Shown here in pieces: positions 1-64,000 of a stretch of 64,000 nucleotides of DNA. Origin of the DNA: Providencia zhijiangensis (GTDB lineage Bacteria; Pseudomonadota; Gammaproteobacteria; Enterobacterales; Enterobacteriaceae). The translations under genes and the position numbers were made by a program. The notes under the pieces were generated by a model that did no database searches, had not been told where the DNA came from, and saw only the letters and a program-made list of their open reading frames with translations. The stretch covers positions 2,666,001-2,730,000 of the forward strand of contig NZ_CP135990.1 in the NCBI RefSeq assembly GCF_030315915.2, read 5' to 3'. Each line of letters begins with the position of its first letter. Within the stretch, counting starts at the first letter, position 1.

Positions 1-163
1 GTCCATGTAGAGCATAATTAACATCCTTGTTGTTATTTAAAAAACAGCAAAGAAATTAAATTTAAAAATTTTTATAGTCAACTAAGTGTAAATATTGAAA
101 TTATAGCAATTATAATATTTATATAATTAAGAAAATAAGTTAGCACTGCTTTATTAATTAAAT

Positions 164-195
164 AAAAAAGACCAAAACATTTCTGCTTTGGTCTT
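164..195 (-). terminator. Rho-independent terminator of the pdh operon
   Basis: A 9-bp stem (AAGACCAAA at 168-176 pairing with TTTGGTCTT at 187-195) is followed on the minus strand by a T-rich run. It lies 32 bases past the lpd stop and ends the pdhR-aceE-aceF-lpd transcript. Bases 1-163 are AT-rich and hold no gene I can support. Confidence 0.8.
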
Positions 196-226
196 CAATT
201 CGCTTAATTCTTGCTAAAAAAGAAAA

Positions 227-1654
227 TTATTTTTTCTTTTTCGCTTTAGCGTTTGGTAAGTCAGTGATGCTACCTTCGTAGATCTCTGCTGCCATACCAA
301 TTGATTCGTACAGAGTTGGGTGAGCATGGATAGTTAATGCTAAATCTTCAGCATCACAACCCATTTCGATTGCCAGGCCGATTTCGCCCAGTAATTCACC
401 ACCGTTAACACCAACAACCGCACCACCGATAATACGGTTAGATTGCTTGTCGAAAATCAGCTTAGTCATACCTTCAGAGCAGTCAGATGCAATTGCGCGA
501 CCTGATGCAGCCCACGGGAATGTTGCTGTTTCGTAGCTGATGTTTTTCTCTTTCGCTTCTTTCTCAGTTAAACCAACCCATGCAACTTCTGGCTCAGTAT
601 AAGCAATTGATGGAATCACTTTAGGATCGAAGTAGTGTTTCAGACCAGAGATAACTTCTGCTGCAACGTGACCTTCGTGAACACCTTTGTGGGCCAGCAT
701 TGGTTGACCAACAATGTCACCGATAGCAAAGATGTGTGGTACGTTAGTACGCATTTGTTTATCAACATGGATGAAACCACGATCATCAACTTCAACGCCA
801 GCTTTACCTGCGTCTAAGTTCTTACCGTTAGGTACGCGACCGATAGCCACTAACACAGCGTCATAACGTTGTGGTTCAGCTGGCGCTTTTTTACCTTCCA
901 TTGAAACGTAGATACCATCTTCTTTCGCTTCAACAGCAGTCACTTTAGTTTCTAACAGTAAGTTGAATTTCTTGCTGATTTGCTTAGTGAATACTTTAAC
1001 CACGTCTTTATCCGCAGCAGGGATAACTTGGTCAAACATTTCAACCACATCAATTTGTGAACCCAGTGCATGGTATACAGTACCCATCTCAAGACCGATG
1101 ATACCGCCACCCATTACCAGCAGACGCTCTGGAACTTCTTGCAGTTCTAATGCATCTGTTGAATCCCAAATACGTGGATCTTCATGAGGAATAAATGGTA
1201 ACTGAATTGGACGTGAACCCGCAGCAATGATCGCATTATCAAAGTTGATAGTGGTGCTGCCGTTTTCGCCTTCAACAACCAGTGTATTCGCGCCAGTAAA
1301 TTTACCCAGACCGTTAACTACGTTAACTTTACGGCCTTTCGCCATACCCGCTAAGCCGCCAGTCAGTTGGGTGATAACTTTCTCTTTCCACAGACGCACT
1401 TTGGAAATGTCAGTTTTTGGCTCGCCAAATACGATACCGTGTTCAGCTAATGCTTTAGCTTCTTCGATAACTTTAGCAACGTGCAGTAATGCTTTAGAAG
1501 GGATACAACCAACGTTTAAACAAACTCCACCAAGAGTTGAGTAACGTTCTACCAAAACAGTTTCTAAACCTAAGTCAGCGCAACGGAATGCCGCAGAATA
1601 ACCTGCTGGGCCTGCACCAAGCACAACGACTTGGGCTTTAATTTCAGTACTCAT
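227..1654 (-). CDS. lpd: Dihydrolipoamide dehydrogenase (E3)
   Basis: E3 subunit shared by pyruvate and 2-oxoglutarate dehydrogenases and the glycine cleavage system; it reoxidises dihydrolipoyl groups with FAD and NAD+. The sequence shows the FAD-binding GAGPAG at residues 13-18, the redox disulfide in GGVCLNVGCIPSK (C45 and C50), an NAD-binding GGGIIGLE, and the catalytic HAHPT near residue 445. At 475 residues it is almost collinear with the E. coli protein. The start at 1654 (MSTEIK) was chosen because it matches the family N-terminus and has AGAGGT just upstream; a longer open frame to 1723 is not supported. It is last in the pdh cluster, separated from aceF by 205 bases with a palindrome, so it may also have its own promoter. 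Confidence 0.98.
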   Translation of the reverse strand: MSTEIKAQVVVLGAGPAGYSAAFRCADLGLETVLVERYSTLGGVCLNVGCIPSKALLHVAKVIEEAKALAEHGIVFGEPKTDISKVRLWKEKVITQLTGGLAGMAKGRKVNVVNGLGKFTGANTLVVEGENGSTTINFDNAIIAAGSRPIQLPFIPHEDPRIWDSTDALELQEVPERLLVMGGGIIGLEMGTVYHALGSQIDVVEMFDQVIPAADKDVVKVFTKQISKKFNLLLETKVTAVEAKEDGIYVSMEGKKAPAEPQRYDAVLVAIGRVPNGKNLDAGKAGVEVDDRGFIHVDKQMRTNVPHIFAIGDIVGQPMLAHKGVHEGHVAAEVISGLKHYFDPKVIPSIAYTEPEVAWVGLTEKEAKEKNISYETATFPWAASGRAIASDCSEGMTKLIFDKQSNRIIGGAVVGVNGGELLGEIGLAIEMGCDAEDLALTIHAHPTLYESIGMAAEIYEGSITDLPNAKAKKKK

Positions 1655-1831
1655 CATGACCTCTTTTTGTTTTGTCCAGCGGGGCCGCCGAATAAACGAA
1701 TTTTCCACTGGTAAAGTACACACCGCAAGCAGTTTACAGAATTGTTAACATCCTGAAAAGGCTGAATACGTGACGTAACTCCCAACCTTTCGTTGCAACA
1801 GCGAAAAACTCTGCCCCAGCCTAAATAAAAC

Positions 1832-1853
1832 AGACCGGTCAATTGACCGGTCT
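1832..1853 (-). terminator. 22-bp palindrome between aceF and lpd, likely terminator or attenuator
   Basis: A perfect 22-bp palindrome with arms AGACCGGTCAA and TTGACCGGTCT lies 6 bases past the aceF stop and is followed on the minus strand by GTTTTATTT. It could partially terminate aceEF transcripts while lpd is also read from a promoter in 1655-1830; independent lpd transcription is known in E. coli. No confident promoter boxes were picked. Confidence 0.65.
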
Positions 1854-1859
1854 TATTAG

Positions 1860-3722
1860 TTACATTACCAGACGGCGAATATCGCTCATCAGTTGTCCAA
1901 CTAAAGTGATGAAGCGCGCGCCATCAGCGCCATCAATCACACGGTGGTCAAATGACAGAGACATTGGCAGGATCAAGCGTGGAACGAACTCACTACCATT
2001 CCAAACTGGTTTGATAGAAGAGCGAGACAGACCCATAATTGCCACTTCTGGCGCATTCACAATTGGTGCAAAACCGGTAGTCCCGATACCACCTAAGCTA
2101 GAGATAGTGAAGCAACCACCTTGCATGTCTGCTGCAGTCAGTTTACCTGCTCGCGCTTTCTTAGACACTTCACCCAGCTCACGAGATAACTCCATAATGC
2201 CTTTTTTGTTCACGTCTTTGAAAACAGGAACAACTAAGCCATTTGGCGTATCTACAGCGATACCGATGTTGATATATTTTTTCAGGAACAGACGCTGTGC
2301 ATCTTCTGAAATAGAGCTGTTGAAGCGTGGCATTTCTTCCAGAGCACGAGCAACCGCTTTCATCACGAAGACCAGTGGAGTGATTTTCACATCCAGCTTT
2401 TTCTTCTCGGCTTCTTTGTTCTGCTGCTTACGGAACTCTTCAACTTCAGTGGTATCCACTTCTTCCATAAGAGTTACGTGCGGGATCATGACCCAGTTAC
2501 GGCTCAGGTTAGCGCCAGAAATTTTCTGGATACGACCCAGCTCAACTTCTTCAACTTCACCAAATTTGCTGTAATCAACTTTCGGCCATGGAAGCATACC
2601 CGGTAAACCACCGCCAGCTGCTGCTGGTGCTTCTGCACGTTTGATTGCATCTTTAACGTAAGCTTGAACGTCTTCACGTAAGATACGGCCTTTACGACCT
2701 GTACCTTTCACTTTCGCTAAGTTCACACCAAATTCGCGAGCTAAACGGCGAATAACTGGTGTTGCATGAATATACGCATCGTTCTCAACAAATTCATTTT
2801 TGCTATCAGCAGTTTTAGCTGGAGCAGAAGCTACTGGCGCAGCTGCTGGAGCTGCAACTGGTGCTGAAGCCGGAGCTGCAGTAGGAGCTGGCGCTGCACC
2901 CGCAACTTCGAAAGTCATAATCAGGGAACCAGTTTTGACTTTATCGCCAGTCGCAATCTTGATCTCTTTAACTGTACCTGCGAATGGTGCTGGTACTTCC
3001 ATTGATGCTTTGTCGCCTTCAACGGTGATTAAAGATTGCTCAGCTGTTACGGTGTCGCCAACTTTGACCATAACTTCGGTAACTTCAACTTCATCACCAC
3101 CGATATCTGGTACGTTAACGTCTTTGATTGCCGCTGCGGCTGGTGCTGCTACCGGTGCTGCTGGAGCAGAAACCGCTGCTGCAGGCGCTGCGCCCGCAAC
3201 TTCGAATACCATGATCAGCGAGCCAGTTTTCACTTTATCGCCAGTCGCAATTTTGATCTCTTTAACTGTACCTGCAAATGGTGCTGGCACTTCCATTGAC
3301 GCTTTATCGCCTTCAACGGTAATCAGAGATTGCTCAGCCGTGATTGCATCACCCACTTTAACCATGATCTCAGTGACTTCAACTTCATCACCACCGATGT
3401 CTGGTACAGCAACTTCTTTCAGTGCTGCAGCCGCAGGAGCAGCTGGTGCCGCCACTGGAGCAGCTGGTGCTGCTGGCGCAGATGCGCCTTCTGCTGAATC
3501 AAAAATCATGATTAATTTACCGGTAGTAACTTTGTCACCAACAGCAATTTTAATCTCTTTAACCACACCCGCTTGTGGAGATGGGACTTCCATAGACGCT
3601 TTATCACCTTCAACAGTGATGAGCGATTGCTCAGCTTCTACTTTATCACCAACTTTTACCATGACTTCGGTGACTTCAACTTCATCAGCACCGATATCTG
3701 GCACTTGGATTTCAATAGACAT
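1860..3722 (-). CDS. aceF: Dihydrolipoyl acetyltransferase (E2 of pyruvate dehydrogenase)
   Basis: E2 core of the pyruvate dehydrogenase complex, moving the acetyl group from lipoyl arms to CoA. Three N-terminal lipoyl domains are visible, each with the lipoylation motif EGDKAS (K41, K140, K238), joined by Ala/Pro-rich linkers. A peripheral E3/E1-binding domain follows at roughly residues 318-355 and then the catalytic domain with the HRVIDG motif (H593, D597). At 620 residues it is close to the E. coli protein of about 630. It starts 13 bases after aceE with GAGGT ahead of the ATG. The second and third lipoyl domains are nearly identical at DNA level. Confidence 0.98.
2910..3415. repeat. Intragenic lipoyl-domain repeat in aceF
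   Basis: Two direct copies of about 190 bp, roughly 2925-3115 and 3230-3415, encode lipoyl domains 3 and 2 and differ mainly at third codon positions; a more diverged third copy lies near 3520-3715. The peptide core [20 protein letters not shown] is identical in the two close copies. Confidence 0.8.
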
Positions 3723-3735
3723 TGATTATTACCTC

Positions 3736-6402
3736 TTATGCCAAACGTGGGTTAACTTTATCTGGGTTGATGTTGTATTTTTTAATCGCTTCTTCAACGA
3801 CTTTAACATCAATCTCACCACGTTTAGCCAATTCACCTAACGCTGCAACGATGACATACGTTGTATCCACTTCGAAGTGGTGACGCAGGTTCTCACGGCT
3901 GTCAGAACGACCGAAACCGTCAGTACCTAATACACGGTACTCAATTGCTGGAACATAAGTACGGATTTGTTCAGCGAACAATTTCATGTAATCAGTCGAT
4001 GCAACAGCTGGCGCATCATTCATAACTTGCGCGACATAAGGTACACGTGGCGTTGCTGATGGGTGCAGCATGTTCCAACGCTCACAGTCTTGACCATCAC
4101 GAGCCAATTCAGTGAATGAGGTTACGCTGTATACGTCAGAACCAATTCCATATTCCGCAGCCAAGATATCGGCAGCTTCACGAACGTGGCGCATCATAGA
4201 ACCTGAACCTAATAACTGCACTTTGCCTTTCTTGCCTTCGACTGAAGCCAGTTTATAGATACCTTTACGGATACCGTCTTCAACGCCTTCTGGCATTGCG
4301 TGCATGTGATAGTTCTCGTTCAGAGTCGTGATGTAGTAGTACACGTTCTCTTGTTTCTCACCATACATACGCTCTAAACCGTCTTGCATGATAACCGCAA
4401 CTTCGTAAGCGTAAGCTGGGTCATAAGAAATACAGTTAGGGATAGTCAGTGATTGAATATGGCTATGACCATCTTCGTGCTGTAAGCCTTCACCGTTCAG
4501 TGTTGTACGACCAGAAGTACCACCGATCAGGAAGCCACGAGCTTGTTGGTCACCTGCTGCCCACATTAAGTCACCAATACGTTGGAAACCAAACATAGAG
4601 TAGTAGATATAGAATGGGATCATCGGCAGGTTGTTGGTGCTGTATGATGTTGCAGCAGCTAACCATGAAGAGCCCGCACCCAGTTCGTTGATACCTTCTT
4701 GCAGGATCTGACCTTTAGAGTCTTCTTTATAGTAAGCAACTTGCTCACGATCTTGCGGAGTATATTGTTGACCTTTCGGGCTATAGATACCAATTTGACG
4801 GAACAGACCTTCCATACCGAAAGTACGTGCTTCGTCAGCGATGATTGGAACTAAACGCTCTTTGATCGAGTTGTTTTTCAACATGACATTCAGTGCGCGG
4901 ACGAATGCGATTGTTGTTGAAATCTCTTTAGATTGTTCTTCCAGTAATTGACTGAAATCTGACAGAGCTGGAATTTCCAGTTTTTCATCAAATTTAGCGC
5001 GACGAGCTGGTAAGTAACCACCCAGAGCTTGGCGACGTTCGTGCAGATATTTGTATTCTTCAGAATCTTTATCGAAAGTAATTAATGGCAGTTTTTCGAT
5101 TTGATCATCAGCAACTGGTACATTGAACTGATCACGGAAGTGGCGAACGCCGTCCATGTTCATTTTCTTAACTTGGTGAGCAATGTTTTTACCTTCTGCT
5201 GTTTCACCCATACCATAGCCTTTGATGGTTTGAGCTAAAATAACAGTTGGTTTGCCTTTGGTTTCTTGCGCTTTTTTGAATGCTGCATACACTTTCTTCG
5301 GATCGTGACCACCACGGTTCAGCGCCCAAATTTCGTCATCAGTCATATCTTTCACTAATGCAGCCGTTTCTGGGTAACGGTTGAAGAAGTGTTCACGCAC
5401 ATATGCACCATCGCGTGATTTAAATGTTTGATAGTCACCGTCAAGGGTTTCGTTCATCAATTGAACCAGTTTGCCGGTTGTATCTTTACGCAGCAGTTCG
5501 TCCCAACGGTCACCCCACATAACTTTGATAACTTGCCAGCCAGCACCACTGAAGATACCTTCTAATTCGTTAACGATTTTGCCGTTACCTGTTACTGGGC
5601 CATCAAGACGTTGCAGGTTACAGTTAATAACGAAGACTAAGTTATCTAACTTATCGCGAGTTGCGATAGTAATTGCACCTTTAGATTCTGGCTCATCCAT
5701 CTCACCATCACCTAAGAACGCATAAACACGCTGTGCTGAAGTATCTTTCAGACCGCGGTTATCCAAATATTTTAAGAACTTAGCTTGGTAGATAGCATTG
5801 ATTGGACCCAGCCCCATCGATACAGTTGGGAACTGCCAGAAATCAGGCATTAATTTAGGATGCGGATAAGAAGACAGACCGTTCCCACCAATTTCTTGAC
5901 GGAAGTTATTCATCTGCTCTTCAGTTAAGCGACCTTCTAAGAATGCACGCGCATAGATACCAGGGGAGATATGGCCTTGGAAGAAGACTAAATCACCACC
6001 GTCATTATTGTTATGAGCACGGAAGAAGTGGTTGAAGCAAACTTCATATAAAGTTGCGGAAGACTGGAATGATGCCATATGACCACCCAGTTCTAAATCC
6101 TTTTTAGATGCACGCAGAACGGTCATTACAGCGTTCCAGCGAATTGCAGAACGGATACGGCGTTCTAAATCCATGTTACCAGGGTATGCAGGTTCATCTT
6201 CAACAGCAATTGTGTTGATATAATCAGAACTACCAGATGCACCAGCGGCAATGTTAACACCGCCTTTACGTGCTTCGCTTAATACCTGTTCGATAATAAA
6301 CTGTGCACGATCAACACCTTCTTCACGGATGACCGATTCAATCGCCTGTAGCCAGTCGCGAGTTTCAATCGGATCCACGTCATTTTTTAACATATCTGAC
6401 AT
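3736..6402 (-). CDS. aceE: Pyruvate dehydrogenase E1 component
   Basis: Homodimeric thiamine-diphosphate E1 that decarboxylates pyruvate and acetylates the lipoyl arms of AceF. The TPP/Mg motif GDGEMDEPES lies near residue 230 and ends in the expected VFVINCN. At 888 residues the length equals the Enterobacterales E1 (887 in E. coli), and the N-terminus (MSDMLKNDVDPIETRDWLQA) is typical. It is followed by aceF after 13 bases. Expression is expected to be controlled by PdhR; the 178-base gap to pdhR contains a long hairpin. Confidence 0.98.
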   Translation of the reverse strand: MSDMLKNDVDPIETRDWLQAIESVIREEGVDRAQFIIEQVLSEARKGGVNIAAGASGSSDYINTIAVEDEPAYPGNMDLERRIRSAIRWNAVMTVLRASKKDLELGGHMASFQSSATLYEVCFNHFFRAHNNNDGGDLVFFQGHISPGIYARAFLEGRLTEEQMNNFRQEIGGNGLSSYPHPKLMPDFWQFPTVSMGLGPINAIYQAKFLKYLDNRGLKDTSAQRVYAFLGDGEMDEPESKGAITIATRDKLDNLVFVINCNLQRLDGPVTGNGKIVNELEGIFSGAGWQVIKVMWGDRWDELLRKDTTGKLVQLMNETLDGDYQTFKSRDGAYVREHFFNRYPETAALVKDMTDDEIWALNRGGHDPKKVYAAFKKAQETKGKPTVILAQTIKGYGMGETAEGKNIAHQVKKMNMDGVRHFRDQFNVPVADDQIEKLPLITFDKDSEEYKYLHERRQALGGYLPARRAKFDEKLEIPALSDFSQLLEEQSKEISTTIAFVRALNVMLKNNSIKERLVPIIADEARTFGMEGLFRQIGIYSPKGQQYTPQDREQVAYYKEDSKGQILQEGINELGAGSSWLAAATSYSTNNLPMIPFYIYYSMFGFQRIGDLMWAAGDQQARGFLIGGTSGRTTLNGEGLQHEDGHSHIQSLTIPNCISYDPAYAYEVAVIMQDGLERMYGEKQENVYYYITTLNENYHMHAMPEGVEDGIRKGIYKLASVEGKKGKVQLLGSGSMMRHVREAADILAAEYGIGSDVYSVTSFTELARDGQDCERWNMLHPSATPRVPYVAQVMNDAPAVASTDYMKLFAEQIRTYVPAIEYRVLGTDGFGRSDSRENLRHHFEVDTTYVIVAALGELAKRGEIDVKVVEEAIKKYNINPDKVNPRLA

Positions 6403-6445
6403 GGTGTATTCCTTATCTGTTATCTATTTTATATGGTTATGTGGA

Positions 6446-6498
6446 GCCTATCTTCCTGCCATTTTCTTCATGTTAATGAAAACAGCGGGAAGATAGGC
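6446..6498 (-). repeat. Long hairpin in the pdhR-aceE intergenic region
   Basis: GCCTATCTTCCTGC (6446-6459) pairs with GCGGGAAGATAGGC (6485-6498) through 14 bp including one G-U, enclosing an inner hairpin TTCAT/ATGAA (6467-6471 and 6476-6480). It lies in the transcript 43 bases before the aceE start and lacks a U-tract, so a role in mRNA processing or stability is more likely than termination. This is inference. Confidence 0.6.
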
Positions 6499-6580
6499 CC
6501 TGATGTAGTTGCCGCTTTATCTCTAACTAAGAGTACTCACAGTAATGTAGACGCAGCAGTCAGGATCTACACTACCAATT

Positions 6581-7357
6581 TTAAATCTGGTCTAGATCTG
6601 GATGTTGCTGTAAGCGACGTAGTGAACGCTCTCGGCGAGTCTGCTCACGTCCAATGTCCAGCAGCAAATCTTCAATAAAAGCAAGATGTCGATGAGACGC
6701 TTCTCTCGCTTTTTCAGGTTCCCTTGCGACAATAGCGGAAAAAATCTGTTCTCTATGCTCGCTTACTGCGTTGTACATCTCTTTACGGGTATATAGGAAC
6801 TCAAAATTCTGGCGGATATTTTGCTCTAACATAGGGATCATGCAACGTAGCAAATGTAACAGCACTACATTATGAGCAGCTTCCGTTACAATCAGTTGAT
6901 ACTGTAATACCGCATCTGATTCCGCGTTAAGATCACCACTTTTCTGAGCTGATTTAATCAACTCATAGCTTTGGCGAATACGCTCTAAATCTTCTTCCGT
7001 ACCACGTAATGCCGCATAGTAAGCAGCGATGCCTTCTAATGCATGACGCGTTTCAAGAAGATCTAATTGAGATTCTGGGTTACCAGCAAGTAATTCGGTC
7101 AATGGGTCACTAAAACTTTGCCACATCTGTTTTTGTACAAATGTGCCACCACCTTGACGACGAGATAGAAGACCTTTAGCTTCTAAGGTTTGAATAGCTT
7201 CACGCACTGATGGTCTTGAGACATCAAATTGCTTAGCAAGTTCACGTTCAGGAGGCAGCTTTTCGCCGGGGCGTAAAGTCCCCTCGAATATGAGATGCTC
7301 AAGCCGTTGCTCGATTACATCTGATAACTTTGGTTGGCGAATTTTACCGTAAGTCAT
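6581..7357 (-). CDS. pdhR: GntR-family repressor of the pyruvate dehydrogenase operon
   Basis: Pyruvate-responsive repressor. The N-terminal winged helix-turn-helix (residues 1-75, with [20 protein letters not shown] then SVREAIQ) is followed by a C-terminal all-helical FCD effector domain containing the conserved ETRHALEG and [10 protein letters not shown] segments. It is 258 residues against 254 in E. coli. It is the first gene of the minus-strand cluster ahead of aceE, with a consensus PdhR operator 52 bases upstream, so autoregulation is expected. Confidence 0.97.
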
Positions 7358-7409
7358 AATCTGCCATTTTCATAGTGAGTAATTATTGATTATCTAGTAC
7401 CCAGTGTTA

Positions 7410-7424
7410 ATTGGTCATACCAAT
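7410..7424. promoter_or_regulatory. PdhR operator
   Basis: ATTGGTCATACCAAT matches the known PdhR consensus ATTGGT-N3-ACCAAT exactly, with the dyad extending one base each side (7409-7425). Its place just upstream of pdhR indicates feedback control by pyruvate-free PdhR. Confidence 0.9.
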
Positions 7425-7425
7425 T

Positions 7426-7957
7426 ATTTTATGGCTTAATAAAGTAACAAAGTATTCACTATCTGTCCATAAAGACCTTGAGCTAAATCATAAAATCCTG
7501 CAAGTTTTAACGGTTTATTTTAAAAAAAGCATTAATTAATAACCAAGCCTTGATTAAACAACACACAAATTTAACAAAAAATATGACTTTTTATGCCACT
7601 GAAATTAAAACTGAACCGTTACAGCTTACCAATTATTGCATGCATAATCACAAGATATGAATAAAAACTCAAGGAGTAAACATTGCGCATATTTTTATAA
7701 AAAAACGCCATGACCATAGTTAATGATTTGTTAAATTCATGGTTAGCAAAAATATACTTACGTAATTAATCATATGAAAACTGCATACCAATGGTAAAAA
7801 GTATCCCGTAAATATTCAGTACAATTCAATAATCATTAATGTGTGTTCAAAAGACTATGATATCTATGTAGTCATTCCTTTTTAGGGGGAAGACTTAAAA
7901 TCTATCGACCTCCCCCTTATCTTTGTAACCTCACGGTATAGCTTAAATCAGCTTAGA
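7426..7957. other. Non-coding gap between pdhR and nadC
   Basis: About 530 AT-rich bases with no open frame I can support. E. coli has aroP and ampE in this neighbourhood; no trace of either was recognised. The only clear structure is the GC-rich inverted repeat at 7884-7917 next to nadC. Confidence 0.6.
7884..7917 (-). terminator. Possible nadC terminator
   Basis: AGGGGGA (7884-7890) pairs with TCCCCCT (7911-7917), 40 bases past the nadC stop. The minus-strand side lacks a good U-tract, so termination efficiency is uncertain. Confidence 0.45.
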
Positions 7958-8863
<906 letters not shown>

Positions 8864-8948
8864 TTACTCCAAAATATGCACCCGTACGGATCTCAATTAT
8901 GCTAATCTTTCTTAATTACGGGTACTTACAAAAAGAAAAGAGCATACT

Positions 8949-9497
8949 ATGGATACTGATATGAAAATACATGATGGTTGGTTAAATAATGTGACTCATA
9001 TCCCTTCCCCACATCATGATGACCGCCCTGAGGGCGAAGAACCTTCACTTCTTGTCATTCACAATATCAGCCTTCCACCAGGACAGTTTGGTGGTTCTTA
9101 TATTAACCAACTATTTACTGGCACTTTAAATCCCGAAGAACACCCTTTTTTCGATGAAATTAAACATCTACGTGTTTCAGCTCATTGCCTCATCCGTCGG
9201 GATGGCGAAATTATTCAATATGTTCCTTTCAACAAGCGTGCATGGCATGCAGGGCAATCTAATTATCAAGGGCGAGAAAAATGTAACGACTTCTCTATTG
9301 GCATCGAGTTAGAAGGTACGGATTATGAAGCCTTCACTGAAGCTCAATATATAACTTTAGCCAAGCTCACTAAGTTACTGATAACTGAATTCCCGCAGAT
9401 CGAACAGAATATTACAGGTCATAGCGATATTGCTCCCCATCGAAAAACTGACCCAGGCCCTTACTTTGATTGGCGGCACTATAAAAACGCACTCTAA
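8949..9497 (+). CDS. ampD: 1,6-anhydro-N-acetylmuramyl-L-alanine amidase
   Basis: Cytosolic zinc amidase that removes the peptide from anhydromuropeptides during wall recycling; loss of AmpD derepresses ampC where ampR-ampC is present. The zinc ligands sit in VIHNIS (His38), TGHSDIAP (His about 157) and KTDPGP (Asp about 167). At 182 residues it is near the E. coli length (183). A start at 8961 (MKIHDGW) is also possible. ampE, normally directly downstream, is missing. Confidence 0.96.
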   Translation: MDTDMKIHDGWLNNVTHIPSPHHDDRPEGEEPSLLVIHNISLPPGQFGGSYINQLFTGTLNPEEHPFFDEIKHLRVSAHCLIRRDGEIIQYVPFNKRAWHAGQSNYQGREKCNDFSIGIELEGTDYEAFTEAQYITLAKLTKLLITEFPQIEQNITGHSDIAPHRKTDPGPYFDWRHYKNAL

Positions 9498-9543
9498 GCT
9501 TTCCCAATTAATAATTTTTACGAATTATCCGCCTATTATCTTA

Positions 9544-9571
9544 GCTAATGAGGGTAACCGCCCCCATTAGC
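9544..9571 (+). terminator. Hairpin downstream of ampD
   Basis: GCTAATG (9544-9550) pairs with CATTAGC (9565-9571), enclosing a GGG/CCC inner pair. It sits 47 bases past the ampD stop with only a weak pyrimidine tail (CCCTCTTCC). It may be a terminator separating ampD from ppdD. Confidence 0.4.
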
Positions 9572-9794
9572 CCCTCTTCCTGATATGCCTCTATTTATAT
9601 CAGTCTGAAAAACTCATTTTTATTAGAAAAAATATTCTTGGTATATTTTTGCGAGAACGCTCGAAATAAAATGAGACAACTCACCGTTTGCAAGAACATT
9701 TTACAAAGCCACTCGTAACCTGAATTTTCAATTCGTATTTTCACTAAAAAACTCTTTTATGATGCAGCCTCACACTATCAAGGAGGTTTTATTT

Positions 9795-10220
9795 ATGGAT
9801 CAGAAGGGATTTTCTTTAGTCGAAATCATGGTTGTTATTGCAATTATCTCAATACTCAGCGCCGTCGCTATACCGGGTTATCAAAGCTATATGCAAAGAG
9901 CCGCAATGACTGATGTACTACAAACGATCTTGCCTTATAAAAACAGTGTGGAACTGTGCAGCTTTAACCAAGGCCTTTTAGCCAAATGTAATTCAGGAAA
10001 AGAAGATATACCGAGCAATATAAAAGGAAAATATCTAAAACAGATTGATGCGAAAGCAGGCGTCATTACCTTTGTTGGTGACAAAACATTAACAGGTCTT
10101 ACGGGTATTTTGACACCCACTAACTCAACAGCCACATCACCATTTTCATGGAGTATCAGTTGCCAAGCTGATACTAATGCAGATCTAAAAAAACTTTGTG
10201 AAAAAACACTGAGCTTCTAA
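9795..10220 (+). CDS. ppdD: Type IV major prepilin-like protein
   Basis: Prepilin for a type IV pilus or pseudopilus. The N-terminus MDQKG-FSLVEIMVVIAIISIL has the PilD-type cleavage site (G5/F6), the invariant Glu at +5 of the mature protein and a hydrophobic helix that anchors and polymerises the pilin. Two C-terminal cysteines (near residues 120 and 131) probably form the D-loop disulfide. The start at 9795 is set by AGGAGG at 9781-9786; an in-frame ATG at 9759 has no such site. First of ppdD-hofB-hofC. In E. coli this set is usually silent; expression here is unknown. Confidence 0.93.
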   Translation: MDQKGFSLVEIMVVIAIISILSAVAIPGYQSYMQRAAMTDVLQTILPYKNSVELCSFNQGLLAKCNSGKEDIPSNIKGKYLKQIDAKAGVITFVGDKTLTGLTGILTPTNSTATSPFSWSISCQADTNADLKKLCEKTLSF

Positions 10221-10233
10221 TTAAGGGATTAAC

Positions 10234-11628
10234 ATGCGGACATCTAAGGAAAGCCATTATATTTTCAAAGAACTCAAAGTGCTTTGTGACAAAAACTATA
10301 TCGTGATTATCGATTACAACGAAAAAAGGTTATCCATCGCCACGATAGAAAAACCCAATGACAATTTATTATCCACATTACGTTTTATTGCCAGCGTTCC
10401 TGTTTGTTATGAAATATGGCCTAAAGAAAAAATTGATCATTATTTCAATCGCCATGTTTTAGAAATCAATGAAGATGAAAATAATTATCAGGCTAACACT
10501 ATTGAACCTATCAACGTGGCATCTCCTGCCGTTGATTTTGTCGATGATTTATTAAAGATGGCAGTAAGAAAGCGTGCATCTGATATTCACCTTGAACCAA
10601 CCAAACATAACCTAAAAATTCGCCTTAGAGTGGATGGAAAACTCTACGTTATCCCTTCACCACCCCATGAAATAAACAGTGAGGTTATTGCCCGAATAAA
10701 AATATTATCAAAAATGAATATTGCGGAAAAAAGAATACCACAGGATGGACAAATGAATTGGAGCTTTGAGCGAAAGAACTTTAGCATCCGTCTTTCCAGC
10801 ATGCCCACACTTCATGGCGAGAAATTAGTTCTGAGATTATTAAATACTCAGCTAAAATACTCTCTTGAACAAATTGGGATGTGCCCGACTTTATTACCCC
10901 TATTAAAAAACACATTAAAAAAACCGCAAGGATTGATTCTCGTGACGGGCCCCACTGGTAGCGGGAAAACTGTCACACTTTATAGTGCACTGGAATACCT
11001 TAATCAAACATCAAGAAATATATCCACCATTGAAGACCCTATTGAGATCCCCCTTGGGGGGATCAACCAAACACAAGTACACGAAAAATATTCACTGACT
11101 TTTGCGTTTATTCTTCGTGCACTACTTCGGCAAGATCCTGATGTTATTATGATTGGTGAAATTAGAGACGAAGAAACTGCTCAAATAGCAGCTCGAGCAG
11201 CACAAACAGGGCACCTTGTTCTATCAACACTTCATACTAATTGTACTGTCAGTGCCATTACACGCATGGAGCAACTAGGCGTTGACAGAAATCAACTTCA
11301 ATCTTGTTTAAAAATGGTTATCGCTCAGCGCTTAGTGAGAAAACTTTGCACATACTGTAAACAAGAAACGGTACATATTACTCCGATAAACTCAATGCAG
11401 AATATTAACGAATACCACTCTACAGGGTGTGAACACTGTTTTTCTGGGTTTATGGGGCGCACTGCAATTTATGAATACCTCGATCAAGCACAGCTCGATT
11501 TAATATTAAAAGACAATGGTAAATTAGCTGATAATTTCAAAAATCTATTTCAAGCAAGTCTTGAGCGAGTCGAAGCTGGAGAAACAACATTACAAGAAAT
11601 TTATTCTGTTATCGGACAAGGAGAGTAA
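10234..11628 (+). CDS. hofB: Type IV pilus assembly ATPase (GspE/PilB family)
   Basis: Hexameric secretion ATPase that would power prepilin polymerisation. It carries a Walker A GPTGSGKT near residue 239, an Asp box, Walker B-like MIGEIRDEETA, a His box (LVLSTLHTN) and a tetracysteine zinc motif (CTYC and CEHC). It is 464 residues, as in E. coli HofB (461), so shorter at the N-terminus than PilB proteins. Fourteen bases after ppdD and immediately before hofC. Confidence 0.94.
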   Translation: MRTSKESHYIFKELKVLCDKNYIVIIDYNEKRLSIATIEKPNDNLLSTLRFIASVPVCYEIWPKEKIDHYFNRHVLEINEDENNYQANTIEPINVASPAVDFVDDLLKMAVRKRASDIHLEPTKHNLKIRLRVDGKLYVIPSPPHEINSEVIARIKILSKMNIAEKRIPQDGQMNWSFERKNFSIRLSSMPTLHGEKLVLRLLNTQLKYSLEQIGMCPTLLPLLKNTLKKPQGLILVTGPTGSGKTVTLYSALEYLNQTSRNISTIEDPIEIPLGGINQTQVHEKYSLTFAFILRALLRQDPDVIMIGEIRDEETAQIAARAAQTGHLVLSTLHTNCTVSAITRMEQLGVDRNQLQSCLKMVIAQRLVRKLCTYCKQETVHITPINSMQNINEYHSTGCEHCFSGFMGRTAIYEYLDQAQLDLILKDNGKLADNFKNLFQASLERVEAGETTLQEIYSVIGQGE

Positions 11629-11632
11629 ATTA

Positions 11633-12817
11633 ATGTTTATCTATAATTACACCTCACTTGAAAATAATTCGTATATAACTGATAGCTTAGTGGCAAAAAA
11701 TAAACAACAAGCTTTTTTAGATATAATTAAACGAGGACAAACGCCAATATCCATAAAGTTTAAATCTATATTTATATTGGACAAGGAAAATTTAAACTAC
11801 AGAATTCATTTCTTCCATCAGCTAAATATACTATCTTCATCAGGAATCAGTTTATTAAAATGTTTTCAATTACTTCAACTTAATTGTCATTTACCCTTTT
11901 GGAAGAACCTCATTAATCAAGCAATCAATGATTTAGAAAAGGGTATTAGTTTTATTAAGAACTTAGAAAGTCACCCACGTATTTTTAATAGTACAATAAT
12001 TAGCTTAATCGCAATCGCCGAAAAAACGGGAAAATATGATGAAAGCTTTTTGATCATCAAGAATATGCTTGAACATAATCAAAAAACATCAATCTTAATA
12101 AAAAAAGCCTTGCGTTACCCAGTTACCCTCGTAGGGTTCTCTGGCCTATTACTTATCATTATGCTGGTTTTTGTCATTCCGCAGTTTGTTGATATTTACG
12201 AAAGCTTTCAACAGGAATTACCATCCATAACTAAGGTAGTTATTATCATATCGGATACTCTGATTGAGAATTTTCAATGGCTACTATTAACACTGTCCAC
12301 CACTATATTCTTATTTATTAAATATAGGTCATATGTATCCAGAAAACTGAGCCATTTAATGCAATATCTTCCTTATATCAATAACATCATCAGAGCCAAA
12401 AATTTGAACATCTACTTTTTAACATTATCTTCCACATTAAAATCAGGATTACCCCTCATTGAATGCCTTGATTGCTCAACTAAAACGATAGTGCATCATA
12501 AATACAAGGAAGAATGTCATGAAATTTATCACTCCGTTCTTAGAGGAGCTTCATTATCCGATGCAATGAAAAATACTCAGCTCTTTCCAAAATTAGTAGT
12601 TCAGTTAATTTCCTTGGCGGAAGAATCTGGCAAGCTAGAGTATTTTGCAGTATATTTATTTAAGTATTATTCAAGGCAATATAAGACCATTACGGAGCAT
12701 CATCTTAAGAGCCTTGAACCTATATTACTCTTATTTATAGCTATCATTATCTGCCTAATAATGTTTGCTATGTATTTACCAATATTTAAATTAGGCTCAG
12801 TCATTTCTGGAATGTAG
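11633..12817 (+). CDS. hofC: Type IV pilus inner-membrane platform protein (GspF/PilC family)
   Basis: Polytopic inner-membrane platform of the pilus assembly system with two GspF repeats (about residues 60-180 and 260-380) and three hydrophobic segments, the clearest being GLLLIIMLVFVIPQF and the C-terminal LLLFIAIIICLIMFAMYL. The start at 11633 (MFIYNYTS) is favoured by AAGGAGAG at 11618-11624; an upstream in-frame codon at 11561 lies inside hofB. 394 residues, near the E. coli length of 400. Notably AT-rich compared with flanking genes. Confidence 0.92.
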   Translation: MFIYNYTSLENNSYITDSLVAKNKQQAFLDIIKRGQTPISIKFKSIFILDKENLNYRIHFFHQLNILSSSGISLLKCFQLLQLNCHLPFWKNLINQAINDLEKGISFIKNLESHPRIFNSTIISLIAIAEKTGKYDESFLIIKNMLEHNQKTSILIKKALRYPVTLVGFSGLLLIIMLVFVIPQFVDIYESFQQELPSITKVVIIISDTLIENFQWLLLTLSTTIFLFIKYRSYVSRKLSHLMQYLPYINNIIRAKNLNIYFLTLSSTLKSGLPLIECLDCSTKTIVHHKYKEECHEIYHSVLRGASLSDAMKNTQLFPKLVVQLISLAEESGKLEYFAVYLFKYYSRQYKTITEHHLKSLEPILLLFIAIIICLIMFAMYLPIFKLGSVISGM

Positions 12818-12972
12818 CTTAATTACATAAAGAAAACAGTTCAATTTAGAGAGTAAAAATAGATTGAAATCACACATATATCCATAACATGATAACTTGA
12901 CTCAATTGTATACAGACAAATTAAAACTTTCAGTGTAACCTGACTTATTTCCCGTAAACTAATGAATCATTT

Positions 12973-13578
12973 ATGTCTTATATCGTTGCCCTCACTGGGG
13001 GGATAGGAAGTGGTAAAACAACCGTTGCCAACGAATTTGCTAAACTAGGGGTTCCACTTGTTGATGCTGATGTCATCGCCCGCCAAGTTGTTGAACCTAA
13101 TACCCCTGCATTGATCAGCATTCAACAGCACTTTGGTCAAGATGTGTTAAACCATGATGGCACTTTAAATAGAGGTTTCTTACGGACAGTTGTTTTTTCC
13201 GAACCTAAGGAAAAAGCGTGGCTAAATGCGCTGCTTCATCCTTTGATACAACAAGAAACGCAGACACAGCTTCAGCAGGCTAACTATCCTTATGTTTTAT
13301 GGGTAATCCCCCTGCTTATTGAAAATAAAATTTCGCATTTAGCAGATCGTGTTCTTGTCGTTGATGTAACAAGAGAAGAACAAATAGAAAGAACGATTAG
13401 ACGCGATGACACCAGCCTAGAGCATGTTATTAATATATTAAATGCTCAAGCATCTCGAGAAGAAAGGTTGTCATATGCTGACGATATCATCACTAATCAT
13501 ACAGATGATACTGAGCTGCCAAATAGAGTTGCAGAACTACACAAGCAATACCTAGCACTTGCAGCACAAAAAGAATAG
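12973..13578 (+). CDS. coaE: Dephospho-CoA kinase
   Basis: Last step of CoA synthesis: phosphorylates the 3' hydroxyl of dephospho-CoA with ATP. The P-loop GGIGSGKT is at residues 9-16, followed by [12 protein letters not shown] and the RRDDTSLEH lid region. 201 residues against 206 in E. coli. Separated from hofC by 155 bases, and followed closely by zapD and yacG, the conserved coaE-zapD-yacG set. Confidence 0.97.
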
Positions 13579-13586
13579 GAATGAGC

Positions 13587-14345
13587 ATGAGCGAAAAAAT
13601 CGAAACAACTTTGGTTACTTATGAATATCCAATGAATGAAAAAATTCGTTCTTGGCTGCGGCTTGAAACATTATTAATGCAAATCTATGAACAGAGCCAT
13701 ATAACCTCCTACTCCTCTGGAATCGCCTTTTTCCGCTCTGTTTCTGAACTGATTGAAATATTGGATAGAGGTGAAGTTCGCTCAGACCTTATCAAAGAAC
13801 TCGAAAGACAAAAAAGTAGGCTACTCAGTTGGGCTGATGCTCCAAATGTTGATAAAACATTAATCACCTCTCTTTTAAATGACCTAACACCGAAAATAAG
13901 CAGTTTAATGTCTGCGCCTCGATTTGGCCATCAACTACGCAATGATAAAATTATTAGCATGGTTCGCCAACGTCTCAGCATTCCCGGTGGATGCTGTAAC
14001 TTTGATTTACCCACCCTTCAACTGTGGTTAAACATCCCTCAATCAGATAGAGATAATGAAATAAAAAGCTGGCTAAATAGTTTAGACCCTCTGCAAGATG
14101 CTTTAAAAACCGCGTTATTACTAATCCGCCAGAATGGCAGTTTTGAACCAGCCGAATCTCACAATGGTTTTTTCCAAGGTAATGTCGAAGGAAAAGAGCT
14201 TTTACGTATTAAATTATCACCAGAGCATTTGATATACCCTCAAATTTCAGGGCATAAAACGCGTTTTGCCTTACGTTTTCTTCATATCGATAGTGAGAAT
14301 GGTATACTCCCAGACGTAATTCATTTTCAGTTAGCCTGTTGTTAG
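13587..14345 (+). CDS. zapD: Cell division protein ZapD (Z-ring cross-linker)
   Basis: Binds the FtsZ C-terminus and bundles protofilaments. Family hallmarks are NEKIRSWLRLE at the N-terminus, the VRQRLSIPGGCCNFDLP segment, and the C-terminal PQISGHKTRFALRFL and LACC. An ATG at 13581 is also in frame, but AGGA at 13577-13580 touches it with no spacing, while it sits 6 bases before the ATG at 13587, so 13587 is preferred (252 residues). Between coaE and yacG. Confidence 0.94.
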   Translation: MSEKIETTLVTYEYPMNEKIRSWLRLETLLMQIYEQSHITSYSSGIAFFRSVSELIEILDRGEVRSDLIKELERQKSRLLSWADAPNVDKTLITSLLNDLTPKISSLMSAPRFGHQLRNDKIISMVRQRLSIPGGCCNFDLPTLQLWLNIPQSDRDNEIKSWLNSLDPLQDALKTALLLIRQNGSFEPAESHNGFFQGNVEGKELLRIKLSPEHLIYPQISGHKTRFALRFLHIDSENGILPDVIHFQLACC

Positions 14346-14360
14346 TTTGAGAGTCGATGT

Positions 14361-14558
14361 ATGAATGAAATTATTGAAGTCAATTGTCCGACTTGCCAAA
14401 AAGTCGTGACTTGGAATGAATCCAGTCCTTTTCGTCCATTTTGCAGTAAGAGATGTCAATTGATTGATCTAGGCGAGTGGGCCGCCGAAGAAAAACGCAT
14501 AGAAAGCCAAGGTGATATTTCCGATAGCGATAATTGGAGTGAAGCACCCGAGCATTAA
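14361..14558 (+). CDS. yacG: DNA gyrase inhibitor YacG (zinc-binding)
   Basis: Small zinc protein that binds GyrB and inhibits gyrase in E. coli. The four zinc ligands are in CPTC (C9, C12) and CSKRC (C28, C32), and the conserved [20 protein letters not shown] block is complete. 65 residues, the usual size. Last of coaE-zapD-yacG. Confidence 0.96.
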
Positions 14559-14579
14559 TTTCACTTTATCTGTGTTGAT

Positions 14580-14619
14580 AATGAAAATAGCCAAATCTCT
14601 ACATTAGGCTATTTTCATT
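14580..14619. terminator. Bidirectional terminator between yacG and mutT
   Basis: A 13-bp perfect stem (AATGAAAATAGCC at 14580-14592 with GGCTATTTTCATT at 14607-14619) lies between two convergent genes and carries A/T runs on both sides. Confidence 0.8.
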
Positions 14620-14641
14620 CTTCATTACTGACGACTGGTTG

Positions 14642-15040
14642 TTACGCGTCCTTAATCAGCATATCAACAATCACGCGATTAGCAGGTGGAAACTCTTCAG
14701 CAATTAAGCTTTGCTGCTCAATCCAACGTGATTTTTGCCCTTCTTTTCCATAAGGGTCATTTTTCCAGCCTGAAACCATAAAGAAATAGAGCGTAATAAA
14801 TCTATCGTCAAATTCATGATCAACTTGATGGAATAGATCACAGTCAGTCACCGCAATACCCACTTCTTCTTCCAATTCACGGATCAGTGCGTCCTTCGGG
14901 TCTTCCCCCTTTTCTAGCTTCCCACCAGGAAATTCCCAAAACCCAGCCATGTGAGTACCTTCTGGTCGCTGAGTAATAAAAATATGTTGCTGAGCATTAC
15001 GAATGATCCCAGCGGCAATATGCAGATGTTTTTTTTCCAT
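14642..15040 (-). CDS. mutT: 8-oxo-dGTP diphosphatase MutT
   Basis: Sanitises oxidised nucleotides, preventing A:T to C:G transversions. The Nudix box GX5EX7REUXEEXGU is seen as GKLEKGEDPKDALIRELEEE followed by VGI (about residues 38-60). 132 residues, against 129 in E. coli. Downstream of secA as in E. coli, but a strong terminator sits between the two. Confidence 0.96.
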   Translation of the reverse strand: MEKKHLHIAAGIIRNAQQHIFITQRPEGTHMAGFWEFPGGKLEKGEDPKDALIRELEEEVGIAVTDCDLFHQVDHEFDDRFITLYFFMVSGWKNDPYGKEGQKSRWIEQQSLIAEEFPPANRVIVDMLIKDA

Positions 15041-15054
15041 AATTTCTTCATTAA

Positions 15055-15076
15055 AAAGGCGGGTTTCCCCGCCTTT
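15055..15076 (-). terminator. secA terminator
   Basis: AAAGGCGGG (15055-15063) pairs with CCCGCCTTT (15068-15076) around a 4-base loop, followed on the minus strand by a T run. It lies 25 bases past the secA stop and upstream of mutT, so mutT probably relies on readthrough or its own promoter. Confidence 0.85.
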
Positions 15077-15100
15077 ATTGATTATTTACTGAATTCTAAA

Positions 15101-17812
15101 TTAATTTAAGCGGCCATGGCACTGCTTGTATTTTTTACCAGAACCGCAAGGGCATGGATCATTACGACCAATTTTATTACCTTGGGTTGCAATCTTCGCT
15201 TCTGCTTCTGTCATTAGCGATTCAGCTTCAGCCTCATGGCTTAAATGCTGTTTCTTCGCCAAACGTTCAGCTTCTTCACGACGTTGCTGCTCTAATGCTT
15301 CAACTTCTTCCGGTAAACGTACTTGTACTTTTGACAAGGTACTGATCACTTCATATTTCAATGCTTCCAACATATTGGCAAACATACTGAAGGACTCACG
15401 TTTGTATTCTTGTTTTGGATCTTTTTGCGCATAGCCACGTAAATGGATACCTTGACGTAAATAGTCCATGGAAGCTAAATGCTCTTTCCATAATGTATCC
15501 AGCGTTTGCAACATAACGCCTTTTTCAAAATTACGCATTGCTTCAGAGCTAACGATCTCTTCTTTACGCTGGTAAATTTCAATCGCTTTTTCCATGATAC
15601 GTTCGCGCAAAGTTTCTTCGTGAAGTTCAGGCTCTTTGTCTAACCACTCTTGAATTGGTAAGTCGAGGTCAAAATCGTTCACTAAACGTTTTTGCAGACC
15701 ATCAATATCCCACATTTCTTCCAGTGATTGAGGCGGAATATATGCATCAATAATAGTGGTAAAGACATCTTCACGAATGCTGTCTACGGTTTCTTTAATA
15801 TCGCCGCCATCCAGCAGTTCATTACGCTGAGTATAGATAGCACGACGTTGGTCACTTGCCACATCATCATATTCAAGTAATTGTTTACGAATATCAAAGT
15901 TACGGCTTTCAACTTTACGCTGTGCGTTAGCAATTGCTTTTGTTACCCAAGGGTGTTCAATAGCTTCGCCCGGTTTCATACCCAGTTTTTTCATCATGCC
16001 CGTAACACGGTCTGATGCGAAGATACGCATTAAAGCATCTTCCATAGACAGATAGAAACGTGATGAACCAGCATCACCTTGACGTCCCGCACGACCACGT
16101 AACTGGTTATCGATACGGCGAGATTCATGGCGCTCTGTACCAATGATATGTAAACCGCCAGCCGCTAACACTTCATCGTGACGAATTTTCCAGTTCGCTT
16201 TGATTTCATCAATTTGTTCTTGCGTTGGGTTCTCTAGCGCAGCCACTTCTGACTGCCAGCTTCCCCCCAACATGATATCGGTACCACGACCCGCCATGTT
16301 AGTTGCGATGGTTACAGCGCTTTTTTGCCCTGCATTAGCGATAATATCAGCTTCCATTGCGTGGAATTTCGCATTCAATACGTTATGAGCAATTTTTGCT
16401 TTAGTCAGCGCATGCGAAATTAATTCAGATTTTTCAATTGAAATAGTACCAACCAGAACTGGCTGACCTTTGGCGGTTTTATCACGGATATCTTCAATAA
16501 TTGCTTCAAATTTGTCTGCTTCAGTCATATAGACTAAATCAGGCATATCCTTACGAACCATTGGACGGTTAGTTGGGATAACAATCGTGTCCAGTTTATA
16601 GATAGAGCTAAATTCGAATGCTTCGGTGTCCGCAGTACCGGTCATACCCGCTAATTTTTCGTATAAGCGGAAATAGTTCTGGAAAGTAATCGATGCCAAT
16701 GTTTGGTTTTCATTATGGATCTCAACACCTTCTTTTGCTTCAACAGCTTGGTGCAGACCATCAGACCAACGGCGCCCTTCCATTGTACGACCAGTATGTT
16801 CGTCGACAATAATGACTTGGTTATCTTTAACAATATAGTCAACATCACGAGTAAACAGTGCGTGTGCACGTAAACCTGCCATGACGTGGTGCATCAGCAT
16901 AATGTTTGATGGTGAATAAAGCGACTCGCCTTCATCCATTAAACCAGCTTTTGCCAGTAATTCTTCAACCAGAACCAGACCGCGCTCTGTGATTGTTACC
17001 TGACGAGATTTTTCATCAACCGAGAAGTGACCTTCACCTTGGAAAGTGTCTGAGTCTTCTTTTTCTTGTCGAACGAGTTTCGGGATCAGTTTGTCCACTT
17101 TGATGTACAGATCCGAGCTATCTTCTGCTGGGCCTGAAATGATCAGTGGCGTACGCGCTTCATCAATAAGGATAGAATCCACCTCATCCACTAATGCGTA
17201 ATGCAGTTTACGTTGAACGCGATCTTCTGGGCTAAATGCCATGTTGTCACGTAAATAGTCGAAACCAAATTCGTTGTTAGTACCGTAAGTAATGTCTTCC
17301 GCATAAGCTTGACGCTTTGCAGGTGGAGCCATACCCGATAAGTTAATACCCACGGTTAAGCCTAAAAACTCGAATAATGGGCGGTTATTTTCCGCATCTC
17401 GTTTTGCTAGGTAGTCGTTCACGGTAACAACGTGAACCCCTTTGCCTGATAATGCGTTAATGTATGCTGGCAGCGTTGCAGTCAGTGTTTTACCTTCACC
17501 TGTACGCATTTCTGCGATGCAGCGCTCGTTCAGTACCATACCACCGATTAACTGAACGTCGAAGTGACGCATACCGAAGACACGTTTACTTGCTTCACGC
17601 ACTGTCGCAAACGCTTCAGGGATCATATTTTCAATGCTTTCGCCTTGTTTTAAACGCTCACGAAATTCTACGGTTTTGGCCTTCAGCTCGTCATCCGATA
17701 ATTTCTCAAACTCAGGCTCTAACTTGTTAATTTTTTCCACTTCTTTACGCAGACGGCGCAGAGTACGGTCATTACGGCTACCAAATACTTTGGTTAATAG
17801 TTTAGTTAACAT
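15101..17812 (-). CDS. secA: Protein translocase ATPase SecA
   Basis: Motor of Sec-dependent export. It has the DEAD-like Walker A region [16 protein letters not shown] (about residue 102), the [19 protein letters not shown] segment, the second nucleotide-binding fold with [10 protein letters not shown] and the [15 protein letters not shown] helicase motif, and the C-terminal zinc tail [13 protein letters not shown] that binds SecB. The start at 17812 ([17 protein letters not shown]) matches the family; a frame extension to 17833 is not supported. 903 residues. Downstream of secM, whose translation arrest is expected to set secA translation. Confidence 0.98.
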
Positions 17813-17907
17813 ATTTTTTCTCAGGTAAATCAATTAATTATTTGAATTAGTGGTTTTTGACACGACGAGAAGCGACCCAATGGTAGGCTTTACATCGCTA
17901 AATGGAT

Positions 17908-18435
17908 TTAGGCGAAAAAGGGTCCAGCCCGAATGCCATGTACCTGAGCAACCCAAATCGCGGGCTGATAAACAGTAAAGAGAGGGTAGATATGTTCGCT
18001 AGCTTGAGTCGTTGCCACATCCCATTGTAAAGATCGCTGCGCCAACATCGCGTACAGCGTATCTAACATTAATTGAGGGGCAAATAGCGTCTCTTTTTGT
18101 AGCTTACTTTTGTCGGTATCTTCATCTTCAGTTGCTGAAAAGGCAAAAGTCAGTTGGCGGATAACATTACGTACCGCATGTTGCTGCCAGTAATTGACCG
18201 AGTAAGAAGACGAGGATGAAGAGCGTTGGGAGTTCTGCTGCGCAAATAAGTTATCGAAAGCATTTACAGCTTGGCTTTGTCGATTCGCTGGCGCAGAATT
18301 AACTTGAGTTTGCTGAGATTCTGATAAGGCATTTAAAATTGTAGGCAAGCCAACACCCGTAGCCACAACACCTAATAACAGGTGGGACCAAAAGTATCGT
18401 CTACCTAAATGTCGCCAAAAATTTAAAATGCCCAT
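17908..18435 (-). CDS. secM: Secretion monitor SecM (translation arrest peptide)
   Basis: Regulatory exported peptide that stalls its own ribosome until pulled by the Sec machinery, exposing the secA start. The C-terminal arrest motif reads YQPAIWVAQVHGIRAGP and is followed by only three residues. Against the E. coli motif FxxxxWIxxxxGIRAGP it carries Tyr for Phe150 and Val for Ile156. The N-terminus has a basic stretch and a hydrophobic segment (about residues 15-35) consistent with its long signal sequence. The ATG at 18435 is used; the codon before it is TTG. The secM-secA gap is 95 bases. Confidence 0.94.
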   Translation of the reverse strand: MGILNFWRHLGRRYFWSHLLLGVVATGVGLPTILNALSESQQTQVNSAPANRQSQAVNAFDNLFAQQNSQRSSSSSSYSVNYWQQHAVRNVIRQLTFAFSATEDEDTDKSKLQKETLFAPQLMLDTLYAMLAQRSLQWDVATTQASEHIYPLFTVYQPAIWVAQVHGIRAGPFFA

Positions 18436-18521
18436 CAAACTCTTATATAATTTATAGATTAAAGTATGATTCCCAATTATGTTCTGACATCTTTAGCAAT
18501 CGCGTAAAATGAGAGTTCACA

Positions 18522-19043
18522 ATGAGAGATAGTCATCCACAAGCACTTTTCGATGTTCTCGAAGAGTCTCTGGCGAAAACATCAAACACTTTACAAACTA
18601 TTCAGCGAAATGCAAAAGCTATTCTAAAATTGAATCGTGTTGTAAAAAGTTTGCTGCCAGCAGAAATTAAACCCATGTGTCGAGTGGCAAACTACCGTAA
18701 TAACATTATGGTTATCGAAGTGGCTAATGCCAGTTGGATGACCCGCCTTAATTACGAGAAAATGAATCTTACTTCTGCATTAAGGTCGTCTATTCTACCA
18801 TCTTTATCTTCCATCGACATCAGAATCAACCCCGATCTTATACGAAAATCTAAGCAAAATAGCTCATTGAATAAGCAATCAGTGAATCAAAAAGAAAATC
18901 GTAATCAAAGACAGATTAGTACGCAGACCGCAGAGCAGTTATTAAGATTAGCGAAAAAGAGCCCGAAGGGATTAAAAGAGAAATTTGAGCGGCTGGCTGC
19001 ATTAGCCGGAGAGAGTACTAATGCAACCAACAGAAAAGGCTAA
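18522..19043 (+). CDS. DUF721 / DciA-like protein
   Basis: A 173-residue protein whose N-terminal 100 residues match the DUF721 (DciA) fold: an early helical part, then the conserved segment VIEVANASWMTRLNYEKMNLTSALR and a following INPDLI strand. DciA is the helicase-loading partner of DnaB in many bacteria lacking DnaC. The C-terminal 70 residues are basic and helical. It is divergent from secM and convergent with lpxC, a position where other gammaproteobacteria carry DUF721 genes. Its function here is inferred by family only, and if the genome also encodes DnaC its role could differ. Confidence 0.75.
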   Translation: MRDSHPQALFDVLEESLAKTSNTLQTIQRNAKAILKLNRVVKSLLPAEIKPMCRVANYRNNIMVIEVANASWMTRLNYEKMNLTSALRSSILPSLSSIDIRINPDLIRKSKQNSSLNKQSVNQKENRNQRQISTQTAEQLLRLAKKSPKGLKEKFERLAALAGESTNATNRKG

Positions 19044-19064
19044 CCCTGGCTGGCAGAGATAGCC

Positions 19065-20053
<989 letters not shown>

Positions 20054-20096
20054 AAAATTTTAGCACAAAAAGCGGAAAAACCAATCTAATTAAAAA

Positions 20097-21254
20097 TTAA
20101 TCGGCCTGTTTACGCAAGAAAGCTGGGATATCTAAGTAATCCGGCTCTTTATTTACTTGTGTATTTTGGTCGTTAACGGCTTTTGCAGCTGGTTTTTCAT
20201 CATTTAATGAAGACATGCTATTTTGCATTTGCTGATAGCGTTGCTCCATAGAAGCTTGCTGAGACATTTTATTGCTAACTAAAGTAATTTCTGGACGTTT
20301 GTCCATACCAATACCTGTAGCAACAACAGTCACGCGCAATTCTTCATGCATTTCTGGGTCTAAAGAGGTACCGATTACGACAGTCGCATTATCTGATGCG
20401 AATGCACGAATGGTATTACCCACTGTTTCAAACTCATCCAAGCGCAGGTCAAAACCAGCAGTGATGTTGACCAGAACACCACGCGCGCCAGACAGGTCGA
20501 TATCTTCCAGAAGTGGGCTAGAAATTGCCATTTCAGCAGCTTCTTCCGCTCTATCTTCGCCACGAGCCACACCAGAACCCATCATCGCGTAGCCCATTTC
20601 TGACATCACGGTACGTACGTCAGCAAAGTCCACGTTCATTAAACCTGGGCGAGTGATTAGCTCAGCGATACCTTGAACTGCACCTTTTAATACGTCGTTA
20701 GCCGCACCAAAAGCATCCAGTAAAGAGATACCACGACCAAGTACTTTCAGTAATTTGTCGTTAGGGATAGTGATCAGCGAGTCAACGTGCTTGGATAGCT
20801 CAGTGATACCCGCTTCCGCGAATGCCATACGTTTTTTGCCTTCGAAATTGAATGGCTTAGTCACGACAGCAACGGTTAGGATACCTAATTCTTTAGCAAC
20901 TTCAGCAACGACTGGCGCAGCACCAGTACCCGTACCACCGCCCATACCTGCAGCGATGAACACCATATCTGCGCCATCAAGAGCATTGCGCAGTGCTTCA
21001 CGGTCTTCTTCCGCCGCGTTACGGCCAACTTCTGGGTTTGCACCCGCACCCAGACCTTTAGTAATACCTGTACCGATCTGAATGGTTTGTCCGACTGCGG
21101 TTTTACGCAGGGCTTGTGCGTCGGTGTTGACTGCAAAGAACTCAACACCTTCAATGCGCTCGCGTACCATGTGTTCAACGGCATTTCCGCCGCCGCCGCC
21201 AACGCCGATGACTTTAATCACCGCATCGTTGGTTAGCTCCATTGGTTCAAACAT
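20097..21254 (-). CDS. ftsZ: Cell division GTPase FtsZ
   Basis: Tubulin-like GTPase forming the Z ring. The tubulin signature GGGTGTG is at residues 105-111, the T7 synergy region ([11 protein letters not shown]) and the C-terminal conserved peptide [14 protein letters not shown], which binds FtsA, ZipA and ZapD, are intact. 385 residues. Last gene of the dcw cluster, 57 bases after ftsA. Confidence 0.99.
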
Positions 21255-21311
21255 AATGTCTCTCCGTTTTGTGCTTACTATTGAAGCTAATAATATGCTT
21301 CTAAATAAAAA

Positions 21312-22568
21312 TTAAAATTCTTTTCTCAGCCAGCTAGTGAGCTTACTAAACCACCCGCTAACTGAAGCACGTTTTTCCGTCTCGGTATCATCGCCAAGGT
21401 GGCTTTCTTTACCGTAATGCAGAAGCCCTACCGCTGTGGAGTAGTACGGCTCCTGAGCATAATCCGTTAATCCTGTTATATTAAGTGGGGTACCGATTCT
21501 GACCTGTGTATGGAACACTTTTTGAGCGCATTCAACTAACCCGTCAATTTGTGCTGCCCCACCGGTCAAAACTATCCCTGCCGCTAAGTGGTGTTTGACA
21601 CCTTGCTGGCGTAACTGTTCCTGTAAATTTAAAATTTCTTCATTTACTAAATTTAACAGCTCAGTATACCGTGGCTCAATCACTTCCGCTAAGGTTTGAC
21701 GCTGTAAACTTCTCGGTGGACGACCGCCAACACTCGGTACTTCCACCGTTTCATCTTTACTCACAATCGAACCGACTGCACAACCGTGACGCACTTTAAT
21801 CGCTTCTGCGTCTGTTGGCGGCGTACCAAATGCGTAAGCAATATCACTTGTTACCACATTACCTGCGTATGGGATCACTTTGGTATGACGCAAAGCACCA
21901 CCCGTATAAACTGCCATGTCCATTGTGCCGCCACCGACATCAACAACACAGACACCTAATTCGCGCTCATCTTCAGTCAACACACTGTAGCTTGCAGCAA
22001 GACCGGCAAAAATAAGCTGGTCAACTTTTAACCCGCAACGCTCAACGGCTTTCACAATGTTCTTTGCCATATCGTTATGGCAAGTGATCAGATGAACTTT
22101 AGCTTGCATGCGAACACCAGAAAGACCGACTGGATTTTTAATGCCTTCTTGGTAGTCAATTGCGAATTCTTGCGGGATAACATGCAAAATTCGGTGTTCG
22201 TCTTTAACTCGGACAGATTTCGCCGTATGAACGACGCTGTCCACGTCTTCTTGTGTCACTTCTTCTTCTGAGATTGGCACCATACCAATTTCATTTTGGC
22301 AGCTCACATGTTTACCCGATAAAGCAAGGTAAACAGAAGAAATTTGGCAATCTGCCATTAATTCAGCTTGGTCAATCGCTCTTTGGACGCATTTAACAAC
22401 CGACTCAAGATCGTTAACGCCACCTTTGTCCATTCCGCGAGATGGACAGCTTCCCACCCCAATAATATTAACCATACCATCGGGCAGAATTTCTCCTACA
22501 AGGGCTGACACCTTGGAAGTTCCAATTTCAAGGCCTACCACTAATTTTCTGTCCGTCGCTTTAATCAT
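21312..22568 (-). CDS. ftsA: Cell division protein FtsA (actin-like)
   Basis: Membrane tether of the Z ring. Actin-type phosphate-binding motifs GLEIGTSKVSALVGE near the N-terminus and VVDVGGGTMDMAVY around residue 210, and an amphipathic C-terminal helix (WFSKLTSWLRKEF) that binds the membrane. 418 residues (420 in E. coli). Between ftsQ and ftsZ as in all dcw clusters. Confidence 0.98.
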   Translation of the reverse strand: MIKATDRKLVVGLEIGTSKVSALVGEILPDGMVNIIGVGSCPSRGMDKGGVNDLESVVKCVQRAIDQAELMADCQISSVYLALSGKHVSCQNEIGMVPISEEEVTQEDVDSVVHTAKSVRVKDEHRILHVIPQEFAIDYQEGIKNPVGLSGVRMQAKVHLITCHNDMAKNIVKAVERCGLKVDQLIFAGLAASYSVLTEDERELGVCVVDVGGGTMDMAVYTGGALRHTKVIPYAGNVVTSDIAYAFGTPPTDAEAIKVRHGCAVGSIVSKDETVEVPSVGGRPPRSLQRQTLAEVIEPRYTELLNLVNEEILNLQEQLRQQGVKHHLAAGIVLTGGAAQIDGLVECAQKVFHTQVRIGTPLNITGLTDYAQEPYYSTAVGLLHYGKESHLGDDTETEKRASVSGWFSKLTSWLRKEF

Positions 22569-22612
22569 TTGCTTCTGCCTATCTGCCTAATTTGAGTTAT
22601 TAGCAATTTGTC

Positions 22613-23425
22613 TTATTGGAAGCCTTGCGGTGCGTCAACTAATAGAGGAGCCCACCCCACCGCTGCCCCACTGGTATAACGCAAATCAACATAGTCGACG
22701 CGTTTATCAGTCGTTTGCTGTAAAAGCGGATAAAGCTCGAGAAAACGGTTTAACCGCTCTAACACATCTTTTTTCCCAAGTTCGACTCTTACATCATTAT
22801 CTAAAATAATCTGCCATGCATGGCGCGCTGTCATAGAAACGGATTTTAGTTTCAAGTTATTTTTCGCCAAAATACCACTTAGCACAGCAAATTCTTTCAA
22901 AACCTCTGTTTGGCTTCCTTGCGGACCATACAGCAACACATAATCGCCTTTACCATTTTGACTTGGTGGAAGGGTAAATACGCGCCCTTCTTGGTCGACC
23001 ATGTTTTGGTCATTCCATCTTGCGTAGGGTTTGTACTCCGCAATATGGATTTTTAATTCATCCGGCCACTGTTTACGCACTGTAACTTGGCGTATCCATG
23101 GCATCATACTGATTTGGTTTTGAATCGCATTCACATCCACCGTCATAAAGGTTCCCGGCTGACCTAATGACAAAATTGCCTTTCGTACATCGTCATTGGT
23201 GGTGTAGTTGCGCTCTCCCGTTAATATCAGTTTGGACATTGGCAGCCTATCGGCATCCTTCATCCAGTTCATCACAGTCCAGCCGCTCCACACAATGGTG
23301 CCGACGACCATCAGGAAGAAAATCAATCCGCCCAGAAAAGCCCCATTACTTGGTCTTGAGCGCGGATCTTCATCTTGACCGCTATTCTGATTATGATGCC
23401 TTACGTTTAACGCTGCCTGTGACAT
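22613..23425 (-). CDS. ftsQ: Cell division protein FtsQ
   Basis: Bitopic divisome protein of the FtsQLB complex. A cytoplasmic N-terminus of about 30 residues precedes one membrane helix ([21 protein letters not shown]), a periplasmic POTRA domain (about residues 65-135) and the beta domain that binds FtsB. 270 residues. One base separates it from ddlB. Confidence 0.96.
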
Positions 23426-23426
23426 A

Positions 23427-24347
23427 TCAACTAGCCAATTCCAAAATACGTACCACTAACTGCGAAAAATCCAAACCGGCTTGACGCGCAGCCATTGGAA
23501 CTAAACTGTGACTGGTCATTCCCGGCGAAGTATTCACTTCGAGTAAATAGAATTCCCCATCACTATCTTGCATCACATCAACCCGTCCCCAGCCACGACA
23601 GCCTACCGCTTGATAAGCTTGCATTGCGATATCTGCTAGTTTCGCTTCGAGGTCGCTTGTTAAACCACTTGGGCAGAAATATTGAGTCTCATCGGACAAA
23701 TACTTCGCTTCATAGTCATAAAAAATACCCGGTGGCTGAATGCGAATCGAAGGTAGAACCTCGTCACCCAATACCGCTACCGTATACTCAGGACCACTTA
23801 ACCACTTTTCAATCAATAACGTATCGTCAAACTGGAAAGCAAGCTCAATGGCTTCTGGCAGTGCATCCAGAGAGTCAACTTTGCTCATTCCAACACTGGA
23901 ACCTTCCAAACTCGGTTTAACGATAAGTGGCAGTCCTAAGTGCTTAACTTGCTGAGCTAACTGCTCTTTTTTAATATTAGTATATTTCTGCTTGTTAAGT
24001 GAAATATATGGAGAAACACTTAGTCCAGCACCTTGCCAAAGTTGTTTGGTGCGTAGTTTATCCATACTCAGTGCAGATGCCATTACGCCACTGCCTGTGT
24101 ATGGAAGCCCCAGAAACTCAAGCATACCTTGGATCGTGCCGTCTTCCCCGCCACGACCATGTAAGGCGATAAACGCTTTATCAAAACCAGCTTCTTTCAA
24201 TGTCACAACAGGAAAATCTTGGGTATCAATTGGATGTGCATCAACGCCCGCTTGGCGTAATCCCGCCAATACAGCATTGCCAGACTGAAGTGACACTTCA
24301 CGTTCAGCAGATGTGCCGCCAAATAGAACCGCGATTTTTTCTGTCAT
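23427..24347 (-). CDS. ddlB: D-alanine--D-alanine ligase B
   Basis: ATP-grasp ligase making the D-Ala-D-Ala dipeptide for lipid II precursors. Signatures include [15 protein letters not shown] near residue 63, the [22 protein letters not shown]-grasp loop and the metal-binding [15 protein letters not shown] near residue 268. 306 residues, as in E. coli DdlB. Tightly packed between murC and ftsQ. Confidence 0.98.
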
Positions 24348-24349
24348 GC

Positions 24350-25813
24350 TTATTCCTCAACCATCGGTGGCTGTAATTTCGTTTCTGCTAGGTTTTTGGC
24401 TATTTTACCAATATTTCCTGCGCCTTGAACTAAAATTAAGTCGTTATCATCAAGAACTTGTGCCAGCATATGTGAAACTTGTTCAGGTTCTGCCACAAAG
24501 ATAGGATCAACCTGCCCACGACTGCGGATTGTACGGCATAATGATCGGCTATCCGCCCCCGGAACCGGCTTCTCTCCCGCAGAATAAACTTCCAGCATTA
24601 GCAAGACATCTACCTGTCCCAGCACGTTTGCAAAATCATCGTATAAGTCACGAGTACGTGTATAACGATGAGGCTGGAAAACCATCACGATACGTTTATC
24701 TGGCCAGCCTGCGCGAGCAGCTTTAATGGTGGCATCCACTTCTGTTGGATGGTGACCATAGTCATCCACCAGCATCACTTCGCCTTCTTTGCCATTCACA
24801 TTACGCAGCGCGTAGTTACCTAGGAAATCGAAACGACGACCTGTCCCTTGGAATTCCACGAGTGCAGACAAAATGTGTAAATCGTCGATGCCTTCTTCAG
24901 TTGCCACCGCAACAGCCGCCGTTGCATTAAGCGCATTATGGCGACCAGGTGCATTCAGCACGACAGTCAACTCTGGCATTCCTTCACGAGCAATCGTGAA
25001 AAAGCCTTGGTTCCCTTTTTGCTCGTACTTGGTGATACGAACATCCGCATCGTCACTAAAGCCGTAAGTGGTAATGTAACGACCGATTTTTGGTAATAAT
25101 GAACGGATCACCGGGTCATCGATACACATCACTGCACGGCCATAGAATGGCAAGTTATGCAGGAAGTTGATGAAGGTATCTGTCAGGTTTTCAAAATTAC
25201 CCTGATAGGTATCCATGTGGTCCGCTTCAATGTTCGTCACAACCGCAACTAGTGGCTGTAAATGCAAGAATGACGCATCGCTTTCATCCGCTTCAGCGAT
25301 CAAGTAACGGCTGCTACCTAATCGTGCATGAGTTCCCGCTGATTTCACTAATCCGCCATTCACAAATGTTGGGTCTAATCCCGCTTGCGCGTAGATCCCA
25401 GAAATCATTGCCGTTGTCGTTGTTTTACCGTGAGTTCCCGCCACTGCGATACCATGACGGTAGCGCATTAATTCAGCCAGCATTTCGGCACGGCGAATAA
25501 CAGGGATACGCAGCTCTTTCGCAGCTTGAATTTCAGGGTTCTCTGCAGAAATAGCCGTAGAAACTACCACCACACTCGCATTTTCAACGTTTTCAGGGCG
25601 ATGATTAAAATAGATAGTGGCGCCCAACTCAGTTAGCTGCTGAGTCACCGCATTAGGTGCTAAATCTGAACCACTAATTTCATAACCTTCGTTAGCCAAC
25701 ACTTCAGCGATACCACCCATGCCAGCACCACCGATGCCGACAAAATGAATGTGCCGTACTCTACGCATTTCTGGCACCGATGTTCTTAATTTCGCTAACT
25801 GTTGTGTATTCAC
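24350..25813 (-). CDS. murC: UDP-N-acetylmuramate--L-alanine ligase
   Basis: First Mur ligase, adding L-Ala to UDP-MurNAc. The N-terminal UDP-binding loop [21 protein letters not shown], the P-loop [10 protein letters not shown] (about residue 123) and the C-terminal [10 protein letters not shown] are all present. 487 residues. Located between murG and ddlB with 71 bases to murG. Confidence 0.98.
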
Positions 25814-25884
25814 TGTATTTCCGCTTCTCTATAAATTCTGTCTACATTCTATTTTGTATGGCCAAGCTATTTGCGAGACTTACG

Positions 25885-26958
25885 CTATTTCGCAACATCG
25901 CAAATAACCGCCGCAACACGTTCGGTTGCATCCGTGATGGCACAGCTATAGGCTTTTTCTGCCATCGACAATAATTCGGTTCTATCCCATTTGTTAAGTA
26001 ACTCAACAACGGCTTCAGGTGTAAACTGCGGTTGCTCAATAATCTTCGCAGCCCCTGCTTGTTCTAAAGGCAGTGCATTCCAATACTGTTGGCGGTCTTT
26101 ATGCTGGAAAGGAACAAAAATCGCGGGTAAACCTGCCGCGGCTATCTCACTGACAGTTAATGCACCTGAACGACAAACCACAATATCAGCCCATGCGTAA
26201 GCTTGCGCCATATCATCAATAAATTCAGTCACTTTAAACTCAGAATTGCCTGAATTTTGCAAACAATCATTATACAGTGCTTCTGTCGATTCCTTACTGC
26301 CTTTTCCAGCCTGATGCCAGATATTTAACTGTTTGCTCACATTTCCAGCAACTGCAGGCATAACTTGATTTAAAATTCGCGCCCCTTGGCTACCACCTAC
26401 AACTAATACGCGTATTGCACCTTCACGCCCTGCTAAGCGCTCTTGCGGTGCTGGCAATGCCAATACATCTTCACGCACTGGGTTACCTACAACGGGTGCA
26501 TTAGGGAATGCGCCGGGAAAAGCTTGTAAAACACGTTTTGCAATTTTTGATAACCATTTATTGGTTAATCCCGCGATCCCATTTTGTTCATGGAGAACAA
26601 CAGGAACGCCACATTGCCAAGCTGCTATCCCGCCGGGACCAGACACATAACCGCCCATACCAAGCACAGCATCGGGTTGATAGCGCTGAATAATGGTTTT
26701 CGCTTGGCGAATGGCTTTATAGATACGCCAAGGCGCACCAATTAATGCACCAATACCTTTACCTCTTAAACCCGAGATCTGAATAAACTCAATATCAATA
26801 CCGTGTTTCGGTACTAAAGTGGCTTCCATGCGATCTGCGGTGCCTAACCAGCGAATTTCCCAACCTTGAGCCTGCAAATAATGCGCCACAGCTAAGCCGG
26901 GAAAAACGTGTCCCCCAGTTCCGCCTGCCATAACGAGTAATTTTTTTGCCTGACTCAT
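25885..26958 (-). CDS. murG: Lipid II-forming N-acetylglucosamine transferase MurG
   Basis: Membrane-associated GT28 transferase adding GlcNAc to lipid I. The glycine-rich [16 protein letters not shown] loop (residues 11-26), [13 protein letters not shown] and the C-domain [12 protein letters not shown] and [20 protein letters not shown] are intact. 357 residues. Its start overlaps the ftsW stop by four bases, implying translational coupling. Confidence 0.98.
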
Positions 26959-28148
26959 TTGGAACTCCTTACAAACGCCTGAGCTTTCTCAAGTCGTGTT
27001 TCATAATCAATTCTAAGTAACACAGCGATCGCCGCTGACATCACTAATAAACTCGATCCCCCGTAACTGATTAACGGGAGTGTTAAACCTTTGGTTGGCA
27101 ACATACCTGCCGCAGCGCCTACGTTAACTAATGCTTGGAAGGTAAACCAAATACCGATGGCACATGCGAGATACCCACCAAATAATTGGTTGGTCAGTAG
27201 TGCTCTACGCCCTACCATCATCGCTCTAAACGCCAGCATAAATACCATCAGTAGCACCAGAACCACACCCACGTAACCCAGCTCTTCAGCTAGTACAGAG
27301 AAAATAAAGTCAGTATGCGCTTCCGGTAAATATTCTAATTTCTGTACCGAGTTACCCAGACCTTGTCCGAGAAGCTCTCCTCGACCAAATGCCATCAAAG
27401 ATTGCGTTAACTGATAACCGCTACCAAACGGGTCATCCCACGGATTTAAGAAGGATGTCACGCGGCGCAAACGATAAGGTTCAAAGATAATCAAAGCCAG
27501 TACGCCTACACCACAAACCGCGATACCGATAATAAACGGAGCTAAGCGCGCACCAGCTAAAAACAGCAACCCTAACGTAGTTACAACCAGTACAACTACC
27601 GTTCCCAAGTCTGGCTGCAACAGCAGCAATAACGCCATCATAATCAAAATACACATCGGTTTTACGAAGCCGAAAAACTTGGTGCGTACTTCATCTGACT
27701 TACGAACTAAATAGCTGGAAACGTAACAAAACAGCGCGAACTTCGAAATTTCTGCGGGCTGAATTTTTACAATACCGATATCAATCCAGCGCGATGCCCC
27801 ATTGACGGAACTACCGGCAACCAACACAACCGCCAGCATACCCAATGCGCCCATCAGCAAAATAAAACTGTATTTTTCCCATGTGGCCATCGAGACGCGC
27901 ATGACACCTAAAACCAGTAGAAATGCAACGACCAAATAGACCACGTCACGTTTAGCAAAATAGAATGGGTCATCCGTTAATCGCTGTCCGACTGGCATCG
28001 ATGCGGAGGTCACCATAATGAAACCGATTGCCGCCAGACCGAATGCTAACCAAACCAATGTACGGTCGTAGAGCGTCGTGCCTGAAATCACGCCATTCTT
28101 TTCACCGATGATCCAGTTTTTTAAACGCAAGGCACCCGGTATGGTCAT
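26955..28148 (-). CDS. ftsW: Septal peptidoglycan glycosyltransferase FtsW
   Basis: SEDS-family glycosyltransferase working with FtsI at the septum. About ten membrane helices and conserved SEDS segments are visible: [28 protein letters not shown], the [18 protein letters not shown] loop and the C-terminal [11 protein letters not shown]. 397 residues. Overlaps murD by one base and murG by four. Confidence 0.97.
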
Positions 28149-29473
28149 TAACCTAACTCCTTAGCGAGTTGAGCAAAAACATCACCCCGCTGCTCAAAAC
28201 TTTTGAACTGATCTAAGCTGGCACATGCTGGAGATAACAGCACCATGTCGCCAGATTTTAACAACGGCGCAATTTGGCGCATACTCTGTTCCATCGTATC
28301 TGTCAGTACGGATTTTTCTGGTGCGAGTTCCGCTAATTGCTGACCATCACGACCAAAGCAGTACAAACGGTAGTTATCCGCCGAAATATATTCTTTGAGC
28401 GGAGAAAAATCAGCTGACTTGCCGTCACCACCCAGCAATAAGTAAATATAGCCATCCACATGCAAACCATTAAGTGCAGCTTCTGTACTGCCCACATTGG
28501 TTGCTTTTGAGTCATTGATCCAACGCACACCGCGATTGAAAAAGACCAACTGGAAGCGATGTACTAAACCGGCATACTCTTTTAAGACTTTAAGGCTAGC
28601 TTCACGAGGGATTGCCACAGTATCAGCTAAGGCTAGTGCAGCCAGTGCATTCATATAGTTATGCTGCCCAGTCAGATGCATTTGTGCCACATCCAACACC
28701 ACTTCACCTTGAGCAACTAAGACACGTTTTTGCGTATCAAAGTAGTAATCACCGTTATTTAAACCAAAACTAGTGTATTGGCTAACGCTCTGGTCATGTG
28801 GAAGTGTTAGCGGATCTTGCGCGTTCACAATGCAGTGTTGTGCATTATCATAAATACGTAATTTTGCTGCGCGATATTGCTCAAGCCCCAATGGATAGCG
28901 ATCCATATGATCTTCAGTCACATTCAACACGGTCGCAGCCGCTGCACGTAGGCTAGATGTGGTTTCCAATTGGAAGCTAGACAGTTCCAGCACAAACAGG
29001 CTATGCCCTTGATTGAGCAAAGAAAGTGCAGGAATACCGATATTCCCGCCCACACCAACGGAAATGCCCGCCGCTTTCGCCATTTCCCCCACGAGGGAAG
29101 TCACTGTGCTTTTACCATTAGAACCTGTGATTGCGACGATTGGTGCATCCGCCTCACGGCAAAACAGCTCGATATCACCCACAATCTCAATACCGTTACT
29201 TGCTGCTTCCTGTAACTGCGGTGTTGCCAACGCAACGCCTGGGCTGGCAACAATCAGATCGGCTTGTTGCAGCCATTCATTATTTAAGCTGCCACTATGG
29301 CAAGCAACATTCTCAGGCAGTTTATCAACACCAGGTGGCACAGCGCGGGTATCCATCACGCGAGGAACAACCCCACGAGCAAGGAAAAAGTCAACGCAGG
29401 AAAGCCCAGTTAAACCTAGGCCGATAATCACTACGTTTTTACCCTGATACTGCTGAACCTGTGAACCAATCAT
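28148..29473 (-). CDS. murD: UDP-N-acetylmuramoyl-L-alanine--D-glutamate ligase
   Basis: Second Mur ligase, adding D-Glu. The N-terminal Rossmann-like [15 protein letters not shown]-loop [17 protein letters not shown] near residue 116 and the HRFQLV and NDSKATN motifs are present. 441 residues (438 in E. coli). Between mraY and ftsW, one base from mraY. Confidence 0.98.
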
Positions 29474-29474
29474 C

Positions 29475-30557
29475 TTAACGCACCTTCAATGTTGCTAGTC
29501 CAATCAGAACTAACATGAGAGAGATAATCCAGAAACGCACGATAACGCGTGGTTCTGGCCAACCTTTCAATTCATAGTGATGGTGAATTGGTGCCATACG
29601 GAAAATTCGTTGGCCACGTAATTTGAAGGAGCCAACTTGTAAAATTACCGACAGTGTTTCAACCACAAACACACCGCCCATGATGACTAATAAGAATTCT
29701 TGACGCAGTAAAACAGCGATAGTTCCTAATGCTCCACCTAATGCTAAAGAGCCTACATCACCCATAAACACTTGTGCTGGGTAAGTGTTGAACCATAAGA
29801 AGCCTAAACCGGCCCCAACAATCGCCGTACACACAATCACTAACTCCCCCGCGTGAGGTAAGAACGGAATGTGTAAATAGTTAGCAAAGTTAACGTTACC
29901 CGTTGCCCATGCTACTAACGCAAAACCTGCGGCAACAAATACAGTTGGCATAATCGCTAAGCCATCTAAGCCGTCCGTTAAGTTAACAGCGTTACTGGTT
30001 CCAACGATAACGAAGTAAGCCAGTAAAATGTACAGCACGCCTAATTGCGGCATCACATCTTTAAAGAAGGGAACAACCAGCTGAGTCGCTGGTGTGTCTT
30101 TACCAATAGCGTACATAGAAAATGCAACGATCAGCGCCAGTGCGGACTGCCAAAAATATTTCCAACGTGCGATAAGGCCACGGGAGTCTTTTCGAACGAC
30201 TTTGAGGTAATCATCCGCAAAGCCCACAAGACCGTAGCCGACTAAAACGAGGAGCACACACCACACATAGGGGTTATCCAAACGCGCCCACAATAAAACG
30301 GATACGCTAATAGAGAACAGGATTAAAATCCCACCCATTGTTGGGGTGCCACGTTTACTAAAGTGTGATTCAGGGCCTGCATCACGGACAACTTGGCCAA
30401 TTTGCATTTTTTGCAGGTAAGCAATCAGACGTGGTCCCATCCACAAAGCAATACCCAATGCAGTCAGCAAACCGACAATGGCTCTGAACGTCAAATAGGA
30501 GAAGACGTTAAAAGCAGAAAATTTATGAACCAATAATTCGGCTAACCAGACTAACAT
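29475..30557 (-). CDS. mraY: Phospho-MurNAc-pentapeptide transferase MraY
   Basis: Integral membrane enzyme making lipid I from UDP-MurNAc-pentapeptide and undecaprenyl phosphate. Ten predicted helices; active-site Asp residues in GFADDYLKV and [12 protein letters not shown], and the HHHYELKGW histidine motif near residue 324. 360 residues from the ATG at 30557; an extra in-frame GTG at 30566 is inside murF and not needed. The start overlaps the murF stop. Confidence 0.98.
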
Positions 30558-31909
30558 TCGAAGCACTCCTTCAATGCATTCACGACATCTTCCATCGCGG
30601 AGCTGCGTGAACCTTTAACTAAAATAGAAACAACATCATTCTGCTGTGCTAGCGGAATTAGTCGGGTTAATAAATCTTGTTTCGCTGTAAAATGCTCGCC
30701 ACGTTCGCTAGATTGGCTAATAATTTCGCTTAACTGTCCAACACTGAGAACTTTATCTAACCCCGCTTGTTTCGCGGCTAAACCAACTCGCTCATGACAC
30801 TCGTGGGCATAATCACCAAGTTCACCCATGTCACCGACAACGAAAATGCGATAGCCCGGCATTTTCGCCAGCACATTAATCGCCGCAATCATCGAACCAT
30901 CATTGGCATTATAGGTATCGTCCAGTACGACTTTCGTCTCACTTAAACTCACTGGAAATAAACGCCCAGGTACTGCTTTCGTGGTGGCAATACCTTGTTT
31001 GATATCGTCTAAGGTTGCCCCCACAGAGATGGCTAATGCACTTGCCGCTAAAACGTTGGCAATGTTATGCACACCCGGTAATGGCAATGTGATTTCAACC
31101 TGCCCTACCGGCGTATGTAGTGTGAAATCCGTTGTCAGCTGTTTGATTTGAATATCTGAAGGATAGAAATCCGCTTTTTCAGTCAGTGAGTAATACCAAA
31201 CGGTTTGACGAGGGTTAAATTTCCACTTATCAGAGTAGCTATCTAAATTCACAATCGCCGTGCCTTCTTCTGGCAGACCTTGGTAAATTTCACCTTTGGC
31301 TTTAGCCACACCTTCAGGGGAACCAAAACCAGCAAGATGCGCACCAAATAAGTTATTCACGAGTGCAGTTTCTGGCTTAACGATGTTGGTCGTGTATTCA
31401 ATTTCATGTGGGTGATTAGCCCCCATTTCGATCACAGCAAATTGGTATTCATCCGTTAAACGGAATAGTGTCAGTGGAACACCAATATCATTATTCAAGT
31501 TACCTGCGGTATATAACGTTTTACCGCGTTGCGCCAGAATCGAGGCTGTCATCTCTTTCACGGATGTTTTGCCGGAAGAGCCGGTCAACCCGACCACTCT
31601 CGCTTTAGATTGTTGGCGAACCCAAGCGGCGATTCGCCCCATCGCAATACGCGTATCTTCAACAATTACCTGTGGGCAGTTCACATCCAATTGATGGTCA
31701 ACTAACAGTGCTGCCGCGCCAGCATCAACGACTTGATCGGCAAAGTCATGGGCATCAAAACGCTCGCCTTTTAAGGCAATAAACAGACAGCTAGCGTCTA
31801 TTTTACGGCTATCCGTACTCACGCTTAATAACGCTAATTCGTTATTGCTCGCTTTTTCAATGCGACCGTGAGTGATTTTCGCCAGTTGGGTTAAGGTCAT
31901 CGGGATCAT
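30551..31909 (-). CDS. murF: UDP-N-acetylmuramoyl-tripeptide--D-alanyl-D-alanine ligase
   Basis: Fourth Mur ligase, attaching D-Ala-D-Ala. P-loop [16 protein letters not shown] near residue 105, the [14 protein letters not shown] signature and DDTYNAN in the third domain. 452 residues, exactly as in E. coli. Start overlaps murE by four bases (ATGA). Confidence 0.98.
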
Positions 31910-33393
31910 GCCATCACCCCCAACAATCTTGCGACGGTCAAGCGGTCTGAATAATCTAAACGGCGAGAACCAATGATTTGATAATCTTCATGGCCTTTAC
32001 CTGCCACTAAAATCACATCATCAGGTTGTGCTTGTAAGATAGTATTGGTAACAGCTTCTGGACGTCCTGGGATCGCGAATACACGGCTAGAATCCAAAAT
32101 ACCCGCCATGATGTCGTTGATAATATCCAGCGGATCTTCGCTGCGAGGGTTATCATCGGTGATCACCACTTTATCAGCGTATTGTTCAGCAGAAGCGCCC
32201 ATCAGTGGGCGCTTGCCTTTGTCTCTATCACCGCCACAACCAAAGACGCACCACAGCTTGCCTTTACAATGTAAACGCGCTGCCGCTAACGCTTTTTCTA
32301 ATGCGTCAGGGGTATGAGCATAATCCACAACCACAGTTGGCTTGCCTGCAACGCTAAACACTTCCATACGGCCACAGACTGGCATTAATGCGCCTGTTGT
32401 CGCTAAAAGCTGCTCTAATGGGTAATCCATCATTAATAGCGTCGCCATCGCCAGCAATAAGTTGCTTACGTTAAACGCCCCCATTAATGGGCTTTCAAAT
32501 GAACCTTCACCCCAGCTTGACGTGAAATGAATGGTTGCGCCTTTATCGTGATAGTCCACATCAGTGGCTTTTAACCATGGGCCTTGCCAGTTAGCCGGAA
32601 TACGATTTTCCATTGTCACGGCACAAGCTTGCGGCAAGCGCTGCAACCACTTCAGCCCGACTTCATCATCAGCATTAATAATTTGAGTTTTGGTTTGATG
32701 AGTAGAGAACAGCAACCATTTTGCAGCTTCGTAATTTGCCATATCACCATGGTAATCAAGGTGGTCACGGCTTAAGTTAGTGAATACTGCCGCGTCAAAT
32801 TGTAGCGCAGCAACACGACCTTGCACCAAGCCATGAGAAGAAACTTCCATCGCCGTCAACGTCGCTTTTTTATTCAGTAATTGAGTCAGTTCTAATTGGA
32901 TATCAACAGCGGAGCCCGTGGTGTTCTCACTTGGAGAAACTTGCCCCAGTAGCCCATTACCGACCGTTCCCATCACTGCTGATGTTTCGCCTAATCCTTT
33001 TGCCCATTGGGCAATTAATTGCGTGGTGGTGGTCTTACCGTTGGTCCCCGTCACACCCACTAACTTCATTTGGGATGAAGGTTGATGGTAGAACTCACCC
33101 GCTAATGCGGATAAACGGTTGTTTAGGTCGTTAAGATAAATGACAGGCACACCATGAATAAAGCGAATTTCGCCTTCTTCTGCTTCGCCTTGTGCTTCTG
33201 CGATAACTGCAGAAACCCCTTGCGCGATAGCTTGAGGAATATAGTGTCTACCATCTGACTGATGGCCTTTTACAGCAATAAACAGATCGCCCGCGGCAGC
33301 CTTTCGACTGTCTAGCGTCATCTCTCGTAAAGAGACATTTGTTGTACTCACACCAAATGGGGCGAGGAGTTCACAAAGATTACGATCTGCCAC
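31906..33393 (-). CDS. murE: UDP-MurNAc-tripeptide synthetase (meso-diaminopimelate ligase)
   Basis: Third Mur ligase, adding meso-diaminopimelate. P-loop [14 protein letters not shown] near residue 114; the DNPR motif ([10 protein letters not shown]) in the C-domain specifies meso-DAP rather than lysine, as expected for a Gram-negative wall. 495 residues. Overlaps the end of ftsI by 14 bases. Confidence 0.98.
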
Positions 33394-35146
33394 TTTTAAC
33401 CTCTTTTTGACTGTTCACGATTTCACTTTTATCGTCTGTTTGCAATGCATCTGGCTCAACGTTCATGAGACGTAAAACCCCGCCCATGATAGAACCAAAG
33501 ATAGGTGCAGATACTGCACCTCCGTAGTACTTACCGGCTTTTGGATCGTTGATTAACACAACGAGGGCATAGCGCGGGTTGCTTGCGGGAGCAACCCCTG
33601 CGGTATAAGCGATATATTCGTTGATATAGCGCCCTTCAGGTCCAACTTTTTTGGCGGTACCTGTTTTAATTGCAATACGATAGCCTTTAATTGCGGCACG
33701 TGTTCCCCCGCCACCTGGCAGAGCAACACTTTCCATCATGTGCACAACGGTGCGCATTATTGGCTCAGGAAACACTCGCGTCCCCGGAACAGGCGGGTCG
33801 ACTTTAGTAATCGATAACGGGCGATATATCCCGAAACTACCGATCGTTGCATAGGCACGCGCAAGTTGTAATGGAGTCACCATCTGCCCGTACCCAAAAG
33901 AAAAGGTGGCCCTTTCTAAATCAGACCACCGTGTTTTTTTACTTGGAAAGATGCCACTACTTTCCCCGACTAACCCCAGATTAGTCGGCTTGCCAAACCC
34001 AAAGCGGCTATACACGTCCACCAGCTCTGTGGCAGGCATCGCTAACGCTAATTTTGAAACACCAACGTTACTCGACTTCTGTAAAATACCGGTAATTGAT
34101 AACTCTGCGTAACGCGCAACGTCTTTGATTTCATGACCATTCACGCGGTACGGATAGGTATTTAATACGGTATTTTCTTTCACAATTTTGTTTTGTAGCG
34201 CACTCATCACCACAAGTGGCTTAACGGTTGAACCTGGTTCAAAAATATCCGTGATAGCGCGGTTACGCATGAAATCCATCGGCGTACCCGCGAGATTATT
34301 TGGGTTATAGGATGGACTGTTTGCCATCGCTAAGATTTCCCCAGTATTCACATCCACAAGGATTGCCACACCGGACTCAGCTTTGTTCTCTTGAACACCT
34401 TTTGTTAGCTCGCGATACACAATAGATTGAATACGCTCATCGATACTGAGCATCAAGTTATGGGCTGCTTGGCTATCGACGGAAGAGACGGTCTCAATCA
34501 CACGGCCATTACGGTCTTTACGTACCGTACGTTCACCCGGAGAACCTTTTAACCAACGGTTAAAGCTTTTTTCCACCCCTTCAATACCTTCACCATCGAT
34601 ATTTGTCACGCCTAGTAAGTGAGCCGTCACTGGACCTGATGGGTAATATCGGCGAGATTCTTTACGTAAATAGATCCCTGGAACTTTTAGTTTGCGGACA
34701 TATTCACCGATGGAGGGGTTAACTTGACGAGCGAGGTAAACAAAGCGCCCTTTCGGGTTAGCAGAAATTTTGGTGGTGATTTGTTCAAGAGGAATATCTA
34801 ATGCATCGGCGAGCGCTTTCCAGTGTTCATCGTTACTTACGCCGCCTTTTTCAAAGACTTCTTTAGGATCAGCCCAGATAGCGTTAACCGGGACACTGAC
34901 TGCTAATTGGCGACCTTCACGGTCACTGATCATTCCTCGAGCCGTTGATACTTCTTGAACGCGAAGGGAGCGCATGTCTCCCTCTTTTACCAGTTTTTCC
35001 GGGGCAATAATTTGTAGGTATGCAACGCGAGTCAACAACCCTGCTAATGCCAACCCAATACATCCACACAACAAAACAAAACGCCAGCGAACAAAGCTGG
35101 TGACTTCTTCTGTTTTCTTGTTCTTAGCGGGTTTGGTTGCTTTCAT
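33380..35146 (-). CDS. ftsI: Septal transpeptidase FtsI (PBP3)
   Basis: Division-specific class B penicillin-binding protein. One membrane helix near residues 20-42, a pedestal domain, then a transpeptidase domain with active-site STVK, SSN (QKSSNVG) and KTG (IKTGTAKK). 588 residues. The segment [13 protein letters not shown] has no four-residue insertion of the type associated with beta-lactam resistance in E. coli PBP3. Twelve bases after ftsL. Confidence 0.98.
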
Positions 35147-35158
35147 TCTTAACCTTCG

Positions 35159-35479
35159 TTATTGCTTGGAAACAATAATATTTTCTTGGGATGGCTCAAC
35201 ATGAACCATTTGCAATTTTTCAACAGATAAACGCTCAACACGGCTGTGACTGGCTAACGCATTCTCTTCAAGGATCAAGTTTCGCCATTCGATATCGAGA
35301 AAATCTTTCTCTTCGTACAGCTTATCTTTGGCGGCAGTCAGCAGTCGTGTTTCATGAGCGGTGGTCACCACAAACACAGCGCTAATCACTATCGCGGCTA
35401 GCAAAATCATCGGAATAATTCCGTAACGAAATAAATCGCGACCGATGACTCTGGCTAAACTGTGTCTTTCTGGTGTCAT
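35159..35479 (-). CDS. ftsL: Cell division protein FtsL
   Basis: Small bitopic divisome protein of FtsQLB. A short cytoplasmic end, one membrane helix ([20 protein letters not shown]) and a periplasmic leucine-zipper-like coiled coil. 106 residues, somewhat shorter than the E. coli protein (121). Overlaps the rsmH stop by one base. Confidence 0.95.
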
Positions 35480-36432
35480 TACTCTACCGCTCTCTCTGCA
35501 AAACGTAACACCGAGCTACGTGCTCGTGGGTTTTCGTCAATTTCACTCTCGGAAGGCTTCATTTTGCCTAGTGCACGTAATTTAGCGGCACCTAGCTCTT
35601 TGATTTGCGCTTCTGTCAGTGGAATCCCCGCAGGAACAGAAGGTCCGGTACTGTTTTGACGAATAAAGCGTTTTACTAATCTGTCTTCCAATGAATGGAA
35701 ACTGATCACCGATAAACGCCCTTCAGGTGCTAAAACAGACATCGCACCATTTAATGCTTTCTCAATCTCTTCCAGCTCGCTATTGATATAAATACGAATC
35801 GCTTGGAAGCTGCGGGTTGCTGGGTGCTTGTGTCGGTCTTTAATCGGACTGACTTTGGCAATCAGCTCCGCCAAGTGGCGTGTACGCGTTAACGGTTCTT
35901 CTTCGGGATTATGGTTACGCTCAACAATGGCTCTTGCGATACGCTTTGCAAAACGCTCTTCACCAAATGTTTTGAGCACCCATGCGATATCGTCTGCTTC
36001 CGCGTTCATCAGCCATTGCTGCGCGGATTGACCACGCGTTGGATCCATACGCATATCCAGTGGCCCATCACGCATAAATGAGAACCCACGCTCTGGATCA
36101 TCTAACTGCGGCGAAGAGACGCCGAGATCCAGCAACACACCATCAATCTTGCCTACTAAGTCTTCTTCTTCCACATAATCTGCAATTGCTGAAAATGGGC
36201 CATGCTTAATCATAAAACGTGGGTCATCAATCCCTTGAGCGGCTTTAATCGCCTCTGGGTCACGGTCAATGGCAATCAAGCGACCTTGATCTCCTAGTTG
36301 GCTTAAAATCAAGCGAGAGTGCCCGCCACGACCAAATGTGCCATCAATATAGATACCATTTGGTTTAAGATTTAAGCCGTTCACTGCTTCATCGAGCAGT
36401 ACTGTTACGTGTTTAAATTGCTGCTGTGTCAT
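35479..36432 (-). CDS. rsmH: 16S rRNA m4C1402 methyltransferase RsmH
   Basis: SAM-dependent N4-methylation of C1402 in 16S rRNA. Start [20 protein letters not shown], the SAM-binding [34 protein letters not shown] and the C-terminal [10 protein letters not shown] are family signatures. 317 residues (formerly MraW). Two bases after mraZ. Confidence 0.98.
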
Positions 36433-36434
36433 TG

Positions 36435-36893
36435 TTATAGTGACAAATCCTGTAGACGGGCGGACAGCGGTTCGTCGGCTAGACGCTCAGCAGCGATGTC
36501 AGTTTCCACCTGCTGGTACCACATCTGTTCATCCCAAATTTCAAATTTATTTATTTGGCCCACCAACATGACCTCTTTTGTTAGCCCTGCGTGTTGACGC
36601 AGCGTGCTAGCTAGCAAAAGACGTCCTGCATTGTCTATCTGACATTCACTGGCATGACCAAGTAAAAGGCGCTGTACTCGACGTTCTGCGGGATTCATGG
36701 TGGATAACTTAGACAGTTTTTCCTCAATGATTTCCCATTCGGGTAAGGTATAAAGCAACAGGCATGGCTGGTGAAGGTCAATGGTACACACCATTTGCCC
36801 TTTCGATTCCTCGCTCAGCATTCCTCGATAACGAGTAGGCACGGTTAGTCGCCCTTTGCTGTCGAGATTAACCAGTGTAGCCCCACGAAACAT
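36435..36893 (-). CDS. mraZ: Transcriptional regulator MraZ
   Basis: First dcw gene; a SpoVT/AbrB-like DNA-binding protein with two repeats, each with the [13 protein letters not shown] or [13 protein letters not shown] type segment. It represses the dcw promoter in E. coli by binding GTGGG-type repeats. 152 residues, standard size. Three matching boxes lie just upstream at 36923-36948. Confidence 0.97.
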
Positions 36894-36922
36894 ACCTGAT
36901 TTTTCCCCTTTATTTCCAACTG

Positions 36923-36948
36923 CCCCACTTTACCCCACAATTCTCCAC
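36923..36948 (-). promoter_or_regulatory. MraZ boxes (three 10-bp-spaced repeats)
   Basis: On the minus strand, GTGGAG, GTGGGG and GTGGGG at 36948-36943, 36938-36933 and 36928-36923 are spaced exactly 10 bp, on one helical face, 30 bases upstream of mraZ. This matches the known MraZ operator design. Confidence 0.88.
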
Positions 36949-36954
36949 TTATAA

Positions 36955-36984
36955 AGTTTACGAATGGTATGAAAACGTTGTCAA
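36955..36984 (-). promoter_or_regulatory. Promoter of the dcw (mra) operon
   Basis: A perfect -35 TTGACA (36984-36979) and a -10 TAAACT (36960-36955) separated by 18 bp, reading toward mraZ. The MraZ boxes begin just downstream, so bound MraZ would block transcription start. Confidence 0.7.
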
Positions 36985-37509
36985 GCCAGCCGCACGTAGC
37001 TTTAGCTTTATTTACAGAACGTTTTAGAAAAGAAAAAGTTGGAAAAAATCTTACTTGGAAAGAAAAAGAGAAATAACGAGTTGATATAATTCACTTATTT
37101 ATAAAACGCAGGTAAAACATATTTAAATCTATTTCATTGCTGCAAAATCATACAAATTTGAGTAAATGATATATACGTCTCATTTTTAATCAGTTTATTT
37201 CGTGTCTATTCTTTACCTTTTGATCATCATTTATTGATGATTATTTAAACAAAACTACCAAATAATACGTATTATTATATAAAATCATTATATTTCAATA
37301 CATTAAACAACTGTTTTAATTCACAGTGTTATTTTACTGACAATAATTTGCTCATTGTATTTATCGGTTTTTTTATGGGTTAAAAAAATTTAATTCGTCA
37401 AAAAACCAATCGATGCAAAATAATCAAAAAAAGTATTAGGAAAATTCCTAAAGTGAAATATTTACAGGATAACGCAATAAAAAAATCGCAATCACCCATA
37501 AATTTCACC
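36985..37509. other. Non-coding gap upstream of mraZ
   Basis: About 525 bases of AT-rich sequence with no supported gene between the dcw promoter and the cra terminator. Several A and T tracts, but no clear repeat or operator. Confidence 0.6.
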
Positions 37510-37536
37510 AAAAAAAAGCCCCTAATAGATAGGGGC
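37510..37536 (-). terminator. cra terminator
   Basis: GCCCCTA (37518-37524) pairs with TAGGGGC (37530-37536), followed on the minus strand by eight T residues. A second, tail-less hairpin (AGTGGATAA at 37595-37603 with TTATCCACT at 37607-37615) overlaps the cra stop. Confidence 0.88.
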
Positions 37537-37613
37537 GGATATATTACTAAGAATCTTGGTTAACATCACTAACTATTAAACCGGTTTTTTCACCAGTGGA
37601 TAAGGTTTATCCA

Positions 37614-38624
37614 CTACTGTTTGCGACCTAAACTACCACGGCGACATAAGTCCCTGCGAATTCGACGAATTCCAGTTTCTGGCTTCTGTTTCTCGTCTAG
37701 GCTGGCTAATACCAATTCTAAAATACGCTCTGCAATATCACGGTGGCGCTGAGCGAGAGAGAGCACAGGACAACCGAGGAAATCCAGTAATTCGTTATCA
37801 CCAAAGGTGCTGATAACCATGTTTTCAGGTAAGCGGCCATTGCGTTTCAATGCCACATCCAACACGCCTTGCAGCAAAGAAAATGACGTTGTGAATAATG
37901 CATCCGGCATCGCGTTACCGCTATCTAGCCATTGGGAGAAAACGTCGGCCGCGGCATCACGCTCATAACTATTGGCGTATAAATAATTGACTTCGCGAGT
38001 GTCCCCTTCCCATGCTTTACGGAAACCTTGCTCACGTAGATAGCTAACAGAAAGTTCAGGTAATGCCCCGAGATATAAGACCGATTCAGCTGAGAATTTA
38101 CGTAATTCTTTAGAGATCATCAGAGCATCTTCTTGGTCGTCACCGACCACGCTAATGAAATGCTCTTTTTCTAATGCTCTATCCAGCGCGATGATAGGCA
38201 GTGAACGGTTCGCCCAGCGCTGATAAAACGGATGTTCAGGAGGTAATGCGGTAGACACAATAATCGCGTCAACTTGGCGCTGCAGTAAATGTTCCACGCA
38301 ACGAATTTCGTTGTCAGGTTGGTCTTCTGAACACGCAATTAAAAGCTGATATCCGCGCTGACGAGCTTGTCTCTCAAGATAATTGGCGATACGGGTATAG
38401 CTAGTATTTTCAAGATCAGGGATCACCAACCCGATTGAGCGAGTGCGACCTGCGCGTAACCCTGCAGCGACTGCGTTTGGATGGTAATTGTGCTCTCTGA
38501 CGACTGCCATCACTTTTTCTACAGTTTTATCGCTGACTCGATACTGCTTGGCCTTGCCGTTGATCACATAACTAGCCGTTGTGCGGGAAACACCCGCTAG
38601 ACGGGCTATCTCATCCAGTTTCAC
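37614..38624 (-). CDS. cra: Catabolite repressor/activator Cra (FruR)
   Basis: LacI/GalR-family regulator of carbon flux, released from DNA by fructose phosphates. The helix-turn-helix [20 protein letters not shown] and hinge region are almost identical to E. coli, followed by the periplasmic-binding-type core. The GTG start at 38624 (V-KLDEIA) is chosen as in E. coli, with AGAGGT upstream; the open frame reaches 38663 but that N-terminus has no family support. 336 residues. Downstream of ilvIH. Confidence 0.97.
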
Positions 38625-38708
38625 GTTAACCTCTTTGCAATTTGGGAAACAGCCCCGAGTCATTCGAGGCCTTAATCCGCTCTATTCTACCTGCGGCGGA
38701 TAAATTTT

Positions 38709-39200
38709 TCATCGCATAATTTTATCGCCACGAGAAACACCAACAATCCCTGAGCGTGCAACTTCAACAATTTCAGCAACACCACGCACAGCTTCAAGGA
38801 ATGCATCCAGTTTATCGCTTGTTCCTGCGAGCTGAACGGTGTACAGCGTTGGTGTCACATCCACGATTTGCCCACGGAAAATATCGGCACTTCGCTTAAT
38901 TTCATCGCGCCCATAACCGGAAGCTTGTAGTTTCACTAACATGATTTCACGCTCGACATGAGCTGATGCGGTCAGTTCACTCACACGCAACACATCCACC
39001 AGTTTATGCAACTGTTTTTCAATCTGCTCGAGCACCTTGGCATCCCCTTTTGTCTGGATGGTCATCCGTGACAATGTCGGATCGTCGGTCGGTGCTACGG
39101 TCAAGCTTTCGATGTTATAACCGCGCTGTGAAAACAACCCAATCACGCGAGATAATGCCCCTGATTCATTCTCTAGTAACACTGATAAGATACGACGCAT
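38709..39200 (-). CDS. ilvH: Acetolactate synthase III small (regulatory) subunit
   Basis: Regulatory subunit giving valine feedback inhibition to IlvI. An N-terminal ACT domain ([29 protein letters not shown]) and a second ACT-like C-domain with GYGRDEIKR. 163 residues as in E. coli. Two bases after the ilvI stop, so translationally coupled. Confidence 0.98.
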
Positions 39201-39202
39201 GA

Positions 39203-40930
39203 TCAAGTCCTCTCCGTTTTACTTAACCACATTTCATCCATTGCTCCACCACGGATCTGCATTGGGTAAACATGCTCAGTTTCATCAATATTAATATCTA
39301 CAAAGACCAGACGCTGGTTTTCATTCACTTCGACTAGCGCTTGTTTCAGCTTATCTTCAAGTTCATCAGGGGAGGCAATTGAAATCCCCACATGCCCATA
39401 AGCCTCAGCTAATTTTGTGAAATTTGGCAATGACTGCATATAGGACTGTGAGTGACGACCTTGATAAATCATGTCCTGCCACTGTTTTACCATGCCCAAG
39501 AAACCATTATTCAGATTCAGGATCAGTACCGGCAATCCATATTGCAGCGCAGTTGAAAGCTCTTGAATGTTCATCTGAATACTGCCGTCGCCAGTCACGC
39601 ATACAACCGTGGATTTAGGGTGTGCTAATTTAACCCCTAAAGCAGCTGGCAAACCAAAGCCCATGGTGCCTAAGCCCCCTGAGTTGATCCAGTGCCGTGG
39701 TTTATCAAACGGATAATAAAGTGCAGCAAACATTTGGTGCTGCCCCACATCTGAGGTCACATAAGCTTCACCGTTGGTTAAGCGGTAAATAGCCTCAATG
39801 GCTTGTTGCGGCTTCACTTTACTTGGGTTTAATGCATATTTTAGGCACTGTTTTTCGCGCCAAATACCGATCTCCTTCCACCACGTTTGCAGTGCAGCGG
39901 TATCTTGCTCGGCAGCCGCATGATCCAGTTGAGCAATCATCTGTTCTAACGTGAGTTTTGCATCGCCAACAATGGGAATATCCGCTTTGACTGTTTTCGA
40001 AATTGAGGTTGGGTCCACATCAATTTGGATCACGGTTGCATTCGGGCAATATTTTTCTAAGTTATTGGTTGTTCGGTCGTCAAAGCGAACACCTACCGCA
40101 AAAATCACATCAGAATGATGCATCACTTTGTTAGCTTCGTAGGTGCCATGCATTCCGAGCATACCCACAGATTGTTGGTGAGTTTCGGGAAATGCGCCTA
40201 GCCCCATCAACGTTGATACCACTGGCAACTGAAGTTTTTCAGCTAATGTCATTAGCTCCGCGGAGCAATTGGCATTGCTCGCACCGCCACCGATATACAT
40301 CACTGGATTCTTCGCCGCGACTAATTTGGTCAACGCTTTCTTAATTTGGCCTTTGTGCCCTTGTAAGGTCGGATTATATGAGCGCAATGAGACGGATTCA
40401 GGGTAGCGATAAGGGAATTTAGCGGCCGGATTCACCGTATCTTTTGGAAAGTCGATCACCACAGGCCCTGGGCGTCCACTCGCCGCAATATAGAACGCTT
40501 TTTTGATGGTTTCAGGGATCTCTTTCGCGTGTTTGATGAGAAAACTATGCTTCACGATTGGGCGCGAAATACCCACCATATCGCACTCTTGGAACGCATC
40601 GTTCCCAATTAATGAACTGGCGACCTGCCCCGATAAAACCACCATGGGTACAGAGTCCATATACGCAGTCGCAATACCGGTTATCGCATTGGTTGCGCCG
40701 GGTCCTGACGTTACTAACACTACGCCCACATCCCCTGTTGAGCGCGCATAGCCATCGGCCATATGCACCGCAGCTTGCTCGTGACGAACTAAAATATGCT
40801 CTACGCCACCCACGGTATGCAGTGCATCATAAATATCAAGAACTGCGCCTCCCGGATAGCCAAATACGTGTTTCACTCCTTGGTCAATCAATGACTTGAC
40901 GACCATTTCTGCTCCCGACAACATCTCCAT
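39203..40930 (-). CDS. ilvI: Acetolactate synthase III large subunit
   Basis: Thiamine-diphosphate and FAD enzyme forming acetolactate or acetohydroxybutyrate, the first common step to valine, leucine and isoleucine. Features: [15 protein letters not shown] and [15 protein letters not shown] with the catalytic Glu near residue 50, and the TPP motif [16 protein letters not shown] ending in NLNN. 575 residues. In E. coli the operon is Lrp-activated; the upstream 329 bases are AT-rich. Confidence 0.98.
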
Positions 40931-41205
40931 GAGTTTGCCCTCAGACTATTTGCAAGTTAACAGAGAGCCGAACAGCCCTCTTTAATTTTTATTAAGTTAG
41001 TCATAAATTCAGCTCTTAACATATCCCTACCATTTGTGGGACGCAAATTTGATTTCGTAGAGAAATTAAGGAAGATTTCATTTTGTCTTGAACATGAAAA
41101 TTCGGCAGATTCATTGACTAGTTTTCAATCAAAATAGAGCGAAAATAACTAAAAGGTAAGCAAAAATAGTGGCAACGCGATTTTACATAAATAGCAGGTA
41201 AAACA
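40931..41205. promoter_or_regulatory. ilvIH upstream region
   Basis: Non-coding stretch between ilvI and the terminator of the acyl-CoA synthetase gene. It must contain the ilvIH promoter. It is AT-rich as expected for Lrp control, but no Lrp site or promoter hexamers could be assigned with confidence. Confidence 0.5.
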
Positions 41206-41236
41206 AAGCCCTTCAGGGATAACCACTGAAGGGCTT
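41206..41236 (-). terminator. Terminator of the acyl-CoA synthetase gene
   Basis: An 11-bp perfect stem (AAGCCCTTCAG at 41206-41216, CTGAAGGGCTT at 41226-41236) followed on the minus strand by TGTTTT, 24 bases past the stop at 41260. Confidence 0.85.
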
Positions 41237-41259
41237 AGAAAATATGATTAAATATCGAA

Positions 41260-43092
41260 TTACTCTTGATACATAGATTCAATTTCTAATCGGTAGCGCT
41301 CTGAAATAATTTTACGGCGTAATTTCAGCGTAGGCGTTAATTCACCTTTCTCCATTGAGAAATTGCTTGGTAACAGTGTAAAACGCTTCACTTGATGGAA
41401 GTTTTCCAGATTCTTTTGTAGCTCTTTGAGACGACCTTCAAACAGCGCGACAATTTTAGAGTCTTTTAACAGCTCCAAACGATCACGGTATTTTAAGTTA
41501 ATTGAATTTGCATACTCTTCAAGGCTGTCATAGCAAGGCACAATCAGCGCAGAGACAAATTTACGTGCATCAGCAATGACAGCAATATGCTCAATAAAAC
41601 GGTCTTGACCTAAAACACCTTCGATAACCTGTGGCGCAATATATTTCCCGTTAGACGTTTTCATTAAATCTTTCAGTCTATCCGTAATATATAAGTTACC
41701 TTGCTCATCGATTTTTCCGGCATCCCCTGTACGCAACCAACCATCAGCCGTGAATGTATCTATCGTTTCTTTCGGGCGATTATAGTAGCCTTTCATGACG
41801 ACGGGGCCTTTGACTTGGATTTCGTCGTTTGCGCCAATGCGTACAGAAATGGCAGAAAGCGGTGTACCAATTGAACCTAATGGGTATTTGTTAGCTTCCC
41901 AGCACGAGACTGTCGCGCAAGTTTCGCTCATCCCATAGCCATATTTGATATTCACACCTGCAGACAAGAAAAACGCAATCACATCATCATCGAGACGCGC
42001 GCCCGCCGCTGGCATAAAACGAATGCGACCACCGAGCCCTTGGCGAATTTTGCTCAGAACCAGTTTATCTGCCAATGCATATAAGCGATTGTTGATAAAT
42101 GAAAGAGATTTACCTTTCGCCATCGCTTTCACTTTTTGTTTCCCTATCGCAATCGCCCATTTGAAAATCGCACGACGCATGAAAGGCGCTTGGGATACTT
42201 TACTTTGTACTGCGCTGTAAACTTTCTCATAGAAACGTGGTACGGCACACATCACCGTTGGCTTAACATCAGCAAGCGCTTCTTTTACTAAATTAGTATT
42301 GGTTAAATAGACATTACGCGCGCCGCTGTGCATGACATAAAAACTCCATGCGCGTTCAAAAACGTGGGAAAGCGGTAGAAAACATAATGAAACATCGTCT
42401 TCGGACAGTTCTAAACGGTTGTCATGAAGATAAAGCTGAGCTGCCATATTGTAGTAATCTAGCATTACCCCTTTCGGTTCACCCGTGGTGCCCGAGGTAT
42501 AAATAATGGTGAATAAATCACTTAAATTTTGAGCAGCAATTCGCGCATCTAACTCAGCTTGATATTGAGGCTGAGCGAGGGACATAAATGTCGATAAGTG
42601 CATGCTGTTAGCCACTTGGCCATCTAATTCAACATTATCATCTAATGCAATGATAGCGGTGAGTTGCGGGCAATGGGCAAGTAATTGGCAAGCAACTTGG
42701 TATTGTTCTTGAGCACCCACAAAGAGGATCTTAATGTTGGCGTCATTAATGATATAGGCGGCTTGGTCGATACTGCTGGTAGCATAGAGAGGCACCGTCA
42801 CGGCTTTAATTTGTAATACAGCCAGATCAACCAAAGACCAATTCATACTGTTTTGAGCAAAAAGCCCAATATTCTCTTGCGGTGCAACATTCATCGCTAA
42901 GAGCTGATGTGCAATCGCGGTGGTTTTGGTACCCACTTCTGCCCAAGTCAGTTCTGATTGATGTCCGTTGTCCCATTGACTGAAAGCTATCCGATCCGCT
43001 GACTCGCTCGCGTCCATTCTGGAACGTATGCGGTTAACAATATGATATGGATATAGATTTTCAGTAATCAAAGTGTATTCCCTATAGGTCAT
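41260..43092 (-). CDS. AMP-dependent long-chain acyl-CoA synthetase (FadD15/FAA1-like)
   Basis: Adenylate-forming enzyme activating a carboxylic acid, most likely a long-chain fatty acid, to acyl-CoA. The AMP-binding motif YTSGTTGEPKG is at residues 198-208, the A5 region YGMSETCATVS near 392, the TGDAGKIDEQGNLYITDR hinge near 455, and DLMKTSNGKYIAPQVIE. 610 residues, the size of FAA1/FadD15-type rather than E. coli FadD (561). It lies between ilvI and leuO, where E. coli has no gene. Substrate specificity is inferred. Confidence 0.9.
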   Translation of the reverse strand: MTYREYTLITENLYPYHIVNRIRSRMDASESADRIAFSQWDNGHQSELTWAEVGTKTTAIAHQLLAMNVAPQENIGLFAQNSMNWSLVDLAVLQIKAVTVPLYATSSIDQAAYIINDANIKILFVGAQEQYQVACQLLAHCPQLTAIIALDDNVELDGQVANSMHLSTFMSLAQPQYQAELDARIAAQNLSDLFTIIYTSGTTGEPKGVMLDYYNMAAQLYLHDNRLELSEDDVSLCFLPLSHVFERAWSFYVMHSGARNVYLTNTNLVKEALADVKPTVMCAVPRFYEKVYSAVQSKVSQAPFMRRAIFKWAIAIGKQKVKAMAKGKSLSFINNRLYALADKLVLSKIRQGLGGRIRFMPAAGARLDDDVIAFFLSAGVNIKYGYGMSETCATVSCWEANKYPLGSIGTPLSAISVRIGANDEIQVKGPVVMKGYYNRPKETIDTFTADGWLRTGDAGKIDEQGNLYITDRLKDLMKTSNGKYIAPQVIEGVLGQDRFIEHIAVIADARKFVSALIVPCYDSLEEYANSINLKYRDRLELLKDSKIVALFEGRLKELQKNLENFHQVKRFTLLPSNFSMEKGELTPTLKLRRKIISERYRLEIESMYQE

Positions 43093-43254
43093 TAGAATTT
43101 TAAGTCATTCGGCAAACTCACAAATAACCTAATCTTAATACTTTTTATTATTTCAGCTTACATCTGTTAGCTGAATATTTTGAGTGTATAGCGGAAAGAT
43201 AAACGAGGAAAGGAATAAAGTGTAAATTTTTTGCAAATGCTACGGACACAACAA

Positions 43255-43284
43255 AACTCGCCACTATTTTCATCATGGCGAGTT
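43255..43284 (-). terminator. leuO terminator
   Basis: AACTCGCCA (43255-43263) pairs with TGGCGAGTT (43276-43284), followed on the minus strand by TTGTTGTG. It lies 55 bases past the leuO stop. Confidence 0.75.
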
Positions 43285-43338
43285 AGTATTTAGAGGAATA
43301 TGCTAGTGTTATCTTGGAATGAATTGAATCAATTTAGC

Positions 43339-44286
43339 TTACAACTGTTCTATCATTTGGCAAAACTGCGTTTTCATCCATTGATGGCCTTTATCTCGCG
43401 CCGTCGATTCATGCCACGTTAAATAACATGGGCGAGAATTATCTTCCCAAGGCAATGATAAAGTACGTAGTTGCAGTTGACTTGCATGGTGTTCCACTAA
43501 CCATTTAGGTGCAATCGCCACTAAATCGGTTTGTGCCACAATGTTCAATACACTGTTTAAGTCAGTTCCTTGATAACTGACAGTGTGTGAAAGTTCCGTA
43601 TTATGGTAATACAGTTTGCTAAATGACCCGATATTATCCATTGCCATAATAGCGTGTCTTTCACTCACTAACATTTCTTGATTAATGGTACTTTCAATTC
43701 TTGGGTGGTGATTCGCTACGACTAAAACTAATTCATCATTAAATAAAATCTGATGTTGATATTCGGGTTTTTCGAATTGATTATAGCCCAAGAAGAAATC
43801 TATCTCTTGATACTTTAATTGATGCGCTATGTTATTCCCTAAAAAAGAATGAATGAAAACTTGAATATTTGGCGATGCAATTTTAAATTTATCAACAATT
43901 ATTGCCGCTAAGCGAATATCCAATGGAGAGCAAATAGATAAGTTAAATGCTCTTTCGCTTTGCTTAGGATCAAATCCTGCGCCTGGTAATTCATTATGCA
44001 CCAATTGAAGCGCTTGTCTTACTGGCCCAAATAATTGTTTAGCACGCGAAGTTGGTTGAATACCACGCCCATAACGAACAAATAATTCGTCATTGAACAT
44101 AGATTTTAAACGGGATACGGCGTTACTTACTGCTGGCTGAGACATACCGAGAACTTGTGCTGCACGAGTGACATTTTGCATTTGCATCACAACATCAAAA
44201 ACAGTTAATAAGTTCAAATCAACATTACGCAGATGAATATCGCTACTTTCTTTTTTTGCTGTTGAGATCGTATCAAAATCAGTCAT
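43339..44286 (-). CDS. leuO: LysR-family regulator LeuO
   Basis: Global LysR-type regulator and H-NS antagonist. The helix-turn-helix is in VDLNLLTVFDVVMQMQNVTRAAQVLGMSQPAVSNAVSRL, near identical to E. coli LeuO, followed by DELFVRYGRGIQPT and the effector domain ending with TWHESTARDKGHQWM. The ATG at 44286 is preceded by GGAG at a 6-base spacing; a GTG at 44298 is also in frame. 315 residues. Divergent from the leu operon across an AT-rich gap, as in E. coli. Confidence 0.96.
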   Translation of the reverse strand: MTDFDTISTAKKESSDIHLRNVDLNLLTVFDVVMQMQNVTRAAQVLGMSQPAVSNAVSRLKSMFNDELFVRYGRGIQPTSRAKQLFGPVRQALQLVHNELPGAGFDPKQSERAFNLSICSPLDIRLAAIIVDKFKIASPNIQVFIHSFLGNNIAHQLKYQEIDFFLGYNQFEKPEYQHQILFNDELVLVVANHHPRIESTINQEMLVSERHAIMAMDNIGSFSKLYYHNTELSHTVSYQGTDLNSVLNIVAQTDLVAIAPKWLVEHHASQLQLRTLSLPWEDNSRPCYLTWHESTARDKGHQWMKTQFCQMIEQL

Positions 44287-44919
44287 TTTTAACTCCACTA
44301 AATATATTTATCATTTTTAATTAATGAACATGATTCATCAAAGCAATATTGACGAAAAATATAAAATCATTAAATATTATTTTTAAAACAACTTATACAT
44401 GATAAGTTATTTCGCTTTCCCTGCATTTATTAAAACGACGCTTCTATTCTTTTTGCCCATAAATTAGAATCGAGGTATAGATATCATCATAAAATGCAAA
44501 TATTCATCAGTGTAATGGGTGCGTGTAACTTATTAAAGCCAGCATCATTTCGATAAAAATAATAAAACAAATTCAAGAATAAATCATAATAAATCTCTTC
44601 TATAAACGCGCTTGAATCTCATTATCAGATTAATTTTTAATTATTTATTTATTAGATAATTAACCTTATTTGAAGCATAGCCATCATCAATACCAACAAA
44701 GACTTTTATCTAACTTCTGCATACTTTCATTACATAAACATAATAAAAATCATTACGTTATAAAAATATCATCATGCCATTAATTTTTAGACGAAATTTT
44801 AGCCTACTTTTAGCGGCCTGATATAGACAAAAACATCATAAAAATTATAAATATCAGACGCAAACTCCAATAATCGATAACAACTCAATTTCGAGCATTT
44901 CGCGCTCAAAAAATTAAGT
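44287..44919. promoter_or_regulatory. leuO-leuL intergenic region
   Basis: About 630 bases of strongly AT-rich DNA between divergent leuO and the leu operon. Contains no supported gene. In E. coli this region is a well-studied H-NS/LeuO control region; here only the AT-richness supports a similar role. Confidence 0.55.
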
Positions 44920-44948
44920 TTGACATCATTATTGAAATCACGTATCAA
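44920..44948 (+). promoter_or_regulatory. leu operon promoter
   Basis: A perfect -35 TTGACA (44920-44925), 17-bp spacer and -10 TATCAA (44943-44948), 42 bases upstream of the leuL start. Confidence 0.75.
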
Positions 44949-44989
44949 TAAATGCAGATTATTTGAAATTCATAGAGAGACAGTTACCC

Positions 44990-45067
44990 ATGACATTTTC
45001 TATCCGCCTACTAAGCCTACTACTACTCGCAGCCAATTTGCGCGGTATGCTTATGGATGGAAAGTAA
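44990..45067 (+). CDS. leuL: leu operon leader peptide
   Basis: A 25-codon open frame with eight leucine codons, including CUA-CUA-Ser-CUA-CUA-CUA-CUC at codons 7-13; five of them are the rare CUA. Its position after the leu promoter and before an attenuator fixes its identity as the leucine-sensing leader: stalling at the leucine run prevents terminator formation. Its sequence beyond the leucine run differs from the E. coli leader. Confidence 0.9.
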   Translation: MTFSIRLLSLLLLAANLRGMLMDGK

Positions 45068-45093
45068 AACAAATACTGTCCACAAACATAAAG

Positions 45094-45120
45094 AAGCCCG
45101 CGCAACCAGCGGGTTTTTTT
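45094..45120 (+). terminator. leu operon attenuator
   Basis: GCCCGC and GCGGGT arms (97-101 and 109-113 of the 45 kb block, extended by an A-U/G-U flank) followed by seven T residues, 27 bases after leuL and 73 bases before leuA. Classic attenuator geometry. Confidence 0.88.
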
Positions 45121-45192
45121 ATGCCTGCGGCTAGATGGGAATCCAACAAACAGAATTAAAAACAACAAAATTTAGTCTATGAGGAACGCATT

Positions 45193-47867
<2,675 letters not shown>

Positions 47868-47868
47868 C

Positions 47869-49272
47869 ATGTCGAAGACTTTATACCAAAAATTATATGA
47901 CGCTCACGTTGTCCGTGAGGTTGAAAACGAAATCCCTTTAATTTATATCGATCGCCATCTGGTACATGAAGTGACTTCACCGCAAGCGTTTGATGGTTTA
48001 AGAACCAAAAATCGCCCGTTGCATCAACCAAGCAAAACATTTGCAACCATGGATCATAACGTGTCAACGCAGACTAAAGATATCAATGCCTGCGGTGATA
48101 TGGCGCGAATTCAGATGCAAGAGTTGATGAAAAACTGCGAAGAATTCGGCGTGACTTTATATGATTTAAATCACCCATATCAAGGTATTGTCCATGTGAT
48201 GGGGCCAGAGCAAGGCATCACTTTACCGGGGACAACCATCGTTTGTGGTGATTCTCATACTGCCACTCACGGTGCATTCGGCGCATTAGCTTTTGGGATT
48301 GGGACATCCGAAGTTGAACACGTCATGGCGACCCAAACCTTGAAACAAGCGCGTGCCAAAACCATGAAAATTGAAGTGGTGGGTAAAGCACCTGCGGGGA
48401 TTACCGCAAAAGATATCGTTTTAGCCATTATCGGTACCACGGGTAGCGCAGGTGGAACGGGCTACATTGTCGAATTCTGCGGTGACGCAATTGAAGATTT
48501 GAGCATGGAAGGTCGCATGACCGTCTGTAACATGGCGATTGAGTTAGGCGCTAAAGCTGGCATTATCGCTCCTGATGAAACTACTTTTAATTATATGAAA
48601 GGTCGCCAATTTGCACCGAAAGGCCAAGATTGGGATGATGCTGTCGCGTATTGGAAAACGTTAAAAACCGATGATGATGCGAAGTTCGACAAAGTGATAA
48701 CCATCCAAGCTGAGACTATTGCACCGCAAGTGACTTGGGGTACTAATCCGGGGCAAGTGATCGCGATTAACCAACCGATCCCAGCACCTGAATCTTTTAC
48801 TGACCCCGTCGAGCGAGCTTCTGCAGAAAAAGCCTTGGCGTACATGGGATTGGAATCAGGTATTAAGTTATCTGACGTGAAGATTGATAAAGTCTTTATT
48901 GGCTCTTGCACTAACTCACGCATCGAAGATTTACGCGCCGCTGCGGCCATTGCCAAAGGGAAAAAAGTCGCGTCTGGCGTACAAGCCATTGTGGTACCAG
49001 GTTCCGGCCCAGTTAAAGCCCAAGCTGAACAGGAAGGTTTGGATAAAATCTTTATGGATGCTGGCTTCGAATGGCGCTTACCAGGCTGTTCAATGTGCTT
49101 AGCGATGAACAACGACCGTTTGAATCCGGGTGAACGCTGCGCATCCACCAGCAACCGAAACTTTGAAGGTCGCCAAGGTCGTGCAGGTCGCACCCATTTA
49201 GTTAGCCCTGCAATGGCTGCTGCCGCAGCGATTAACGGTCATTTTGCTGATGTTCGTGACATTCAAATCTAA
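47869..49272 (+). CDS. leuC: 3-isopropylmalate dehydratase large subunit
   Basis: Aconitase-family iron-sulfur subunit isomerising 2- to 3-isopropylmalate. [21 protein letters not shown] near residue 126 and cluster-ligand cysteines in [11 protein letters not shown] (near 347) and GCSMCLAMN (near 407). The start at 47869 (MSKTLYQKL) is the family start with one base after leuB; the open frame extends upstream inside leuB to 47800. 467 residues. Confidence 0.98.
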
Positions 49273-49283
49273 AGGAGAAAACT

Positions 49284-49886
49284 ATGGATAAGTTTATTAA
49301 GCATGTTGGGATTGTTGCTCCTTTAGATGCCGCAAACGTCGACACCGATGCGATTATTCCAAAACAATTTTTGCAGAAAGTGACTCGCACAGGCTTTGGT
49401 CAGCACTTATTTAATGACTGGCGTTTTTTAGATGATAAAGGCCAGCAACCTAATCCTGATTTTGTCTTGAACAAATCAGTATTTAAAGGCGCTAGCATTC
49501 TGTTAGCCCGTGAAAACTTTGGTTGCGGTTCATCTCGTGAACACGCACCTTGGGCACTGACCGATTTCGGCATCCAAGTGGTGATTGCGCCAAGTTTCGC
49601 CGATATTTTTTACGGTAACTCGTTTAATAACCAATTACTGCCAATTAAATTAAGCGAACAGCAAGTGGATGAGATGTTCAACTATGTGAACAGCCACGAA
49701 GGTTGCCAGTTTACGGTGGATTTAGAAGCGCAAACCGTCACTGCTGGCGACAAAGTGTATACTTTCGAGATTGACAGTTTCCGCCGCCATTGCATGATGA
49801 ATGGCTTAGACAGCATTGGTTTGACGTTACAGCACGTTGACCAAATCAAGGATTACGAGCAAAAGCTCCCCGCCTTTATGAATTAA
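49284..49886 (+). CDS. leuD: 3-isopropylmalate dehydratase small subunit
   Basis: Swivel-domain partner of Leu[21 protein letters not shown] near residue 21 and the conserved [19 protein letters not shown] near 73. 200 residues. AAAGGAG precedes the ATG; last gene of the operon, followed by a terminator. Confidence 0.98.
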
Positions 49887-49891
49887 TCCCC

Positions 49892-49914
49892 AGCCCACTC
49901 CGGTGGGCTTTTTG
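49892..49914 (+). terminator. leuABCD terminator
   Basis: AGCCCAC (49892-49898) pairs with GTGGGCT (49903-49909) around a TCCG loop, followed by TTTTTG, six bases past the leuD stop. Confidence 0.9.
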
Positions 49915-50094
49915 TTGCCTATTTGTATTCATAAAAGTAGAACTCAATTCCAATAAACCGCACCAACCAATAAATCCTTCCCCATTAATTCTGAATATGC
50001 CATGATTTCAAATAATCATGATTCTGGGTTTCATTAAACCGTTTTTTCAAAATAGTTCATGTTGTGGCAAGGCGGCAAAATGAGGATATCTCTG
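49915..50094. other. Non-coding stretch after leuD
   Basis: About 180 bases without a gene. Its last part (GGCAAGGCGGCAAAATGAGGATATCTCTGGG region near 50065-50094) looks like the leading half of the repeat unit that follows. E. coli has setA here; no setA was recognised. Confidence 0.5.
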
Positions 50095-50245
50095 GGAGCA
50101 TACTTTAGTATGTGACCTGAGTAGCCGAGTGAAGCCAACGCAGTCACAGCGTGAAATATGAAGAAAAATAGGAGCATACATCAGTATGTGACCTGAGTAG
50201 CTGAATGAAGCCAACACAGCCACAGCGTGAAATATGAAGAAAAAA
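50095..50245. repeat. Two tandem copies of a 76-bp structured repeat
   Basis: Copies at 50095-50170 and 50171-about 50245 share GGAGCATAC, GTATGTGACCTGAGTAG, GAAGCCAAC, CACAGCGTGAAATATGAAGA. Each holds a small hairpin (GCATAC/GTATG) whose loop differs between copies (TTTA against ATCA) while the stem is kept. It resembles intergenic repeat families scattered in Morganellaceae and Photorhabdus, from memory, not a search. It abuts the SgrS terminator. Confidence 0.75.
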
Positions 50246-50352
50246 GAAAAAAAGCCAGTATGCATTCACATACCGGCTGGTAAAAATACCATTACTCAAT
50301 AAAAGGGGGAGTAAACCTGCAACAGACAGGTCAATAGAGCTACTTACTGCCC
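50246..50352 (-). ncRNA. sgrS: Probable SgrS small RNA
   Basis: Divergent from sgrR, as in E. coli. On the minus strand: a -10-like GATAAT (50361-50356), then a long 5' stem AGGGGG-C-AGTAA with TTTACTCCCCCT, the single-stranded TTGAGTAATGGT resembling the E. coli SgrS ptsG-pairing stretch (CTGAGTATTGGT), a small hairpin GGTA-TTTT-TACC, and a terminator stem AGCCGGTATG/CATACTGGCT (50278-50269, 50262-50253) ending in seven T. It is about 105 nt, too short to encode SgrT. SgrS destabilises ptsG mRNA during sugar-phosphate stress in E. coli. Confidence 0.7.
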
Positions 50353-50414
50353 CCTATTATCTACGGAATATAGGATATTAAAATTGATGCAATTTATTCT
50401 GGAGTTCCTCTTTT

Positions 50415-52091
50415 ATGTCTAATTCTCGATTACAAACGCAATTTGTACGCTTGTGGCAGCACTTTCAGGGAAAAAACAGTGAAACCACATTACAAGATAT
50501 TGCCGATATTTTGTTTTGCTCTCGCCGTCATGTTCGCACCCTGCTCAATAATATGCAGTCCCATGGTTGGCTCAGTTGGCAAGCAGAATCGGGACGAGGA
50601 AAACGCTCCGCATTAATTTTTCATATCAATGGTTTAGAACTACAACAGGCGCAGGCTGAACAGCTGTTAAAAGAAGAAAGTATTGAAAAACTCGTGGCGC
50701 TCGTGGGCGATAAAGAGACTATCCGTCAAATGGTCTTATCGGAGCTTGAGCGCAGTTATCGACAAGGTAAAAACTTACTGCGCATCATTTATTACCGTGA
50801 TTTTCCTAATTTACTTCCCGGCACCCCAATGCGCCGCTCTGAAATCCACTTAATGAGTCAGATATTTAATGGATTAACTCACTTAAATGAGGAAAAAGGG
50901 GAAGTAGAAGATGGTATTGCTCACCACTGGCAAGCCATTAACGAGCAACATTGGCGCTTTTATTTACGTCCGGCTATCTATTTTCATCATGGACGTGAAA
51001 TGCAAGTGGAGGATATTATCCACTCTTTATTACGATTAAAGCAGTGCTGGCCGCTGTTCTCACATATTCACTCGGTCACCTCCTCGCAACCTTACGTGAT
51101 TGATGTCCATCTGAGCCATCCTGATACGCAATTTCCTTGGTTACTGGGCAGCCCACATGCCGCCATTCTCCCGAAAGAGTGGGAAACCATCAGCGGCTTT
51201 AGTCAGCGCCCTATTGGTACGGGTCCTTATGAAGTCGAAACCAACATCCCGCAAAAACTCACCATCAGCGCTTTTGACCGCTATTTTGGCTATCGTGCCT
51301 TGTTGGATGAGGTGACTATTTGGGTGGTTCCCGAACTTTCTGAGCAGATGGTGTGTACCACATTAAAGATGGATGGTGATAAACGCCACAATGACTCTCT
51401 CGAAAGCCGCATGGAGGAAGGTTGCTATTTTCTGTTATTCGACCAACGCTCCGACATTTCTCAACGGGAAGATGTGCGTAAATGGCTGTGTAGCTTTTTA
51501 ACCCCCGTCAACCTACTAGCGCACTGTGAATCCTTCTATCAACGCCACTGGGCGCCTGCTTATGGATTACTGCTTCATTGGCATCACAGTAAAATGCTCT
51601 CCCAGCGAACCAAACCTGAAGACTTAACCGAACTAACGGTCACCTTTTATCGCCATCATCATGAATTTTATGCCATCAGTCAAATCATGAAGCGAGTGTT
51701 AGAAACCCAAGGAGTAGAGCTTAAAATTAACATCGTTGATTATGATGATTGGTTTAACGGGGATGCGAAGAGCGATATTTGGCTCTCCACTGCCAACTTT
51801 TATAAACCTCTTGAATTTTCTATCTTCGCCACGTTGTACGAAATGCCGCTATTGCGTCAGTGTTTAGGAAAAACCCTCGATGAAGAGTTACAGCTGTGGC
51901 GCCAGCAAAAATTGGATGTGGAATCTTGGTGCGAGAGCTTGATTGATTCTCAAGTCTTCCACCCCATTTTTCATCACTGGTTAGAGTTACAAGGTCAAAG
52001 AACAATGCGAGGTGTTCGTATGAATACCTTTGGCTGGTTTGACTTTAAATCAGCTTGGTTTAAGCCAACTGAGGATAATACACAGAATTGA
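50415..52091 (+). CDS. sgrR: Sugar-phosphate stress regulator SgrR
   Basis: Transcription activator of sgrS. An N-terminal winged helix-turn-helix (SNSRLQTQFVRLWQHFQG then ILFCSRRHVRTLLNNMQSHGWL) joined to a periplasmic solute-binding-like domain (SBP family 5) that senses a cytoplasmic ligand, and the C-terminal QGQRTMRGVRMNTFGWFDFKSAWF. 558 residues, near the E. coli length of 551. Divergent from the predicted sgrS. The thiBPQ genes downstream in E. coli are absent. Confidence 0.95.
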   Translation: MSNSRLQTQFVRLWQHFQGKNSETTLQDIADILFCSRRHVRTLLNNMQSHGWLSWQAESGRGKRSALIFHINGLELQQAQAEQLLKEESIEKLVALVGDKETIRQMVLSELERSYRQGKNLLRIIYYRDFPNLLPGTPMRRSEIHLMSQIFNGLTHLNEEKGEVEDGIAHHWQAINEQHWRFYLRPAIYFHHGREMQVEDIIHSLLRLKQCWPLFSHIHSVTSSQPYVIDVHLSHPDTQFPWLLGSPHAAILPKEWETISGFSQRPIGTGPYEVETNIPQKLTISAFDRYFGYRALLDEVTIWVVPELSEQMVCTTLKMDGDKRHNDSLESRMEEGCYFLLFDQRSDISQREDVRKWLCSFLTPVNLLAHCESFYQRHWAPAYGLLLHWHHSKMLSQRTKPEDLTELTVTFYRHHHEFYAISQIMKRVLETQGVELKINIVDYDDWFNGDAKSDIWLSTANFYKPLEFSIFATLYEMPLLRQCLGKTLDEELQLWRQQKLDVESWCESLIDSQVFHPIFHHWLELQGQRTMRGVRMNTFGWFDFKSAWFKPTEDNTQN

Positions 52092-52660
52092 TGATAGTTA
52101 TAAACAGTTAGAGTGAGTAAAATGGATTTTATTCACTTTTTCTGTGGATATCCATGTGAACAACCAGATAGTAATCAGGGTATATCCCAACTATTCATTT
52201 CTAACAAAAAACCACACTAAAAAATAAAACATTATAAATCATAGTAATAAGTGGATTTCACATGAGATATCCACTGTGAGTTTTCCCCTCTTTTTTTGTT
52301 AGGAGTTCAACTGAGCAAAGATCAATCAATGCATGTTTTATCCACAAGGAATGTACTTAACTTACCCGCTTTTTGTGACGAGCTTCAATAAATGACATTA
52401 GTCAAGGCTGTAAATTCACACAGTAATCGCAGTTTTTCACAGTTATCCAGAAATCCTGTGGATAACCTAGTGCATGATCCTGTGATTATCTTGGGATGAA
52501 GTTGAATAACCCTAAATATTCATAATCCCGCCTGTGATTATTATCTAATATCCATATATATATCATGAAGTTAAATACGGTGACTAAAAAGTGTTATACT
52601 CACCCTATCTTGCGACCATTTCCTTGGTTATTTTTTAAACACAATCAAATTCTGTCGACT
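52092..52660. promoter_or_regulatory. DnaA-box cluster upstream of mutH
   Basis: A 569-base gene-free stretch with two perfect DnaA boxes (TTATCCACA at 52338-52346; TGTGGATAA at 52457-52465) and three near matches (TGTGGATAT 52143-52151, ATATCCACT 52267-52275, TTATCCAGA 52443-52451). The mutH promoter must also lie here. It has AT-rich segments between boxes but no GATC cluster, so it is not an oriC. Regulation of mutH by DnaA or DnaA titration is inference. Confidence 0.65.
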
Positions 52661-53344
52661 ATGTCCTTTATACCGCCTTCACCACCAGAAAATGAAACCG
52701 TCTTATTAGCGCGAGCCCAAGCCCTTGCAGGCTATACGCTTGGTGAGTTAGCAACTATTGCAGGCATCCCAATCCCCCCCGATCTTAAACGAGATAAAGG
52801 CTGGGTCGGGACACTGTTAGAGTATTTTTTAGGTGCGACCGCAGGCAGTAAAGCCGAACAAGATTTTGCAGATATTGGCGTCGAGCTTAAAACAATTCCA
52901 ATCGATCGCCATGGCGTACCATTAGAGACGACGTTTGTTTCTGTCGCGCCACTTACGGGCAATAGCGGCCTGACATGGGAAAATAGCCATGTGCGCCGCA
53001 AATTATCTCGCATTCTGTGGTTTCCGATTGAAGGTGAACGCCAAATTCCACTTGCCCAGCGCCGTATTGCAAACCCGCTGATTTGGAGCCCTTCTGCGCT
53101 TGAAGAACAACTTTTACGCCAAGATTGGGAAGAGTTAATGGATTTAATTGTGCTGGGAAAAGTCGAAACCATCACCGCTCGTCACGGACAAGTTCTACAA
53201 ATTCGTCCCAAAGCGGCGAATAATAGAGCGCTAACCGAAGGTATTGGTGAATTTGGGCAGCCAATAATGACATTACCGAGAGGTTTCTATTTAAAAAAAG
53301 ATTTTACGGGTCCATTATTAGCGCGGCACTTTAACCTCGGTTAA
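52661..53344 (+). CDS. mutH: DNA mismatch repair endonuclease MutH
   Basis: Nicks the unmethylated strand at hemimethylated GATC after MutS-MutL activation. The restriction-fold catalytic motif is spread over [28 protein letters not shown] (catalytic D-x-E-x-K) and GSKAEQ, with [18 protein letters not shown] and the C-terminal [12 protein letters not shown]. The start at 52661 ([12 protein letters not shown]) matches family length (227 residues); the frame is open upstream to 52565 without homology. Followed by a YgdQ-like gene, as in E. coli. Confidence 0.97.
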
Positions 53345-53405
53345 TCGGTCAAGGTATCGCCTGTGCCAAACAGACGATTTTTTATTCCATTTTTAAGGCA
53401 ACAAG

Positions 53406-54134
53406 ATGTTTGAGTGGTTCTTAGATCCCCATGCTTGGATGGCATTGGCAACATTAACAATTTTGGAAGTCGTACTGGGTATCGACAATATTATTTTCTT
53501 AAGTATTGTCGTCAGCAAATTACCCGCCCATCAACAAAATAGCGCCAGACGTATTGGGTTAATCGCAGCGATGGGAATGCGCTTAGCACTGCTAGCGTCC
53601 ATTGCTTGGCTCGCACGCCTCACAACACCACTCTTCACATTAGCTGAACATACCGTTTCCGCCCGCGACTTAATTTTGTGTGCTGGTGGCTTATTCCTCA
53701 TTTGGAAATCCAGTCAGGAGATTTTCGATACCATTGAAGGGGAAGACGATGATGGGATAGCCCAGAAAAAAGTGACTTCATTCTGGGGAGCCATTATGCA
53801 AATCGCAATTTTAGATATTATCTTCAGCTTAGATTCCGTGATCACCGCCGTGGGGCTATCTGACCATCTGTTTATTATGATGGCCGCAGTGATTATGGCA
53901 GTCATGATCATGATGTTCGCCGCGAAGCCTATTGGTGATTTTGTGGAACGTTACCCTTCCGTCAAAATCCTTGCGCTCTCTTTCTTGATCCTTGTTGGAT
54001 TCACTCTGTTACTTGAAAGTGTTCAGGTGCATGTTTCAAAAGGCTATATCTATTTTGCTATGTTCTTCTCCATGTCAGTGCAAATGCTTAATATTCTGCG
54101 CAGCAAAAAGTGGAAAATGAAAAACAAGCATTAG
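53406..54134 (+). CDS. TerC-family inner-membrane protein (YgdQ-like)
   Basis: Integral membrane protein of the TerC family, with about seven hydrophobic segments. Two conserved acidic repeats typical of the family are visible: LEVVLGIDNIIFLSIVV near residue 20 and ILDIIFSLDSVITAVGL near 135. 242 residues, close to E. coli YgdQ (237), which also lies next to mutH. Members are linked to metal ion export; substrate here unknown. Confidence 0.93.
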   Translation: MFEWFLDPHAWMALATLTILEVVLGIDNIIFLSIVVSKLPAHQQNSARRIGLIAAMGMRLALLASIAWLARLTTPLFTLAEHTVSARDLILCAGGLFLIWKSSQEIFDTIEGEDDDGIAQKKVTSFWGAIMQIAILDIIFSLDSVITAVGLSDHLFIMMAAVIMAVMIMMFAAKPIGDFVERYPSVKILALSFLILVGFTLLLESVQVHVSKGYIYFAMFFSMSVQMLNILRSKKWKMKNKH

Positions 54135-54160
54135 ATAAAAAATACACAGTCATAGCCAAC

Positions 54161-54400
54161 TTAACGTAAGGCGTCCTTTGCTGCAGCAATAGCGCCTTCC
54201 ACCGCTTTTTTAGCTTGGGGGCTATTTTTCCAACAACTTGACCCCGTTAGTGCCGCGCCCGAAATTAAAATTTCATCGTAAGAAGCTTCACTTAACTGCG
54301 CTAAAGATGAAAACCCCATTTGTTCTAATCGGCTAATCACTGTTGGTCCAACTCCCTTCACCGCTAAGAGAATTTGCTTTTCTGAGTCTGAAAATGGCAT
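54161..54400 (-). CDS. Helix-hairpin-helix domain protein
   Basis: A 79-residue protein with one helix-hairpin-helix pair (KQILLAVKGVGPTVISRLEQMG, residues 7-29) followed by FSSLAQLSEASYDEILISGAALTGSSCW, the pattern of small stand-alone HhH proteins of unknown role. It probably binds DNA non-specifically. Convergent with the TerC gene and divergent from the hydrolase. Confidence 0.82.
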   Translation of the reverse strand: MPFSDSEKQILLAVKGVGPTVISRLEQMGFSSLAQLSEASYDEILISGAALTGSSCWKNSPQAKKAVEGAIAAAKDALR

Positions 54401-54616
54401 AAATTATCCTTTTGGCTGTAAAATAGCCGTAATTGAGCGTATATTTTGCAATTAACCTATTTCTTAATTTAAAATTCTGAGCTGTCTATAACAGGTTGAG
54501 TTACCTGCCCTACAAATCTGTTTTAGCAAATAGGAAATAACAACGGTAAAGTCATTGACGACTCGCGATAGAAACTAACATGTCGCACTAAAAATTCTAT
54601 CTTGTAGGTATTTATT

Positions 54617-55492
54617 ATGTATAGCAACAAAATATCCAATACTCGCCATATGTCGATGACATTATCTGATGGGCGACTTTTGTGTTGGTATGAATCTGGC
54701 CCTGAACAGGGGTTCCCCGTGATTTTTTGTACTGGCGCAGGGATGAGCGGTACACTGGGCTTTGGCATTGACCGTCTTGAAGAGCTAAATATACGCTTGA
54801 TAACCCCTGAGCGTGCCGGACTCGGTCAATCCACCTTTGATGAGCATAAATCCCTACAACGCTTTGCTCAAGATATTCAAGAACTTCTGAATGCTCAAAA
54901 ACTGCCGTCATTTTCCGTTGTCGGTTTTTCTCAAGGTGCCGTTTTCGCCATGGCACTCGCCAGCTACGCCTCCCCTGTTTCTTTATCGCTTGTGTCAGGA
55001 CAAGACCAATTTGAGTTTCCTGCAACCCGTGCGCAATTAAAACAAGATGTGGTTAATATGCAGGAGCAAGCCATTCATACCCCTGATGCTTTATCGGAAT
55101 GGTTGATGCGCAATGTGACCTCACAATGGTTACTGGCATTTATTCTTAACTGTAGTGCAGAGATAGACCAGCAGGTTTATAGCGAAGAGAGCTTCTTAGC
55201 CGCCTACAGTGACTGTATGGAACGTGCATTTATGCAAGGTAACCAAGGCTATGTTCAAGATCTCTTAATCGCTCTGCAACATTGGCAGTTCAATCCTGAA
55301 GATATCCACTGCCCTGTTGCACTGTGGTATGGCGAGCAAGATGTGAGTACCGTGCATTCCCCTGATTTTGGTAAAACACTGGCTCAGCGTTTTCCTGATA
55401 GCGAACACTTTTTGTTCTCTCATGAAGGCGGCTCAGTTTTGTGGACACAAGCCTATTCCATTCTTGCCCAATTGAAAGAACACAGCCTTTAG
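54617..55492 (+). CDS. Alpha/beta hydrolase
   Basis: Cytosolic alpha/beta-hydrolase of unknown substrate. The nucleophile elbow GFSQG is at residues 103-107 (Ser105), an oxyanion segment FCTGAGMSG near residue 37, and probable acid Asp in WYGEQDVSTVHSP and His in FLFSHEGGSVLW complete the triad. 291 residues, no signal peptide seen. Monocistronic with its own terminator. Confidence 0.88.
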   Translation: MYSNKISNTRHMSMTLSDGRLLCWYESGPEQGFPVIFCTGAGMSGTLGFGIDRLEELNIRLITPERAGLGQSTFDEHKSLQRFAQDIQELLNAQKLPSFSVVGFSQGAVFAMALASYASPVSLSLVSGQDQFEFPATRAQLKQDVVNMQEQAIHTPDALSEWLMRNVTSQWLLAFILNCSAEIDQQVYSEESFLAAYSDCMERAFMQGNQGYVQDLLIALQHWQFNPEDIHCPVALWYGEQDVSTVHSPDFGKTLAQRFPDSEHFLFSHEGGSVLWTQAYSILAQLKEHSL

Positions 55493-55496
55493 GCAT

Positions 55497-55530
55497 AAAA
55501 AAAGGTGCCCAATGAAACATTAGGCACCTT
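55497..55530. terminator. Bidirectional terminator between the hydrolase and speB
   Basis: AAGGTGCC (55502-55509) pairs with GGCACCTT (55523-55530), extended by AATG/CATT across one mismatch. Seven A residues at 55497-55503 give a T-run for the minus (speB) direction. It separates two convergent genes. Confidence 0.87.
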
Positions 55531-55547
55531 AAATAGCGGATTAAAAC

Positions 55548-56468
55548 TTACTTTTTAGACGCTTGGATATATAACAGTTCCAATGCAATCGTCGCTGCGG
55601 CTAATGCCGTAATTTCTGATTGGTCATAGGCTGGAGCCACTTCCACCACATCCATCCCAACAATATTCAGTGACTTAATTCCACGCAGCAGTTTCAACGC
55701 TTTATCAGATGTTAAACCACCAATCACTGGCGTACCGGTTCCTGGTGCAAATGCAGGATCCAGACAGTCAATATCAAATGTCAGATAAACAGGCATATCA
55801 CCCACGATCTGTTTGATCTGAGCAACCATGTCATCCACACCACGATCATTCGCTTGAGCCGCATCCAATACCGTGAAACCGTTGTCAGAATCATGCTCAG
55901 TACGAATACCAATCTGCACAGAATGATTTGGGTCGATCAAACCTTCTTTTGGCGCATGATAGAACATGGTGCCGTGGTCATACAGGCTGCCATTGCCGTA
56001 TGTGTCAGTGTGCGCATCAAAATGCACTAACGCCATTTTACCGAAGTGTTTCGCATGGGCGCGCAGTAATGGCAATGTCACAAAGTGGTCGCCACCAAAC
56101 GTTAAACAGCGTTTACCGGATTCCAACAGCTTTTCAGTGTGAGCTTGCAGCTTGTCGCACATATCTTGCGCATCACCGAAGGCAAACACTACATCGCCGC
56201 AGTCAACCACGTTGAGTTTATTCTTTAATTTGAAATCCCATGGCCAACGGTGACTTTCCCACGCTAAGTTTGTTGAAACTTGTCGAATGGCCGCAGGCCC
56301 ATGACGGCTACCTGCACGCCCGGAAGTTGCCATATCAAATGGAACGCCCGTGATCACCCAATCAGCATCAGAGCTATAGGGTTGAAAATTTAATGGAAAA
56401 CGTAAAAAACCAAATGCGTTTGAAACCAGTGAATTATCAACCTGATTTCCTAATGTGCTATTAATCAT
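55548..56468 (-). CDS. speB: Agmatinase
   Basis: Manganese enzyme hydrolysing agmatine to putrescine and urea. Ureohydrolase metal motifs [23 protein letters not shown] and [18 protein letters not shown] are complete. 306 residues from the ATG at 56468, which has AAGGA at the best spacing; a GTG one codon upstream is possible. In E. coli and Proteus speA (arginine decarboxylase) precedes speB; here the upstream side is an AT-rich non-coding stretch leading into the accessory block. Confidence 0.97.
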
Positions 56469-56501
56469 CACTGTTCCTTAATCATTCATCTTCTAATACT
56501 A

Positions 56502-56520
56502 AACAGTACTGAATACTGTT
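56502..56520. promoter_or_regulatory. Operator-like dyad upstream of speB
   Basis: AACAGTA (56502-56508) and TACTGTT (56514-56520) form a 7-bp perfect inverted repeat around a 5-bp centre, 34 bases upstream of the speB start. Size and position suit a repressor site; no known regulator consensus was matched. Confidence 0.45.
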
Positions 56521-56587
56521 CATAGAAAGGTAAATTAACTAGTACTTACAATAGGTTATAAAGCTTATAGGCGTATATTCTAGCTTT

Positions 56588-57075
56588 GTTGTACATGAGT
56601 TTTACGCGATTATATCAGGGTATAGTACTGGAACATAGCTACCATCTTATAGAGAACAATATGAACTCTCAGCGAAGTTACTGCCTTTTAGGACTTGAAG
56701 TTTTTTGAGGCAGGGTAAGCAGGTAGTTTTTATGAAAAAGTGTCCAATGGGTCAACAGAGGTATTAAGAGATACATTATTACCATTGGACATTTTATACT
56801 GATTAATGATCACCAATCAGGATTATTGATCATTAAATCAATATCACTATTGAGTTTATCAATTAGCTCCATTAGTACTGAACCCTAACCCAATAAAACC
56901 TATCATTATTGTTAATTAGCTTTTGTACTCATATCATAATTAATTATGTTGTATATGAAATATATCAGTACTGATAGGGTAGTGTTTTGATTCGCCTAAA
57001 ATGAATTTTGATGTGAACTCACGGCAAAGTTACCTGCCTTTAGTACTCGAATTATTGTAATTCAGGGGGAGTATA
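56588..57075. repeat. Imperfect direct duplication, about 120 bp, 350 bp apart
   Basis: Segments near 56588-56715 and 56948-57070 share, in order, GTTGTAyATGA, TATATCAG, AGTACTG, then TGAACTC-CrGCrAAGTTA-C(C)TGCCTTT-AG-ACT. In both the TACTGCC or TACCTGCC is followed about 25 bases later by a complementary GGCAGGG or CAGGGGG, so each could fold as an RNA stem-loop. Confidence 0.6.
56735..56795. repeat. 61-bp inverted repeat, left copy
   Basis: The reverse complement of this segment matches 60970-61030 at 58 of 61 bases. Each copy has its own 10-bp inverted ends TGTCCAATGG and CCATTGGACA around a 31-bp centre. Here it is non-coding; the other copy lies in the 3' end of the primase-helicase gene. 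Confidence 0.9.
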
Positions 57076-57527
57076 CTGATTTTATTAATACTTAAAGTAA
57101 TCCCTTACTAAAGTAAAAAACAGTTCTGTTTTTATATCAAAGAGATAAAAAATTAAGTACATAATATATGTGTGTAATGAAATTTCAGTACTTGATATAG
57201 ATAATTAGAATTAAAGAATAAGGTAATTAAATAACAATCGAAAGTATTATTTAAAATAAAGTAATTATACTTCCATTACTTATTTTATCTTAATTTTATT
57301 TTTACTTTTAACAATAGAAATAAAATAGCACCCCATTAGTTTTAAAAGTACAAATATATAATATAACCAGTTGTTTTTATTGCATTTAAATTCGACATTT
57401 ATTTATGGTGAAATTTATTAATGAAAGTATTGCATTTATTTTTTAATTTTGATATCGTTAATAAAAGCATAAAAATAGACATGTTAAAACACTATCCTGT
57501 GTTTTACAATTTCGAATACAAAAACTA

Positions 57528-57578
57528 AAAAAACCACCTGAGCGTACATATTATACATGACACAATAGGTGGTTTTTT
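57528..57578. terminator. Strong bidirectional terminator-like hairpin
   Basis: AAAAAACCACCT (57528-57539) pairs with AGGTGGTTTTTT (57567-57578). A smaller hairpin TAAAACAC/GTGTTTTA (57485-57492, 57499-57506) precedes it. No gene upstream on the plus strand was found, so it may end a small RNA. Confidence 0.7.
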
Positions 57579-57712
57579 CTATTACGTGGAAATTATAGAT
57601 GGATAATTTAACATCCCAAATCTTAGGATATATACTATTATAATAGAAGTAATACTAGTTTAGTCAGTATTTGAATCCTATAATTGCTTACACTCAAAAA
57701 TAGGATAATAAT

Positions 57713-58090
57713 ATGAAAACAATAGCATTAAAAAACTCAGAATATACATATATTTTAACTACTAAAGATAGCCTTAATGAAATTAATAAAAAAATTGGAA
57801 AGAAGCTATCAATAGCTTACATTAAGGCGTTATATGACAATAAAATAATCCAGTACCAACATTGGTATAATGGAGCTTGTAATCAATACATGGAAAGTAA
57901 CAATATACCTTCTCACATAGTTAAATTCATAAAAAATAATAAAATGAACACTTATACATTAATAAAGAATATAAAAATTAAATTTGGAATAGTAATATCA
58001 CCTCGTAGTGTTAATAACACTAAGAACACTAAGAATACTAAGAATACTAAGAATACTAAGAATACTAAGAATACTAAGAATATGGAGTAA
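57713..58090 (+). CDS. Hypothetical protein with C-terminal Thr-Lys-Asn repeat
   Basis: 125-residue basic protein, no family recognised. Two short regions look like helix-turn-helix or helical DNA-binding units (IGKKLSIAYIKALYDNK and YTLIKNIKIKFGIVISPRSV). It ends in seven TKN repeats encoded by the 9-bp tandem array. A Shine-Dalgarno-like AGGAT lies a few bases before the ATG. It precedes the primase-helicase gene by 263 bases and could be a regulator of it; that is inference. Confidence 0.6.
   Translation: MKTIALKNSEYTYILTTKDSLNEINKKIGKKLSIAYIKALYDNKIIQYQHWYNGACNQYMESNNIPSHIVKFIKNNKMNTYTLIKNIKIKFGIVISPRSVNNTKNTKNTKNTKNTKNTKNTKNME
58019..58081 (+). repeat. Coding 9-bp tandem repeat (seven units)
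   Basis: Seven copies of ACTAAGAAT (first with AAC) in frame at the end of the 125-residue protein. Being a multiple of three, copy-number change would lengthen or shorten the tail without frameshift. Confidence 0.95.
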
Positions 58091-58353
58091 CTAAAAAATA
58101 TAAAAAAAACAAAAAACAAAAAATTAAAACTTGGACTACTATATAAAATTAAATTATTACTTAATAAATTAATTTGTCAAACTTAATGAAATAGAACACC
58201 AATTCCAACCAAGCATATAATGCGTATACATTTAATTAATTTTAAAATATTACCGCATTATTCAAATCCTAAAGTTCATGATGGTTTGTTAAACTTTTAA
58301 TTGACGTTAGGATACTTAAAAAAATAAATCATTAATAATAAGGAAGATTTAAA

Positions 58354-61173
58354 ATGGAAATGATTTCTAATGAAAACGATGAAAATGAAAAAAAACTGTA
58401 CTTTACATGGTATAAAAACAAATATTCATCTGGAAATAAAAAATCAAAAGATATAATACATAGCAATCAATGTTGGAGTTCACTAGTTAAATATTTTTTA
58501 AATAAAAATGAATGGCTTTATTTTAATGCTTCAAATATGAATGAATATGAAAACGCTAAAAATAATTTTGATGGAATCATATTTGCTGAAATGGTTAAAA
58601 ATAAGGAAAGGAATAGTGATAATGTAATAAATCACTATGCGATAGTACTTGATATTGATGGGAATATGTCTATTAGTGACGTTAAAAATGAATTAAAAGA
58701 ATATGAATACTTACTCTACTCTACGGGTAGTCAAGGGTTAAAGAAAGGAGATCGTTTTAGAATTATTTTGCCACTACTAAACCCTGTAAGTAAAGATGAA
58801 TATAACAGTTATTCAGTATCATTGATGAGTATATTTTATTATTCTGATCCTTCATTTTGTAAAACATTACAATTACAATACTTACCTTTTATAAATAAAG
58901 CCTATGAATCAGAGTTCATTTCTGAACATAACCAAGGATCGTTTTTTGATATTACAAAATTAGAGAAAAATCAAATCATAGAAAATAAATTTAGCTCTGA
59001 TGTTTTTAAGAAAATTGAAAATAATTATATTTACGAAGTAGGGAATAAAGATGAAATATTGAAATTAATAATTGAGAAGAATAAAGGGAATTTAGGCTAT
59101 GATGAGAAATTAAAGTTAACCAGTAGTTTAAAAAATGCTGGTTATCAAGAAAATGATATTATAGAAACAATAGATTTAGTAAGTAAAATAGGTTCAAAAA
59201 ATTTCGGATTAGATATGTATAAAAAAGCTAACCCCTCTTATGGTAGTATATTTAGCTTAAGGAACTTCCTTCCTGAAAAAAGCAAGGTATTATTAAAGAC
59301 AAATGCTGTAATAAATGATGTTAATTCAACCTATGACTCTATTTATACTCTAAATGAAGATCAGTTTCTATCAGAAATTATTGATGAAATAGAATTTAAA
59401 GAAGGAATCAATTTACTAATTGGTAGCACAGGAATAGGAAAGAATTATGCTATGATGAAGAGAGAAAAAACAAAAATAATAACACCGTTAACATCTATTG
59501 TTGAGCAATCTGGGAGTAGCAATGATCTATATAAAAATAATATAGCCACATGGAATCAAATAAAAAACATGATGATTAATCCTAGCATATGTAAAGAATG
59601 GGATTTAGTAATAGATGAAGCTCATGGAATTATATTTGATTATGATTATAAGTATGAGACAATTGAAACCCTTCAGCAAGCTATTAAGCTTTTTAATAAA
59701 GTTATCTTTATGTCAGGAACAATAAAACCAGAATATTTTTCTAATATAAAATTTGAAACAATTAATAAAGTTACAAAAGCAGATAGTACTTTAAAACAGA
59801 TTCAAACTTACTTTTGTAAAAGTAAAGAAGATTCAATAATACGAGATCTAAAGAATAGTGAAAGAAAATCTATTCTATTGATAAATGATAAGGCAAAAGG
59901 AAAGTATATTGGTGAGCAATCAGGGAAAAAGTTTCTATTAGTTAATGCGGATCTTAAAAATGAAGAAAATGTAAAAGATTTATTTAGTAAAAGAATAATG
60001 GGAGATTATGACTGCATTATCGGTACTAATAGTATTGTAGAAGGTCTTAGTATTATTGATGAACTGGATGAGGTTGATATTTTCATTTGTGAAGAAACAG
60101 ATCCTGACAGAATTGAACAGTTCACCAATAGGTTTAGAAAAATAAAAAAATTAAAAAATGTAAATTACTACATTGATAGTAAAAGTATAAAAAAAATAAA
60201 TGATAATAATATTGAAAAAATTATAGAATCGGCAAAGGAACTTGCTAATGCACTTAAAAATTCATTTGATATTGCACAAAGCAACCAACAAAAAAATTCT
60301 TTCATTAAAACCTATCATATTAACAATGAATTAAATGTATATATTAAAAACAACGATTTTTATGTTAACTATAATATGATTGACCATCAAAGTTACGTAC
60401 ATAGAAAGGAAAAATCTAATAACGAATTCAGTTACTTCATGTCGAGACTTTTTGAATATAATTTCCAGATATTCCTTCCAATTTTTGACGATTACATGTC
60501 TAATGCCAATGTTGACATAAAGGAACTTAAAAAGATTGAAAAAGAATTAACTAAGGCAAATGAGAATAAAGAACTGAGTGAATTAAAAGAGTATTTTGAA
60601 AATGGAGTGCTTCCTGAAATTAAAGGAGATACTTTTTTAAAGTACAAAATAAAAATACAAGACATGAGGAGTAAAGGTTTAAATAACAATGATATACCAC
60701 ATGTAATTGATTCAATAATAGAGGATAGGGATTATGAGAATAAACTACTTAAAGATATAGAATATAATAAGACAAGTTGTCAATATAGGGATTTTGTCAT
60801 TTCTGAAGTGAATTGTTTAAAGTTTACACATAAAAATTTTGATTATATAAGATCAGTTGATGCTAAAACTATTGCAACTAACGTTGTAAGAATGGTGTTA
60901 TCTAAGGAATTCAATAATGATATAGATTTAATGATTACAAATTCTGATTGGAACTCTTTGATTAGTAAAAAAATGTCCAATGGTAATGATGTATCTCTTA
61001 ATACCTCTTATGACCCATTGGACACTTTTTTTGTAAAAAACACAATGGCAAGCAGAGTGATTAAAAAGTACATATCCTTAAGTGACTCAACTAAGATTAC
61101 TAAATCTAAAGAACGTATCTGTGCATATAGAATCCTTCATTTGTCATTAACAGGATTGAAATTAACCATTTGA
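58354..61173 (+). CDS. Replication protein: archaeo-eukaryotic-type primase domain fused to SF2 helicase
   Basis: 939 residues. The N-terminal 200 residues resemble primase-polymerase (AEP) domains: an acidic pair in VLDIDG (D100, D102), STGSQGLKKGDRFRIILPL (residues 123-141) with its conserved Ser and Arg. A helicase follows: GSTGIGKN (357-364, Asn in place of Ser/Thr of Walker A), DEAH (421-424), MSGTI, GTNSIVEG and QFTNRFR (589-595). The SF2 part recalls herpesvirus origin-binding-protein (UL9-like) helicases. A Shine-Dalgarno AAGGAAG precedes the ATG. Very AT-rich, unlike its neighbours. It probably initiates replication of a plasmid- or phage-like element. Confidence 0.72.
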   Translation: MEMISNENDENEKKLYFTWYKNKYSSGNKKSKDIIHSNQCWSSLVKYFLNKNEWLYFNASNMNEYENAKNNFDGIIFAEMVKNKERNSDNVINHYAIVLDIDGNMSISDVKNELKEYEYLLYSTGSQGLKKGDRFRIILPLLNPVSKDEYNSYSVSLMSIFYYSDPSFCKTLQLQYLPFINKAYESEFISEHNQGSFFDITKLEKNQIIENKFSSDVFKKIENNYIYEVGNKDEILKLIIEKNKGNLGYDEKLKLTSSLKNAGYQENDIIETIDLVSKIGSKNFGLDMYKKANPSYGSIFSLRNFLPEKSKVLLKTNAVINDVNSTYDSIYTLNEDQFLSEIIDEIEFKEGINLLIGSTGIGKNYAMMKREKTKIITPLTSIVEQSGSSNDLYKNNIATWNQIKNMMINPSICKEWDLVIDEAHGIIFDYDYKYETIETLQQAIKLFNKVIFMSGTIKPEYFSNIKFETINKVTKADSTLKQIQTYFCKSKEDSIIRDLKNSERKSILLINDKAKGKYIGEQSGKKFLLVNADLKNEENVKDLFSKRIMGDYDCIIGTNSIVEGLSIIDELDEVDIFICEETDPDRIEQFTNRFRKIKKLKNVNYYIDSKSIKKINDNNIEKIIESAKELANALKNSFDIAQSNQQKNSFIKTYHINNELNVYIKNNDFYVNYNMIDHQSYVHRKEKSNNEFSYFMSRLFEYNFQIFLPIFDDYMSNANVDIKELKKIEKELTKANENKELSELKEYFENGVLPEIKGDTFLKYKIKIQDMRSKGLNNNDIPHVIDSIIEDRDYENKLLKDIEYNKTSCQYRDFVISEVNCLKFTHKNFDYIRSVDAKTIATNVVRMVLSKEFNNDIDLMITNSDWNSLISKKMSNGNDVSLNTSYDPLDTFFVKNTMASRVIKKYISLSDSTKITKSKERICAYRILHLSLTGLKLTI
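60970..61030. repeat. 61-bp inverted repeat, right copy
   Basis: Within the 3' end of the primase-helicase gene, inverted relative to 56735-56795 (58 of 61 bases). The 10-bp ends TGTCCAATGG (60974-60983) and CCATTGGACA (61015-61024) are perfect inverted repeats of each other. Confidence 0.9.
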
Positions 61174-61224
61174 ATTTAAATGATTAATTTTTTGCTGTTG
61201 TAAACAGTACTAAGATAATTGATT

Positions 61225-61316
61225 GATCGATATTACCTATTGGTGAGCTTGATATTGATAGGCCTAATAGGTAATAACGATCGATATCATAAAATTGATC
61301 GTTATTATCGATCGAT
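61225..61316. repeat. Palindrome-rich segment with repeated ATCGAT
   Basis: TATTACCTATTGG (61231-61243) pairs with CCTAATAGGTAATA (61263-61276, one bulged T), and GATCGAT or CGATCGAT occurs three times (near 61226, 61279 and 61308). It lies in the 306-base gap between the primase-helicase and the Ner-like remnant and looks like an operator or origin. No gene was found in the gap apart from a minimal ATG-CTA-TTA-GCT-TAA frame at 61379-61393 behind AAAGGAG. Confidence 0.6.
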
Positions 61317-61479
61317 TGGTTGGGTTGTGATATGATAGATAGCATAAAATGATAAAATTTAATCAAAGGAGAATTAGCATGCTATTAGCTTAAAGATTAT
61401 AACCAAAACCGAACGCACGTAAGTTTAAACTACCTCCCTACGGAGGCATATCAAAACTCTAATTTGGGAAGTTCAATTA

Positions 61480-61648
61480 ATGGGGAGTGGACAGCAGTAC
61501 ACTAACTAGTCTTCTGAGAGAAAATTTATTCTATGACAGAACATTATATAACGTATTAGATAGAAGTTGGCCTAAAGGTGAAAAAATCATAGCTGATTTT
61601 GTTGGTGTACCTGTTTATATAATTTGGCCCGAGCGGTATGTTAAATAA
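61480..61648 (+). pseudogene. Ner/Nlp-like helix-turn-helix regulator, frameshifted
   Basis: The C-terminal part matches the Ner/Nlp (SfsB) family over LLREN-LFYDRTLYNVLDRSWPKGE and IIADFVGV-IWPERY, aligned with LSRE-TLANALSRPWPKGE and IIA-IWPSRY from memory. A frame from ATG 61480 stops at 61507 (TAG); one extra base there would join it to the Ner-like frame running to 61648. Alternatively a GTG at 61487 opens the downstream frame alone (53 residues). Ner is a repressor of phage Mu early genes. Confidence 0.6.
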
Positions 61649-61671
61649 AATAATTTAAAGGAATTGGATAT

Positions 61672-62244
61672 ATGGTTGGATTTATATTATTTTTATCTGT
61701 TTTTATCGCAGGTTTTTGTTTAATAAAAACATTTAAATGGTGTGAGTTTAATAATATAAAAGGTTTTTCAAAATTCATGGCATTATTACTATCTAGCTTT
61801 GTTTCTTTTGTAATTACTTTTTTTATAGGAATGTTTTGGCATAGTTATAGCCAAGGTGAATTCAAGCATCAAGACAAGAAATTTAGTTGTGACATATTTA
61901 TGTATGAGGGGGTTGCTTCAAAGCTAGATGCACCCAATAAAAAAATAGGGAAAAGTATTCCTATTGGTGGTGGTAGTTTAATATTAAAAAATGATTATTT
62001 TATTATTAAAGCTAATTCAAGTAGTGATGAATTTAAATCGCCACCATTAAGTCCTAATGAAAACCTAGATAAAGGGGTACTTAGTGCTAGTACACATGAT
62101 TATTCTACTCAAAAATCAATATACTATATGTTAAATACAGATATAAAAAACACATATGCCCAAATGATAATAACTGGGCCATTAAATAATAGAGAGAATA
62201 AAGTAATGGCAATGTCGGCAATGAATTGTAGAAGTAATAACTAA
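61672..62244 (+). CDS. Two-helix membrane protein of unknown function
   Basis: 190 residues, no recognised family. Hydrophobic segments at about residues 2-20 and 36-56, then a soluble domain of about 130 residues that probably faces the periplasm, rich in Ser, Asn and Lys. AAAGGA precedes the ATG. It follows the Ner-like remnant by 23 bases and is convergent with the resolvase gene. Could be cargo of the element; no function can be assigned. Confidence 0.6.
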   Translation: MVGFILFLSVFIAGFCLIKTFKWCEFNNIKGFSKFMALLLSSFVSFVITFFIGMFWHSYSQGEFKHQDKKFSCDIFMYEGVASKLDAPNKKIGKSIPIGGGSLILKNDYFIIKANSSSDEFKSPPLSPNENLDKGVLSASTHDYSTQKSIYYMLNTDIKNTYAQMIITGPLNNRENKVMAMSAMNCRSNN

Positions 62245-62299
62245 TAGATCGATTGGGTTCATTCAAGAGCAATAGCCACCTTAAATTAGGTGGCTATAT

Positions 62300-62860
62300 T
62301 CATTCATAAACAGATAATGATTTTTTAACTCTAAAAACGGTAGCCCGCCCACAATCACATAATTTAGCTATTTCATCCGCAGTATATTTTTCACTCTCTA
62401 GCATTTCAGTGATTTTACTATGAAGTACTGCATTCTTTTGTTTTCCTTTGTACTTTCCAGCCTTTTTAGCTATAGCAATACCTTCATCTCTTCTAGATGC
62501 AATAATACCTCGTTCAAACTCTGCAACTGCTCCCATCATGGTTAAAATTAGCCTTGAAGCGGGAGAATTATCAAAACTCATGTTGTTGTCTAAAAATTTA
62601 ACGGTTATTCCTTTTTCCACTAATTCATCCACTAGCGATAAGAGCTCTTTGGTATTACGGGCTAATCTATCGATAGACTTTGTAATGAGAGTATCACCTT
62701 GCCTTAAGTGCGATAGGAGTAATAGTAGTTCTGGCCTGTCGTTGATATTTTTCCCTGACACTTTCTCTTGGATCACTTTGTCGCAAACAGGCTCAAGTAC
62801 TGAAAGCTGCCTTTCTAAATTTTGATCTTTTGAAGAAACCCTTGCATAACCGAATATCAT
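62300..62860 (-). CDS. Serine resolvase/invertase (Tn3-resolvase family)
   Basis: Site-specific recombinase using a serine nucleophile. N-terminal catalytic domain with YARVSSKDQN (catalytic Ser9), DTLITKSIDRLARNTKELL (conserved Arg) and GAVAEFERGIIASRRDEGI, then a C-terminal helix-turn-helix (YTADEIAKLCDCGRATVFRVKK). 186 residues, resolvase size. The ATG at 62860 has AAAGGG upstream; an in-frame ATG at 62878 lies in the res-like arm. A res-like site lies just upstream. Confidence 0.9.
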   Translation of the reverse strand: MIFGYARVSSKDQNLERQLSVLEPVCDKVIQEKVSGKNINDRPELLLLLSHLRQGDTLITKSIDRLARNTKELLSLVDELVEKGITVKFLDNNMSFDNSPASRLILTMMGAVAEFERGIIASRRDEGIAIAKKAGKYKGKQKNAVLHSKITEMLESEKYTADEIAKLCDCGRATVFRVKKSLSVYE

Positions 62861-62871
62861 AAAAGCCCTTT

Positions 62872-62983
62872 GTATCATTTACTATATTTAAATGATACTG
62901 AATCATATAGATAGGATCAAGTACTAAATGATACTATTTTAGCTGAATTAGGTGGGTATCATTAGGGAGTAGCTGAATGATAC
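62872..62983. promoter_or_regulatory. Probable res site (three subsites) of the resolvase
   Basis: Five copies of GTATCATT or its complement AATGATAC in 112 bp. Subsite I 62872-62898 is a 27-bp repeat with 9-bp perfect arms (GTATCATTT/AAATGATAC); subsite II about 62899-62934 (ATCAT and AAATGATAC, about 35 bp); subsite III 62956-62983 (GTATCATT/AATGATAC, 28 bp). Sizes match the 28/34/25-28 bp design known for Tn3-type res sites. Confidence 0.75.
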
Positions 62984-63110
62984 ACTATTGGTGAAAAATT
63001 AGTATAATTTTTGGGGTGAATAATATAGTAATGTAAATATTGCATATATAACCATTACATGTTTTGATCTGAAAAATTCATATCATTATTTACTGGAATA
63101 GGGTTTTATA

Positions 63111-64000
63111 ATGGCTTTTAATTTAACCAGAATGAGTGTCTATGCGTTAATTAGTTCATTAGAAGAAGATCTGCGAGCTATCATTACGACATACTTAGAG
63201 AATGAAGCTTTAAATGAGGTTATCTCTACTGATTTGAAGAGCAGAGCTAAACAACGTTTAGAAAAAGATATTGGATTTTCATTTGATGATGTTTCACTAT
63301 CAGATTTAGTTGATTATTTTGATCTGGGTGACACTTATCAGGTTATAAACTCTAACTTTAATAAAATCCCAGAACATATATCTAGCTATGTAAGAAAAAA
63401 AACGAAGGGTTTTGATAAACTAATACCCATAAGAAATAGAGTTATGCATATAAGACCATTGGATGTAGATGATTATCCAACTACGTTCACTTTTTGTCAT
63501 CAATTAATTGAAACAGAAAAAACAGTCTGGTCTAATCTATCAAACATAATTGATATTATTTCCGTTAATCCAAGTTATGTACTTGGTTTAGATATTAAAA
63601 GTTATGAGGATTCCTATGAGAATCATAATTTACCTTTTCCTGATTTCGATGAAACAGGCCTTATCGGTCGAAATGAAGATGTAAATAAAGTTAAGCAGCT
63701 TTGTTATGGTCCATTTCCTGTAATATCAATTGTTGGTGAAGGTGGTGTTGGTAAAACCGCTCTAGCCTTAAAAGTTGCATATGAAATTTTAGAAGATGAG
63801 AAAAACCCTTTTGACGCTATAGTTTGGGTCTCATCTAAAACTACGCAAATTACAGTTAATGAAATAAAAGAAATTAAGGATTCTATTACCACATCTATTG
63901 GTGTTATTAGTGAAATTTCAAATCAATTAACTGGTATGTCGCCATCACAAGCTGGCATAGAAGAAATTATTGAATATTTATCCACATTTAAAATAGCACT
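63111..64000 (+). CDS. HEPN-domain NB-ARC (STAND) ATPase, N-terminal part, cut by window end
   Basis: 296 codons, open at the right edge. The N-terminal 150 residues (MAFNLTRMSVYALISSLEEDLR start) look like a Swt1-type HEPN domain with the RNxxxH catalytic motif (RNRVMH, R108-H113), expected in ribonucleases. A STAND ATPase follows: LIGRNEDVNKVK near 184 and Walker A GEGGVGKT (209-216), then FDAIVWVSSKT typical of NB-ARC. Proteins with this layout are known or suspected abortive-infection anti-phage defences, where a sensor domain at the C-terminus, not visible here, triggers RNA cleavage. TAGGG precedes the ATG. Confidence 0.78.
   Translation, partial: MAFNLTRMSVYALISSLEEDLRAIITTYLENEALNEVISTDLKSRAKQRLEKDIGFSFDDVSLSDLVDYFDLGDTYQVINSNFNKIPEHISSYVRKKTKGFDKLIPIRNRVMHIRPLDVDDYPTTFTFCHQLIETEKTVWSNLSNIIDIISVNPSYVLGLDIKSYEDSYENHNLPFPDFDETGLIGRNEDVNKVKQLCYGPFPVISIVGEGGVGKTALALKVAYEILEDEKNPFDAIVWVSSKTTQITVNEIKEIKDSITTSIGVISEISNQLTGMSPSQAGIEEIIEYLSTFKIA

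Follow-up and report, generated by a model that had tools for sequence, protein, structure and literature searches.

A candidate stem-loop replication origin at a primase-helicase gene, with further copies in the att-bearing inverted repeats of a Providencia island

Results

The window analysed here is a stretch of 64,000 nucleotides of Providencia zhijiangensis (contig NZ_CP135990.1, positions 2,666,001 to 2,730,000), and the features described below (Table 1) belong to an 11.1-kb island that is inserted at the 3′ end of speA and runs past the end of the window. Both arms of a long inverted repeat are part of the island, the partner of the left arm being found 1505-2188 bp past the window end (L004 9505-10188) with 99.4% identity. 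The 8-base core of the outer left att site also ends the island at speA and is single in the uninterrupted site of relatives, an arrangement of end cores and empty site that marks a tyrosine-integrase island. Inside the island lies a second, complete, inverted attP-like site, and the gene of a tyrosine integrase (Int; L004 10308-11522, Pfam Phage_integrase) is placed between the two sites and between the inverted repeats. Among 24 genomes of the genus the speA site is uninterrupted in five (G588, G568, G090, G567 and G580), holds islands in three and other short gaps in 15, with no clear call in one. A DDE transposon with terminal inverted repeats does not describe the element: its recombinases are of the tyrosine and serine type, and the 8-bp core is the att core. 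The putative res site contains three spaced GTATCAT..ATGATAC-like sub-sites, and the NB-ARC/TPR ATPase is a putative defence cargo.

Table 1. Coordinates of island features within the window
Feature	Position	Strand	Remarks
Core of outer left att site, TCTTCTAA	56489..56496	+	8 bases
Left arm of long inverted repeat, P arm of att site	56489..57173	+	685 bp
Copy 1 of the 61-mer	56735..56795	-	in left repeat arm; core 56741-56791; within decayed copy of rep 3′ end
125-aa open frame	57713..58090	+	9-bp tandem repeat; no family found
Rep, 939 aa	58354..61173	+	SF2 helicase core, primase-like N-terminal part, C-terminal domain
Copy 2 of the 61-mer	60970..61030	+	in frame, in rep coding end; core 60974-61024
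Non-coding region 3′ of rep	61177..61377		nested inverted repeats of GATCGATA type
190-aa open frame	61672..62244	+	common to G575
Serine recombinase, resolvase/invertase type	62300..62878	-	present in each of the three islands
Putative res site upstream of serine recombinase	62872..62983		assigned by eye; stretch conserved
774-aa NB-ARC/TPR ATPase, start	63111..64000	+	continues past the window to L004 9435

The replication protein (Rep) has no family match in Pfam, PHROGs or NCBIfam, and neither phmmer against the PDB nor a search for related loci in genome contigs returned anything useful for it. Residues 73-199 match a phage 'putative primase'. In fold comparison the helicase core of the Rep model aligns with SF2 helicases and is of that type, rather than an SF3 helicase with a winged helix; an earlier fold built from two sequences only had reached a pLDDT of 36.6. 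The HSV-1 origin-binding protein gave the longest alignment among the 50 matches listed (354 residues, rmsd 4.4), with a Z of 18.3 that is tied with other SF2 rows, and the viral folds matched include giant-virus models named 'replication origin-binding protein' as well as primase-helicases. As modelled, the helicase core of Rep appears to resemble that of origin-binding helicases.

The preliminary description had reported two inverted 61-bp copies flanking the primase-helicase gene, with identical inverted 10-bp ends and with one copy inside the coding end. The pair is real: copies 1 and 2 mismatch at 3 of 61 positions by direct count (58/61 the same), a repeat search returns the same arms of 61 nt at 95% complementarity, both copies carry TGTCCAATGG/CCATTGGACA at their ends without a mismatch, and copy 2 is in frame in the rep open reading frame. 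Likeness between the two stretches reaches 123 bp at 85% (E 2.6e-30), a match beyond chance. It is not a private pair around rep, however, because a third copy lies beyond the window edge, inside the partner arm of the 685-bp inverted repeat; the earlier observation was incomplete because the window ends before this copy (genome position 2731787-2731952, 1787-1952 bp beyond the window end). Copy 3 equals copy 1 over 166 bp without differences and has the orientation of copy 2.

Each 61-mer contains a 51-bp stem-loop with 10-bp arms and an AT-rich 31-nt loop, that is, inverted boxes flanking an AT-rich spacer. Copy 2 encodes Rep residues 873-893, which include one of the four stretches of the Rep model with pLDDT below 50 (876-885). 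As a predicted single-strand fold the repeat copy is weaker (z -2.9) than the rep copies. Scattering of the 61-mer over unrelated loci would have spoken against a link with rep, and none was seen: among 84,980 species genomes four stretches match, of which the only one with the 31-base loop again lies inside a rep gene, the other three spanning 49, 50 and 53 bp in unrelated organisms against one or two stretches that we estimate to be expected by chance. No copy was found in viral contigs. A dispersed small repeat is rejected on these grounds, and a small transposon-like insert is rejected since homology between the copies reaches past the 61-mer. When the two motif-bearing rep genes are compared, other windows are more alike than that of the motif, and codon identity between them was discarded as proof, since the same codon is used at 187 of the 354 identical residues in any case.

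Two other genomes of the genus, G573 and G575, hold related islands; a further candidate, G583 (L031), was rejected as a chance match in a phage. The arms of the repeat are 98.5-99.7% alike within one island, and between islands they are 94% alike for G575 and 73% over part of the arm for G573. Such figures suit a reading in which copies 1 and 3 are a dead piece of rep that was caught as the repeat spread and is kept alike by gene conversion of the arms, with a role left to copy 2 only; the piece in the repeats indeed has in-frame stops, and its homology to rep extends beyond the 61-mer. Three comparisons nevertheless show the 61-mer to be better kept than the sequence around it (p 7e-4, 0.0012 and 0.017): in the decayed rep fragment of this island it has changed at 3/61 positions against 23/87 in the adjoining sequence (Fisher p=7e-4), with 1/61 changed in plasmid pPROV013 and 0/61 in G575. 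Gene conversion of the arms also leaves the likeness to the rep copy and between islands without explanation, and we regard a dead piece as unlikely.

The relatives answer only in part whether the left copy persists in homologous elements, as it is present in the G575 island and absent from that of G573, where no copy of the 61-mer was found though the architecture is the same. In G575 the site is kept in the repeats, yet the Rep is a different protein. The repeat copies therefore need not serve Rep. Both recombinases are common to islands whose Reps differ, and this, together with the position of a 61-mer in an att arm, would fit a site at which Int or the serine recombinase recombines DNA or binds in an accessory role. 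Against such a site, phage relatives have the stem-loop at rep while the search of phage records gave no Int relative (E 1e-20) and that of viral contigs no close one, a res-like site lies elsewhere, at the serine recombinase, which led us to reject the 61-mer as a resolvase site, and G573 has both recombinases without the 61-mer. The suggestion of a recombination site, made in the preliminary description, thus looks wrong for the 61-mer itself, for which we hold it to be very doubtful, and right insofar as an arm of the integrase's attachment site contains the left copy.

In 24 of 30 loci with primase-helicase relatives we found a perfect inverted repeat at the rep 3′ end (arms of at least 10, loop of 20-40, within -500 to +150 of the rep stop), a count in which several loci are near-duplicates and which leaves out L017-L019, L100, the Pantoea plasmid L101 (IS-interrupted) and hits H2-H6. 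In 100 randomisations that kept neighbour frequencies the mean was 0.37 loci and the maximum 3. Between -10 and +150 of the stop, a perfect repeat is present at 17/25 viral rep ends versus 4/66 other open frames. The remaining 6/30 loci have imperfect repeats only, under a loose criterion (up to 2 mismatches in 13) that all 25 viral rep ends satisfy; only perfect repeats count as evidence, because 61 of 191 control windows pass the loose criterion too, and it was rejected as proof.

The arms vary between lineages while pairing is kept. Four pairs of related hairpins have 2-3 stem differences each, always on both sides; single-sided changes were excluded beforehand because perfect arms were the choice criterion, a bias of which the excess of perfect repeats over randomised sequence is independent. 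This comparison used chosen members only, without L092 and L087, and left aside L071/L072, a pair whose arms were out of register. In L070 there are several stem-loop copies with different arms and a nearly constant loop. Loop orientation is ambiguous in L078, L082, L085, L088 and L094, and the stem-loop alignment (A4), which omits these five, took 20 of 25 rows, with arms displaced against each other. In L083, L090 and L092 the loop runs in the opposite direction, which suggests an element of DNA rather than of mRNA. An intrinsic terminator was rejected as well, given that the sites closest to the stop have loops of 22-33 nt, that some sites are within genes and that three loops are reversed.

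The same observations bear on the antisense control pair raised in the preliminary description, in which the transcript of the non-coding copy would be complementary to rep mRNA. By sequence the copies are indeed complementary, but copy 3 is oriented like the rep copy, a site comes after the stop codon in 20 of the 30 loci and three loci have it reversed, and no Rfam family matches L004 1-12000. RNA control finds no support here and appears extremely improbable.

Discussion

Taken together, these data lead us to propose that the 61-mer is probably a stem-loop replication origin of the adjoining Rep, with extra copies in the att-bearing repeats of a 2-micron-like island. Among the three roles suggested in the preliminary description (binding site of the replication protein, recombination site, antisense pair), the first is the best supported, judging from the perfect or imperfect stem-loops at the relatives' rep genes. 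Rep may be an SF2 helicase of the origin-binding type to which a primase-like part is joined; it would recognise the 51-bp site, with its inverted arms flanking the AT-rich loop, open it as a hairpin or bubble and then prime there. The working copy of the site would be that at the gene's 3′ end, within the coding sequence in this case, and in copies 1 and 3 each of the two 685-bp inverted repeats of the speA-inserted element would bear the same site.

The stem-loop could also be a single-strand initiation or primase start site like the ssi sites of RSF1010, with a separate double-strand origin such as the nested-repeat region 3′ of rep. That region recurs in conserved form in G575 and, over its right three quarters, in G573; it could be the true origin, or a rival or additional one. 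A loop that is kept while the arms vary is what single-strand recognition would lead one to expect, and RSF1010 ssi sites are described in the pRN1 paper (PMC4234260). In pRN1, however, the stem-loop alone, without the flanking region, restored replication (PMC4234260, PMC3869888), and we give an ssi-type site a minor chance compared with the proposed origin.

The proposed reading extends to the layout of the island. Once excised, the circle would contain a pair of inverted repeats of ~790 bp, and every repeat would bring along one att site and one copy of the origin; between them the repeats would part Int from the replication and cargo segment. Recombination between the repeats, by Int or by homology, would invert segments, and if this takes place while the circle is being replicated, the forks could switch to double-rolling-circle amplification, as they do in the 2-micron plasmid of yeast. 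Multimers would then be resolved by the serine recombinase into unit circles, which could re-integrate at speA. That the island copies itself in this 2-micron- or herpesvirus-like manner, from stem-loop origins in its repeats, is a tentative idea. The database search matches with Rep or Int included no free circle of the island. Across the three islands and three plasmids inspected, Int always has its 5′ end at the outer att site; its orientation is the same in all these copies, and inversion of the Int segment is not seen. This constancy would suit an inverted att duplication that is an inert accident, causing neither inversion nor amplification. Such an accident is possible, though three islands have retained the duplication, with Ints 60-97% alike to this one, its Int side is kept in the three plasmids examined of 24, and G575 has the main segment in the orientation opposite to that of this genome (G000) and G573, a difference seen between genomes.

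Our work provides a candidate stem-loop origin family for a phage and island Rep, primase-like part plus SF2 helicase, that the family databases do not cover. It also describes a conserved bacterial island type with inverted att-bearing repeats, in which two of three islands have origin-like site copies, and whose layout is that by which the yeast 2-micron plasmid raises its copy number. If the scheme is true, amplification by recombination would be a bacterial strategy too. Related integrase modules are present on conjugative plasmids of Providencia, Proteus and Morganella.

Ordinary tyrosine-integrase islands have a short core at both ends, a restored 3′ end of the target gene and an empty site in relatives. 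The present island is alike in all three, and differs in the extra complete inverted att site inside it, with Int between the two. Plasmid pSM19035 has long inverted repeats and the beta recombinase. Both it and the island, the latter putatively, are bacterial replicons with inverted repeats and a site-specific recombinase, but pSM19035 has a serine recombinase and six sites, is Gram-positive and is not integrative. Elements with two recombinases and 13-19 bp repeats have been described, in a layout unlike that of this island as far as the accessible text goes (PMC10214605). Judged by titles and the openings of abstracts, the literature searched holds no bacterial 2-micron-like or inverted-attP element. 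The statement that no element of this layout is described thus holds for bacterial islands in that literature, and fails in that close functional precedents exist in pRN1 and HSV-1 OriS for the site and in the 2-micron plasmid for the island.

In pRN1, a stem-loop 3′ of the primase-helicase gene is the origin, required and relocatable (PMC4234260), with pairing kept while sequence varies and an essential loop (PMC4234260, PMC3869888); Bordetella phage BIP-1 is grouped with this stem-loop origin in the same sources. In both systems the replication gene has a stem-loop at its 3′ end or directly behind it, and pairing is kept with changing arms. Rep of pRN1 combines an SF3 helicase with a winged helix where Rep here has an SF2 core, and the pRN1 stem-loop is ~100 nt and follows the stop, whereas the site here is ~50-60 nt, sometimes inside the coding end and multiple in some loci.

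HSV-1 OriS and UL9 are alike in the SF2 helicase and the inverted boxes around an AT-rich spacer. Similarity between Rep and UL9 is distant and was judged by fold, and UL9 is not known to have a primase domain. The OriS copies lie in the inverted repeats of HSV-1, with one origin copy elsewhere, and the hairpin formed by unwound OriS joins box 3 to box 1 rather than spanning the AT-rich spacer as the present stem-loop would (PMC12543377). Site copies within inverted repeats are also seen in G000, with one more at rep, and in G575, not in G573, and would parallel OriS if they act as origins.

With the yeast 2-micron plasmid (Flp/FRT), the island has in common two inverted repeats of ~0.6-0.8 kb, a tyrosine-recombinase site in each, as is seen in all three islands, a recombinase gene in one segment and two expected isomers (PMC3147054, PMC6594588). 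Here the layout, read from sequence, is that of an integrated bacterial element with att sites and an integrase, an extra serine recombinase and its own Rep.

Results

The two 61-base copies reported in the preliminary description are borne out, with 58 of 61 bases alike and exact 10-bp ends, and the second is indeed read in frame within the coding end of rep, the gene of the 939-aa replication protein Rep. The main fact was hidden by the window edge: a search of the host genome (G000) revealed a third copy on the opposite strand, identical to the left copy over 166 bp. Self-comparison of L004, a host locus running past the window end, showed two pairs of inverted repeats, of 685 bp and 111 bp (see table), in an 11.1-kb insert between speB and speA that has the same 8 bases, TCTTCTAA, at both ends. 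An uninterrupted CATTCATCTTCTAAGTAAGTG separates speB and speA in five of the 24 genus genomes (G588, of the same species, G568, G090, G567 and G580); in three the site is occupied by an island, 15 show a different gap of 81-462 bases, and the last one could not be resolved. The shared 8 bases and the uninterrupted site in relatives thus identify the insert as an integrase island that rebuilds the speA end. In G581 (locus L057), which has no island, the speA-speB gap retains some 100 bases similar to the short att arm next to speA, likely the scar of an older island.

The integrase Int (404 aa; Pfam Phage_integrase and SAM-like domain) is encoded between the two 111-bp repeats. At an internal junction the 685-bp and 111-bp arms meet across this 8-base core, here in inverted orientation. 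A closed island would have just such a junction as its attP, so the island contains a second, inverted att-like site. On paper, the excised circle would carry a pair of ~790-bp inverted repeats, both containing an att core flanked by CAGTACTG boxes, and Int would occupy the small segment with all else in the large one. AGTACT occurs six times in the 685-bp arm (0.41 expected). The CAGTACTG box flanks the island att cores and recurs in the repeat arms; the same box is seen in the phage contigs L074, L076 and L088, where a second inverted-repeat family, built on GCCAGTACTGAAC, recurs downstream of rep.

Coordinates of features in the host island and its relatives
Feature	Locus	Positions	Details
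61-mer, left copy	window	56735-56795	in repeat arm
61-mer, rep copy	window	60970-61030	in rep
61-mer, third copy	host genome	1787-1952 bp beyond window end	opposite strand
rep	window	58354-61173	939 aa
9-bp tandem repeat	window	58012-58092	encodes NTKNTK tail of 125-aa open frame
Non-coding region	window	61177-61377	
Inverted pair 1	L004 (window 56000+x)	489-1173 and 9505-10188	685 bp, 99.4%
Inverted pair 2	L004	10181-10291 and 11477-11587	111 bp, 100%
Internal att-like junction	L004	10181-10188	
NB-ARC/TPR ATPase	L004	7111-9435	cargo
NACHT protein	L030 (G573 island)	10094-12361	cargo
NA37 protein	L022 (G575 island)	6690-7796	cargo, nucleoid-associated
Tandem array	L022	9839-10699	163 bp x5.3
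Tandem array	L030	7210-7607	199 bp x2.0
Second-type rep	L030	5495-6963	two frames

Int was present in three of the 24 genus genomes searched, G000, G575 (97%) and G573 (60%), and all three islands lie at speA with both inverted pairs (791 bp, 98.5% and 111 bp, 100% in G575; 705 bp, 99.7% and 99 bp, 100% in G573). Between islands the arms are 94% alike to G575 and 73% to G573 over part of the arm; being far more alike within than between islands, they are kept equal by recombination or copying. In G575 the main segment runs the opposite way to that of G000 and G573, with both flanks and Int in place. In a sample of 198 genomes of the family, G000 alone matched Int at E 1e-60; phage records gave no relative at E 1e-20, viral contigs no close one, and E. 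coli genomes no similar DNA. Relatives at 59% identity reside on 24 conjugative plasmids, 19 of them from Providencia and the others from Proteus and Morganella. In the three plasmids examined (two nearly identical) Int is again flanked by perfect inverted repeats of 98-99 bp next to a complete att-like site, and one long arm is missing. Plasmids L039 and L041 differ in what lies between the integrase module and a res-like stretch, one set of cargo genes being exchanged for another (a sulfatase pair versus a lyase and permease). The island cargo between the repeats also varies, and part of it looks like phage defence. Tandem arrays, possibly iterons, lie 3' of the second-type rep in G575 and G573; in G573 this rep is broken into two frames, and the island may therefore be unable to replicate on its own.

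By the preliminary description, scattering of the 61-mer over unrelated loci would have refuted its reading. The pattern TGTCCAATGG-N28..34-CCATTGGACA occurs in four stretches among the DNA of 84,980 species genomes, and the 31-base loop in only one, within the 3' end of a Rep coding sequence of Edaphovirga cremea (G048). This Rep is 44% identical to the host Rep, and both read the pattern in the same frame. The 61-mer is also better preserved than the sequence around it. A decayed rep 3' end, with stops, is present in the long repeat arm, and there 3/61 bases of the 61-mer differ from the rep copy against 23/87 adjoining (Fisher p=7e-4); plasmid pPROV013 differs at 1/61 bases within an 86% surrounding match, and G575 at 0/61. 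The Reps of G043, G096 and G074 are without the 61-mer sequence; in G096 and G074 the rep stop codon is directly followed by a 54-bp inverted repeat of another sequence, whose AT-rich loop is similar.

We surveyed 30 loci (25 viral loci encoding Rep relatives, G000, G048, G043, G096 and G074) for inverted repeats with arms of 10 bp or more and loops of 20-40 bases within -500 to +150 of the rep stop. Perfect repeats were found in 24/30 loci, against a mean of 0.37 and a maximum of 3 in 100 randomisations keeping neighbour frequencies, and, with the range limited to the stop through +150, in 20/30 against 0.12. The set includes near-duplicates (L073 and G043; L081 and G096; L087 and L091; L074-L077); clustered at 90% identity, 22/24 clusters have a perfect repeat. 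From -10 to +150 a perfect repeat accompanies 17/25 viral rep stops and 4/66 other open frames. The other six loci (L073, L074, L076, L077, L093, G043) have imperfect repeats only, with at most 2 mismatches in 13; this looser form is found at 25/25 viral rep ends but also in 61/191 control windows and so proves nothing by itself. By eye, L073 and G043 have the loop of L072; in L074, L076 and L077 loop and position agree with those of L075, and L093 has a loop like a reversed one of L070. Arm sequences vary between lineages and even between copies within L070, and pairing therefore seems weightier than arm sequence; the loops have a common AT-rich core of TAATNAT..CTTAATAATAGA type. The loop is reversed in L083, L090 and L092 (scores 58-60 versus 38-41; null 95% point 50), and phage contig L094 has two inverted stem-loop copies, at the rep 3' end (offset +10) and about 4.7 kb upstream (-4724), which makes the site more likely DNA than part of the rep message. 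As single-stranded DNA the rep copies of G000 (z -5.6) and G048 (z -5.3) fold far more stably than shuffles, the repeat copy less markedly (z -2.9).

Rep has no match in Pfam, PHROGs or NCBIfam, and its N-terminal part is similar in sequence to a phage primase. In a fold modelled from 21 sequences (mean pLDDT 82.7, pTM 0.54) residues 324-719 match SF2 helicases; the HSV-1 origin-binding protein gave the longest alignment (354 residues) at Z 18.3, but this Z is tied with many SF2 entries. Giant-virus and phage "replication origin-binding protein" and primase-helicase models were among the best matches in a viral fold library. Only four stretches have pLDDT below 50, and one of them, 876-885, falls within residues 873-893, the part encoded by the 61-mer; by the model, Rep tolerates the DNA site in a loose segment.

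Discussion

By analogy with pRN1 and HSV-1 the 61-mer is most likely the origin used by Rep. The overall reading, a stem-loop origin of Rep set in a 2-micron-like island, has in our estimate somewhat better than an even chance; the low weight of the six imperfect sites reduces this estimate slightly. Against this reading, the G575 repeats keep the 61-mer even though the island encodes a different helicase-like Rep, and the G573 island is without any copy. The non-coding region just past rep is moreover conserved in G575 and, in its right part, in G573, and may itself be the origin. Int has a single orientation in every copy seen, and no free circle was among the search matches. Together these points tell more against a function of the repeat copies than against the rep-linked site being an origin.

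If the 61-mer is an origin, its repeat copies would place one beside each att site. From this we infer that inversion during replication could set two forks chasing each other, a 2-micron-like amplification, and that the serine recombinase (nearest solved relatives Sin/Tn552, invertases and Tn3/gamma-delta resolvases) with its res-like site could resolve the product.

A survey of an open-access library for bacterial 2-micron-like or inverted-attP elements, primase-linked stem-loop origins and primase-helicase initiators, judged mostly by titles and abstract openings, gave no description of either the stem-loop or the island. Related systems do exist. According to PMC4234260 and PMC3869888, the stem-loop 3' of the primase-helicase rep gene of pRN1 is sufficient together with the replication operon, is movable and needs both loop and pairing. 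Its sequence varies among relatives, and a comparable stem-loop is reported from phage BIP-1. In HSV-1 (PMC12543377), an SF2 origin-binding helicase acts with inverted boxes flanking an AT-rich spacer; the unwound origin takes a hairpin form, and origin copies lie in inverted repeats. The yeast 2-micron plasmid has 599-bp repeats, FRT sites and two isomers (PMC3147054 and PMC6594588), and the predicted island circle resembles it in having two inverted att-bearing repeats and a recombinase in one segment. On the favoured reading the stem-loop belongs with the pRN1 and OriS origins but goes with a Rep family that has no name, and the island adds a 2-micron layout to the integrase-island plan.
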